Below the pieces are notes generated by a model. It ran no database searches. It was not told the origin of the DNA and was given only the letters and a program-made list of their open reading frames with translations. Of a stretch of DNA of 64,000 nt, positions 1 to 64,000 are shown piece after piece. The position numbers were made by a program, and so were the translations under genes. The stretch comes from Phanerodontia chrysosporium (taxonomy: Eukaryota; Basidiomycota; Agaricomycetes; Polyporales; Phanerochaetaceae): NCBI GenBank assembly GCA_001910725.1, contig MJGA01000016.1, forward strand, positions 496,001-560,000, read 5' to 3'. Position 1 is the first letter of the stretch; every line of letters starts with the position of its first letter.

Positions 1-3000
1 AGACCATGAGAGCGAGCGTTGCAGACCGGGATAGGACTCTGACTCCATGAGACTCCAATCGTCCGAGTGGTGGGACGATAGGAATGACGCTGAGTCCGCC
101 AAAGTCTCTGGAGACGCGCCACGGCGGCGAGGCGGGCTGATGTAGATGGTCTTTGGCTCACTTGGCGTAGGCGTCTGGATCTTCGGTAGCTCGGGCATAG
201 GGAGCGGATACTGTGGCTGCGGTGCGACGACAGTGATTGGCGGTGGAGGCAGCACTTCTGGCTCAATCGGGACGCTGCTTCGTCCTACGGAAACATCTTT
301 CATGTGTGCAGGTGGCGGTGGCGCCTCGCGCTGTCGCAGCTCGTCAATGAGATTGTTGAGCAGGTCGCGAAGTTCCTGGATCTGTGCACGGTTCTCGGCA
401 CTGTCTGATCCCCTCGCATTTTCAGCGTCCTGCAACATCTTCATGAGCTTGTCGATGTCATCTACATTTGCGTTTCGTGGCAGAATTGGGGTTCTGGCTC
501 GGATGGGATCGTCTCAAGAGCCGAATGTATTGACGGCGTCATTCCTCTCGGCGTCGTGACACTCAGTCTCATAGACACAGACGGCGTCGGCGGAGTCTGT
601 GGCGGTGGAAACGGGATTATCAGAGGCTAGATTGAAAATGTCAGCAATCACATACTACTTCTCATGGCGGCTAGTAACATAACTCACCGACTCGGAAGGC
701 GTCGATGGCGATGGTGACGAAGGCGGCGAGGACGGCGGAGACTCCGTGTAAAGCGACCTTAGCTCAGTCCTCGTCGGCGATACATGTACAGCTCGCGGGG
801 TAGGCGTCCGTGAGACCTCTCGTGGTGCTGGCGTGACTTGCCGCGGAGTCGGCGTCGGCGTCGGCTCTCTTGGCGTCGGCGTACGTGGGACATTCCGCTC
901 GGAGCGGGGCGTTGTTGGCAATGGCGGAAGACTGGGCGACGATGGCGGCAGAGGCGGGAGACTTGGTGACGGCGGTGGCAGCGGTGGGAGGCTTGGCGAT
1001 GCAGGTGGCAGCGGCGGAAGGCTCGGTGACGGTGGCGGAATCGGACTCGGCTCAGAATACGACGACGAGTAATCGGACGACAGCTCTGATGACACCGGTG
1101 TCGGCGAGGGCACGCTTGGCGGCAGAGACGGCGTCGGCCTCGTTGGTGTCTCCGAGAGTGGTGATGCCGGAGACGGCGACGGCGGAGAGACAGACGAGAC
1201 CGTGATCGATATCGAGGGCGTGAGGCTCATCATTGAACTGGGAGAGCGCAACGAGATTGGTGGCGAAGATTGCGGTGTCGTTGTTGGTCGCATGAATGAC
1301 GTCTCGAAGGAGGTGTCCAGACCTTCATGAATGGCGATACTTGGCGCTGTGAGCGACGGCCGCAGGACGGACGAGTCGTAGGATCGGTCGGTCTCGGCAG
1401 CCCATAGAGACTCAGGAATCGACGGACTCGATATGCTCGGCTGCTCCACAGTGGACGCCACGGTCTCGGAGGAGCCACTGTCGCTTAGGCTTGTTGGGGT
1501 GACTGACGACTCCGTTGGACTTGACACGGTCGAAAGCGTGCTTGGAAGCGGAGGCAGCTGCAACGACTCAGGTGGCGACGGACCTGGAAACGAGACCGAG
1601 GAGATGTCGTCCACACTTGGCGTTTCCATCGTTGATGGTGACGGTACCCTCATACTCAGGGACGGCGGCGTGAGGTCCACATCGGAAAGCAAACTGGTAG
1701 TCGGAACCGACGGAGTATATGTCGACGGTGGCAACGGGATGTCCTTGGGCTCGATCTCGACATACGACAACTCACTCTCCTCAGTCTCCTCAGGAATGGA
1801 CGGCACCTCGGATGGACTCTTGCTGCTAAGGACGTCCGGCTCAATCACTGGCGTCGGCTCCAGATCCTCGATGGACACTTCCCTCTCGACTGGCTCGGGC
1901 GTCGGCACGGAGCTCGGAATGGGCGTTGGCGTCGGCGATGGCGTGACAATTGGAACGGGTTCAGCAGGCTTCGGGCAGTGACACTGCGCAGTCTCGTAAT
2001 CTGTGGAGATTACGGACGGGCATACCTCTGCTGTGATGTACTCCGTCGGCGCTGGGGTCTCGCACTCGCAGACATCTGCCGTGATGAAGTCGGTCTCGGT
2101 CTCGGTGGGGCAGACGCCCGCGGTGATGAAGTCGCTGGCATGTTCAGAGGGGATGGACGACCCGACCTCAGCCGTGACGAAGTCCGACTCCGAAGGGATG
2201 GTAGGCAACGATGCAAGAGAGGCAGACGGGCTCTTCGCAGTGACGGACACGAAGTCTGACGAGTGCGTACTCGAAGGTTGCCTTTGCGGCGCAGCATCTA
2301 CATCGCTAGGCTGACGAGACGACGCGACCGACGGCGTAGGGGTCCCGCTTCGTGTCCATTCGGAACCGGTCGAAGTTGTGTAAGAGTCTGTCGTCCTCGT
2401 TAACGTCGGCAGCGTGCTGAAGTCCGTCGGATAGCTGCCGGTGCTCTGGGTGTAGGACTCAGAACCAGAGTACGACGTCCTGTTCTCCTTGTCTGAAGTC
2501 TCCTCCGTGTTTTGCGTGGTGGAAGACACTGCGCTGCGGGAGCCCGAGGTGCCTGTTCGTCGCCGAACGCCTCTGGATCGTGCCAGCCCACGAGATGGTG
2601 ACACGGATGGCGTCGCCGAGGGCGAGGTCTGTCCCGTCTGGGTTTCGGTTGCGAGAGTCGACGGAAGACCCAGGTACGAGGTGCTTGTCAGCCAGGGCTC
2701 GACGCGAACTCAATGGTCTCGTTTGTGACAGAGTATCGGTCTGGACCTCCGCGGCATCCTCAGCCTTGCCAGAAGACGATGCAGAGTACCAGCTCGTTGT
2801 CGGCGTCCGCGTCGTGCCAGTGGCGGAGAAGAAATTGTCGTCCGACAGGGATGTCGGCGTCGCCGTGCCTCGAGGCCTCGACCTTGCTCTAGGCGGCGTT
2901 GCGAATGAGACTGGACTGCCGAGTCGAGGACCGCTGGAGATCGTTACTGGTGACTCGCCACCAGTCAGGTTGGTCGCCAGCCCGATGCCGAAGCCCAGAC

Positions 3001-5357
3001 TGTGCCGGGCTCTCGCGCGACGAACAGCCGAATCGATCTCTTCGCTCAAGTCGGTCAAGGAACTCGTTCGCCGGATCGAACTCGCCCTGCTTGGCGGGAT
3101 GACGCGTGGGTCGGCATGGGGCAGATACGTCTGGTTGTCGACTGCACTGTCGTCCACAGCCCTCAAGTGAGCGGTGGCAACGGACGGGCGACGGGACAGG
3201 GAGCTGGAACCAGATAGCGAGACGAGCTCCGCAAGCTCTCCAGTGTGCAGCGGCGAGATATAGGTTGTGGACGCAGAGCCGGCACCCGACGCACGAGAAG
3301 AGTTGCTTCGCATCGAGCCAATCGTTCGGATGGAGGCCGTGGGTGACCGAGTGCTGGATCGATCGGGAATGGTGATCGGACGATCCAACGCATCCCTATA
3401 TAAATTTGGCGCAAACCCTCAGCACACCGTATCGTGACGCGAAGGTCAACATACCGAATAGCGTTAATCCAAGCAAGTCTTTCTTTCGGCGAGTCCGTCC
3501 CAAGCGCTCCGTACCATCGTCGTACATGAGATGGAACGGGGAGAGCATCTCCAACAGGCCCTCTTCTCCACTACCCGGTTGCCTACTCTGCTCCTTCGCC
3601 GCAATCGCGCCGATGTCGTCTGCAGCTTGTGGATGCTGAGGGGACAGAGCAGTGCCAACCGAGATGCAGTTCAGGAGGTCAAGCATTATCGTGCCTCGCC
3701 GACCACCGGGCACGATCCAGGTGAGGACCAGCATGTGCGGATAGAGGACGGCCTGGCAGCGTCGCCATCTGTACGGCGGCAGCTCGTGCACGTTGAGGTA
3801 CCATAGCAAGCCGATGTTGAGAGGCTGACGACACGCAACGAAACCAGAGTCAGCAAAAGGAGCAGAATGCAAAGATGAGACAAAGCGCGAATGATCGACG
3901 CATCCAGAAAAGGCAACTCACCTCGCCCGCCTCGCCCAGCTGCGACACGTCAAACGGAGGAGGGATCGGGTCTGCGGGGACCGGCGTGCTTTCGCTGCGC
4001 GAGGCGTCTGTAACGCTCGGACTGACTTCACGACGCGCTCGCTCGCGCTCCCGTCCAGGATTGCTTGAGGTGCTAGGCGTAATGGAACGGCGACTGCGCC
4101 TGACGCGACCCTCCGAGCGCGAAGGCGACGTAGGCTGAGCCTTTCGAAGCACAGGAGTCTTAGCCTTGAACGCAGACACGACGTTCTTGACTTGAGCGAG
4201 TGGCGATCGAGGGGAACCTTGAGGCCTCCGAAACGAGATAGTCGATGGATTGGCCGTCGGTGTGCTTGTCGAGGCATCCGTGGGCGAGACAGAAACGCTA
4301 CCAGTCAATCCAGTGAATGTCCGTGACGGCGTGCTGCTGTATCCGCTAGCTTCCGACTGTGAGCGCGAATGAGTGCTCGGTGTCCGTCGCGAATCTCCAG
4401 AGACTGAGCTCGGTGCGCGGGGACCGGACACCATAGATCCTGCTCTGCTTTTCGTCGGCGAAGAAGGGCGCGAACCGTAAAAGCTGCTCGTCACTCCAGA
4501 AGCCGATCCAAGCCCGCTGGTCGTGTAGCCAAGTCCGACGTTCGTCGCTGTCAACGACGGCATGATAGGTCCGTACGACGTGGTTGCGTAGGGGCTTGGC
4601 GAGCGCGGTCCCGCTGGTGCTGAAGGTGCCGAAGCAGTCCTGGAGTGCCCCGGAGGATCCATTGAGATCTTCTTCGCCTCGAATTGTGCTATGAGATTGC
4701 TGACTGCGGGACGACCAGGAGTGGTAGAGCGAGTGACAGGGTCCGTTGAAGCGCGGACATGGGACGAGGGACCTGCGACAGGCGTATATGTGGAACGGCG
4801 GGACGGCTCTCCCAGATAGGTAGAGTACTGCGTTGTCGGACGTCCGCTACCTGTTGCAAAAGAATTGGGACGAGACGATACGTCTTCTGTGTGCTCCGTT
4901 ATGGTGCTTAGGACACGTCTGCCCCGATCCAGCACATGGTCGGAGGTCGACGGGTAGCCTGCCTGAGCACTTCCCCACATATCTAGCGTCTCTTGTATTT
5001 CGTCATCGAGTTCAGTGAGTTCCGCTTCAACCTGTGCACGGTCATACATAGACTCCTCTTCAGAGTAAGAGTATGCGTCGGAGTCGAAGGTGGGCGACAG
5101 ATTGATTCTTCGCATGCGTCGGTCGGATGAGGCATCGTCACTGTCGTATGAGGAGCCTGCTTCGTCTATATAGCTATGTTAGAGTCGTGTGATACCAGCC
5201 AACAAAGGGGAAACGAACAAGACTGGGATGAGGAAGAGTGCCTCGAGGAGGGTAGCGAAGCCTGCGATTGGTGGACAGACGTGAAGGTGGCGGTGCCAAA
5301 GAGCGGTGAGCGAGGTCCGCGCAATGAGGAGGGTGGTGTTGAGGAATAGTCAGACAT
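1..5357 (-). CDS. Large Ser/Thr/Pro-rich protein with PH-like segment (3' end cut by window edge)
   Basis: Begins at 5357 (MSDYSSTPPSSLRGPRSP). Exon 1 splices at about 5212/5171 into a Ser-rich exon (5170-3922) holding an acidic helix (EAELTELDDEIQETLD). After an intron comes a compact hydrophobic segment (about 3825-3465) starting GLLWYLNVHELPPYRW and containing VPGGRRGTIMLDLLNC, which I read as a PH-like fold. The next intron is a clean GTATGT...TATAG at about 3447-3389. The rest is disordered: Ser/Arg-rich, then Pro-rich with short tandem repeats, and after a further intron (about 679-632) a coiled-coil-like acidic helix (IQELRDLLNNLIDELRQRE) near 390-310. The frame breaks inside the PH-like segment (see findings). 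It is also not continuous around 2640-2760 and 510, so exact exons there are unsure. No function is known; similar proteins are, from memory, common in mushrooms, and a cortical or membrane scaffold role is only inferred. Confidence 0.7.
922..1045 (-). repeat. Four in-frame 30-bp units coding SPSLPPLPPx
   Basis: On the minus strand four consecutive units read SPSLPPLPP followed by Ala, Pro or Ser, the last one slightly shortened. The units are near-identical at DNA level, so this is a coding minisatellite inside the Pro-rich tail of the PH-like protein. Length variation between strains would be in frame. A Pro-Thr dipeptide run follows downstream. Confidence 0.75.
1975..2215 (-). repeat. Degenerate protein repeat of the type (S/T)D(F/Y)(I/V)TAxVC
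   Basis: Within the PH-like protein the minus strand encodes about five spaced copies of a motif: SDFVTAEV, SDFITAGVC, TDFITADVC, TEYITAEVC and TDYETAQC. They are spaced roughly 13-19 residues apart by acidic, Pro-containing linkers. The copies differ at synonymous sites, so this is an old protein-level repeat under selection rather than recent slippage. Several copies carry one Cys, unusual in an otherwise disordered region. Confidence 0.7.
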
Positions 5358-7104
5358 GGTGTGTTAGAGCGAGGACTTCAGTACAGCATAAGCAAGGGGA
5401 GCAGAGCAATTAATGAGGGTTTCCAGCAAGCTCGGTAGCGCAATTAGGCGTCGGCTTTTGTGATGTACAGACTACAGCGTCGGTGAATATTGATATCTAT
5501 GTCGACGTGGTCCAAGTGTCGCCAGAGCGTCGCGTGTCTTGACCCAGTCTTGCCGCCGCCGTCGGGGTCGTCGAGGTCGTGGAGAACAACCAGGGAACAG
5601 GGACCGTGGGAAAGGCGAAAGATGGTTCGTATTCGAGGAGCACCGTGTTCGTGTCCCGTCTCGTGACCGTTCCGAACCCTATCACCGTGCGTCTATGCTG
5701 CTTGATGCAGAGCTGTCCTTGTTTGTTGAGCGCGCAATCTCCATACCAAGTCGCATGGGAACGCTCCGGACAAGCTGTACGTGTCGTCCTCCATCGTGGT
5801 CCGCGTCTGGACTGTAGGAGGTCAGCAGCGGAACAAGCGACGGAAGACGAAGCGGCCAAAGCGTCGGGAATCGGGATGACATCACTCCCGCCAGTGATGA
5901 TTCGGTTGCATGTATGCATAGAACAGAGTAACCAAGTCTGGAGCAGCTACGAAGCGGCCAACTACCAATACCAGAAAGGGTGGTCAGCACTCGCTGAGGT
6001 GATCTCGAGGATTAAATGAATGAGACATTCACTCACGGCGACACTCACAGCTTGACATGAATGCCCTGTTCACAGCTCCTTTAGCTATCGGTATCTACAC
6101 TGAAACTTACTGAAGGCCGTCTCGACCCCCTGTGATTGGGGGCCAGCGGTACCCTATTATCCCTCTCATCTTGGGTGAGGAAAATTTTCGCCCCACTTCG
6201 TTGGCAGTCAGTTCAGCATCTTGCATACAGAACTCTTACACGTAGATCGCCAGGATTTCCATTTGACCGGTGGTGGGGGTGATTGAACTTTAGAGCAGGT
6301 CGCTGTCCATGGACTTGTGCTGCCCCTCGAGCGATGACTTCATCGCGGCCAATGGAAAGAGGCGCATCCACGACGAATTCCTAATATGGACACATCATCG
6401 GTGATCGGAGGGCGCGGGCCGAGGTCGGTACCGTAGCCTCTGCAAGAAAACATGAAAGCCTGACCTGGACCAACCACAGCGTATTCACACGAAAGGTACT
6501 CTATTCTGCTCGACTCCAGGCAGCCCTTGTTTTAGCGGATAGGATTGTTTTGCCTCAGGAAAGCGGCTTATAGAGCCTTTCGTCATAGATATTTGCCAGC
6601 GCAGCGCTGTTCGAACCTCTAAGAGACCATAGCTGTGACTAACCAGCCTATGCACACTGGTTGACAGGACTATGGGCGCATCGCTGAAGACAACGCCCTG
6701 CAGGACCATGCGAACTGTACTGCCGTTTCTAGTAAGGCGCATCATCCACGTAAAGCGTGTGGCGTAAGCAATTGACAAAGCGGGCGCTGATGGCAATACC
6801 GCACATTGTTCAGGGACCTGGCCAAAGGTGCGATGAACGCAAGAGAAAACTACCTGGAAAGGCTACGGGCGGCGAGGATCTTACAGGCTAGGAACATCAG
6901 TACAAGCTATAACGTGAGACACGATGACCGACCGTGAGCGTGCGTAGCGTGGCGCGCTTAGCGACAGCCTCCAATTGCAGCAGTGCAACTCTCACGCCTC
7001 CCGCCAGATGGCCTCCTCTTGGGTCTTCCATACGGTTCTCCCTCAAATCATGCTCACACTCGACGTTAGGATCCGCTGCATAATGAATCAGACGCTCGAT
7101 CGAT
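5358..7104. other. Intergenic region, no recognised gene
   Basis: Short open frames occur on both strands at 5497-6019 and 6485-6796, but none shows a recognisable domain or a consistent spliced model. It separates the divergently transcribed PH-like gene (minus) and the quinone reductase gene (plus), so it should contain both promoters. Confidence 0.6.
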
Positions 7105-7113
7105 TTATAAAAC
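7105..7113 (+). promoter_or_regulatory. TATA box of the quinone reductase gene
   Basis: The sequence TTTATAAAA lies about 140 bp before the start codon at 7248, in the right orientation and with no other gene between. Confidence 0.5.
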
Positions 7114-7247
7114 GGAGTGTAACGGCCATTACACAGGAGGTCAACCTTGCAAATCCCGGTTCTAAAGCCCGCGCCAGACCTTGACCCCTTGCCTTATCCC
7201 GTTGACACCATCACCCTACGAAATTCACCCACTGGTGCCATATCCGG

Positions 7248-8282
7248 ATGTGCTTCCCTGGTAAACGGCAGAAAAACAATCTCTCTGATGATAGTCCGAA
7301 GAAACCTGCGCCGGAGCCTATAAAAGCCCAGGAGCCTGCGGCTGCCCCGGCATCAACAGCCCCTCCTCCAGCTCCTGAGCCCGCACCTGTACCTGCAGCC
7401 GAGCCAGAACCCGCACCCGCACCAGTCACAGAGACCGCAACCGCCCCAGCTACAGCCATGCCTAAGGTCGCCATCATTATCTACTCCATGTACGGCCACA
7501 TTGCCAAGCGTGCGTCCCATCATGCTGTTTCCCCTCACTTTTGCTCACTGCATATATGTAGTGGCCGAGGCCGAGAAGGCCGGTATCGAAGAGGCTGGCG
7601 GTAGCGCGACCATCTACCAGTGCGTGCGCCTCTGACACGGTTGTGACCCCTTTCTGAGCCCCGCCAAGGATCCCCGAGACGCTCCCCGAGGAGGTCCTCG
7701 CTAAGATGCACGCGCCTCCCAAGCCCGAATACCCAGTGATCACCCCCGAGAAGCTCCCAGAGTTCGACGCGTTCGTCTTCGGTATCCCCACTCGTTACGG
7801 CAACTTCCCGGGCCAGTGGAAGGTGCGTCGTCCCCCCTGCTCGACCATGTCTCGGCCCTTCCTGACGCGACGCTGCAGGCCTTCTGGGACGCTACCGGCG
7901 GCCTGTGGGCGCAGGGCGCGCTCGCGGGCAAGTACGCTTCCGTCTTCGTGTCCACGGGCACCCCCGGCGGAGGACAGGGTGCGTGTCTCCCACCCCTTGC
8001 ACGCTCGCACGCATGCTCATGCGCCGGCGCGCCCCCACAGAGAGCACCGTCCTGAACAGCATCTCGACGCTGACGCACCACGGCATCATCTTCGTGCCGC
8101 TCGGCTACAGCACGACGTTTGCGCAGCTCGCGAACCTCTCCGAGGTGCGCGGCGGCTCGCCCTGGGGCGCGGGCACCTTCGCGGGTGCAGACGGCTCGCG
8201 CTCTCCCTCCGCGCTCGAGCTCGAGCTTGCGACGGCCCAGGGCAAGTACTTCTGGAACATCATCAAGAAGGTCGCGTTCTAG
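7248..8282 (+). CDS. NAD(P)H:quinone oxidoreductase, WrbA/Pst2-type flavodoxin-fold protein
   Basis: Predicted FMN-dependent two-electron quinone reductase that limits semiquinone and superoxide formation; usually cytosolic or at the plasma membrane. Five exons: 7248-7509, 7562-7619, 7669-7822, 7879-7978 and 8041-8282. The core starts [17 protein letters not shown], the phosphate-binding loop of FMN. It continues with [18 protein letters not shown], the [12 protein letters not shown] loop and [14 protein letters not shown], all hallmarks of the WrbA family, and ends [13 protein letters not shown]. Introns are 49-62 nt. A leader of about 70 residues rich in Ala and Pro precedes the core, as in other mushroom homologues; it may act as a flexible tether. 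Start chosen at 7248 because the frame is open and follows a TATA box. Family assignment is secure; the physiological substrate is not visible. Confidence 0.93.
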
Positions 8283-8792
8283 ATTCCCCCTTGTATGAAC
8301 AGTGACTTGGGACCTTTTTTGGGATCGGCGATATACCGTACGCGTGTAACCCTGTACTATAATGTGCCTCGAGCCTGCGATAGGCCACATATCGGATATC
8401 CCCCTTTTCTTTGTATCGCGCCTGCGATGGCGAATGGTGGCACTGTTATTGTTCACTGCCCACGGGTCTTTGATATGGCGTAAGGAGGGCGAAGAGTGAA
8501 GAGATACATCAGAACCGGTCAGTCCGCGGGGTCACACGCAGGTTGACGTAGTAGAGACACGGTCACCACAAAGTACCAGAGACGCGCTGCCCTAGGTTTC
8601 TGGCCACGCGACGTCGTGTGCACGTACCATGAGTTACAATCGACGGTTCTGGCAACTCATTCCAGCCTCAACTCGCGCAATACGACGGTTCACGGCTTGC
8701 AAAGTCTAACCATGTCGCGCTTTCGGGCCGGAGGAGATGTCGGGCGCCTATATGTTGATCCGCTGCGCGCCACGTTTGGGAGCACGTCGGGA

Positions 8793-8797
8793 CCAAT
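8793..8797 (+). promoter_or_regulatory. CCAAT box upstream of the 8894 gene
   Basis: A CCAAT core (context GGACCAATCAGC) sits about 100 bp before the ATG at 8894. This is the usual position for the HAP/CBF complex, which controls many nuclear genes for mitochondrial proteins and fits the predicted mitochondrial product. Confidence 0.45.
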
Positions 8798-8893
8798 CAG
8801 CGCGGCCGCAAAGCCTTGCTCACAACCTCCACCTCTCCGTCGCGTCCGCCTTTCGCCTTCCAACGTCCAATCCTACACGTTGCCCATCACACC

Positions 8894-9794
8894 ATGCTGA
8901 GACTGCCACTTTCTCGCTCTGCTCTGTCAGCGTCGTCTTTGGCAAATACTCGACGTGCGTTCACAGCGGCGGTGTCGCAGCTGGGACGCGCCGCTGTCCG
9001 GACACCGTCGACGTCCGTGACCTGTGCCGGCAGGATTGCAGCATGCCGTCGGACAGGCGCACCCATTCTCACACCCTCCCACCGTCGTTTGTCCTCCGCG
9101 CCCCCCACGTCGTTCGCGGACCCGGAGCGTCCAGAGCTCTTCTACCATCTCTTCACCGCGCCGGACGCCGCGCCGGTCTTCGCGCTGTCCTTCCTGCCCG
9201 AGGCGCCGCCACGCGCAGACTCGTGCGCCGTGCTTGGATGGCTGCCTGCTGCCGCGCCTGGCGGCGGTGGCGAGGCGGGCTTGAACGACTTCCGCGAGAA
9301 CGGTGTGTCGTTCTCTGTGTAGTTTTCGTGTGCAGACGCTGATGCGGATGTGCTCGCAGCCAAGTTCTTGGACGTGCTGCACGAGGCGATACAGTCTGCG
9401 TTGCGTGACGAGGCGGACGAGGTGCAAAAGAACGCGGCTATACAGACGCAGGAGGGCTGGATGCATGTACACGGTGCGTCCTCTTGCCGGCATTTGCTTC
9501 CTACGCTGACTCTTGTGTGTAGATATGCGGAACGTTCCGGCGTTGGGCCGCATTGGAGATCCGGACGACATCATCGCGTCGGTGCGAGTGGAGGCAGGAC
9601 AGGTGTGTACCATAGTCATATGCCATACGTGCAGGCGAGTTGACAAGCATGACTAGATCCTTGCCGAAACGTACCAGCCCATGCCGTCCTACCGGCTCTG
9701 TACCAGCGACGGCATTCTTCAGCTGACCGAGGGACTCGCGCAGAGGCTGCAAGAGACCCTTCGTCAGCGCGTCCAAGCCGAATCAAGCCCATAA
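8894..9794 (+). CDS. Predicted mitochondrial protein of unknown function
   Basis: Four exons: 8894-9302, 9336-9473, 9523-9602 and 9657-9794. The N-terminus MLRLPLSRSALSASSLANTRR is Arg/Ser/Leu-rich and lacks acidic residues, a classical mitochondrial presequence. The mature part has the motif PELFYHLFTAPDAAPVFALSFL, a middle helix (AAKFLDVLHEAIQSALRDEA) and a C-terminus with PMPSYRLCTSDGILQLTEGL. I do not recognise a named domain. Start is the ATG at 8894 in good context (CACCATGC) although the frame is open further upstream. The first intron would be only 33 nt, shorter than its neighbours, so that junction is the least certain. Reading frame continuity through all four exons and the conserved-looking C-terminus support a real gene. 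Confidence 0.72.
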
Positions 9795-9980
9795 ACCGAC
9801 ATCGGGATTATCTTCGCTTTCGTCCCACATATTCCGCCCCCGCTTGTATTGGACCTCATCGCAAAAGTACACTGTTATTGCATTATCACAACCCCCGCTC
9901 CACGTGTTCTATTGCATCTAATACCCTCTGCACCCACATGTCTAGAATCTGCATTTCCATCCCCGCCTCATCTGATCCCT

Positions 9981-12075
9981 CTAGGTCGACTTGAAGCATC
10001 ATCAGCGTCATTCATAGCACTGGTACGTTGTTTGCTCACCTTGCCCCATAGATCCAGGTGCTCCTTCACGGGCGTGAGAAGGCCCTTGCGGAAGCTGCGG
10101 AGCGTGTCTCGAGCGCGGAGCCCGATCTGCGACGTGGTCAGGCGGTTTGCACAGCAGACGAGCAAGACACACACCCTGTTCTCGGTGTCTCTCTGGAGAA
10201 GCAGGAACAGCAGCCCGAGCACCTCGACGAGCCTTTTCGGCTCTGGCGACTCAAGGAACCGCTCGAGGCCCTCCTCCGGGCATGTCGCGTCGGGGAGGTC
10301 CGCACGGAAGAGCAGCGGGCGCGAGGCCCTGCAGGAACGCAGGGCCGGCGAACGGGCTCGGCGCGGGGCGCGCGAGGGCGCCGAGCACGGCGTCCTTTAC
10401 GAGGCCGACGGCTGCGACGCGCAGCGGCGCCGGCGCGTCTGCGTCGCCGAGCAGCTCGTGCAGCGCAGCCATGCGGGCGGGCGCGGGTGCACATGCGAGC
10501 ACGAGCGCGAGCGTGCGGAAGGCGATGTGCCGCGTCTGCGGCGCGGGGTGCGCTGCGGACAGCGGCGCGAGGACGTGTGCGAGCGGGAGCGCGACGTCCG
10601 GCGCGAGTGTCCCGTCCTGTGCGGCACCCGCCGTGCGCTGCAGCGGGCCGAGGGTGCGCAGGAGCAGCGCGAGTGTCGCGCCGAGCGCAGTGTTCGTTTG
10701 GATGGATGTGAGCAGCACGGGGAGGAATGCCGTGAGCGTCGAGACGGCTGGCGCGCCAGGCGCATGTGCGAGGAGGATAAGGTTGCCGAGGGTTGGCGAA
10801 GCTGCGATGCGTGCATCAGTGATGCCGAGGTCATGCAGGGCGGCCTTTGGACGCGTTCAGAGTGAGATTGGAGGTCGAGTACTGCTAGACGCACCCAGGC
10901 GTTGTATGCGATGTCCTGATTGCTAGGTTTGTGCTGATTCGGCATGATCAGTCGCGGGAACTCTTTCTCGAATGCCCGCTGTTCCACGTCCGCGTTCACT
11001 TGGTTGGCAAATATCTCCAGAGTGTCGCTGATCAGTTTATAAAGTATTTCCTGGTACTACTTTTAGCGAGAGATGCCTCTTTGCGTCTGGTTACGTACGG
11101 TCGACGGGTCTGGATATTCAGCCGCCCATGGCGCGGTTGACTGGACGAGCACGATTGCTTGCGAGACAATGTCTTGTGCCTCTTGCGCTGTGTAGGCCTG
11201 TGCGCAGGAGGCAAACAGGTCGGTTATTTGCGAAAAGATGGGATTCAGGATGTCTCTTGGGGCTCGCTTTCCTTTGCGAAGCCGAGGGATGGCTTCAGCT
11301 GTGGTCAGAGAGATAGAAGTATGATGTGTCTGGGAGCGCACCCAGTGTATAAATCCTCAGCAGGCGGAGCGTCTGCGCACCCACGCTCGTCTCATCGTTT
11401 GCATCCTGGTCTTGATCGCCATAGTGCAAATTTCGGAGACGTGCTATTTGTTCTTGCACGACAATAACGAGCTCTTTCGCACTGCTCTCGCGAGCAATGA
11501 GGTCGAGCAAGCCAGTGGCGGACGGATATGGAAGGGGGAGCAGCGTAGGAACTGCTGAAAAGACATCCTGGCGAGACGGTCAGTCTCGGATGCGCTTTGA
11601 TCTTGGTTGGAGCGTACCAGTTCGGACAAGACCTCTGGAGAGTCCACGGCCTCGCGGAAGGAGGTCAGAGGCAGATCAGGCTGCTTGGCCTGGGAGGCAG
11701 CCACGAGGAGGGTCTGTAGCACGACGGAGGCGTCCTGTCCTTGCTGCGTCAGCGTGCGCTCGGCAGACAAGTGAATACCCGCACGTCGTTAGCGAGCTGA
11801 CCCTCGGGGATGGCGAGCTGTTTCCGAAGGGACTGGATGGCGGCCTGGAGACGAGATATGGCTAGTGTATCCAGCAAGGACACATCGCTGACACACCTGA
11901 ACTGTCATCTGCCTCGTGGACAAGCGCGAGCGAGGCACGGCCGGTGGAGTCTCGAGGGACGCGTTGGCGATCAGCTTTGTGGCGTCAGCGGCCGCCTGGG
12001 TTATCACATGTGCCGCCGCATAGAGTCCTGGCGTTCGACTTTCGCTTCTGCCCAATCTTTTCCCTCGACCACCAT
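9981..12075 (-). CDS. Helical-repeat protein, probable Ybp2/ALF4/glomulin family member
   Basis: Start at 12075 (MVVEGKDWAEAK), 57 bp from the divergent ABC transporter. Recognisable blocks are LDTLAISRLQAAIQSLRKQL, LLDLIARESSAKELVIVVQEQ, ILNPIFSQITDLFASCAQAY, NQDIAYNAW, a long alpha-helical stretch rich in Ala/Leu (LALLLRTLGPLQ), and RFLESPEPKRLVEVLGLLF before a basic end. This all-helical pattern, especially the ESPEP-LVE-LG-LL-LLxRD region, resembles the YAP1-binding/glomulin family, whose members bind cullin-RING ligases, kinetochores or Yap1. Introns fall at about 11345-11302, 11099-11051, 10889-10841, 10186-10141 and 10042-9993. One extra base near 10317-10320 breaks the frame (see findings). 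The first two short introns and the last codons are tentative. Family call is moderate. Confidence 0.6.
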
Positions 12076-12132
12076 GCACACGTCCCTCTGAGCTGGCATA
12101 TATATTCCACACTATAATACCTAATTCCCACC
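12076..12132. promoter_or_regulatory. 57-bp bidirectional intergenic promoter
   Basis: The start codons of the glomulin-like gene (minus, 12075) and the ABCD transporter (plus, 12133) are separated by only 57 bp. The stretch is AT-rich with a TATA-like core (CATATATATT, about 12098-12107). Each transcript must therefore begin within or very near the other gene's leader, so expression of the two is likely coupled. Confidence 0.6.
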
Positions 12133-14945
12133 ATGTCTCTCCCCCCGCCCCTCGACACGCTTTCCCGCCTGCCCCGCTCCCAGCGCAGCGCTCTCCTTCT
12201 CGCCGCGCTCACACTAATCCTCCTCAGGAAGCGACTGTTGCATCTGCCAAAGGAGGCTCTGAGGAGCGTTCGGTCAAGGGCTCGGACACAAAATGGCGCA
12301 ACACAGGAAGACCTCAACGAGGCACTGCAGCAGCTGTACGAGATCACCCCGGACGGAGGCAAAGTGCTCTTGGTGCCACATCGGCACCAGATCTCAAAGG
12401 TACGCGTCCACGCTTCAGCGACCACCCAAGTGTTTGACTCCATTATCCAAGGTCCCCATAAGGCCCACAGATCCCGAGGTGTTAGCTGCAGACGCAAAGC
12501 GCTTTCCGCTCGTACCGCCCTCGCATAAGCCGAACCTCGACAAGACATTCCTCGGCCAGCTCCGTGCCATCCTCCGCATTGCGTTCCGCTCATGGCATTC
12601 CAAAGAATCCCTGATACTCTGCATGCACTCGTTCTTCCTCGTGCTGCGTACAGTTCTCAGCGTAGGCGTGGCAAGACTCGACGGCCGACTGGTACGGGAT
12701 ATTGTCAGTGCGGATGGGAAGGGCTTCCTCAAGGGCCTTGGGCTCTGGTTCGCGCTCGCTATTCCGAGCACATATACAAACACCATGGTGCGCGATGCGC
12801 CTCGTCGAGCATAATCATTACTGAAAGACGTTTAGATACACCACCTACAAGCCAAGCTGTCACTTCGCCTGCGCACGAAACTCACACGCTACACCCATGA
12901 CCTCTACCTCTCCTCTGCACCCGACTTGCGCTACTACCGTGTTGGGCAGGAAGGCGGCCTTGATGGCGTCGACCAATACATCACCTCTGACATCGCCGCA
13001 TTTTGCGACGCGTTCTCCCAAGTCTAGTGAGCCCCTTCGTTTCCCGTATTATATTCGCGTCCGCTGCTAAGTCGCTCCTAGTGGCAACGTGCTGAAGCCC
13101 TCACTCGACCTCTTCTTCTTCACCTCTCAATTGGCGCGTACCCTGGGTGTGCGCGGCACGCTGTTGCTCTTCCTGAACTACTACGCCACGGTCAAGATTC
13201 TTCGCGCCGTTACACCTGCATTCGGCAAGCTCGCACAAGTCGAAGCGAGACTCGAGGGCGAGTACCGCGCCGGGATGGGCAGAGTGGGCCGGGAGAGCGA
13301 GGAAGTCGCGTACGTCACAGTGATCATCACTCACACGGGCCGCTTCTGAATGACCCTTAGCTTCTACAACGGCGGGTCAAGAGAACGTGAGATTCTCTGG
13401 AATGCTTACAAGCGTCTCGTGTCGCACATTAACGACATTTACAAGGTATGTTGTATCTCTCTACTGCTAAACAGCCGAACTCAAATACCATGCAATGTCA
13501 GATTCGTATTGCATACGAATGGACGGAAGACTACGTTATCAAGTATCTATGGAGCGCCGCGGGCTACGCGCTCATTGCTGTTCCTGTGCTGCTTACCAGA
13601 CGGCGGAATGTCGCTATACAAACTGGCAGTGGCCGAGCGATGGTGCCGTTGATGACCAGGTTGCGAATCGTACAGAGAGTGCGTCCTCAATGCTGCTACT
13701 GTCCATTCATTTCCTCACTTGTCTGCTGCAGCGTACATCTCGTCGCGACGACTCCTACTTTCCCTAGCTGATGCCGGCGGACGCCTCATGTACGCATACA
13801 AGGACCTGCTCGAGCTCGCAGGACTCACCACACGACTGTACACCCTCCTCTCGACCTTGCACTCGCTGAAGCCGCTGCCCGAGCCGACAGACGAGGCCGA
13901 GCGCGTCGCCCTGTCGAACGTCGACGTCGGTGTGCCCGCGGGCGCGGCCGGCGTGCCGTTTGTGCTCGTGCGGAAGCTCTCGCTGTCGCTGCGCCCCGGC
14001 GAGCACCTCATGATCACAGGCAGCAACGGCGTGGGGAAGACCGCCGTCGCGCGCGTCATTGCGGGGCTCTGGGCCGCACAGGGCGCCAACGCCGCTGTCG
14101 TGCGCCCGCATGGCCGCCGCGGCGTCTTTGTTGTCCCGCAGCGCGCGTACATGGTCGCGGGGACGCTGCTCGACCAGTGAGTGTTCCTGCTGTGTTTCTC
14201 CCTCTGTGGCACGCGTGTGTCTCTGTGGTGCTGAACGGCGTGGGCAGGATTATATATCCGCACTCGTACCCCGAATTCGTCAAGTCCGGACGCACCCGCG
14301 AGGAGCTCATGGAGATACTGACGGCAGTCAACCTCGCGTACCTGCCTGCACGCGAGGGCGGCTGGGGCACGCGCAAGGAGTGGCGCGATGTGCTGAGCGG
14401 AGGCGAAAAGCAGCGGGTGCGTATCTCGCGGTTTCTTTATGCTGAGCTAGAGACTGATCGGTGAGGCCAGATGGCGATGGCGCGTGTATTCTACCACAAA
14501 CCGAAGTTTGCCGTGCTGGACGGTAAGCGCGTCCATCTACGTGCTCTGGAATCCCCAGCCGCTCATGCTCTTTGGCAGAATGCACGAGCGCCGTGTCGAG
14601 CGACGTCGAGGGCCGGATGTACGAACACGCCAAGTCCCTCGGCATCACGCTCATCACGATTTCCCTCCGGTCAGCATCCTCTCCCGGCTGTCGCGCCAGA
14701 CACCTTCGCTGACCTGTCCGCTCGCCCTTCCGTGCAGGCCGTCGCTGATGAAGTACCACACGCAGCTGCTGACGATCCACGGCGACGCGCAGGGCTCGTG
14801 GACGCTCACGCGCGTCGGCACCGCCGAGGAGCGCATGGGCATCGACCGCGAGATCGTCGCGCTCGAGGGCAAGCTCGCGGATGTCGCGGCCTGGGAGCGC
14901 CGCGTCAAGGAGCTTTCGCGCGCGCTCTCGGCGCAGGAGCAGTAA
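12133..14945 (+). CDS. Peroxisomal ABC half-transporter, subfamily D (PXA/ALDP type)
   Basis: Predicted to import very-long-chain or activated fatty acids into peroxisomes for beta-oxidation, working as a dimer of half-transporters. The N-terminus MSLPPPLDTLSRLPRSQRSA leads into a hydrophobic segment. The membrane domain contains VARLDGRLVRDIV, ITSDIAAFCDAFSQVYGNVLKPSLDL and the EEA-like stretch SEEVAFYNGGSRER, all diagnostic of ABCD. The nucleotide-binding domain has Walker A TGSNGVGKTAVARVIAGLW (about 14013-14060), Q-loop PQRAYM, signature LSGGEKQR (about 14394) and Walker B KFAVLDECTSAV split by an intron. It ends in a coiled coil after HGDAQGSWTLTRV. About ten introns; the first is 12400-12451 and the second 12787-12834. 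No frame break is seen through 2.8 kb. It resembles the shorter PXA2-like partner, but which of the two it is I cannot settle. Confidence 0.93.
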
Positions 14946-15022
14946 TACTATACTGCGCTTCGGGACCGGTTTGCTATGTCCACGGATGATGTAATGACCA
15001 GGATAATGTCTGTATGCTTGGA

Positions 15023-15509
15023 CTATGTAAGTTGTAACAGACTCTGTTTTCTTGTTAGACTATCCTTCGCTGCACTTGTGCGGAACCACTTGAGCGTACG
15101 GATGCAGAATTGAGCGTCTCGATGCGGGACCTTTGCAAGGCAACGCCGGGCCATCAAGCAGCGTAGCACACACGGAGGGTTGTTTTCCCCCTCCACATTC
15201 ATGGTTTCCGGCGGCGGCACACACTCCTGTTCGTCAGGCTCGTTGGAGTCGCTCCACGACGCCGAGAAGGCCTGGAACGCGATGCCCATCTGCCTCTCGA
15301 GGACCTGGTCGCCGTTTACAGGCGCCGTGTCGTAGCCGGACGTCCCGCGGGCAGAGGCAGTACACGCGGGCTTTCCTCTTCCGCATGGGAGGCGGGTGAA
15401 GGTAGTGAGCCGCGTCATAGAGGGAATGCTCGACTGCCCCTTCTCCGTGGATGACTCTCAGTGTTTGCGCACTCTGTAATGAAGTCGAGTCCATCGAGAG
15501 ATTATACAA
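15023..15509 (-). CDS. Possible small uncharacterised gene
   Basis: Two overlapping minus-strand open frames of 91 and 131 codons could be joined by an intron. One starts MYNLSMDSTSLQSAQTLRV. The other contains QMGIAFQAFSASWSDSNEPDEQ and ends TSAAKDSLTRKQSLLQLT. The region lies tail-to-tail with the ABC transporter and just past the end of the next minus-strand gene. I recognise no domain. It could equally be 3' untranslated sequence of its neighbours. Confidence 0.25.
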
Positions 15510-15608
15510 AGCAAATGCATGGATATGACAACGTCAAGACGTTATGTGCACGCGTTGTGCTCTCAACAGGAAAGAAACAAGCGTGCCGAATGAGAAGGGC
15601 TCGTGGCG

Positions 15609-16542
15609 CTACATAATCTGAGACCACGTATCATCTCTGAAAGTACGTTAGAGCGCCGCATATACCGGCAACCGATGTGGACACTTGCCTAGAGCCAAAT
15701 ATCTTCCGTGTGCGGTTCATCTTGACTTGCATGTGCGGACGCTGATTCTCCTTGCCTAGGATTGTCATCTTCGTCTTCTTCGGGCTCTTACCAGGCGACG
15801 CCTTCTTCGCAGGGCTGCACGTCTTGATCTGCTTGACTTGCTTGTGGACTGCGAGCGGCTGTCTCTGAAACTGAGGTTGAGCAGGAGAGGACGGCAGCGG
15901 TTTGGGCGCCAGGGCCCGTCGTGGCGGAGAGGGCTGGCTGCTGTGCCGCGGCGGGGGTACAAGCTGGATGAGCGGCTTCGGCTTTGGCTTCTGCGGGCTC
16001 AGCGTAGCCTTCGCACCGCCCTGGGGCACCCGCAGACTCCCGACAGAGAACACACCCGGCGGAGCACACGTCGTGAGGCTTGGGCTGACCGGAGCGCGGG
16101 ACATCGGCGACGGGCGCGAGAGGACGATCTCCGGAAGGGCATGCGCAGGCATCGTGATCTTCGGAGGACTGTGCCACAGCGGGAGCGCGGCTGGGCCGTC
16201 GCTCTCTGCCCCGCGGAGAAGCCGCAGACGCTGGGTGGGCGAGCGGATGCGCAGACGGCTGGGAGGACGCTGCAGGACACCAGCAGAAAGGAGCGAGACG
16301 TGCGACTCGGTGGTGAGCACTGTTCCCTGTTGCGTGCGGAGGCGCAGGCGCGTGCGGCGGTGCACACCCCAGAAGACGGACGCGACGGCGAGGATGACGA
16401 CGAGCACAAGCACGCAGCTCACGATAAAGGGCCCGAGGGAGCCATCGAGCGGGTCGGTGTGCCTGTACAGCTCTTGCTCCGCGCTGAAGCTGGGCTCGGC
16501 GCGCCGGGACATGCCCGTCGGCGCCGCGATGGACGACTGCAA
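15609..16542 (-). CDS. Single-pass membrane protein with basic Pro/Lys-rich tail
   Basis: Starts at 16542 (MQSSIAAPTGMSRRAEPSF). A strong membrane span follows at residues about 38-60 (GPFIVSCVLVLVVILAVAS), flanked by VHRRTRLRLRT, so the tail is probably cytosolic. The remaining 200 residues are disordered: Pro/Ser-rich, then a Lys-rich patch (CSPAKKASPGKSPKKTK) and GKENQRPH, which contains a KEN box-like motif. The last intron (15688-15637, 52 nt) appears to use a GC donor (AG|GCAAGT) and leads to a short final exon ending RDDTWSQIM. Reading through instead adds about 14 unrelated residues and also stops. No named family is recognised. Composition suggests a membrane-tethered adaptor or cell-cycle regulated factor, which is inference only. 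Confidence 0.65.
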
Positions 16543-17445
16543 GCGACGGCGGACGGAACGTGGAGCATGCTTGAGAGCGTCTTCCCGCCAAAGTCCGGTG
16601 TGAATGTCTAGGTTAGAGAGGTGCGGGACGAGCCCGCCTGCTGCTTCATGGCATGAGGCTGACGACTGTCAGGTAGGCTCCTCGGCCGCCGTCTCGCTGC
16701 GCCGCGAACGAGTGAGGCACCCGTGGCTCGTATCGCTGACGGCTGGACTGCGGCTGGCAACGTCGCATAGGTTGCCCGCCCCCAGCGCAGTGCATGCTCC
16801 GCTGCTCTGGCCCATTCTGGACTGTCTGATTCTGTGGGGTCGCAAGAAACTCGGTCAGCGATGCACGCCCAGTCAGCCATCGTGTCAAGGGGTCACGCCA
16901 TGTGGCGGAGGCAATCAGAGAGATGCGTAAGGCTGACTTTGCATGTCTGAGACGAGCATGGACTCATGCGAGCTCCTGGCTCGTCGTTCCATAATTATTC
17001 TAGGTGATGTTATGCTCCCGAATGCAGTCAGAGCATCGCAATCATAACAACTCGTATGTAGTGTGTTTCGAGCGATGGCGAGGATGCCCGGAGACAAAGA
17101 GCAAGTCAGGAACCATTGGTCAAAAAGAGAGCAAGCACGAATTTGACGAATTTGGCGTGGTCTGCATAACCACGTGGCTTGATCCGGCTGCCCCGCATTC
17201 TCCTCCCCAACGATTCCCAACCTTCGTTCTCCGCTTATGGCGCGGCCACTACTAAGCAGATTTTTTGTAGAATTTTACTTCGGTCGGCAGATAGCCAGCA
17301 GTGTCTCGAACACTGCGGAAGTCTTTGAAGAAAATGCGGAGGAGGTGCTGTGAAGGGCGGGGTGGAATTACTGCAAGCGCCCAGCGTTCTCCCCAAAGGA
17401 TGCGTGGAGGAACAACAGGGAGCTGTGCGTAATACCGAGCCCAGG
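16543..17445. other. Intergenic promoter region between divergent genes
   Basis: Upstream of both the membrane-protein gene (minus) and the desaturase gene (plus). Open frames at 16608-16930 on both strands show no domain and no splice-consistent model. Nothing else is recognised apart from the desaturase TATA box at its right end. Confidence 0.55.
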
Positions 17446-17452
17446 ATATAAA
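17446..17452 (+). promoter_or_regulatory. TATA box of the desaturase gene
   Basis: TATAAAT preceded by CCAGGA lies 75 bp before the ATG at 17521 and is followed by a pyrimidine-rich leader (CTCTGCTCTTTCCC), the typical core promoter layout of strongly expressed basidiomycete genes. Confidence 0.65.
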
Positions 17453-17520
17453 TCATCGGCGAGCCGCTCTGCTCTTTCCCATCTTCTTCTCTCTTCCCTG
17501 CTCTCCTTCGAGCGTCCTCC

Positions 17521-19176
17521 ATGTCTTCCGTCGTCGAGACGCGAAACGTGCCGCCTTCACCTAGTCCGGCTCCGAAGCTCAAGGAACCGGAGAAGGAAGA
17601 GGTCCCTGCTGATATCAACATCCCAGACAACTATGTCTCCTGGACGCTCCGTAACCAAAAGCCTCGGCCGCCAATCACCCTCGACAACCTCCTGGACAAT
17701 ATCCAATGGTTGAGCCTCATCATCCTGACCAGTATTCCGGCCATTTCTATCTACGGCTTTTGCACGACGAAGCTGCAGTGGCAGACCTTTGTTTGGAGTG
17801 TCATCTACTACTTCATCACTGGTCTAGGTGCGTAGTCCTTCGTCTGCTGTGCACCATCATGTTTCGAACCGTCATCCAGGGATTACCGCCGGCTACCACC
17901 GCCTCTGGGCGCACCGGTCATACAATGCCTCGAAGCCATTGAAGTACTTCCTTGCGATGGCCGGTACGGGTGCAGTGCAAGGTTCCATCAAGTGGTGGTG
18001 CCGCGGCCACCGCGCGCACCATCGCTACACCGACACCGACCTCGATCCGTACAATGCGCACAAGGGCTTCTGGTACTCGCACCTCGGCTGGATGATCCTC
18101 AAGCCGCGGTACAAGCCCGGAGTTGCCGATGTTAGCGATTTGAGCAAGGACCCAGTCATTCGGTGGCAGCATCGCTGGTACATCTGGCTGATCCTCGGTT
18201 GCGGCCTGGTTTTGCCCACAATGGTCGCCGGCCTAGGCTGGGGCGACTGGAGGGGTGGCTTCTTCTTCGCCGGCGCCGCTCGTCTGTGCTTTGTCCACCA
18301 CGTAAGTAGCGCCTCGTCCACGCGCAGGCCTTGCGCTGACCGCTCTATAGTCCACGTTCTGCGTCAACTCGCTCGCACACTGGCTCGGCGAGACGCCGTT
18401 TGACGACAAGCACACGCCGCGGGACCACTTCATCACCGCCCTCGTGACCGTCGGCGAGGGCTACCACAACTTCCACCACCAGTTCCCAATGGACTACCGT
18501 AACGCCATCAAGTGGTACCAGTACGACCCGACCAAGTGGTTCATCTGGGTCTGCTCGAAGCTTGGTCTCGCAAGCCATCTCAAGGTCTTCCCTGAGAACG
18601 AGGTCAAGAAGGGCCAGCTCACAATGCAGCTCAAGCGCCTCCGTGAGACGCAGGAGGGCCTCGCATGGGCTCCGGATGTCCAAGAGCTGCCAGTCATCAG
18701 CTGGGAGAGCTGTACGTTATCATTTGTCCATGCCGTGCGTTAACAGTGGCTAACCTACATCATAGACCAAGAGCAGGCTATCAAGCGTCCACTCATTGTC
18801 ATCGCAGGCTTCATCCACGACGTCTCCGACTTCCTCGATGAGCACCCTGGCGGCCGCCACCTGCTGGTGAAGTACATCGGCAAGGACGCGACAACGGCGT
18901 TCTTCGGCGGTGTCTACGATCACTCGAACGCTGCCCACAACGTACGCATGCTTTCTGTCACTGCGTATGCTCAGCCACGCTAACCTATCCTACGCATAGC
19001 TGCTCTCGATGAAGCGTGTCGGTATCCTCCACGGTGGCATCCAGCACGGCCTGCAGGACAAGACGATCCCCCCTGCGCAGCGTCTCCGCATTGCGCGGTA
19101 CAACGAGCTTCGGGGTTCTGGCTACCATTCGTCTGGCACCTCGGCTGTCTCGGATAACGAGGGTATGCTCGGCTAA
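17521..19176 (+). CDS. OLE1: Stearoyl-CoA (delta-9) desaturase with C-terminal cytochrome b5
   Basis: Introduces the cis-9 double bond in palmitoyl- and stearoyl-CoA in the ER membrane, drawing electrons through its own cytochrome b5. Five exons; the first intron is 17828-17879, and later introns start at 18301, about 18711 and about 18942. Two membrane segments precede the first histidine box HRLWAH. The second box is HRAHHR and the third GEGYHNFHHQFP, giving the eight iron ligands. NSLAHWLGETPFDD lies between boxes two and three. The fused b5 domain has the heme motif DEHPGGRHLL and a second heme ligand region YDHSNAAHN. Length and order match fungal Ole1 fully. Its TATA promoter and CT-rich leader fit high expression. 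Essential in most fungi; no defect is visible. Confidence 0.97.
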
Positions 19177-19865
19177 GCATGCTGTCGCAAAATCGTTTTA
19201 CTCGAACCTTGCATGGGTCGAGGCTCCTTCGAAAACTGGGTTGTAACATTTCTATGTCTGCCATTCTGTTTGTGTCATTGTACAAAGAGAACACGTTCGA
19301 GAGTATTCGCTCTATGTTGATGCCTTCCTCCACTAGGGATTGTTGGGCGCTCTATGCGGCTTCTGTGTGGTCGTGTTTGCATACCGTTGAAGCTCCAAGT
19401 AGTGTGAGGGGCGACTGGTTAGGAGAGATGACGCCGAGCCTGGCAGAACCAATGCATGCGATAGCTGTGTGATCACATACATTATCAAGTCTACACCTCT
19501 TCTATCGCAGTTGCCTCTTCAATCTCGCGATGTTGCAACCTCAGCTGCCTGCTCTTGCGTCAAACTACACAGTCCTTTCTGCTATCCCCCTGCTCAGCGT
19601 TGTCATCTGGCCTGCTCTCGTGCACGTCCTCTGAACAGGCGAAGATTCCCGAACTGGTATCATTTCGCCAGCAGTCGTTTCGTTGTTCCACTCTCCACGC
19701 TCGTGACTCGACTACAATATTGCAATGATATCATCCAAGAAAACAAACACATATAGTAGAGAATACAGTAGGGGCACATACATAGAACTTGCCAGCAGTC
19801 CGTTACAAATCCGGCCCCATAAGCGCAACTACCCCATAGAGTAGTCAGCGGACCAGAGACGATAG
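19177..19865. other. Tail-to-tail intergenic region
   Basis: Lies between the 3' ends of the desaturase gene (plus) and the G-alpha gene (minus). Only short frames without recognisable features; AT content rises around 19720-19800, consistent with two 3' ends. No gene recognised. Confidence 0.6.
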
Positions 19866-22179
19866 CTAAGCAACGAGCTTACTCGATTGCAGCTGCCGCC
19901 TCACAATCGTGTCCTGAACTGTTCACTGTAAGTTTCGGCGGCAATGCGACGTGCAAGTCAGCTCACCATCAGACAAGATATGAGAGGTCGTTCTAGTGTC
20001 CTGCAAGGACATTCAGCGATACTAGCAACAGTGTGCTGGCGCAGATCACATACCGTAACACTCGTAAAGTGGCAGTAAAACGGTCTCGATATGGGCGAGT
20101 GTTCTTTGTGTATCTGCGAGAACTTACGTCGCAGATCTGCAGGTCCCATGGTGATGAATTTCTGTACATGTCTGAGGTATTGAAATACGCACATGTTGAG
20201 GTGTTCTGATAATCATTCGGACGGTTTCCATATGATACGATGTAGTCACTAAGCTGGATGCCAGCGGCGAGCTTCTGCTTCAGGATATCGATTTTGTTCA
20301 AGAAAAGTACGACGCTTGTTTTCGCGAGCAGCTGATTTGACACGATTGACTTCCAAAGCAGGACAGAATCTTCCTGGAACGAAGGACGGCGAAGTCAGGC
20401 AAGTTTCGTACATGCCGAAAGCAGACTGCTCACAAGACGATTGACCATTGGATCTTCCTCGAGCACCTGGTCGAAACAGCTAATCGGCGCCAGGAAGAGG
20501 ATTGCGCTGAGGATCATGTCAGCATTGCCGCTGAACGGTGCAGGGACGTGCAACATACTCCATGTCATCGAAGAAGGGCGCCCATGCAGCTTCGAGATTT
20601 CCATCAACGACGCTTCATAGAACAAAGTTAGGCATTCATACCTCGCTAAATCAAGGTTAGGTTGGCCAGAAAGATCAAGGAACGAGCACTTACTAGAGAC
20701 CTATGACCGCCGACGTCATATACTCGCCACTCCCGACTCCCGGCGACGAGACCTGAGAAATTCTCTATGAGCTCCTTCAGGAGCCGTCGAACCAAACCTG
20801 AGTACACCAGCGACGTACCATCCTTGACTTGGAAGCGGTACTCCGAAACGCCAAGGGTCTTCAAACGCGCTCGCAGAATATCGTCTGAGCCGCGCGTGTT
20901 AGCGTCAGCGAGTGAGCACGCTTGTGTATCTCACCATCCGTTGGCACGTATCGTAATTCAGTGACCCGGTCCAGCGAGTCGAGGAAACTGGTTCGCATAT
21001 TAGCTGGGGAGCCATAGACGTGCCAGTATACACTTACAACCCCGGCATTTCTTGCAGGCGCAGTTTCTGATAAGCAAGGACCTCATGCACGACTGGATCG
21101 TTCCAGAGCATAATCATGTCTTCGGCGCACGCATGGATGATTCGTCCCGGATCCTGTGACTCACGCATTAGCACGCATCCCTATGATAGCATGAGCGACG
21201 TACGTCCGGGTCGTTCCAGTCGATGGCATCGATATCTGTCTCAGAGCTATTCCGTTTGCCTGCTATCCTGCTGAACATCGTTTTCCACACGAAATGAGAG
21301 TTGACAGCAAGCTCCTTGTCCCTGGCAAGCGCATCGGGTGCATTGGTAAGCTGAGTGAGGCGCGTGGCTTCCTGCTCAGTGTTGCCGGCGAGAGTGAGTC
21401 TGCGAATGAGCACCTCCTCAACCTGCAGAAGGGGCAGCAGACGGAGCCGCAGCTTTAAATGTTCGGCCGTGAGATGCGGCAGCTCGGCAGAGGGTGACGC
21501 CCTGGAGGACGAGGGCCGCGAGTCTGGAAGAGACCTGTGGGAAGACCGAGGTGACGATGTGGCAGACGGGGCCTGAAGCGCATGGACTTCCGCGATGGCC
21601 TCGAGAATGAGCCGGATTGACCGGACAACGTTGAGCTGGATCACCGCCCGCCATGACGCGCGTTCGGCGTGGAAAGCCTGGAAATGGGGATCGTGATCGA
21701 ACAACCTGACGATCCGTCTAAGGCACAGACCTTGGGAGTGTGCAGCAACTGGAAGTCTAGTAAAGTTTCAGCTTGCATGCTCATTGGGTGCGTGCGAGAA
21801 TGTAACTCACTCTTCAACGTGGTCGATTTGCCTTATAGAGAGGGTATGATGAGTGACGGTATCGGTCTGCGAGCATCGTGTTGCGTACCTGATTCGCTCT
21901 GGCCTGTACCGCGATGTGAGCATGAGCAAGGTACCTCTCGGTACCTATCTGCCACCTCCATGACACACACGACCACTTACCCAACAAGAGCATCTTCATA
22001 GGCCTCGGACCCTTTCTCTCCATCCTAGCCTGCTGTTGCAGCTCTTCATCTATAGCGTCGGAGATGCGCTTGGCTTCTGCCTCAGCGAGCATGCGGGCCT
22101 CTCGCTCCGCTGGAGTTTCGTTTGGAGGAGGTGCGAGCACCCGTGATAGCGGATCATCGTCATTAAAGCCTGGAGGCAT
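19866..22179 (-). CDS. Large, divergent G-protein alpha subunit
   Basis: A heterotrimeric G-protein alpha chain: a GTPase switch acting downstream of seven-helix receptors at the membrane. I count about sixteen exons. N-terminal extension MPPGFNDDDPLSRVLAPPP has no MGxxxS myristoylation signal. P-loop LLLGQSESGKSTTLKNFQ is spread over exons of 15, 21 and 26 nt. The helical domain (21677-21204) carries a Ser-rich insert (SATSSPRSSHRSLPDSRPS). Switch I is RYVPTDDDILRARLKTLGV, keeping the Arg finger and Mg-binding Thr. Switch II is DVGGHRSLRAAW, with His where the catalytic Gln should be; part is encoded by a 4-nt exon (20642-20645). Base recognition is FLNKIDIL and TSVT. The C-terminus is VQDTIVRRQLQSSKLVA, without the usual GLx end or a Cys for ADP-ribosylation. 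Such long fungal-specific G-alpha types are known in mushrooms; partners are not known to me. Confidence 0.9.
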
Positions 22180-23181
22180 GTTTAACGCGTATGGACAGCA
22201 GAAAGTGCGGAAAAGTGAAGGTTAGGCGGGGTGGACGAGCACGGCCTCCCGACGACGAGACAATGGGATGTGGTCGGCGGGCAAGAGGCGCAGAGCAACT
22301 GCCGCTGGGGTGGCCGCCCTTTCTGAGACGACCCACGGGCTTCAACCTTACGTCGCTCATCAGAGCGTCCATGAGAATTCTATTGCTCCCTGTGTGAGTT
22401 TGACTCATATTTGCGATGTGTCCGACGCCGGACGGCAAGAAATACGACCAGAGCAGCCCTGCAGCTGCCTTATGTCCGGCCATGCTGACATCCAACGCGG
22501 AGGCCGGGGCGAATCAGGGCGACAGAAAATCGTTAGAGAAGCCCTGGGGCGGGAGAAGAGCAGGTTCGAGCGAGCTTTCACCGCAATTAAACGCTGTGTG
22601 ATTTTCGAGCGATATTGCTGGTCTTTCAGAGTGTTTTCGCGACGTCGGTGAAGATCGAAGAGGACGATGTGGTTCATGGTCAAGATGATCGCGTCTGGAT
22701 TTTCTTCCGCGACGCTGTTGACGACCCCGCCGCCTCGTCGTCCTCGATCGATCTAATCTTGCCGATCGGGCTGATAAGATGAGTGCCACGACAGAATTGG
22801 TAACTGTAGATGTTGGAAGTTTACGGGCAGTGGAAAATTCGCGGGTAACTCAGTGAGGCCACTCCAGATCGTAGGACGAGGGATAATAGAAATCGCACTA
22901 ACTTGCTATTGAGCGTTGGATAGGCTCCATCTCATAGTTCCTAGGTACGCAAGATGACTGTTACTCGGTCTGGGACAGGCGTTGGTTTTCAACTAGCGGT
23001 ACACATATAGGTAAGCATTCATATTGCATAGGATAGCCGAGTAGTGACAGGCAAGGGAGGGTACATAGCGTTTGCGCAATTTAAGCGGACCTTCACAGAA
23101 GGTATTTTGGCGTATTTAGTGCTCATTGGCGAGTTCGTGAGATTTCTTGGGCGGTTCGGTTTCGTACACAGGAAGACTGGC
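22180..23181. other. Intergenic region upstream of the G-alpha gene
   Basis: Open frames of 60-127 codons on both strands (22191-22789) overlap each other and show no domain or conserved start. The region should contain the G-alpha promoter and the 3' end of the DUF6534 gene. Nothing specific recognised. Confidence 0.5.
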
Positions 23182-24618
23182 CTACGAACAAGCAGGAATG
23201 AGGACAATGATGAGGTCTTCGTCGAGCAAGAGACCAACCTGTTCATCCTCGGACGCGGTGCGCTCCCCAAGAGCCTCCATACGGACCAGTTCACCCTCCA
23301 CAACCTGTCCGGTAGACGTTGTCCCAAACGTGCTGGACCTTGAGACTCGGAAAGCGATGGAAGGCAGATCCGGTAGGAGATCATCCGGTTGTGTAATGCG
23401 ACGACGAACGACAGCTCGCTGGTTCTGCACAAAGAGCACCGAAATCGAGTACACTTTCGAGAGCAGCACGGAAATGCCGCGATGAAGTGAGGCTCTAGAG
23501 AAAACTAGGAACAACACAAGGTCGGCCGTGGCAGCCAACGCTTGATTCTTTTCAGCAACCGAGCATGCCCTTGTAGAGGCAATTTAATACCTGTGATGGC
23601 ACCTGTGCCTACCGTCCACATTATGAGCCGTGATATCATAGCATGAGTAGCGTGGATCTTGGTGTCGCGCGTGACGAGCTGGAATAAAAGTACTTTAGTT
23701 GCTGCAGGTTGTTTCCGGGGCTGACGCGACTGACAAGGAAGGTCATCGTAGCCGCCAATATAACGTCGCACAAGGCGCTACCGATTAGCCAGATCTAATC
23801 ACAGACGTTGGTGTCAGCAACTGGTAGAGCCACAGTGATGCGTACTTACAACGCTGGTCACGGCGGTCTTCGAGGCCAGCAGACGAAAGTCGTTGACGAG
23901 ATAAAATCGGGCGCCTTCCGCTATACCGCAGGCCATCTGCAACAGGGCAAGCTTCCTTGGAGGTTAGTATGAAGGTGATGAACAATCAAGAGTCTCCCAC
24001 GAACCAAGACGGCGCAAATCGCCAGCGCCTTGGAGCAGCTGAAGTTGACCAGCCTGTACGTGAAGAACAGCTGTGATATGCAGCTTACTAGAGCGGAGAT
24101 GCAGGTAGTGTTAGTACGACAAAGTCATGGAGGCGGGAAATCCTGACCGATGCCAGTAATCACAGGGCAAGCCAACCACTGGAGAAGCACGTCGTTCAGC
24201 CGCTCCAGGTCGCCAAATCCGGTCGCGAGGTATCGATACGCGTCGTAAATTACCAGCGTAGTTTGCAAGGTCTCGAGGGCAAAGACAACGCAGATAATGA
24301 CCTTGACACACTGCCGATCGGATGGGAAAGACACCAAACTCCAAACTATAATCGCGGCATGTTCAACTTTGGCAGGGAATGGCTGCTCCTAGGATACTCA
24401 CCCACTTGCGCGGCGAGCACACCGTACAGGGCCAAATTGAACAGTGTGCCGAGCAGCTGATGAGCAGACATTAGCCTGTGCGCCGGAGTTGGGTTGACGG
24501 CGACGTACCTGCGGCGCCACCCTGGGTAAAGCGAACGACTGTCAGTAGCTATAATGCTCATCGAGAGGTGGGCGTACAGCGTCGCAATATCTGCGGATAG
24601 ACTAGTAGTACAGCTCAT
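23182..24618 (-). CDS. DUF6534-family multi-pass membrane protein
   Basis: Spliced minus-strand reading gives the order typical of this mushroom-expanded family. Helix 1 is LLGTLFNLALYGVLAAQ, followed by FPSDRQCVKVIICVVFALET, YDAYRYLATGFGDLERLND and LLQWLACPVITGI. Then come SQLFFTYRLVNFSCSKALAI, FYLVNDFRLLASKTAVTSV, IWLIGSALCDVILAATMTFL, ISRLIMWTVGTGAITALAAT and DLVLFLVFSRASLHRGISVLLSKVYSISVLF. It ends with a hydrophilic tail of about 75 residues. Introns are near 24390, 24160, 23995, 23850 and 23595. Seven hydrophobic segments are expected. The family's function is unknown. The first exon is uncertain: no start codon joins cleanly in phase to helix 1, so 24618 is only the outermost ATG. Confidence 0.75.
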
Positions 24619-27600
24619 GTTTTAAAGGAGTGGGTAGAGTAACTGGAGGGAAGGGGTGAAGATGAGGTAGTCGGAAAGGTAGAGGGCGTACCGATTCGAA
24701 CATGGACTCCCATCCGGGGAGAGGTCTAGTAATGACCCAGGCGTGGTAGTGAGCCTCGGGGTACCGGTGCCTGCACGCAAACTCTGAACTCCGACACCTA
24801 GAACTGTGCAGTGGTTGTGCGCGCGGAGATGGCACTCAAAAGAGGGCTGGACGGGCACCCTAATCAAGGTAGCGCAGTTCGCACGGCCGGAGGCGTGACC
24901 ATAGGAGACCGAGCGGGCGACAAGTCGTCCTCCGCCTAGGAGACCAGGCCGTGGACAACACATACCTATACGGTCGTAGGGCTTGGGGTACTTGTTCTCG
25001 TCTCGGTCTCTGCGCTGGATCAGATTCCTGGCGCCGGCTTCAGGGCCCGACGTGATCGAGTTTCAGGAGCCGCCGCGAACTGGTCTCGGACCCGCCAGAC
25101 ACTCCCTGCACGGTATCCGCTCCCTCCTCAAGGCTCTTGTGCACGGCATACGGTGGTTCTTCCACAAACACTAAGAACACCGCGGGCAGGCGATGTATCG
25201 AACGGGGAAGGCACTGTGGCGTTCGTGGTCCAAGAGCAGATGTGAGAGTTCGTGATGGGAGACCTTGCCTTGTCCCCAGTGAGCGTCCGGAACGATTGGC
25301 CCATACGGCTGATAATCGATGGAGTTGCTTGCAAAGGCAGGTCGGGCACGGAGCGCTTCTGCTGGGAGTTGGTACCAAGCCAATCGTGAGCGCTGGAGTT
25401 TTAAATTGGCATGGGCCTCGGCGGCTCGTCGGCTTTCCAGCGAACGTCTCGCCGCCATGAGCTGCATTGTTGTTATGCCTGTTGCAACCGGCCAGAGGTC
25501 AGCTATTCCTTCCATGATACTGTAGAACTTGTCGCCACACGACCTTGAAAGGCGCAGAAATATTGGACAGCATAGCAGGCACTGGTGGCGGCACTTGCGG
25601 AGTTGGAGTTGCTGCCTCGATGACCCTGTAATTTCGCGCGCGAGTCGCACGGCAGACCTGCTTCCCATCAGACAAACACACGTAGATATGCTGATCCTTA
25701 CTCACCGCTGGAGACGAGAAGCCACCGGCTAATAATCATCTACCCCCGTGAGGGATCCACGAGGCTTGCCGTGAAGCTTACCTTGTACTCCGCGCGGAAA
25801 AGCGGGGAATTAGAATCCATACTCCAGCTACACGCGCTGCATGGAAGCTTGTAAAATTCGAGTATTGACCCTAGAATGTTTAGGTAGTCACTTCTCCCGC
25901 TCGAAGAGATGAAGGGAACGGAAGTCTTGAACGGCAGGATGATCACATTGTAGAGACGACTGAGAGCACCCGTAGATCAGCTAGATGGCGGTCGCCTGGG
26001 AACAAAATAATAAAACACCTGTCGCTAGATAAATCCACGAGGGCCCGAGAGGTTTCACCTGTCAGGTGCTAGGCGCATCGGCTCAGCGTCACCGTACCAC
26101 ATATCCAGGCGATAGCAGAGATACAGGGCAATGGAATATCTGCAACGGCACAAGAGTGTTGGGTATACCTCCGACAGCATAAACTCTAAAATCTACACGT
26201 GCAGAAGCGTGGTGGGTCGGAAGTGAAGGGAGGCCAAGTATGAACCCAGACCGGAGGATACAGTACGGGCTGCGCGGTCACTGTTATTGACTCAACCGAA
26301 GACGATCACCAGGATGCCGTGATTCATCGCAGGATTTGTTGAAACAGCTGCGAGGCGTATAGACATAACCTCGCAGATCTTGCCCGAAGCTTGCAGCGTG
26401 GAAGATGCCTCGTGAAGAGGACTCTGGCATAGGGGTTTATCGGAAGTTGAGCGAAGGAATCGTACACCCGAAGGAAGCCGTGAACTCTCTGACCATACGG
26501 ATAAAGCGCCTCCAGGTCCGAATGGCCGTAAGACCGTATAGATGACGACCCCTTCATATGACGAGGTCGAGGCAGCCAACAGACAACTGAAACGTCGTCA
26601 GGGTAGGAGACGCTGAGTGGTGGCGGTCCGTTGTCCGGCCGGCTCTGCCAGGTCTAGGGGTAGGGACCAGACTTGTTGACAGGGCGCGGGCAAGCAAGGG
26701 CAAGCACGGCCGAGGCTTGGACAAGGGCAGGCCGGCCGCCATTGCTCCCCAAGTCGCGAGCTTCGAGGCCGAGGAATGTAGCGCCAGGGTCCAGCTGTCA
26801 ACATCTCGTAACCCTGTCGTAGGCCAGGAGTAAGATGTACGGACTGTTCCAGAGCGGTGCCGCGATTGAGTAGCGCAGGTGAGGAGCGGGTAGAACGCGG
26901 CGTTGACCTTGAAACGTCCAAGGGACCTCATACTCCAATAGGAGCATACCGACCGACTCGTGGACCGGAGATGAGGCTCGGCGTGCAAATGTGCGGATAG
27001 GCGCGGCTGCGTAGGACGCGACATTGCTTCAGGAGCAACTCATCCCGACGCCATGCGAACTCGAACGCCCGACGCCGTTTGTGCGCTGTAGGTGGTGGTA
27101 TGCACGCATAGCTTTGGTCAGACCTTCGCGTATCGCGCGGGTCGATAGAGTTCAGGTCAGCAGATAGGATTGAACTCTGGTCTGCTGAGAAAGGCTATCA
27201 GACAAAAGAGAGGACTCGTGGATCGGTACGGAAAACGGACGCTTGGCTGGGAAGGAGACGAGTACTAGTGATCCCACTCCCGGACGCTCATTGATGCACG
27301 CTCGGTCACCGAGAATGGAGAGCGAGACTTGTAGCAGACGTGAGTGCGGGTTATCTAGGCCGCCTCCGAAAGCACATCGCGATTGACTTAAACTTGAGCG
27401 AGGCTGATGATGGACATTCTGACAGTTGAAGAATGAAAATGCTCACGTTGCAGCGGCGATTGACGACTTTTCGGGAGACCTTAGAAACACGCCCGACCAT
27501 CAAAATTACGGATAACCAGTTTCAAGACCATGACGAGGATGACGAGGATGTGGATGGCGACATGGCGGGAAGCAACAGGCAAGTTAAATGAAAGGCGCAT

Positions 27601-28182
27601 GCCATTGGGCCGCCTCTGGCGTCTAACTGCTCTCCCCATCGCTGGAGAGGCAGTGTTTGGCTTTGCGACTTGTCTTAACCCACGCACATATCTCTGCTGC
27701 CACAAGCATGCTGATATCTCCGGTTCTGAATTTCCTACAGCTTGGAAACCGGAAGGATTTGCATAGGCTCCTGTCGTTGCTCTGCAGTCATATCCCGCAG
27801 GCCTCAGCTCTTACAGGGCCCACGCTAACTGCCACGATGCCTGCACACTGGTCCCACACATGTCTGTCCACGCGGATCTGTTTGAAGGCATTTGTTGCCG
27901 TCGATCATTCTCTATATTTCCGCCAACATCGGGTCCTCCTGGCGACCCACAGGTGCCATCACTCGTGCTCAGGCCAAGTTGACTGCTTGCCACCTGCATG
28001 AGCCGCACCGACACAGGTACCTGCTAGCCCTCGATCCGGTTCGACGTGAGATCTCGGCTTTCGATCCCTGGCACACCGGTTAGGCGGTAGACTCAGGGTC
28101 CGCTGAGGTGCGCGTCTGCAGGGGCTACCTGGGAAAGCTGCCAGCATCAAGAAGTCCCGAAGTCGTCGCTGGAGCCCGCGGG
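24619..28182. other. Gene-poor 3.5-kb stretch, possibly decayed sequence
   Basis: Many short frames on both strands (25040-25946, 26292-27024 and 27481-28150) but none has a recognisable domain, consistent splice sites or a conserved-looking block. No terminal repeats, reverse-transcriptase or transposase motifs are seen. Minus-strand fragments such as DLWPVATGITTMQLMAARRSL at about 25480 hint at a relic of a coding gene, perhaps a membrane protein, but I cannot support a model. Confidence 0.45.
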
Positions 28183-28190
28183 TCTATAAA
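28183..28190 (+). promoter_or_regulatory. TATA box of the F-box gene
   Basis: TCTATAAAG lies about 45 bp upstream of the ATG at 28233 on the same strand. Confidence 0.5.
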
Positions 28191-28232
28191 GACTAAGCTT
28201 TGCTGGGACAGACCTACACCGCGCTCCTCCTC

Positions 28233-29686
28233 ATGTTTACAGTAGACATGCAACCCACCCATCTCTCCACTTGGAACAAGCTCCCTGCAGAGATGAAATA
28301 CGCCATCGCGGAACACCTCGATCATCGCGACGTTCGCAAGTTCTCAAGACTTAGTCGCGAGGCGTATGCCTTGTCTGTTCCTTCATTATACAAAGTAAGT
28401 AAGGCTAGCATGACTCTACGGACAAGGCTGGCTAACCTCCTTTACCAGAACGTGTACTTGCGTGGATTCAGGTCCCTGCGGTCGTTCTTGGATTCAGTGC
28501 CAGATGTGCATTGCAGCCATGTCCGCATGCTGAACGTGGATTTCTCGATGGACAGCCTATACTCTCCACTCCGTGCAACTGCAGCTCTCGAAGACTTGCT
28601 CGATCGATGCCCCCGGCTCGAGGAGCTCGTCCTCAGCATTCCAGGATCGTTGACACCCAAAATAATCCCTTGCTTCGGCCGTCTGCACGCTCTCCGGAAG
28701 CTGTGCATCAGTAATTGCGGTCGAGATGAGAACACGCCACTGTACGTCTGGCAGCCTGAGATCCTGACGCAACCGCTGATCCTCCTTATAGGAGCGAGCG
28801 CCTCGTCGTCTCAATCGCAGCGACCATCCCTCATCTGACCCATCTCGAGCTCGACCACATCTGCCGCTCTGCCATGCACGCTCCTGAACTCGTCGGAGCG
28901 TACCCGTTCGTTCCGGTGCTCATGGGCGACGACGCGGTGCCGCCACACCCGCTCCTGGGGGACAGCCTTGCGCTGCCCTCGCTTCTGCGCATCCCGTCCC
29001 TGCGCGTCCTGCGCCTCCGAAACACGCATCTCGGCGACGCGCGCTGGGGCACCACGCCCGTGCGGTGCCGGCTCGCCGTGCTCGAGCTCGGGAGCTGCTG
29101 CTACGAGTCGCCCGACTTCAACCGCGCGTGCGCCGAGCGCATCCTCGACGCCGCCGGGCATGCGCTCGTCGAGCTGCACCTCGGCTGCGCGCTCGCGTAC
29201 GACCCCGCGCGCATGCGCCACCTCCGGCATCTCCGCCGCGTGCACATCGCGCCGGTGCTCCCCGTCGAGCAGCTCGCCGCCTCGCTCGCAGCGCTGGCGC
29301 GCAGCCCCATCGCGACGCTCGCGCTCGCGCGCCACGAAGACGACCTCCTCGAGGAGTACGTCGCGCTCGACGAGTTTGCGCGCCTCTGCGAGGAGCACCA
29401 GCACGAGCGGTTCTATGCCGAGCTTCGGAACGTGTCCCTGCGGACTGTCACGGACGTCTGCGAGCCGTGCCCGCCGTTGTCGTCCAAATTCATCTTTGAA
29501 GTCAGGCAAGCTTCGCCTGGCGCCGTCGACGCGGTACACCACCTGCAACGTTGTCTTGAGCAGACACCCGATGTGGACATCGAGGAAGAGCTCCGCAATG
29601 CTCGTTCGTCGTGCGCCCTTACGCTTCCGCGCGATGTGGACAAGCTCGGAGAGGATTACGAGAAGCTGGGCTGGATAGGATTTTGA
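28233..29686 (+). CDS. F-box protein with leucine-rich C-terminal part
   Basis: Predicted substrate receptor of an SCF ubiquitin ligase. The F-box is at the N-terminus: LSTWNKLPAEMKYAIAEHLDHRDVRKFSRLSREAY. Introns of about 55 and 50 nt (about 28395-28448 and 28742-28791) interrupt it. Downstream, leucine-rich-like units occur (LEELVLSIPG, LRKLCISNCG, LTHLELDHIC, LRVLRLRNTHLGDARW, LAVLELGSCCYES and LVELHLGCAL). The last 100 residues are charged (ALDEFARLCEEHQHERFYAEL). Either ATG at 28233 or at 28248 could be the start; the frame is open further 5' but the TATA box at 28183 argues against the ATG at 28200. Agaricomycetes carry hundreds of such fast-evolving F-box genes; the target is unknown. 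GC content at third positions is very high in the last exon. Confidence 0.85.
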
Positions 29687-29938
29687 GGGGCCGTATCGAG
29701 AGCATCCTAACTTAAACTTAACGTATCCCGTGCAGTCAGGACGGCGGGCTCGCGTCTGTGCCAGGGCGCGTATATCGGGTGTATTATAGAGTAGGGTTAA
29801 GCGGGCTGTAACTTAAAAGCTAGACAAAATTGTACAACGCAGAGAATTCCGCAAAGATACATTTCATGGCTGATCTTGAGAAGTGACGACGACGAAAAAA
29901 GCGCAGTCTGCAAGGGATGTCGAGGATGCGGTTTGTAA

Positions 29939-30516
29939 TCAAGGCGACCAATGGCTATCGGTCGACATCGGCAGGTACGGTGCGATGGGCGAGATTGGCG
30001 TCATGGGTGTAGCTGGGAACGTCGGCGAAAGCGGGGAAGTCGGCGTGGAGGGATTGATGACAAACGCTTGCTGCTTCCTAACTGCGACGATGGGGTGGTT
30101 CCGCCCGTTTCGCACCCGCCCCGCGATCCAGCGCCTGAACGCGTCCTCTGACAAGATTCGCCGCCCCGAATGCTCCCCGTCGGTGAAGACGACCGCAAAG
30201 CCGACCTTGAGCTCGACCTTGGTGCGGAACTGGCGCAGCGAGAATGTCTCTGGAACGCGGAACCGCCAGATATCGTTTGTAGCGGGAACGGAGACCTTAA
30301 TGACAATCATGCCGTCGACAGGGTCCCAGCGGTGTGGGTCCGCCACCTGGGACGGCGGTGCGGAACGTTTCCGAGGTTCGGCATCTGAGGCGGTCTGGGG
30401 TAGTTTTCCTTGCCTTTGGCGAGCGGGCGATCGAATTGAGTGCTGCGTATGCGGCGGATGCCGTTCTTGAACTGATTTGTAGCGTCGGTAAGGATGGTGC
30501 GGGACTTGGGCGACAT
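29939..30516 (-). CDS. Small PB1-like domain protein
   Basis: Start at 30516 (MSPKSRTILTDATNQFKNGI) just behind a TATA-like stretch. The central domain reads MIVIKVSVPATNDIWRFRVP, a beta-strand pair with the conserved basic residue of type-II PB1 domains. It continues with LRQFRTKVELKVGFAVVFTD, GRRILSEDAFRRWIAGRV and NHPIVAVRK, matching the ubiquitin-like beta-beta-alpha-beta-beta order of PB1. A Pro/Thr-rich tail (TPTSPLSPTFPATPMTPISP) follows. PB1 domains pair with others in fungal polarity and NADPH-oxidase complexes such as Cdc24 or NoxR; a role there is inference only. The N-terminal frame (to about 30390) and the domain frame differ by one base with no plausible intron between, so either a base is missing near AAAACTACCCC (about 30400-30410) or the start lies elsewhere. 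Confidence 0.55.
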
Positions 30517-30530
30517 TGACGGCGGTGCGG

Positions 30531-30540
30531 TAATATATAG
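30531..30540 (-). promoter_or_regulatory. TATA-like element of the PB1 gene
   Basis: The minus strand reads CTATATATTA about 15-25 bp upstream of the ATG at 30516. It is AT-rich in otherwise GC-rich surroundings. Closer to the ATG than usual, so it may instead mark the transcription start zone. Confidence 0.35.
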
Positions 30541-32041
30541 ATAGCGAGAAGGAATAGCACGAGAGCGACGGATCTTGAAAGCGAGGGACCAAGGTCGGGA
30601 GAAAGCCATGCGCAAACAACGAGGGGAAAGTCACAGTGTAGGCTGACAGAGGCTGACGGTCGGCGTACATGACGCTGACAAAAGGGAGAGGTAACAACGT
30701 TCGCAACTCGACTGAAGCGCACGTGTAATACTGTATCCTTCAGCTGACTTCTGGCAGCGTACGCCAGACGGGATCTTCAGTGCCGTTTTGCGGTACCATG
30801 GGAAACGATCCTACAAAGGGAGCTCGTCTTCGCAAACCCGCGCCGGTAACGAAAAGAGGACGTCATCTTCAGGATTGCAGTACACCTATGAGAAGATACG
30901 GGTCGTTCAGTATCATTGCAGCAAGTCATGAGACGCAAGCAAACGACAATGTTCGTCACAGATATCAGCTTTCCGTTCTATGTCTCCGTACTCAGACGGT
31001 TCCTTCGCACACAGAGGTGACGAAGTATACCAGAGTGAGCACAAAAACGGTTCATTCATCGAGAATTGTATCTCTCCAATGATTCTTCCAATTGTCATCT
31101 CCGCAAATGCCTTGGTTACGATCTGGGATGAAGGCGACACTCACCAAGCCGAGATAAAGAGCCATAACTGAGACTGCTACTCCCTTCCCACCCAGCCTAA
31201 GCAAATTCGGCACGCCAATGTGCCATATGTCTTAGAGGACTGGATAGTATCCACAGCAACAGGAACTTGCAGAATGCCGCCGTCCGTCCGGGTCGAGGCG
31301 GGGACATTCATCGTCGGAAACTGCCTGCCTCAGGAAGTCGTTGAGTAGCCAAGAATAGCAACATCGGAAAAGCGCATCTGCATGTGCAAGAAAGAAAGCT
31401 CTAGGGAAGACGAGACGGTGAGCGTGGCGAGAGTGCAAGCGAGAAAAGAGGCGGCCTTCGAGCTCACGCCCTCCAGGCGCTTCCACGTAGCTGTAGGCGC
31501 CGTCCATGATATTCTCCGGAGTTGCACCGAGCGTGCAAGACCGACGCTGACCATTTCGTCCATCTCAGTTGACGACCCCCTCGCTCATATGGATATCATA
31601 GCGTGGAAAGCTCGTATCGAGTGGCAACCACATATTACTGTGTAATGCCTTGCCATTCCGCACACAAAGGCGTGGAGGGCTGGCCGTCGTAAAAAGACAG
31701 CGCAGACCCTGCGTAACCAGGCCGCGCTTTTGGTGAGTCTTGTGCTCCTGCCCAACATGCCCTCGTTCCAGAACCGCGACTGCCCCCTCCTGCAGAGGCC
31801 ACCGTGCCTGTTAGGGCAGCAGCATCAGCCCATCACAGCGACCGTCAGACGCGCCCTGTTAATGCGCCTGCAGTGTGAGCTCGTAGACGGGGTGATGAGC
31901 GCGGACGGACAAGGAGCGGGGCTGTGAACTCTCTCGCGCACACGCTAATAATGTCGCAGCTATCAGCGCGTGCGGCGAGAGCCCTCTCCCATCTGCTCCT
32001 CAGAGCTTCACGCAGGCCGTGAACGCTGCCGCAGCCCGGCG
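30541..32041. other. Intergenic region between divergent PB1 and receptor genes
   Basis: Scattered frames under 100 codons (for example 30780-31171 and 31232-31645) lack domains. The pattern fits two facing-away promoters and a long leader of the receptor gene. Nothing specific recognised. Confidence 0.5.
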
Positions 32042-33583
32042 ATGGATGCACCTCCCCAGAGTTTCTTTACGGCTGCGCCGTCGGGCGATGGCCACTTTGG
32101 AGGAGTATCAGTGAGTTGCGGCTCTCGTGAGACTACTAGTCCTGCGCTGAAATCTTGCAGAGCTTGGTGGTCGCCGGGTCGCTGTCTGGTCTATCGGTGT
32201 TGTGCATTTTTTTCGTAAGCCTTTCCGTTGCACTATGTTTCCTAGCTCTATTCTAATCCCATGCTGTGGATTACAGGCTATGGTATTCCGATTTCCTGCC
32301 TTCACCGCCGATGTCATGCCATACTTCGTCTCCCTCCTCGTCGCCAATCTGCTTCAGGCCATTGGGGCTGTGATAAACATCAGGTGGATCGTAGACCGTA
32401 CCGTAGAGCCAGGTACACTCTGTAGCTTTCAAGGCGGAGTCAAGCAGGCAGGAAATGTCGGCACCGCAGTCTGGTATGTTACTCGCTCTGATATGACACG
32501 AGAGTAAGGTTTACATGCCCTCGGTCAGGTCGTTCATCCTCTCGGTATATGTCTTCCGGATTTTGTTCTTGCGGACAACGTCGTCAACTGCCATCCGTTA
32601 CCTTGTACTCGGCTGGGGCTGGCTCGCAATCGTGTTCGTCGTTATGATAGGACCCCTTGCCATCCAGACCGATACCAAGGGTCCTTACTTTGGACCAACT
32701 GGCTACTGGCGAGTGACATCGTCTAAATTCACCGAAAGATTGCCTCACGCAAGAAAGCAGGTGCTGGATAACGCACGCATACCCTCAAGAACAGATGTAC
32801 CTCGAATACTTCTTCGTACGTACAAATGCTCTTCCATCCAAGGCATCCGAGCCCGTTGACCTCGAGATGCCTTCTAGGAGTTCTTGTCTTCTGGCTGTCC
32901 TTCGTGTTGTACATCTTCATCCTACTGCGCGTGCGCGGGAACCTGGTGCGCGGCAGGGACGGCTGGCACCTGCGCTTCGTGCCGCGGAGCGAGCGCTGGA
33001 TGCTCGCCATCAGCCGCGACTGGCTCGACTCGTCGATGATGCGCGTCGCAGCGCGCCTCGTATGGTACGCACCACCGTCCTCAAACTGCCCATGTCCATG
33101 ACAGTCTCCAACAGGCACCCTGTGTGCTACGGCATCCTCCTCGTCCCCGTCGCGATCTCGCGCTTCATCCAGTTCGGGGGCGCGCCGATCCCGTTCTGGG
33201 CGACGATGTTCACGGACACGCTCTTCAACCTCCAAGGTGCGCCCGCCCGCCCATCCACATGCACTTTGCAGAGGTGCGCTGACGCCGGCGCACCAGGGCT
33301 CGTGAACGTCGTGCTGCTGGTCACGACGCGGCGCCTTGTGCCCGAGGCCGCAGGCCTCCCGTCGTTCGCGGCGCCCCGCAAGCTCGTCGACATGGACTCG
33401 TCTGAAGCCGTAGGCATCACGCCGTTTGTGCTTGCGCCCAGAGAACCCGACGGCGAGCGCTCTGCGGTGGACGGGCGCGCGGCGAGGGTGCTGCAACACA
33501 CGCAGAGCGTCGCATCGACGGCCAGTGCGAGTAGCGTGGGAAGTGTTGATTCGTCGACGCCTCTCGCACCTCGGCAGGGGTGA
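32042..33583 (+). CDS. Seven-helix G-protein coupled receptor, Git3/cAMP-receptor-like
   Basis: Predicted plasma-membrane receptor coupling to a G-alpha. Exon 1 codes a short outside tail (MDAPPQSFFTAAPSGDGHFG). Helices follow: SLVVAGSLSGLSVLCIFF; DVMPYFVSLLVANLLQAIGA; a conserved Cys then AVWSFILSVYVFRILFL; LGWGWLAIVFVVMIGPLAI; EYFFVRVLVFWLSFVLYIF; PVCYGILLVPVAISRFI; and WATMFTDTLFNLQGLVNVV. The loop motif GYWCWITHAYPQEQMYLEY is typical of the Git3/cAR group, in which its Cys pairs with the Cys before helix 3. Introns include 32709-32760, which uses a GC donor, and 32821-32877. The Ser-rich cytosolic tail (QSVASTASASSVGSVDSSTP) suits phosphorylation. Ligand unknown; in yeasts relatives sense glucose. 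That it signals to the G-alpha at 20-22 kb cannot be shown from sequence. Confidence 0.85.
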
Positions 33584-34588
33584 TTGGGCCTGAGTATTGA
33601 TGCGGCCGTTACTGTGTAAGCATTTTGCATTATAACAGTGAGACTCGCACATTGCAATGACGAGATCACATTGATAGAGTGCCTGAATCTTGTGGATCTC
33701 CCACAGATATATGTAGCTCTATAACTCATCGAAACATATTGATATCGCCGGTCACCCTCGCCTAGAGCACAACGCGGTCGACTATGTGGATTATGATATG
33801 TGTACATGATCGTATGATATGGTATGGACCCTTCAAGCCATGTTACGTCTTCTATACATCGCTGCAATATTGCGCAATTCTCTGGCTTGTTTCTTTATAT
33901 CTATGAGCGGCGATTCTTGACGAGGGCTGGCTGCGCAGCCCATGTATAAGGAACACCTGGGAAATGGCTCAGAAAACGCAGAGGGGGCGACGAGCGTCAA
34001 AAGCGGACGCACGAAGGGTGGGAAGCACTGAGGAACCTGAGTAGATGGACATGCGGAGTGTGTGCCTGGCCGTGTTGTGCACCGAGCGCAGGCTCCGCGC
34101 GACGGATGATAGAACGAGGCGCATGACGAGTTTGGCGGGCATGTCGTGGATGGTCGGCATCGCGAGGGCCGTGTCTCGTGGGAGATGGAGGTGCAGGGGT
34201 GGTGTGTACCCTGCATCAGCTGGGCCTTCATATACGCGCACCCTGCCAGCGCGCAGTACGTGGGTCCCCGTGCAACCCTGCTAGTAACTTGGATCAGGGT
34301 CTTCAGAGAGCTTCCCTCGTTTGGCTGCTATGTGACAATCGTGCATCCCTGACATAGAACATGGAATTGTGTCGTCAATTACAAATAACAAGCATTGCCC
34401 ATATTCCAGATACATGCATTTCAGAACGCCCTGCGCCGCGCGCTGTACTCGCGTCCCGACTCCGGCGCTGGCTAGTGCCACAACGAGCGCGCCAATCAGC
34501 CATCGAGCGCGCAAACGGGCGTCCTGGGAGGCGCCTCCGTGCGCTTTCAGCCCGCCAACTCTCACCGTCGCTGCCACGGTCCCTCCTC
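33584..34588. other. Intergenic region and leader of the Rrg7 gene
   Basis: AT-rich at 33590-33830, fitting the receptor gene's 3' end. Minus-strand frames at 33833-34241 show no domain. From 34361 on the plus strand is open in the Rrg7 frame, and a second plus frame from 34414 (MHFRTPCAARCTRVPTPAL) looks like a mitochondrial presequence but is out of phase; either may hold the true start of the next gene. Confidence 0.45.
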
Positions 34589-35287
34589 ATGCTGCCGCGC
34601 GCCCTAGCGCTGTCCGCCGTGCACCGCGGCGTTGCCTACGAGGAGCGCTCGATGCGTCTCCTGCAGGCGAGCCTCTCGATGTCGCTGCGCCGCGTCGGCG
34701 GCAAGTCCGACGGCGGCGTCGACCTCCAGGGCTGGTGGTGGCTCCCCACCGACGACGCACCCGCCGCTGCCGCCAGCGGCGTCCCTGGGCACCGCCGCCT
34801 CCGCGTGCTTGCGCAGTGCAAGGCCGAGGCGAAGAAGCTCAGCCCCAAGTACATTCGTGAGATGGAGGGCGTCCTGCACCGCTACAACGCCGTACCGAAT
34901 ACTGCGTCCGGCGCACCTCAAGAGGCAACAGCGGCTGCTGCACCTGTGGTGGGCCTCATGATTTCCTCCTCCTCGTTTTCCAAGGCTGCCGCTCTCCATG
35001 CACACTCGTCGCCCCTGCCCTTCATCCTCATGCATATCCCCGAGTACGACCTGGCCGACGTGGATCCGGCAGCGATGTCCGAGGACGAAGAGACGCCAGG
35101 CTTCGTTTCATTCAACCCCGCATTGGCCTCCAAGAATGGTGTCCTTCGTGGACAGTTCGAGGCGCGATGGGAATACCAGGCACATTCACCTCGTGAGGGG
35201 CGGCTAGGATTGTGGTGGCAGGGCACGCGGGTGCCAAGCTGGACACCGGATGTAGAAGTTATCGATGACGCGGAAAAACAAGCATAA
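34589..35287 (+). CDS. RRG7: Rrg7-like mitochondrial protein with restriction-endonuclease fold
   Basis: Yeast Rrg7 is required for respiratory growth and carries a PD-(D/E)XK nuclease-like domain (DUF2034). Here the core reads VHRGVAYEERSMRLL, then SLRRVGGKSDGGVDLQGWWWLP and RLRVLAQCKAEAKKLSPKY. The motif GGxxDxGxD...QCK supplies the acidic residue, the Q and the Lys expected of the catalytic half-sites, so the active site looks intact. It is followed by REMEGVLHRY, PVVGLMISSSSFSKAAALHA and LPFILMHIPE, again matching the family. Single exon. I place the start at 34589 (MLPRALALSAVHRG), whose Leu/Arg/Ala-rich beginning could itself target mitochondria; the frame is open upstream to 34361. The substrate is unknown; a role in mitochondrial DNA or RNA upkeep is inferred from the family. 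Confidence 0.85.
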   Translation: MLPRALALSAVHRGVAYEERSMRLLQASLSMSLRRVGGKSDGGVDLQGWWWLPTDDAPAAAASGVPGHRRLRVLAQCKAEAKKLSPKYIREMEGVLHRYNAVPNTASGAPQEATAAAAPVVGLMISSSSFSKAAALHAHSSPLPFILMHIPEYDLADVDPAAMSEDEETPGFVSFNPALASKNGVLRGQFEARWEYQAHSPREGRLGLWWQGTRVPSWTPDVEVIDDAEKQA

Positions 35288-35667
35288 TCATCCTTGGTGC
35301 GTCCGTGTTGTACAACTCATTCACGATTTTGTGCGAACCTGACAGATGTATTCGCAAAATGAGAAGTAGAAAAATGTGCAGATCTACATTTATAATGCTA
35401 ATAATGTAGCGAATACGTGAGCGTTGCCCATAATGATAGTAATATGATACTGTCCAGGGTGCAGCCACTACGCAAATTTTACATATCGAATGAACGAACA
35501 AACGAGGCAAGAGTACGAGAAAACGCGAAAGGGCGCAGAACAAATCCTGCACGCGTAGTGATACTAAAAGGCACAAAAATAAACGAAAACAATACGTTAC
35601 CGATGCAATAAACCGCTTTAAGAGACGACTATATGAAGTAGCAAGCGCGAATAAGGTGGAGGTCCGT
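35288..35667. other. AT-rich tail-to-tail spacer
   Basis: Between the stops of Rrg7 (plus) and the SNF2-RING gene (minus). The sequence is markedly AT-rich (35330-35620) compared with neighbours and should hold both polyadenylation regions. No gene recognised. Confidence 0.6.
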
Positions 35668-38600
35668 CTATCCGAGCACGCGTCCGCGATGATCCAAGCC
35701 GAATACTGGAGGCAAAACACTGTCAGCGACCGCATACAGGAGAAGAGCGCGGATACACGCACAGTTAGCAAGCTCCTTCACGCTGAGTCTGCCGAGCTTC
35801 TTGCCCGCGCCCTCGCCCAGGCTGCCGTCAGCGAGGTTCTTCTTGCGCTCCTGCAGCGCGAGGATGCGGTCCTCGACGGTGTCCTTGATCACAAGCCGGT
35901 GGACCCACACCGGGCGCGTCTGGCCTGCACCGCACTGTCAGTCTCCGCAATGGCACTCCTCGCAGAGGAAAGCGTCGCGTACCGAGGCGGTGGACACGGT
36001 CGTAGGCCTGCTGCTCGATGGCGAGGCTCCAGCCTGTGCGAGAACGTGTGAATAAAGGTGTGTGGCGCCGGACGTGCGTATGAAACGCACCGAGGTCGAG
36101 GTTGATGACGCGGTTCGCGCGGGTGAGGTTCAGCCCGACGCCGCCGCACTTGAGGCTCATGAGCATCACCGTCGCCTTGTCCTTCGACATGAACGCCCGT
36201 ATGGCCTTGTCTCGCATGGGCCGGCTCATGTCGCCTTGGTACCTAGTGAAAGATGTCAGATCACGATCCGGGAGAGAAAGACTGAGAAGGCTTACTTAAC
36301 ATGTACGATCTGGTTCTCGGTCAGATAGTTGGAAACGAGCTGCAAGCATTGCGTCCATTGCGAGATGATAAGGGTCTGTGATACGTCAGCATGGAGGAGC
36401 ACGGACGAGACCACTCGGGATATACCTTCTCATCTGGACTCTCCTCGGCCCACCGCTTCAGCAACTCCATCATGTGCTGGCAAGACGTGAGTGGAAAACA
36501 GAGCATTCATCACACCGACACTCACTTTCATCTTCGTCGACGGCAGGAACTTTGCCATGAGCTTGATCTGCTCCTTGCCTTCGCAGCACCCTTGCGCTGG
36601 ACGCGCTTAGCACCAAAGATAATGTCGGCGTCCTCGTCGTCAGAGATGACGATCGCACGCTGCGAAGACGTGAGGCGCCTCTTCAGAGCGCGGCGGGCGT
36701 CCTTCTCCTCCTCGTCCTCGTCGCTCTCCACGATGAAGTCGCTCAGATCGTCATCATCATCACCGGCCTCCTCGTCAGAATCCAATACGCGCCTGGCCTT
36801 AACCTTGCGCTTGCGCAGGGGGCGCCCGGTGTTTACGGGCTTGACGTCCTCCCCGGCGTCCATGTCGAGCATAATGATGTCGTCGTCGATCTGGATCTCA
36901 ACTGGCTCCTTCTTTTCAGCCTTGACAATGACCTTATCCTCGTTGGATAACTCGTCATCCGAAGGCTCGAACGCCATGCGAGAGAAGATCTTGTCGGCAG
37001 AGATGGGGCCACGGCAGGTGGGGCATGGCCGCTCGTCCGCTTTGTAGCGAGTAGGTTCCGCGGCGTCTTCACGCTGAGCGCCGTTCAACACGTTCGCTAA
37101 AATGGTCGTCAGTACAGGTCGGGGTGCAAGGCATGGCATACGCACTGATGCAATCGCGGCAGAAGGAATGGCCACAAGCGATGATGATAGGGTCGGTGTA
37201 CCCGTCGAAGCACACAGGACACTCGAAGTCATCGCCCTCAAGGACTGCGTCCGCAGACTAGGAGAGGTTTAATCGGAAAAATGAAGCTGAGCGGCATTAG
37301 TGGCTTACCGCTTTCTCTTGAGCCATGCGCTCAAGCATGACCTGCTTGTACTTTTCTTGCATTCGGCGCACAAACTCTGGACCCATGATACGCTCAGCAC
37401 GGACGATCTCCGTGTGCTTCGCGCCGGCTTCCTCGTTGTCATCGGCAACATACGAAACGCCTTCCTCTTGAATGAGAGAAGGATGCGAGCAAATCTGTCG
37501 AAGGCGAAGAAGTAGGACAAGAACTTGGTGGTAATTCCTGGGGCAGGATATTAGCCATGCCGACTAGACGCCGTGAGCTGGAAAACTCACTTCAAGACGG
37601 TGCCAGCCTTAAGAAACTTATTGAAGGTAGCTTGTGAACGCGCCTCAACCTGGAACGAATGAGTTTCCTGCTAATTACTCAGGAACGTGACATACCATCT
37701 TGTATATATCACGCTCCTCCTTGGTGAAATCAAGCATCTCAAGAATAACATCCTTCGGAGGCAGTTCAATCAATCGTTTGCCGTCGAGCAGCTGGCAGAA
37801 TATGAGCATGCGAACAGGTGGATCTACTCATTGGGTTCTCACAGAATCCTTCTTGCGTCGCAGGAGCATAGCAGCGAAGATAGCTTGTAATCTCGTAGTA
37901 GCCAAGTCGGCTGTGACACAAGTGAGAACATCGGACGACCAGTCGTGCGAGGACTACTTACGTCGCTTCTTCTCTAGGCGAGAAATATCTGAGTTGAATT
38001 TCGACCAATCGTACCACGGACGATACTGCAAGAACCGTAGGAGACCATAGGCATCTGCCAAACCGTTGATGATAGGCGTGCCAGTAAGACACCAGCGGTA
38101 GGTGGCTTTGAGTCTGCTGACGGCGCGAGATACCCCTAGAGTCGGCGTTAACGGGCAGCCAGAAACCTGGGACCATCCAGACGTACTAGTACGCCTATTC
38201 CTGACATTCTGAGCTTCGTCGAGGACAATGCGGTACCACTAGAAGAGCCACCTCTGGTGAGTAAGAGAATATTCACGTCGCATATAAGCATTACCTCCAT
38301 GAGCATGAGCGGACCGTCACTCTTACGGCCCTTTCTCTTGGAGGGCTTCTCGTTCTCGGATTCATCGACAATGAAATCTCCCATCTTAGCTCTTTTGCGC
38401 TTCTTCCTGGCTTTCTCCTTCTCTTCCGCCTCATCGTCGGGCCATTCATGTGCAAGAGTCTATACGTCATATAAGTGACCGTGGGGAGCGGAGAGTTTAT
38501 GAACTGACCTGGAAGGTTGTCAGCACGATGTCGTACTTCCTCAACTCCTCGGCGGTACGAGCCTTATTAGCTCCTGCAATACGGTCAGAGCGAAAGATTA

Positions 38601-40804
38601 AACAACACGTCGCCAACATACCATGATATATGAGACATTGCAGCCCGACGTTTGTCTTCATTTCAATCTCAAGCTGCCATTGATCGAGAAGCGCAAGTGG
38701 GGCGACGATGAGCGTGGTCTTATTCAGTGGGTCTGCCGAGCGGTTGCTGGCAATGACGGCGATCATCTGGACAGTCTAAACACGAGGTTTAGGTTGTGTG
38801 ACGTATGGAACTGTGGATATACGGGCCGCACCTTTCCAAGGCCCATCTCATCTGCCAGGCATCCACCTTTAGCATGTCCCTTTTCCTTTTCTAACATCCA
38901 GGCGACACCGATGGCCTGGTGAGGCATGAGGGCGACTTCCATGCCTGGCAGGGTCTGATACAGCCCAGGCAAACCTAACTTCTCCAGTGCCTTCTCTACG
39001 CTAGCGTTGCCGTCGAATTGCTCAGCATTGCCGGCTGCAACCAAAAACTTCTCGATGCTGCACATGCCATTAGAGTCCAGCCCATGGTATCGGAAATTGA
39101 AGGACTCACTCGTCAGCCTTGGCGACGGGTCCGTTGAACCCATCCTTGCCACGGCCGAAGAAATCGCCGTCGTCATCAAACCGTTCGTCTTCGCTGAGTT
39201 CTGCTGGCATCCCGGGCATACCGGCCGTCAGTCTCTGGAAATCGAACGAGAGGTTTGGGCCATCTATCTCAGGCTGCAATGCAGGCATGTGCGCTTCGAG
39301 CTTGACATTTGAACCTGACGCGATGGGTCGCTGCTGGACCCGAGAGATACTGGTGGTAACCGGGTTGTGTCGGGCTGCTGGGAGGGTATGGAACGCTTGG
39401 GAGTGGTAGGCGCCATCTTGAGCGATGGGGTTGTGGTATGCGGGGTTGTGGAACGCTGGAGGTAGCTGAACGTTTGAACCCGATGGGGTACCTGGATCTG
39501 CTGCTGCTGAACGGTAGACTTCCGGGGACTCGGAATCACATTGGGGAGCATCGCAGTGTAGTCCTGCTTTAGCCTGAAGAGGTCTTTCAACTCCCGTTCT
39601 AGCTTCGTAATCCGCGTGCAATCCGCCTTGGTCAAGTTAGTCTTGCGGTTCACTCTATCGAGCATCATCTGTACGCGGGATATCTGTGCCTGCACGTCGC
39701 TGATTTTGCGCCGAATGTCTGCGATGTCGTCTTCAGTCATGGCGTTGTCAAAGGGCCGGCCCAGGAGTGAGCCAGTGAAGGAGGGTGGGCGGTTTGCGAG
39801 TCCAAGGGGTGTCTTCATGCCATCGTACGCTTCAGTTTTGAGTCTCTTCGTGGGTGTAGGAAACGTGGACATCGCATCGGACAAGGGTTCCTCCTTCTTG
39901 ATGGCCCGAAGCTGTGTAACGGAACACCTCTTCCTAGGAATGACGGAATCTATAGGCTCTGGTTTGACCGGAAATGACTGCGACGCGCTTGACGAGCGAG
40001 AAAGCAGCTGTCGGACACTAGCACCGCTATTGCCTGCTTGTGGAGGCGAGCTTGAGGTGCCTGAAGCGGCGTCGTCGAGCGCAGCAAGGAGCGCGGAGCG
40101 CCGGGAGCCCGGTGTATGCGGCGTGCTCTATGTTGGATATCCAGATAAACATCTACACGTACACCGAGTAAGCCAGAACTTACGCTGCGGGTGACAGCTT
40201 CCTGTTTGGCTCTAACATGGCTGGACCGTACACGTGCATCCCGTGCAACTCGATGTGGATCACTTGTTGCTATATGCGCCTGTAAACGCGCATATATCCA
40301 TGTCATTAGAGTTTCAGTGGCATTCCTCCACCACTTACCCTGTACGCCGAAAGTGATCCGACACCAAGCTCTTTGCACCGCACCGGAGACCCGACGTTTT
40401 CTATGAGTGGTATCTGCACGCTTCCGCAGCCCGCCTCTAAGCATATAACCGTTCCCACTGATGCATCATACATTAATTCGAGCACCGGTGTAGTTTCGAC
40501 GCGTAGCAGAGACTCACAGTCGCGTCCTGGTCTGAGCATCGCGCGGAACTGTTCGATAAGTCAGCTTGCACTCCATCACGCGGATTTTCGATAAAGCTTA
40601 CGTTTGTATCGTGCGGATATAGGGAAACATGCTTCTCTAGCTCTTTACAATACGCTTGAAACGACGCCGGGTACTAAACCAGCAAGTCAACAAGGTGGCG
40701 TCGAACGCCGTCTTCGAGTGCGCACTCACCGCCGTCGCAAATCCTGCATCTAGCTGTTTTCTAGCTAACACAGCAATGCCAGGAGGGCTGTCTTTGCCCA
40801 ACAT
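35668..40804 (-). CDS. SNF2-family ATPase with embedded RING finger (Uls1/Rad5/HLTF group)
   Basis: A nuclear DNA translocase coupled to ubiquitin or SUMO signalling. Start at 40804 ([17 protein letters not shown]). An N-terminal region with [20 protein letters not shown] is followed by a disordered, Lys-rich stretch. ATPase lobe 1 begins [17 protein letters not shown]. Motif I is DEMGLGK split by an intron before TVQ, motif Ia [12 protein letters not shown], motif II VLDEAQ and motif [13 protein letters not shown]. The C3HC4 RING lies between the lobes (about 37235-37005): [26 protein letters not shown] ending CPTCRGPIS. After an acidic segment with SDDEDAD comes lobe 2: [30 protein letters not shown] and [15 protein letters not shown]. 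The final exon ends [11 protein letters not shown]. The DEAQ box and architecture fit Uls1/Rrp1-2 best; Rad5-like HIRAN is not seen. Every junction examined joins in frame. Confidence 0.9.
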
Positions 40805-41250
40805 CTTGCGTAAGGAGGGGAAGACCGAGGTGAAAAGTGGGGGTAGGTTGAGAGGGCGGGCGCCTAATAAATGGGCGCGTCGTCTTTGTTTGGCTCTTGT
40901 TTGTTGCGTCGGGCCACGCCCGATCTGGAGGTCCGATTCCTAATGACTCAACGGGGAGCTCCAGGCCGCGCAGGCCACAGCAAATCTGCAAACGAGAATG
41001 TTTGTCGATATCAAAGTTAGTAACGACAAGGGACAACACCCAACGATACCAAAGAACCCGGAAGCGTACGGTGCGCCAAAAACGCTTTGGCGGTGGGCAA
41101 ATGCAGGCAAACACGATCACGCGTCCCACTTCAGATGGAATCCATCCGGATTGAAGAGTGTCCGATATACAACAATCAAATGGAGCTAAGCATACATAAG
41201 AGAGAATGGTAGGATGCCACAATCCCGGTGTGGTATCAGAAGACTAGGGA

Positions 41251-41790
41251 TTACCGAACGTAGTTTCCGCCCGTCGCGCCGTAGTTGACTGGGGCTTGAG
41301 CTGGGGCAGCACCAACTTGGCCATAGATTGGCTCGTAGGTGCCGTTTCCAACGTCTGCAGGAATGTACCAGGTCAGCTTCGGGACTAAGGGCTGTCAGAA
41401 GGGAAAGCCACTCACAGTGATAGCCACCGCGGCCGTAGCGCTCCTCCGCCTTCATCTTCTTGTAGATCAGCCAGAAAGCATGCTGTACGTACAATGAGCG
41501 AATACGTCTAGGATCCGAAGTAGTGCTACTCACGAGATGGCCCGGAAGGTATCCAAGGCTGAAGGGAGACCAGTCAGCCATGCGCCCCACATGAAGCACC
41601 AACAGCACTCACATCGTCAAGAGAATATTAATCAAGAGGTCACAGCTGCACCCAGTGATGAAGGCAGCCGCAGCTGGTGGGAAGAGAATGGCAACCTACA
41701 GTGTGCACCATGTAGTCAGCCCTCTCTCCCCCTCGCCGAGTCCAGAATACTCACGATGATGAGCAGAACGTCTGAGCCACGAACAGCCAT
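41251..41790 (-). CDS. PMP3: Pmp3/Sna-type plasma-membrane proteolipid (UPF0057)
   Basis: A tiny two-helix protein that affects membrane potential and cation tolerance and is commonly stress-induced. Five short exons from ATG 41790. Helix 1 is DVLLIIVAILFPPAAAAFI and the family signature is TGCSCDLLINILLT. Helix 2 region is LGYLPGHLHAFWLIYKK, followed by MKAEERYGRGGYH and a Gly/Tyr/Ala tail ending NYGATGGNYVR (stop 41251-41253). Introns of about 50-60 nt fall after LII, LLT, GHL and GGYH. The tail of about 35 residues beyond the signature is longer than in yeast Pmp3 and like the Sna2/Sna3 type, where such tails can bind ubiquitin ligases. No PPxY is present here. A symmetric CRE-like element lies upstream. 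Confidence 0.93.
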
Positions 41791-41952
41791 TGCGTTGTAA
41801 GGATATTAGCGGCGAGTTTCGTGTAGAGTGTGGGTGTTGCAGAGGCAGATGTCAAGTATGGCGATAGGTACAGGACAAGGTCAGGTTCAGGTGCTTTTGA
41901 GGGAGCACGTTGGAGACTCCGCCGCGCCTAGTCGGCGCTAGAAACAACGAGG

Positions 41953-41991
41953 CTGTGACGTCGCAGCCCAGGCACGGTGCCGACGTCACAG
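41953..41991. promoter_or_regulatory. Perfect 11-bp inverted repeat of CRE/ATF type upstream of PMP3
   Basis: CTGTGACGTCG (41953-41963) is repeated exactly in inverse orientation as CGACGTCACAG (41981-41991) with 17 bp between. Each arm holds TGACGTC, the core bound by ATF/CREB-type bZIP factors. Another TGACG follows at 41996-42000. The pair is about 165-200 bp upstream of the PMP3 start (minus strand) and downstream of the F-box gene's end, so it most likely serves PMP3. Confidence 0.55.
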
Positions 41992-42312
41992 TATGTGACG
42001 GACGCGCGTGGTGCAGCGGCGGGCATCCGCGCGCAGTCGCAGGGCTCCGAGCCTCCTGAGGCTGCGATGTCCCGTGTTCTGCTCCACCCGCCGGTTGTAT
42101 TCTTCAGTTTTCAGCCATCTCAGAAATACTTCTATCATACACATCTTACGGTACATGGGTCATGGACATTGCCACGGGAAGAAAGCATTAATGGTTACAG
42201 CTTATGGTATCTTACAAACAGCTCCGAAGATGAGGAAGACATGGTATGAAAGGCAAATACTGCGCTCAGAGAATGCTATTGCACTGCGGAGTGCCTACAG
42301 CCAGTGTCCGTG

Positions 42313-43804
42313 TCAGCAAGTTAAAGGGCGCTGACAAGGTGGCACAGACCATTGACAGACGAGAAGCTTCTTCTCGCGCAGTAACGGAAGCTTGCGGGCG
42401 ATAAGGTCGTGCTGCGCCTTCGTCCACGATGTCGTGTATGGCTCCTGCTCCTTTATGCGGCGCAGAGAGAACCGCTCCAGAGCAGGCAGCTGCGTCAAGA
42501 TGTTATCTAACTTCTGCCAGTCGGGGAACGCTCGAAGATGTGAGTACACCATGTCGTTCGGCCCATCGAGTTCTACGTCCAAGAATATAGACTTCGTGCT
42601 CGCCGGCAGCTGCGATATGATGACGAGAGGCGCACGCCATTCCTCAACGTTGAAGGCCCCAGGCTTTGTCGTGGTCGGGGACACACCTCGACCAGACGTT
42701 GGAGTCTCTCTGGAGGCGACCGGGTCGGCGTCTGCTTCTCGGGCTGTGTTCTCTGGCTCTGACTCGTCCACCCCGCGGCGCATAGGCATTCGTAGGACGA
42801 CATTCGTCAAGTCCTGGCAAGACGCCAAGTTGAGCTGATTATACAAGTCAGCCGAGTCTGCGAGGGTCCCAGTCAGCGACCGAAACGAGAGGAAGAGACG
42901 TGCGCAGTCACTTACCTCCTGGGACAAGACGAGGCAGCTCCATGGTGAAATCTTTCAGCGTCGTGCTCAATCGATCCCTGAGCAGCTCGCCCACAAAGAC
43001 CAAGTCCTGGTGCTCCTCCAGATACTCCGCATGAAAGAGGTCCGCGACGCGGAAGGACTGCAGGGACTTCATGAACGGTTGTATACGCAGGTACTCGAGG
43101 AAGTTCAGGCATATGTTCGCCATCGACAGCGACAGTGCCTTCACACGCGTCTCGGGCAGCGTTGCCGCAACATCGCCATCGGTCCCGCCCTTGTCGTGCT
43201 CGTCGAACCCAAAGTGCCCTAGCCACATGTTCTCCAGGTGCAGATGCTCGATCCGCGAGAAGTGCCGGAGAATTCGAAGCTTGTTCTGAGAGTTCTCGCT
43301 TGCGGCGACGAAGGAGTTGATGTGCAGGCTGCGCAGGGGTACCGTGCTCTGCGCAGGCGGGCCATTCTCGGAGCGTCCCCACTGGCAGTTGATGAAGGTG
43401 TAGCTGTGGACCTCGGGCAGCAGCGCGGTGACAGCGGCCAGGTACGCAGAATCCAGCGTGTCTTCGAAGCCTTCTTCCACGTCCAGACTGGCTTCGCGGT
43501 AGCCATCGAAGCAGACGTCCTTGATGTATGCGCGGATGCTAGGCGTCGTTTCCAGGTATTCGAGGAACTTCTGAAAGGCATCGGCGTCTTTCTCGCAGTG
43601 GACGTATATCGAGTCGAAGAGATGGTATCGGGCGGTGCGTAGCCAGGCGCGCGAAACGAGGCTGCAAGACGCGAGCGAGGTCTTGTCATCGAAGAGGTGA
43701 TCGATGACCATATCGCAGAGCTCGGGCGGAAGGCGTGGAGTGGATGCACATTGCGCTAGGACGTCTTTCCCTGTGGCGACGCGGTCTGCTTGTCTGGCTC
43801 TCAT
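42313..43804 (-). CDS. F-box protein
   Basis: Predicted SCF substrate receptor. Two exons joined at about 42911/42855 (intron GTAAGT...CGCAG, about 57 nt, with CTGAC branch site). The F-box is RLPPELCDMVIDHLFDDKTSLASCSLVSRAWL and directly follows the start region (MRARQADRVATGKDVLAQC). C-terminal units include SRIEHLHLENMWLGHFGFDE, VKALSLSMANICLNFLEYLR and KSLQSFRVADLFHAEYLEEH, a leucine-rich arrangement. The second exon is acidic in its first part and ends KLPLLREKKLLVCQW. ATGs also exist at 43861 and 43849; I prefer 43804 because the upstream residues look like leader. Mushroom F-box proteins of this shape are numerous and fast-evolving; the target is unknown. Confidence 0.85.
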
Positions 43805-44169
43805 CTGCGTGGAGAGTTGTCTGTAAAACCGACGATGTATGTTGAGCATACGTACACTCACGTTATGGGGGACGGGAAGATGACCGGATTTGCGGAGAGT
43901 ATTCGCTAAGCCCGCACCGGGCGGCTGCCGGCGCCTTTACGAGGAAGGGTCGGGCACGAGTTGGCTCACAATAGCAAGAGCGGGACCTGCTTGGAGGTAG
44001 GGCAGGGCCAGGCAGCAAGAGACCAGAAGAGGTGTGAGGAAAAGGAAAGAGAAAATGTGAGATAAATAAGGCGTCAAGTTCAAGCCGCGATGGCACTTCC
44101 GGCTGCGGCGCGGCGCGTTTCGCGACCTGTCACGTACAGAACGCATCAGCGCATCAGTAACGCGTCACA

Positions 44170-44176
44170 TATAAAA
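44170..44176 (+). promoter_or_regulatory. Strong TATA box with pyrimidine-rich leader
   Basis: CATATAAAACCCC at about 44168-44180 is followed by a long CT-rich leader (44185-44300), the hallmark of a highly transcribed basidiomycete promoter. The nearest downstream ATG is 44321. No substantial conserved gene follows within 800 bp. Confidence 0.5.
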
Positions 44177-44320
44177 CCCCATTTTTGCTCGTTCTCGTCC
44201 TTGACTTTACGACTCTACGTACCTCCTGAGACCTCTTCTCGTCTCACCACCATATCACAGTACAACTGACAGTAGCAAGACATCGGCGAACTCTTTGCTC
44301 CACCTGCGTGCTTTCGTGAG

Positions 44321-44572
44321 ATGAAGGTTGCTACCGGTATGCTCCCTTACGCTTTCAGCCCTGCCTCGACACCCCAGGATGCATCACTTTGAGCAATGCA
44401 ATCTAACTTCGTTGGTTGTTTTTGTCAAGCTGTTGATGCTAGAACAACTTCGGTTGGCCTTCACAGGGAGCTTGCGATAATCAGTCCCGCAAGCTCTTGT
44501 TCTTGCGCCCCCACATCTTATGCACCACTTTCGCGCTCATCTCCCGGGATGATGTTCGTAACTTTCTTCTAG
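44321..44572 (+). CDS. Possible two-exon mini-gene (about 52 codons)
   Basis: ATG at 44321 (GAGATGAAGG) starts MKVAT, split by a putative intron 44337-44429 (GTATGC...TCAAG) into AVDARTTSVGLHRELAIISP and ending SPGMMFVTFF at a TAG (44570-44572). I recognise no family and there is no signal peptide, CAAX box or repeated Cys pattern. Support comes only from the good promoter upstream. The transcript could instead be non-coding or skip to the DUF3433 gene at 45.1 kb. Confidence 0.3.
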
Positions 44573-45121
44573 TAAACCCTAATACAGCACTCTTTCAATG
44601 CAATATGTTCCGAAATATCGCCCGGGCAAGTCGCTCCATTATTTCCGAGTTCGCTGCCCGACGGTCCCGCCATCGCCATCAACAGCGGGCTGTGCTCTAG
44701 CTGGCCATAAGCAGGTCGGATAACGGCAGTCGACCACCTTCTCAAACTGCATAGGCTGTGCGAATGAATTGTATCTGCCTCTCGTGAGTGCGCGCCCGGC
44801 CTGGTTATCTGCGCAAGTTCCAATGCAGAACCGTCTGCCTAGAACAGCATTGCAAGCGGACGCCAAAGTCTCACTTCCCGCCCGCCACGCCCCATCAACA
44901 TGATGCCCGCGTTCTGTGTCCGGCAGCGAAGATGCTGTGTCTTGCTCCTGCTATCCGTGATGACCGCCTGGCCAGGGTCGCAAACGACGTGCCTTATAGG
45001 CCTTGGCATCTGTCCCCGCCCGCGACACCTGCCATCCGCCATCCCCACAAGCCTCAGCTTTTGCCTGTTCGCTACATACGACTGACGGCCCTCGTCCACC
45101 TGCGCAGCCTGTACAACCCGC

Positions 45122-47583
45122 ATGCCGACAGCCCTACGACGATCGCCGTCTGGTCCGCGCGAGATGCGGCCTGCTGCTACACAGGACATGCCGCAGACGC
45201 CCCCTGCGCAGGAGCTCCCTACCGAACCACTGCTCAGTGACGACGCACCACAGTACGCGACGTATCGCACGCAGCCGGCCGACGAGAAGGAGTCCTGGAC
45301 GACACATGGTGCGCAAGCCCTGTCTCTCTACCAGCCTTGACTGAATACGCGTCCGCCCGCCCAGAGTACCCCCCGCAGACAGACGGGGTCGTCGCACCGT
45401 GGACGCCCATGCCGCTGCGGACGTGGTTTTGGGTCCCGCTCGTGCTCACAATGGCGTTTGGCGGGATCGCGTTCGAGGTGGCGTTGCACTTCAGCGAGAA
45501 GAACCAAGGTGCGTGGATACCCTGCCTTTCGATCCTGCACGTTGACGCGGACGCGGCAGGATGGGAGACGAAAGGAAAGATCACGACCGAGAGCGGGTTC
45601 ATGCACTACGTCTACGTGCGTTCCCCCCTCACCCCGCCCACGCTCGAGCTGACCGTACCAGACATTCCCGCCGGTCGCGATCTCCATGATCTTTGCCGGC
45701 CTGTGGGCGTGGACAGACATCGAGATCCGGCGGCTGCAGCCGTACGTCGAGCTCGCGCGCGGGAACGCGCCGCCGCAGCGCAGCGTGCTGCTCGACTACA
45801 CGCGCAATCAGTGCGTCTCTCCCCCGCGCCCCCTGCGTCCCGTGCGTGCGTGCACTGGCTGACCTGTGCGCGAAGCACGCTCGTCGTGTGGACCGTCGCC
45901 GCGCGCCACCAGCACTGGGCCGTCGTCGCCGGCGCGCTCCTCGTGCTCCTCACGTTCGCGTTCCAGCCCCTCGCGGCCGCGCTGTTCAATGTGCAGGACG
46001 TCGACAGGGTCCAGCATGGTGCGTGTGCCCGTATCGTGCGCGCAGATCCGCGCTGACCGGGCGGGCAGGCCAGAATGTGACAAATCTAGGCGTGCTCGGC
46101 TTGAACAACGACCAGAACTTCCAGGATCTCACGTGTATGTGATCTACGATCGCGTGCGCCCCCAGCTCAGTGATGGCGAGCTGACCGCGCCCGGCAGCGT
46201 TCCTCACGGCCGCGGCTATGCCTCCGCTGAGGTGCTGTACGACATCCGGGATCCACCGTTTGTGCATGACGGATACACAATCGCGCCTATAGACACTGCT
46301 GTACGTTTATGTCAAGGTCTCGCTAGGTTGTGTATGGCTAAGTGCAGTTGTTGGCAGCTTCCGAATATCAAGAATGGCACGGTGTGGGTAAACACGACGG
46401 CCGTGTACAGTCGCCCGACATGTATGAACGCCGACGACGGCTCCGTGCGTACTCGAGGCAACATTTCTCTCTCGTGTGTTGACACATTGTTGTAGCTGAG
46501 CATGGTGCAATGGGCCAACAAGAGTGGCTGGACGAACAGCGCCTCTTTTCGAGGATGCGAGTTCTCCTGGTCGGTCAACAAGTCTGCCACAAATCTCTTT
46601 GGTACGCCCCTGTCCCTCTTCGCAGATTCCTCGACTCAGCCGGCGGCCGCAGGCGTCGACCTCGTGACAAACTCCTCGCAATGCACCATCTTCACCTCGG
46701 TGCCAGAACCCTTCCGGCCCGTGATCTTCTGGTTCTTCACGTACCAGCCGCGGGCGCTCGCCTCGCTGACGATGTGCACGCCGAACATCACGCTGCTCGA
46801 CGTCAGCGCCGCGCTCGACATCGCGTCGGGCGCGCTCGCCGTGCAGCCACTCGGCGCCCTAGGATCCGGCACAGGCACGCCGCCCGCGCTCGCGGCGTAC
46901 GCGGGCAACGTGAGCGCGGCGTACAACGGCATGTTCTTCGACGTCGACACCGCGGACCCGTTTGTCTCAGGCCGCCAGGACGCGATCCGGCTCGCGCTCC
47001 CCGCGGCAGTCTTCCAGGCCGCACAGGCCTCAGGCCTCACCGCGGCGTTTGAGGGCAACCGCTTCGCGGGACTCGCCGAGCAGATTTACGTGCGCTTGTT
47101 TTTCCGCTCCTGGTGTGCGACGCGCGGGCTGACACGGGGCGGCAGACGACGTACCTCGCGCTCGTCGCGAAGACGGTGTACTTCCTCCCGCACGCACAGC
47201 CGCTCGGCGCGGCGGTGCAGACGGTGCACAAGCGGCTCTTCCTGAGCGCGGTCGCGACGCACCTGCTCGCGGCGGCGATGTTCGTGCTCGCGGCGGGCGG
47301 CACCGCGCTGCAGCTGTGGCACCGGCGCGAGCGCCGCGTGCTGCGGCTCGCGCACGCCCCCGGCACGATCGCGTCCGCCGTCTCGCTCGGCGCGCAGACC
47401 GGCCTCGGCAGCGTGCTCGCGGGCGCGCAGCGCCCCGAGGACATGCGCGCGGCGCTGCGCGGGAAGCGCTTCCGCATCGATCCGCGCACGCAGCGCATCG
47501 TCGTCGAGGGCGAGGAGGGCTTTGACCAGGCGGTCACGCCCGGGACGGGGCAGCTCGTGTTTGGGAATGCGAGTAGGGCGTAG
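45122..47583 (+). CDS. DUF3433 multi-pass membrane protein
   Basis: A fungal-specific membrane protein of unknown function. The N-terminus is hydrophilic (QDMPQTPPAQELPTEPLLSD). The first span is TWFWVPLVLTMAFGGIAFEV. The diagnostic DUF3433 stretch follows: PPVAISMIFAGLWAWTDIEI, LQPYVELARGNAPPQRSVLL, DYTRN, then VVAGALLVLLTFAFQPLAAA. A large presumably extracellular region carries several NxS/T sequons (NKSGW, NKSAT, NSSQC, NITLL and NVSAA). The last span is LSAVATHLLAAAMFVLAAGG, and the basic tail has LRGKRFRIDPRTQRIVVEGE. At least eight introns, mostly 45-65 nt; the stretches around 45810-45890 and 46020-46080 are the hardest to splice with confidence. Typical members have two DUF3433 modules; I see only one, so this may be a half-length form. 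Start could be 45122 or the in-frame ATG at 45164. Confidence 0.78.
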
Positions 47584-49278
47584 ATTGAGGTTGGACTTCT
47601 GCCGGTGATATATGGTAGCTGTAGATGACAAGTGGCAGTGGGGCATTGAATATGATCACATTGGCTGCTACCAGAGTTCTAGCTGCGACCTGATGGTGAT
47701 CTCGTTGACAGACCGTTTTGATTCTTTCAACGTGGGCTCTGACATGTTCGATGACATGCCGGGATATTCTCTCTGCAGCGATGGAGGGGTGTGCACATCT
47801 CTGATGCTTCCGAGCTCTCGCTGACAGTCGTCCCCGTGGTTGAGCCTGGCTATCGCTATGTACGAACTGCCAATTGAAGCCAGCTCTGCGACGCTAAGCT
47901 CTTATGGGGGAAGGTAGACCCCTCGCCGAGACCAGTCCAAGCCCTACTCTTGGAATGGCGAGCCGCGTTTGTTCAGCGCAAGTCTATACCTGAGTGGTTG
48001 GCTCAGATAAGTGCAACTGGTAGGGAGCTGCCAGCTGGCTCCATTCTTCCGAGGTAACACCCGATGCAGACAGTCAGACGCAATTCGGGAGGAGAGACGA
48101 CCACAAAATGCAGTATATAGAGCGAATTGCTTGGGTGCCCCTAGTTACGAGCTTGGAGAGAAGGCTGGTACAATTTATCAGCTTCGTGGCCGGTGATGAC
48201 TACTACGGTTGCCTTTCTCGGAAGGGGGGCGCGATCGGGAAGGAGGGATCTGGGATTGTTTGGCAATGTTCGCGAGCTCGCGTCTCTTTCGTCTCCGTCG
48301 TCGGCAGCAGCGCACTCGCGTCGAGGGCCCGTCCGCAGCGACGGGCGGTGGCCGTGCTCGGGGTCGGCCTCATGTCGCTTCCATAATGCGCCGACGCGCC
48401 GCTCCCGCGAAGGTGCGTTGCCGGCGGCGACGGCAGGGGGCCTTCTGGGAGTGGCAGGGAGCGTGCCAGCGTCGAAGCCTGTGCGAAGCCGCCACAGCGC
48501 CGCCCCGGTGAGTGCTGGCTCAGACTTTCCGCATTGTGCGCTGATGCCGAGATCTGCAGTGGGCCGCATTGGTCTGTGCGTGTGCGCCGTCGGCGATAAA
48601 TGCCCCACGCGCCCCGTTGCCGTCGCCGTCGCCGCGCCCCGGCCACCGCCGCCGCCGCCGCCGTCGCTGCACACCTGGCGCAGCGATCCGTCGCCGAAGG
48701 GCCACGCCCGCTTCTCAATTTCCCATCAATCTCCCCGATTCTGATGGCTCTTCTCACGCCCCGCCTGCTGCATCTGCTCCTCGCTCCTCGCTTCTTCTCT
48801 GCTTTTGTACATACGCTGCGTGCAAATTCGGACATTGCGCCTCCCCGCCCCCGTCCTATAAAACCCCCCGCCTCCCCCCGACTCGTCCTCTTTTTCCCCC
48901 CACATTCTTCCCCGCACACCACTGTACCCTCTCAGCCTCAGCTCTATCCCTTGTATTCTTCCGCGGTCCGACAGCTTTGACCCTCGCCTGGTCCTTGTCT
49001 TTCGTCTGCACCCACCTTGTATTCCCACCGCTTGCGACCTCTTCTACTACCAGCCCACGCGCGCGCGTCACATCCTTCCCCATCTTGCCCCCGTCCAACG
49101 GATATCGTTTGCCATCATCCCCCTCTGCATCTTTCCGGTTACAGCTACTATTGGTCCTTCTAGCTCTCGCTCTTTGCATACCCGCAGCTTGTTCTCCTAC
49201 GCTCGTCTCGCAAAAGTCTAGTTCTCTCTCGCTACTCTAGTTTTCTCGCACAACACCTTTCCCCTTCTTCCTTCCACC
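47584..49278. other. Intergenic region with TATA box and long CT-rich leader
   Basis: No gene recognised. 47600-48200 has only short frames. Around 48600-48660 lies a GC-rich stretch with CCG trinucleotide runs. A TATA box (TATAAAA, 48857-48863) is followed by about 415 bp dominated by C and T up to the ATG at 49279, evidently the promoter and long 5' untranslated leader of the RNA-binding protein gene. Such leaders are common for post-transcriptionally controlled regulators. Confidence 0.6.
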
Positions 49279-52200
49279 ATGCAGTCGCCTTCAACCCCAC
49301 CTTCGGATCCGCAACAGCCTGTCTCTCAGCATACCCCAGCACGTCCTGCCACCCAGCCACAAAACCAGCAGGAAACGCCTCAGCAGCATATACCCGCCAT
49401 CTCACGCGATACCACGCCTGTACCTTCCAGCAAGCCTTCGACGCCACCTTCCAACCCGCACTCTCAGCCGCTCACTCCGCCAGACTCAGCCCCTCGCACA
49501 AGCCCCGCTCCGTCGGCAAAGACGGGATCCACTCTGTCCGCTGCAGCGCCTCAGTTCCGCACGAGGCTGATTGACGCTCCCATCGATCTCGCAGGACTTG
49601 TCCCGCCGACTGATGGAACGTCTACTCTCTTGCAGCAGTCCACCATGGGCAGCAGCGGTGGCAACATCCTGGAGCCGACCAACCGTCTCACTGCCTTTGA
49701 TGACGGCCGCAGTAAGTGCCGTCCTTACCTGCTCGTTTACCCTGCATCTGACGGACCTTCTCAGCCCCGACGCAGGAGTCCTTCCCTCCCATCCACACCC
49801 CTTCGCTTGTTTCCCCTTCGCCTACATTCTCTTCGTCGTCCTCGTTCTCACCCGACTTGTCTTCGCAGTCTTCTAGCGGCAGCATCTCGGCCCAGGCAGG
49901 CTCCGATGGGACGTTGCGCACACCTAACGTCTATATCAATGGCCTGCCGCCAAACTTCCCAGAGGATAAGCTGCTGGAAATGACATCCCAGTACGGCGAA
50001 GTCCTCAGCGTCCGGACGTTCACCCGTCATGTGAGCGAGAAGCCCTCGTAAGTTTTCATTCCCTTCGGTTATGTGCGCATGCGTGCCCCTCCTCCGGCGC
50101 GCGCATGCGCATTTACGTTTTCGCTCTGACATGTGAATGGTCTGGGCTGACACGCACTTTCACACAGTGGCTACGGCTTTGTACTGTAAGCGTCCTGGTA
50201 TACGCTCCGTTTGCTATCATATATCTCACATTGTCTAGGTTCTCTTCCGTCGATGCTGCTGCAAAGTGCATCGAGGCTCTTAGGAAGTATCGCAACCTAC
50301 ACCCTTCCTTCTCCAAGGTGAGTACCTCGATTGTTTCAACGGCTTCCATCCAATCCTTCATTCTGACCGTTCAATAGCAAATTCACAAAATTCCTGGTAC
50401 CGCTTATGCGAGTAGCATCGCTTTACCGGTGGCGGCCACCGAATCGCCGGACTCGTTCAAGGCGCGCATGGAGCGTCTCAAGGATCAAAGCTCTACGAAC
50501 CTGTACATGGAGGGCCTTCCCTTGAGTATCGATGTCGCCACACTGCAAGCTCTCGTCAGCCCGTACAAGATCATGAGCAGTCGCCTTTTTCAGACGCGAC
50601 TGAGCAATCCGCCAAGAATCATTGCTTTCGTGAGGTTAGCCGTCGTTTACGTCAAGCGTTCCAATCTTGGTTTCTCATCGCTTCCGTTCGTCAGACTCGA
50701 GAGCCGACAGGCTGCGGAAGAAATCATCGAAAGACTCCACGGGCGAATGGTCCGCGGATGGAACGACGCCGGAAGTCGCATCTCCGTCAGGTTTGCCGAC
50801 ACCGCTGAGCAAAGAGAACTCAGGGTATGTGCTTACCGATGTCGCTGTCTCCAGGCAACTCTGCTAACCGATTTACATAGCGTACGGAGCGGTTGAATCG
50901 CGACGGCGAGAACTCGCCCGCGAGGCTGACCATGGCCCAGGCCGCCCTGCTCAACATGAAAGGCACGCAACTGCATCCTGGCCGTCAAGCCTCGCGCATC
51001 CCGAGTCCAAACTTCGGCTATTCACCCCCCATGTCGTCAAATCTCAGCCTTTCGCCTGACCTGTACAACCCGGTTGCCCTCCCCGAGCTGCCGCCACCCA
51101 TCGGACTTCACAACCAGCAGGGTGCCGGAGACCTTCGTACGCTTAGAACCGTCCATGCGCACCAAAACGACGGTCTTCATTCACAGGCTGCCGACTTTGT
51201 CTCCGCCAACTTGCGCCTGCCTGCCCACGCATTTGGTGCCGAGCAAGTCCTTTCACCCAACTTGCTGCAGATGCAAATGGCCTTGGGCGGTGCTGCAGCA
51301 GCGACGCGTGCTCAGGACGGCTTCACGCCTATGGAGCGCCTCATCCTTCATGCTCATGAAGCTCGCCAACAGGGCGCGACACGATTGCTTCCGTCCCAGC
51401 AGCATGGGTTGCCTTCCAACCTCGGCATGCCCGAGCCTGATATCTACAGCACTGACGCCCTTCTCAGTGCGCTCGGGTCTGTCGCAGCTACGTCGTCACG
51501 CAATACGACGTCTCGAAAGCTCATGGGATCCTCGCCTTCGATGTCCGAGGCGGATTTTCATGCTACCAGCGGAGGTCACCGACAGGTCCTGCATTCGACC
51601 TCTAACGGAGGCGCGCCCACCCTCGCTGGTACGAAGCAAGAACAGAAGGCCGTCCCGCTCACCATGGACCTCGAGTCCCGACTGACATTTACGCGTCAGA
51701 GGAACCAGACCGCTGCCGAGGCGCGTGCTCAGGCTCAAGCAGAAGCTCAGGCTCAGGCTATTCATACCCGCTCTACTACCGTTCCCTCGCATTATATTAC
51801 CAACGATCGCATTAATTCTCAGGCCCTTATCAACGACCGCAGTCTGCACTCTAGCATTCACTCTACGACCCACTCTGGCAACACGCCATCCTCGCACACA
51901 GACCTTGGCAATGTCGCAAAGGATATATCTCAGGCTAGCGCCCTTAATAACCGCCTTGTTCGCACCAGCAACGACAACTACGCGTACCAGCTCCCGTCCG
52001 CAACTGTAGGCGACAACAGCATTCCACCCGCTCGCGATTCGCCCGCCACCAAGTCTCCGTCTACCAGCGCCTCCAGTACTTCGCCGACAAATCCTCTGCA
52101 GACGCGCATCGACACCGTGCTCCAGGCTCGCAAGAAGTCGCTTTCCCGCAATGGCGTGCTGCACGACGCCAGCGACGAGGACGAGGGCTCGGGGCTTGAT

Positions 52201-52410
52201 TCGCCCGCGCTGTCGTACTCGGCAAGCATCCGCACGCCCGCTTCGCTGAGCCCGTCGACGCCGTTTTCTGCCTTTGGCGAGATGTTCGAGGGGCCACCGA
52301 TGGCCCCCGGTGTCAAGGTTCCCGGGGCCGCGGGCGACGCCGCATATGGAGTGGGCACCGCCGTTGGTGTCACTGCGAACGGCAAACAGAAGATGCGTGC
52401 CACTGAGTAG
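49279..52410 (+). CDS. RNA-binding protein with two RRM domains
   Basis: Probably a cytoplasmic or nuclear mRNA regulator. The N-terminal 150 residues are Pro/Gln/Ser/Thr-rich. RRM1 begins NVYINGLPPNFPEDKLLEM (RNP2 VYINGL), and its RNP1 core GYGFVLF lies on an 18-nt exon at 50168-50185. RRM2 begins NLYMEGLPLSIDVATLQAL and has IIAFVRLESRQAAEEIIERL as a weaker RNP1, ending RFADTAEQRELR. The 500-residue C-terminus is disordered, with a Gln/Ala run (AEARAQAQAEAQAQA) and Ser/Thr-rich patches. Paired RRMs with this spacing recall the RBMS/Scp1 group and fungal meiotic or stress mRNA binders, but I cannot name an orthologue. Six introns, all with clear GT...AG. A long CT-rich leader precedes it. The 330-codon open frame on the other strand (51496-52488) is a shadow of its GC-rich last exon. 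Confidence 0.88.
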
Positions 52411-52756
52411 TCTGCCGTGGGCGTTGTCTAGGTTGCAGTGTCGAAGAACTTCATCGTGTACGATACCATTAGATCCCCCACGATCCACAAGTCAATACCC
52501 CCACAGCATGAGTATCGACGTACGTGTATAACAGCGTGTATGACAGTGTACGCGATGCGTGTAGAGTACTTGTATGATGTCGAGTCCTAATTATTTGGCG
52601 TTCTCGAGACGACCAGTGTGTGGCGCACTGTTAAGATGCGAATTATGTGCACGGCAATATGTTACAGGAGCAGAAGCGGGATAACATGTACATGAAAGCG
52701 ACGAGATCCAGACAGCATGAAGCACCACAAAAACGAATGCAGAGGAAGGCTCGGGC

Positions 52757-56422
<3,666 letters not shown>

Positions 56423-57531
56423 GGCTCACCAATCTCAAAGTCTGCGTCCTTTTCTTTCCCGTACATCAACGCCATGGTTGCCGCAGCCGTCGAACGCGCG
56501 AGGACGAACGCGTCGCGTGCAGGCGCGTCGACCAATTGAGCGAGTTCGCTCTCCGCAACTCCGATCAAATTCCCGGGTGCGCAAGTAGAAAAGGTTCCGC
56601 GGTTGATGGGAAGACTTGAACCTCTCCTCGAATCCATGTCGACGAATTTCCTGCTTGCTGTCCACGAGCGACTTGACAGTCGTGAACGTACTTTCTCGAC
56701 TCTCTCATACTCAGACTGCACTCGCCCGTCAGCACCTCTTGTGTACAGACGCAGTGGCTACCCACCATCGCTTCTGAAGTGGCTTCTCGGTGCAAGACCG
56801 ACTATCGACTCTTCCTTTATTACTTCGATGCCTGACTTCCAGGGCGTAGGAGTTTGTCACGGGAGAGACATGTCATGCGTGCGTCCCGCTGTGATTGTAG
56901 TTTGCTTCAACAGTCAATATATTGCTTTCTACCGTATGTCGTGTTGGGAGAGGGCGACGGCCATTCGACGGCGTGCAACCGACGCTTAGGTGCTTTCATG
57001 AGCAGTGTGTACACGCCACGAGAGGACAGACCTACGAACGTTGATGCGAGCATGGTGAACTGGTCCAAATGAGTAACGGGTGGTGACACATACATAGTGA
57101 GTCTACTCCCCTACGCCATGAATTGACAATTCGTCTTGGAACACCACCGGCGATTACAGACGACCGTAGACATCTCCAAACACCATTGTGCCCTGCTTCA
57201 AGAGAGATCACCTCTTCTCCACGTGCACGACTAGATACACATGTCCTTTGTCGCTGTTTGGCAGGTATTTCCGACCGAGCATGCTCATCGCACGCCCCCC
57301 TTCGAGCATTTGATCACGCGTGCCGGTGAACTCCCTCCCTGCGAGGCGACAGCGTTCTCGCTTGACGAGGAGGTCGTGTGTACGGTGCGCGCGGCACGCT
57401 CGGTTCGCGCGTCTGTGGGCTTTACCCGGTGCATGATTCTCTGGATCCTTGGAGAGGACCACCACCATTCATATACAATGCACCTACCTGCCCACGTTGC
57501 GGTTGTCTAATCCTCATATCTCCTTCGCAAG
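56423..57531. other. Leader region of MSH2 with unassigned minus-strand open frames
   Basis: Minus-strand frames at 56419-56721, 56907-57095 and 57208-57468 could be exons of a small gene. They contain LASTFVGLSSRGVYTLLMKAP and ESELAQLVDAPARDAFVLARS. The last one runs to a TGA that overlaps the MSH2 start (ATGA). I recognise no domain and the frames do not join cleanly. The MSH2 promoter and that of the plus-strand F-box gene at 57532 must also lie here. Confidence 0.4.
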
Positions 57532-58963
57532 ATGCCCACATACTCCTCCGATGACAATTCGTGGCTATCAGGGCTCTCAGTCCCACTTATCTTGGGAGGG
57601 ATCCTCGTATTCTTCGTTGTGCTTTCTACAGGTAATGCATCGGATACATCATCAGAGTCCTTGTCGAGGAGGGATCGGAAGCGACGGAAAGCCAAACGGA
57701 AACAGGTGCGTGCTCCTCCCCGCGACCTATCCAGTCCCTCAACGAGTATCAGGACCCCGGTGGCGACTGGGAACTCATAGCACGCAACATACCCGTCGAG
57801 GTCATCGAACACATCATCGACTACGTTGCAGACGAGCCGGGGAGCAAACGCACGCTGAAAGCGTGTGCACTCACCGGCCGCGCTTGGCTCCCACGAACGC
57901 GGTGGCATCTGCATCACACGCTCGTGGTTCACCGAGGAGGCCCCGACCCGTACAAGCTACGCTGGTTCCCCGAGGTTGCACGCTGCATCCGCCGCGTCTA
58001 CGTGCGCGACGGGCTCTGGCACGAGGTCACAAACTCCGTGCTTGTCAAGCTCGGGCACGTCGAGTGCCTCCATCTCAGCAACACGCACCGGCACCCGCGC
58101 GACATCACCGCGGAACAGTTTCCGCTCTTCCCCGCTCTGCAAGAATTACGCCTCGAGAACGTCGCATTCCGCACGGGCGACGAGCTGCTTGCCGTCTTGC
58201 GCCAGCTGCCCAAGCTCTCGCGGCTCTCGGTGCCGCTCACCTCCGTGAACTACTTCGACTTTGAAAACGCAAGAGAGCGGGCGGCGGCCCCGGCGCGCGT
58301 GCAGCTCCCGCTGCAGTTCGTGCACCTCAACGTGCGGCCCGCGCCCGGGCGCGCGGCGCGCGAGATCCTCGCGATGGCCCGGGCATCGCTGACGGAGCTC
58401 TCGATCCGGATAGTGAGCCTCTCGGGCCTGCGTCCAGCCTGTAAGCACGAATTTTGTCTCACCCGCCCGCGTCTGCGCAGCGCCACTCAATGTCGGGCAT
58501 AGTCGAGCTCCTGCGCGCCCTCGACCTCGCGCCGCACACCGCGCTCGAGCGCATGCGCCTCCACTTCTACTGGAGCGACCCGCTCTGGTACTACAGCACG
58601 CCGCGCGCCGCACACGACGCCCCGCTCGCCGCAGCGCTCCTCGCCGCCGTGCATGCGCCGGCGTTCCATGCACTCCACCTCCGGATCGTCGTCCCCGGCG
58701 GGCACGAGAACCTCCGATGGCTGCGATTTTTCGACATCGGCTTCCTCGATGCGTTCGCGGAGCCCCCAGACGATCGGGGCATGAGTGTAGCCGAGATGGA
58801 GCGGGCGACTGCGAGAGCAAAGGGGCTGCGGAGCTTGCACCTCGAACTGAAGTTCGAGTGTGTCTATGAACGGCCGGAATTGGAGAGGATACAAAAGCAT
58901 GTTGAGCAACAGTTGCCTGCATTGAAGAAACGGAATATCTTGCAGATTGAACTTGTACCGTAG
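57532..58963 (+). CDS. F-box protein with N-terminal membrane anchor
   Basis: Exon 1 (ATG 57532) codes MPTYSSDDNSWLSG followed by a 20-residue hydrophobic helix (LSVPLILGGILVFFVVLSTG) and a Ser/Arg/Lys-rich stretch (SRRDRKRRKAKRK). By the positive-inside rule the rest faces the cytosol. A 46-nt intron (GTGCGT...TATCAG) joins it to DPGGDWELIARNIPVEVIEH and IIDYVADEPGSKRTLKAC, which is the F-box. Leucine-rich units follow (VECLHLSNTHRH, LQELRLENVAFRTG, LSRLSVPLTSV and LHLRIVVPGG). A second intron of about 62 nt near 58440-58501 precedes the last exon, which ends KKRNILQIELVP. Third codon positions are extremely GC-rich. The protein is probably an SCF adaptor held at an endomembrane, analogous in layout to tail-anchored F-box proteins. 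Target unknown. Confidence 0.8.
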
Positions 58964-59134
58964 GGATTCTTGTACAGTATCCTCACTAAATTATCGTGTA
59001 TACTTAACTTGTCGATTCGATGCAGGCGTAGCATAAAGAAATGAACAGGTGTGATCTCCGTATTATACAGACCAGAGCAGATAACATAAGTCGAAGCAAT
59101 ACATGCACTTGATTAAATGCTAGCCTCCAGGGCG

Positions 59135-61757
59135 TCAGACATCGATGTACCTTACGAACTATCCGAGCCGCGTCAGCCACCCATCTCGCCGAACTGACAG
59201 TCTGTGGACTCACCGAAGTGTAGGGCATCTTCGGATCCTCGCCGCGGTATGGCAGGCTGTCGGGGTACTCCTTCACGTTGCCGTTGTACGGCATCGTCTC
59301 GCCGCGGTGGTTCATCCAGCCCTCGAGCACGTGCGGATAGTGCGCGAGCTCCTCGGGGTTCGCGAGGTGCTTCGGTGCGTACACGATGTACTGCTGCGCC
59401 TTCTTCGCGCTCCGCGGCGACGGCAGCGACGTCCCGTCGGACATGACGAGCAGGTGGTCCCCGCGCCGGTTCCAGTAGCCGTAGCGCACCTGTCGGCGGC
59501 CACGCGGCGGAGACTTGGGCGATGGATTCGAGGACGTGTGCGAGTAGTGCGACGAGCGGTGCGGCGAGGCCTGTGCGGATGGCTGGTGTTGGGGCTGGTA
59601 CGAGGAGGCGTGTGAGACGGGGTGAGCGGCTTGGGACGGGTAGGTCTGGTACGAGTCGCTCGGCGGGCGAGACGAAGACCGCGCCTGCGACTGTGTACGC
59701 CGCCTGTGGAGATCTTGACTAGCTTGCCCCGCCGCAGCGGAGGCCGATGCAGAGGATGAGGCGGTGGATAAGTATGAAGAGGGCATGGGTGGGGGAGGCA
59801 AGGGGTTCTTCCCCCGTATCGGTGAAGGCACTCGGGACGGGACAACAGGAGGCATGTGTGTCGGAGAAGGCATAGGCGGAATCACAGCGGGCTCGCCAGT
59901 GAGCGTAGGATCTATGGTTGGATAGGTGCGGCTGCGAGCTGGAGTGCGTGTGTGGACAGACGGTGACCGCTTCGGGGTCCGCGACGTCTTGGATGGGGCG
60001 CGCGATAGAGAAACTGACGGACTCTCCTCTGGAATAGCAGGGATGTTGCTTGCTGGCGATTGCGATGATGTTGCCATGAGTGGAAATGTATGGTTGCGAC
60101 CAAGTTCGCGCGGACTAGGGCTAGACTTCGACGGAGCTGGCGCACTAGTGACGATAAGAGGGCTCAGCATCTCGTCGGGTTCGTCAGAGAAGCTCCGCAG
60201 GAATACACTAGATGAGGCAGAGGTGGGTGGAGTGTCCAAGGACATTGAAGACATCGTGCTAACAATGGAGGGGATGGTTGAGTCCCTTCGGGAACTCTGA
60301 GAGGCCTGAGACGACGTAGTAGCACCGGAATCGGCACGACCAGATGGAGACGGCGTAGGAGGGCCATAGATTGGCCCATGAAAATGCGGGCGGGCGAGGG
60401 GCTCATCGTCAGTTTCGGTGTCGGTGTCGGTTGAACTATATCGATTCTTCGATGGTGCTCTCTTGTGACGTGGTGGTGACGCCAACGGCGAGGGTCGCAT
60501 GGCTGCCTCGTCCCTGAAAGCCTCTCGAACGGAAGTTCGAGTTGGCGTGCCTGCACGTGCCGCAGCAGATGCAGAAGAAGACCCAACCGTGTTGTAGTGC
60601 TGAGGGGTGCGAATGATACTCGCAGAGAATGTGGGCTTCAGCTGTCGGTGCGAGCTAAACACAGACTCAGCGCCGTCGTCGTCTAGTCGGCTCTGAGATG
60701 AAGCTGTTGAGACATGGGTCGGAGTGCGAGGTGGTCTAGGCGAAACAGCCGAAGGTGTCACGGCTGGTGCGGATGCTGTCGAGACGTGAGTCGGAGTACG
60801 AGGAGGATTTGGTGTTACCGCCTGTGCCTGCAGCTCCTGCTGGCGCGATTGCTGTTGTTGCTGCTTCTGCTGTTGCTGACGCTGCTGTTGCTGCTGATAG
60901 TACTGTGAGAAGCTTGAAACCGCTGCAGGAGCAGAAGACGGCTGCACAGAGCTTTGAGCTAGAGACTCTGCTCGTGCATGTCGGATAGGCTTCGACCCTT
61001 CCGCGTCCGACGAAGGGTGTATGGTCTGACTGAGCGAGCGGTGCGTCGAGGTGTGATGATGATGTCGCCGGGCCCGCTCCTGCTGCTCTTGCATCTGCTG
61101 AGCGCTCATAATAGCAGATGCAGTGTGTGGCTGCTTGCTGGAGTGGTGATGCTGGCGCGGTTCAGACGAGCTCTGTGAGTCCCGGACGGCACGTCCATTA
61201 CCGGCATCCAATGGCTTCTCCGTAGGGCGATCGTCTGACTTACTGAGCTCCTTGGGCACCCACAGCCACGGTGTCTGAGGCACTCCATCATCTGCCTTGC
61301 GATGTTTACTCGCTTCCCTCTCCTCTTTCTCTTTCTGCATCTGCTCCAATTCCTCTGCCCTATAGTTCCACAGGCATAGTTGAGATGATGCAGTGGTCCT
61401 TCAACGAATGATAACGCACGTGTACATGTTCTCAAGGCCGAGCGGGTTCTTACTCAGGCCGGTGGCCCAGTATTCAGCATCGCCAGTGTTGAGCTTACGC
61501 TTGTACGGATTGACCGCTGCTGCAGGGATGCCCCAACTAGGATGCGGGGCCCAGAGTGCAGCCTGTGCCGCAGGATTGCCTTGGAACATGGGATTCCACT
61601 GCCATTGGCCGCCCATCCAAGCTCGGGGATCGACGCCAGCGGGTTGGGGCGGCGGATTAGGCATCGGTGCGGCAGGAGGCCAGCTGCCGGGCCAGCCAGC
61701 GGGTGCGCTGCGCCCGTGCCATGTGTGGTACTGCTGAGGGCCCATCCAGGACATCAT
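59135..61757 (-). CDS. Uncharacterised low-complexity protein with conserved ends
   Basis: Start 61757 (MMSWMGPQQYHTWHGRSAPA). The first 100 residues are Trp/Pro/Gly-rich and end GDAEYWATGLSKNPLGLENM. A 60-nt intron leads to TAEELEQMQKEKEEREASK, a charged helix. Then come about 600 residues of Ser/Pro/Thr/His/Gln-rich disorder, including a His run (ARRHHHHTS) and polyglutamine. The C-terminal 100 residues are again ordered: VRYGYWNRRGDHLLVMSDGT, QQYIVYAPKHLANPEELAHY and HVLEGWMNHRGETMPYNG. The last intron gives the end PYTSFVRYIDV (stop 59135-59137). The two conserved ends with disorder between suggest a scaffold. I do not recognise a family with known function. Confidence 0.75.
60835..60905 (-). 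repeat. CAG/CAA-coded polyglutamine tract
   Basis: The minus strand codes about two dozen residues dominated by Gln (YYQQQQQRQQQQKQQQQQ), mostly CAG and CAA codons, inside the low-complexity protein. Mixed codons reduce but do not remove slippage, so length polymorphism between strains is likely. Confidence 0.8.
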
Positions 61758-62557
61758 CGCACAGTGCAGAGGCAGCGTTCAACGCCGAGCACGAGAAGGA
61801 GGTACAACCGTGCTTCAAAGCGCGAGGAGGAAGAGCCGGTCTGTCAGCTCCGTTGGAGATATATCGCGACGAGCTGGCGTGATGCTTACGTAGAGAAATG
61901 AGAAGATCGCCCCAGACAGGCTTTATGGGTTGTTATGCGATGGCAACAAGCGTCGGAGCGTGGAGATACATGCAAGGTTCGGTCGAAACGAGGCGTTGCT
62001 GGCGAGAACTGTTGGCTTTGCACAGATATAGCAGGACGAGGCGCACAGGCGGGTGTCGCAAGCTGCAGTCGGTCTCGGGTCTCCAGAAATCGCCGTGTGA
62101 GGAGTCGGGCTCGAGGCTGGAAGCTGTACGCAGGCTCAGCCTGGCCGGCCACCACATGTACAGCATTCCATCCAATCGGTCCTTTCCGAACGGCCGCCGC
62201 AGCCAAGCGCGTCCTCAACTAGGAACAATAGCGGCTGGGAAACCCGCTCAGCCGCGGAACATACCCAGAATTGTCCTAGAAATCCGGCAACGAGGCCTCG
62301 CAGGGCCACGAGCGTGGCGTTAGGGGCAGAGTGGTCGAGCGGAAGACATGTTTATTCCACTAGCGCCCGAGAGCGGAGACATGGTACATCGTACAGATAC
62401 AGCATCCGATAACTTAGCACAATAACTCAAAGCAGGAAGGGCACAAAGGCTTGTCAGAAACAAGAGGGATAATCGGAACAAAAGTACAAAAGTCAGAAAA
62501 ATCGGAAACCGGAAACGCAGGAAACCCAGAAAACTGGAAACTGGAAACTTTGAACCC
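61758..62557. other. Intergenic region, no recognised gene
   Basis: Overlapping short frames on both strands at 61898-62323 show no domain. The region should contain the promoter of the low-complexity protein gene (minus) and the 3' end of the RBR gene (minus). Around 62440-62550 there are several AGAAAAnCnGGAAA-like repeats (GGAAACCGGAAACGCAGGAAAC), short and imperfect. Confidence 0.5.
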
Positions 62558-64000
62558 TCAGAACCAGTATTCCAGCCCGATTCCGCCATGCTCGTTGTGC
62601 ATGTGCTCGTACACCTGCCCGCTCTCCTTGAACGTCGACAGGCATACCCAGCAAATGTGCGCCTTGCAGCTCGTGCATGCGATGTGGTTGCATCCCGAGA
62701 TCCGCTCGATGGGATCTTGCAGCCCGGGCAGTTCTTGACGTCACGCGTGCTCGACCACTGCTGGAAAAGCCGCTTGTCCTCCGCCTCGCGCCGCGCGCAC
62801 GTCGTGCCGTCGTGGCTCTCGACGTGGCACTTGGCGCAGATGCGCACGAGGCAGGACGGGCACTGCAAGACGGTGTCGGCAGCCGCGGAGCGGTACACCT
62901 GCGGGCAGTCGGGTGTCGGGCAGTAGAAGAACTCGTCGGGTCTAGAATGGATATAGGAGAGAAAAGATGCGCGGACGACGTCGAAGAACTGCTCGGGCGC
63001 AGGATCTCCTTCGCGATATGTATGGGACGAGGGCCCCACAGCGACCCTCGTCGCCCAGACATGTCACGGGAACACCCGCGTGTCGACTGTCGCGACAGGT
63101 AACCCTCGAGACAGCTCTTGCACCATGAGTGTCCGCATGGAAGAGTGACAGGCAGACGACGTCGCCCAGACAGACAGGACAGCTGCGGCCCTTGTGGGCT
63201 GGTGTCGGTCGTGCCGTGCCTGGACATGTCGCAAGATCAGCCGCGTCACACGCAGGCGTCGTCGTCGCCGCGAATCTTGAGACTCTGTGTAGGGAAGTCC
63301 AGCACGACATTCTCGTGTCCTAGTTCCTGTTGCAACTTCATAAGGTCAGCGCTCAGGAAGAGTCCGATAAGTTTGCCGTGGATAGGGAAGGTGTGGAACA
63401 TTTGAGTCCGGAGTTCCTGTACCTTCCGCAGGATCGAGGACCGTACCGCATGTCGGGCGGCGGGTGGACCGAAGAGAGAGATGTAACACTTGCGTGGGTC
63501 ACGATTGATGAGGACGCCATGGTGTGCATGTTGTAGACGTTCGAGGAACTCTATCCCAGATGGAGTAGTAAAGAACGGATCCCATACGTTGTGCCCGTCG
63601 GATATTACTCGATCGCCTCGAAGCAGAGCTTCGAAGGACGATTTGATGTGCGTGAGGACTTCAAGCTTCGACGCGGCAATCTTCACGCCGACAGGCGGCG
63701 CATCCCTCGAGTTTCCGCGTTTGTCATACCATGAGATAATGGAGTTCTCTGGGCCAGCCCTCACACGACTTCGAAGGGCCACCAAATCGTAGAGAAGAGC
63801 TTGGAACACGTCTCGGGGAAGAGTGTAGTTGATCGTACGGGTGTGAGTCGCTGATAGTACTTCGCTGCCTAGAAACTTGAATCTGCGGTTGTTCAAGGCC
63901 TTCGCGGCTCTCGCAGCACCTTCCGGGGAGGCGTAATGCGCCCACGCGAGCACGTGCTGTCGCACGAAGGGTGGAGCAAGGACGGTGATCTTGAGGAGCT
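62558..64000 (-). pseudogene. RBR (RING-IBR-RING) E3 ubiquitin ligase, 5' end outside window, frame broken repeatedly
   Basis: Upstream part (64000-63246) is continuous: an RRM-like end (RAAKALNNRRFKFLGSEVL) and VWDPFFTTPSGIEFLERLQH, IGLFLSADLMKLQQELG. RING1 follows (CPVCLGDVVC and LPCGHSWCKSCLEGYL), with VTCLGDEGRCGALVP. IBR is FFYCPTPDCPQVYRS to CPSCLVRICAKCHVESHDG. RING2 is NCPGCK, RISGCNHIACTSCKAHICWV with the catalytic Cys in CNHIAC, ending MHNEHGGIGLEYWF (stop 62558-62560). RING2's Cys would take ubiquitin from an E2 as a thioester. Between 63152 and 62711 the reading frame changes six times, each time at a G/C run one base too short for the conserved protein. Either a decaying copy or a locally faulty consensus. 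If the latter, the gene is intact and this is a normal member of a mushroom-expanded family. Confidence 0.8.

What the first reader, a model, noticed from the sequence alone, without database searches (positions are those of the whole stretch)
20642..20645. A 4-nucleotide exon in switch II of a G-alpha gene
On the minus strand the exon ending GGHRSL (20694) is followed by GTAAGT...GATTTAG, then CGAG, then GTATGA...CTCGAAG, then an exon starting CTGCATGGGCG. Only if CGAG is kept as an exon does the protein read GGHRSLRAAWAPFF in frame. The Arg and Ala it supplies are the conserved positions of canonical GGQRSERKKW. Skipping it shifts the frame. Flanking introns are 48 and 52 nt, normal for this genome. 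Exons of this size are among the smallest that splicing is known to define.
Basis: partly seen in the sequence, partly recalled or inferred. Interest (0 to 1): 0.9.

Follow-up and report, generated by a model that had tools for sequence, protein, structure and literature searches.

The report
Four-letter exon in mushroom G-protein gene
A signalling-switch gene of a wood-rotting fungus really does contain an exon only four letters long: spliced-message data contain it, and gene models from other mushrooms carry traces of it, often because annotation software misread it.

Summary
The 4-nt exon is real. CGAG lies at 20645-20642 (-) between GT-AG introns of 48 and 52 nt. A public protein from contigs of at most 1,770 nt matches the window gene at 466/466 residues through 16 exons spanning 2,224 genomic nt, so the contig is spliced; it reads GGHRSLRAAW. 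No single deletion, whatever its boundaries, gives that peptide; CGAG is the only open two-intron GT-AG solution. Of homologues listed, 45 of 45 from short transcript-like contigs read Arg; 48 of 195 other records show V-[TPSA]-x-W, the signature of the wrong donor. A G-alpha group whose copy here lacks the exon shows it in 0 of 120. A paralogue has a 4-nt exon, CGAC, at the same place. Stepwise, intron-defined splicing is the likely mechanism (inferred). Four-nt exons are known (human MPC1), so this is a new, apparently deeply conserved and often mis-annotated member of a known kind. Species other than this one were judged from proteins, not DNA.

The parts
19866..22179 (-). G-alpha gene, coding part: 16 coding exons, 15 introns, ATG at 22179, stop TAG at 19868-19866 (495 aa predicted; residues from 22092 on backed by P0001)
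   Evidence: Spliced alignment of P0001, 466/466 identical; start and stop; Pfam G-alpha
20694..20752 (-). 59-nt upstream exon ending ...DVGGHRSL (phase 0)
20646..20693 (-). intron 1 at the site, 48 nt, GTAAGT...TTTAG, branch-site-like CTAAC 11 nt before the end
20642..20645 (-). 4-nt exon CGAG: Arg codon plus first base of Ala codon
   Evidence: only open two-intron GT-AG parse, introns of at least 35 nt; spliced-contig protein P0001
20590..20641 (-). intron 2 at the site, 52 nt, GTATGA...CGAAG, branch-site-like TTGAT 14 nt or CTAAC 38 nt before the end
20559..20589 (-). 31-nt downstream exon, (G)CT GCA TGG GCG CCC...
20688..20689 (-). GT of the rival donor (gtgctc): the single-intron alternative would start at 20689, 4 nt inside intron 1
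   Evidence: donor score -2.22, below all 21 reference donors
21889..21903 (-). 15-nt exon in the P-loop of the same gene
21811..21831 (-). 21-nt exon in the P-loop of the same gene
21731..21756 (-). 26-nt exon of the same gene

Best explanation
CGAG is a genuine, normally included 4-nt exon of a divergent mushroom G-alpha gene. It encodes the conserved switch II arginine (Arg208 in G-alpha-i1 numbering, recalled) and one base of the next codon. Shown: it is present in spliced message of this gene, and a paralogue in the same genome has the sequence for a 4-nt exon at the same place. Inferred: the exon is ancestral to two related G-alpha groups of Agaricomycetes, made when a second intron landed 4 nt after an older one. 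It is spliced by intron definition, one short intron after the other, most likely intron 1 first (strong donor GTAAGT, branch-site-like CTAAC 11 nt before its end). That joins CGAG to the upstream exon and leaves ...CGAG|GTATGA as an ordinary donor. Annotation programs that cannot place a 4-nt exon slide to the next GT 4 nt on, and so write Val-Thr/Pro/Ser/Ala for Arg-x.
For: P0001 (longest contig 1,770 nt) equals the window gene at 466/466 residues through 15 introns over 2,224 genomic nt, so it must be spliced; it reads SLRAAW. No one-deletion product gives that peptide; one two-intron GT-AG solution exists. 45 of 45 proteins known only from lgn/jgi contigs read Arg. Of the 195 other listed records, 92 read Arg, 2 Thr, 48 V[TPSA]xW, 48 otherwise, 5 had no recognisable site. 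Control group: 118 of 120 Arg, 0 of 120 V-type. Paralogue L015: CGAC between GTGCGT...TATAG and GTGAGT...CCAG gives RSQRPTW as in orthologues. Tree built without the switch II columns: window-gene and L015 groups fall on one side, the L012 group on the other, support 1.0. The two introns (48, 52 nt) lie inside the 48-138 nt range of 21 spliced-contig-backed introns.
Against: Both acceptors at the site score below all 21 reference acceptors, and the GTATGA donor below all 21 reference donors; the score is a 4-position matrix trained on those same 21, so it is rough and favours them. The contig behind P0001 was seen only as a protein, so its bases and read depth are unknown. Other species were judged from proteins; none of their DNA was read. 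Splicing order is not tested. The 53 of 195 records that are neither Arg, Thr nor V-type (48 other, 5 without site) were not explained one by one; some may be true differences (for example LLAAW in P0101 and P0118).
Confidence: 0.94

Rival explanations
1. One 100-nt intron with donor 20689 (GTAA|gtgctc); the protein reads GGHRSLVTAW and CGAG is intron sequence.
For: In frame, length-preserving, GT-AG; 48 of 195 listed non-transcript records in the two groups have this kind of reading.
Against: Same-gene spliced-contig protein reads LRAAW; 0 of 45 transcript-like proteins read V; donor score -2.22, below all 21 references; V-type absent (0 of 120) in the group whose copy here has no microexon.
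Confidence: 0.03
2. CGAG is a regulated cassette: it is skipped or a flanking intron retained in some conditions to switch the G-alpha off.
For: Skipping or retention truncates the protein (373, 319 or 329 residues against 466); splice sites at the site are weak.
Against: None of the 45 transcript-like proteins lacks Arg at the site. This is weak: the searches look for near-full-length proteins and would miss truncated products.
Confidence: 0.12
3. Sequencing errors or a pseudogene make the frame look split.
For: None beyond the oddity of the structure.
Against: 466/466 match to a spliced contig; the same arrangement in an independent paralogue, seen on more than one contig of the assembly.
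Confidence: 0.01

Closest known systems
Human MPC1 exon 2 (4-bp constitutive microexon, PMC9929638; abstract and passages seen)
   Same: 4 nt, not a multiple of three, constitutively included, conserved across species
   Different: Long flanking introns and exon definition from a fragment of 67 bp upstream to 6 bp downstream; here introns are 48 and 52 nt, so intron definition is more likely
Arabidopsis APC11 and plant VPS55 1-nt exons (PMC4674806, PMC8831610; abstracts and passages seen)
   Same: Ultra-short exon, conserved, missing from reference annotations; the APC11 authors favour intron definition with stepwise removal
   Different: Plants, 1 nt; here a fungus, 4 nt, in a G-alpha
Phanerochaete chrysosporium P450 microexons (PMC1184071; three passages seen)
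   Same: Closely related kind of fungus, introns mostly 45-55 bp, exons of a few codons
   Different: Shortest exon reported there is 6 bp; conservation in other species was not covered in the passages seen
Trichoderma virens Xlr2 microexon (PMC11121469; abstract, passages and part of the reference list seen)
   Same: Fungal microexon
   Different: A switch-like, regulated microexon in a transcription factor; here regulation could not be tested

Membership tests
Constitutive microexon | Exon of 30 nt or less bounded by functional splice sites | tested here: met
   4 nt, GT-AG on both sides, unique parse, present in a spliced contig's protein
Constitutive microexon | Included in essentially all mature transcripts | tested here: inconclusive
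   45 of 45 transcript-like proteins of two groups include the Arg; no read counts available
Constitutive microexon | Same position in a homologous gene | tested here: met
   Paralogue L015, DNA, without its own same-species transcript; orthologues in other species only through proteins
Recursive (stepwise) splicing | Splicing intermediate with only one of the two introns removed | not testable with these tools
   No RNA reads
Heterotrimeric G-protein alpha subunit | Pfam G-alpha domain over the protein | tested here: met
   E 3.3e-99, profile 1-333 of 333
Heterotrimeric G-protein alpha subunit | Switch II GGQRSxRxxW with catalytic Gln (role of Gln recalled) | tested here: not met
   GGHRSLRAAW: His in place of Gln; Arg and Trp kept. 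It is therefore called a divergent G-alpha homologue; GTPase activity is not claimed

The most novel reading that the evidence does not exclude
The 4-nt exon with unusually weak splice sites has been kept in two G-alpha groups across mushroom orders because it works as a built-in splicing checkpoint: only molecules from which two adjacent introns are removed in order encode a full-length switch II, so the amount of active G-alpha is set by splicing efficiency.
Probability: 0.1. Interest if true: 0.8.

Novelty: new member of a known kind. Interest (0 to 1): 0.57.

Why it matters
It shows that a spliceosome working with ~50-nt introns can define a 4-nt, frame-breaking exon, and suggests that such an exon has survived through much of mushroom evolution in a core signalling gene. 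About half of the non-transcript records listed for these two G-alpha groups (101 of 195) do not read the expected Arg/Thr-type sequence at this site, against 2 of 113 in the control group, which matters for anyone modelling these proteins or training gene finders. The V-[TPSA]-x-W signature is a cheap way to look for hidden 4-nt exons from protein databases alone. The site is also a compact natural substrate for asking which of two introns goes first.

Tried and rejected
Single-intron readings: all GT/GC-AG introns of at least 35 nt over the site were listed; only donor 20689 gives a sensible protein, and the spliced-contig protein rejects it. Non-canonical single junctions: no deletion with any boundaries yields the observed peptide. 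Sequencing error or pseudogene: rejected by the exact spliced match. Chance: 0.27% for a 4-nt Arg exon in shuffles, so the pattern alone would not have sufficed.

Literature searches for a G-alpha microexon, fungal microexons and mushroom G-alpha families showed no report of this exon among the titles and abstracts listed; one search listed no paper; most subscription papers are not held. The search for 4-nt exon wording listed four papers, none on fungi by title; one is the plant microexon paper PMC8831610. DNA of orthologues in named mushrooms was not reached with the collections on hand. Switch II of the paralogue on contig C2 (L021, L025) and of several weaker places was not resolved.

Full report
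What was claimed and what is there. The finding says that CGAG, on the minus strand at 20645-20642, is a 4-nt exon in switch II of a G-alpha gene. The sequence is as described: exon to 20694, intron 20693-20646 (48 nt, GTAAGT...TTTAG), CGAG, intron 20641-20590 (52 nt, GTATGA...CGAAG), exon from 20589.

It holds that only CGAG keeps the frame. Listing every GT/GC-AG intron of at least 35 nt over the site shows one good rival: a single 100-nt intron that starts 4 nt further in (donor 20689, gtgctc), which gives GGHRSLVTAWAPFF, in frame and of the same length. Frame alone therefore does not decide. By shuffling, an open in-frame 4-nt exon arises by chance in 3.2% of such stretches, and one with Arg in 0.27%.

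What decides. A protein search with the hand-spliced gene returned P0001, known only from contigs of at most 1,770 nt (source tag lgn, which I take from memory to be the Logan assemblies of public sequencing runs). A spliced alignment places all 466 of its residues on the window without a mismatch, through 16 exons and 15 introns spanning 22092-19869, that is 2,224 nt. A 1,770-nt contig cannot hold 2,224 nt of genomic DNA, so the contig is spliced message. It reads GGHRSLRAAWAPFF. No single deletion with any boundaries gives that peptide from this DNA, and the only open two-intron GT-AG solution (introns of at least 35 nt, middle exon 1-30 nt) is CGAG. The limit: only the protein was seen, not the contig's bases or depth. 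A second case of the same kind: P0241 (contig 1,828 nt) matches the gene at locus L012 at 499 of 499 residues compared (its first 8 left out, as they lie at or beyond the end of the locus), over 2,111 genomic nt.

Homologues. I read switch II in the 120 listed proteins of each of two searches: with the window gene (120 of 1,827 hits listed) and with its paralogue L015 (120 of 1,843 listed). Proteins known only from lgn/jgi contigs (longest contig 1.5 to 6.8 kb) were counted as transcript-like: 26 and 19; 9 of these 45 have a longest contig over 2.5 kb, for which splicing is less certain, and only P0001 was checked against its own genomic DNA. All 45 read x-R-x-x-W. The 195 others, named public records that are mostly gene models, split into 92 Arg, 2 Thr, 48 V-[TPSA]-x-W, 48 other and 5 without a recognisable site. 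The V-type is what the +4 donor predicts: GTN-X|GT joined to CT.. or CG.. gives Val, then Thr, Pro, Ser or Ala for X = A, C, T, G. The observed counts are Pro 22, Thr 13, Ala 7, Ser 6. Many of the 'other' records show small insertions or losses at this place, some of them with the Arg (such as LVRAAW); they were not explained one by one, and a few may be true differences.

Control. A third search used L012, a paralogue in the same genome with one intron at the site and no 4-nt exon. Of its 120 listed homologues (of 1,889 hits), 118 read Arg, 0 read V-type, 1 was garbled and 1 had no site; 7 of 7 transcript-like ones read Arg. So the V-type reading is not a general annotation error at this position. 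That the other species' members of this control group lack the exon is assumed, not seen.

Paralogues in this genome. The G-alpha search of the whole genome (39.0 Mb, 145 contigs) gave 65 exon-level matches. Switch II was read in the 30 fetched loci, which overlap and include duplicate contigs. The window gene has both introns with CGAG. L015 and its copy L016 have both introns with CGAC (52 and 61 nt), giving RSQRPTW as in orthologues, though the locus also allows other open parses; L017 has the same letters. L012 and L014 have only intron 1. L003, L010 and L013 have none there, nor do three canonical G-alphas (L001, L002, L004). L011 appears, by eye and without a transcript, to have a 9-nt exon CGCGGCCAG with a GC donor, followed by an intron at the intron 1 position. 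The C2 gene (L021, L025) and several weaker places were not resolved. A tree of 362 proteins (360 listed, plus L012 and L015), built without the switch II columns and rooted at the midpoint, puts the window-gene and L015 groups on one side and the L012 group on the other (support 1.0; the L015 group itself 0.667). The simplest history is that intron 1 is older and intron 2 landed 4 nt after it before those two groups split. Members come from Polyporales, Agaricales, Boletales, Hymenochaetales and others (orders assigned from genus names, recalled). Midpoint rooting, the absence of the other paralogues from the tree and the lack of foreign DNA make this an inference.

How it probably works. Four nucleotides can hardly seat both splicing ends at once, so stepwise removal by intron definition is likely, as argued for the 1-nt exon of Arabidopsis APC11 (PMC4674806, passages). 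Here intron 1 has a strong donor (4.78 against 1.1 to 5.1 in 21 reference introns) and a branch-site-like CTAAC. Intron 2 has a weak donor (0.58, below all 21), and both acceptors are below all 21 (-0.75, -1.25 against -0.3 to 3.3). The rival +4 donor scores -2.22. These scores come from a 4-position matrix trained on the same 21 introns, and the branch motif occurs in 13 of those 21, so both are rough guides. I propose intron 1 first. The weak sites count against effortless inclusion and leave room for regulation; skipping or retention would truncate the protein at 373, 319 or 329 of 466 residues. No evidence of regulation was found, and the data could not show it well.

Protein. The product is a divergent G-alpha. 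The CGAG arginine aligns with the second Arg of GGQRSERKKW. The Gln of that motif is His here; in the list it is His 49, Gln 41, Ala 28, not found 2 of 120.

Compared with what is known. Human MPC1 has a constitutive 4-bp exon (PMC9929638, abstract and passages); plants have 1-nt exons and pervasive misannotation of microexons (PMC8831610, abstract and passages). P. chrysosporium P450 genes have exons down to 6 bp (PMC1184071, passages). A 2024 paper says that characterisation of microexons in fungi is relatively limited (PMC11121469, passages). I saw no report of this exon in the listings. It is a new member of a known kind, notable for being fungal, frame-breaking, in a core signalling motif, apparently conserved across orders, and often hidden by annotation.

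Noticed in passing
L015 (G000:C54:798179-802024), about 140 nt after its CGAC exon: The paralogue seems to carry a second ultra-short exon, 6 nt TCGATG (introns 50 and 54 nt), giving WVPFFDDVDAII; 15 of 19 transcript-like homologues read VDA there (4 not matched by the pattern); of 101 other records 67 read VDA and 12 only A.
   Followed up: partly
L011 (G000:C62:221501-225229): A further G-alpha paralogue appears to have a 9-nt switch II exon CGCGGCCAG followed by a GC-AG intron; read by eye, no transcript checked.
   Followed up: no
20703-20705 (codon CAT in GGHRSL, 20694-20711) and homologues: The catalytic switch II Gln of G-alpha (role recalled) is replaced by His, Ala, Ser or Thr in most listed members of these mushroom G-alpha groups (Gln in 41, 0 and 0 of 120; site not found in 2, 3 and 1), which may mean altered GTPase activity.
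   Followed up: partly
21889-21903, 21811-21831, 21731-21756: The P-loop region of the same gene is split into exons of 15, 21 and 26 nt, all contained in the spliced-contig protein.
   Followed up: yes
G000 contigs C7, C54, C107 and C88, C106: Near-identical copies of the same G-alpha genes on different contigs suggest uncollapsed haplotypes or recent duplications.
   Followed up: no
18351-18743: An open frame beside the G-alpha gene looks like part of a fatty-acid desaturase (EGYHNFHHQFPMDYRN; judged by eye).
   Followed up: no
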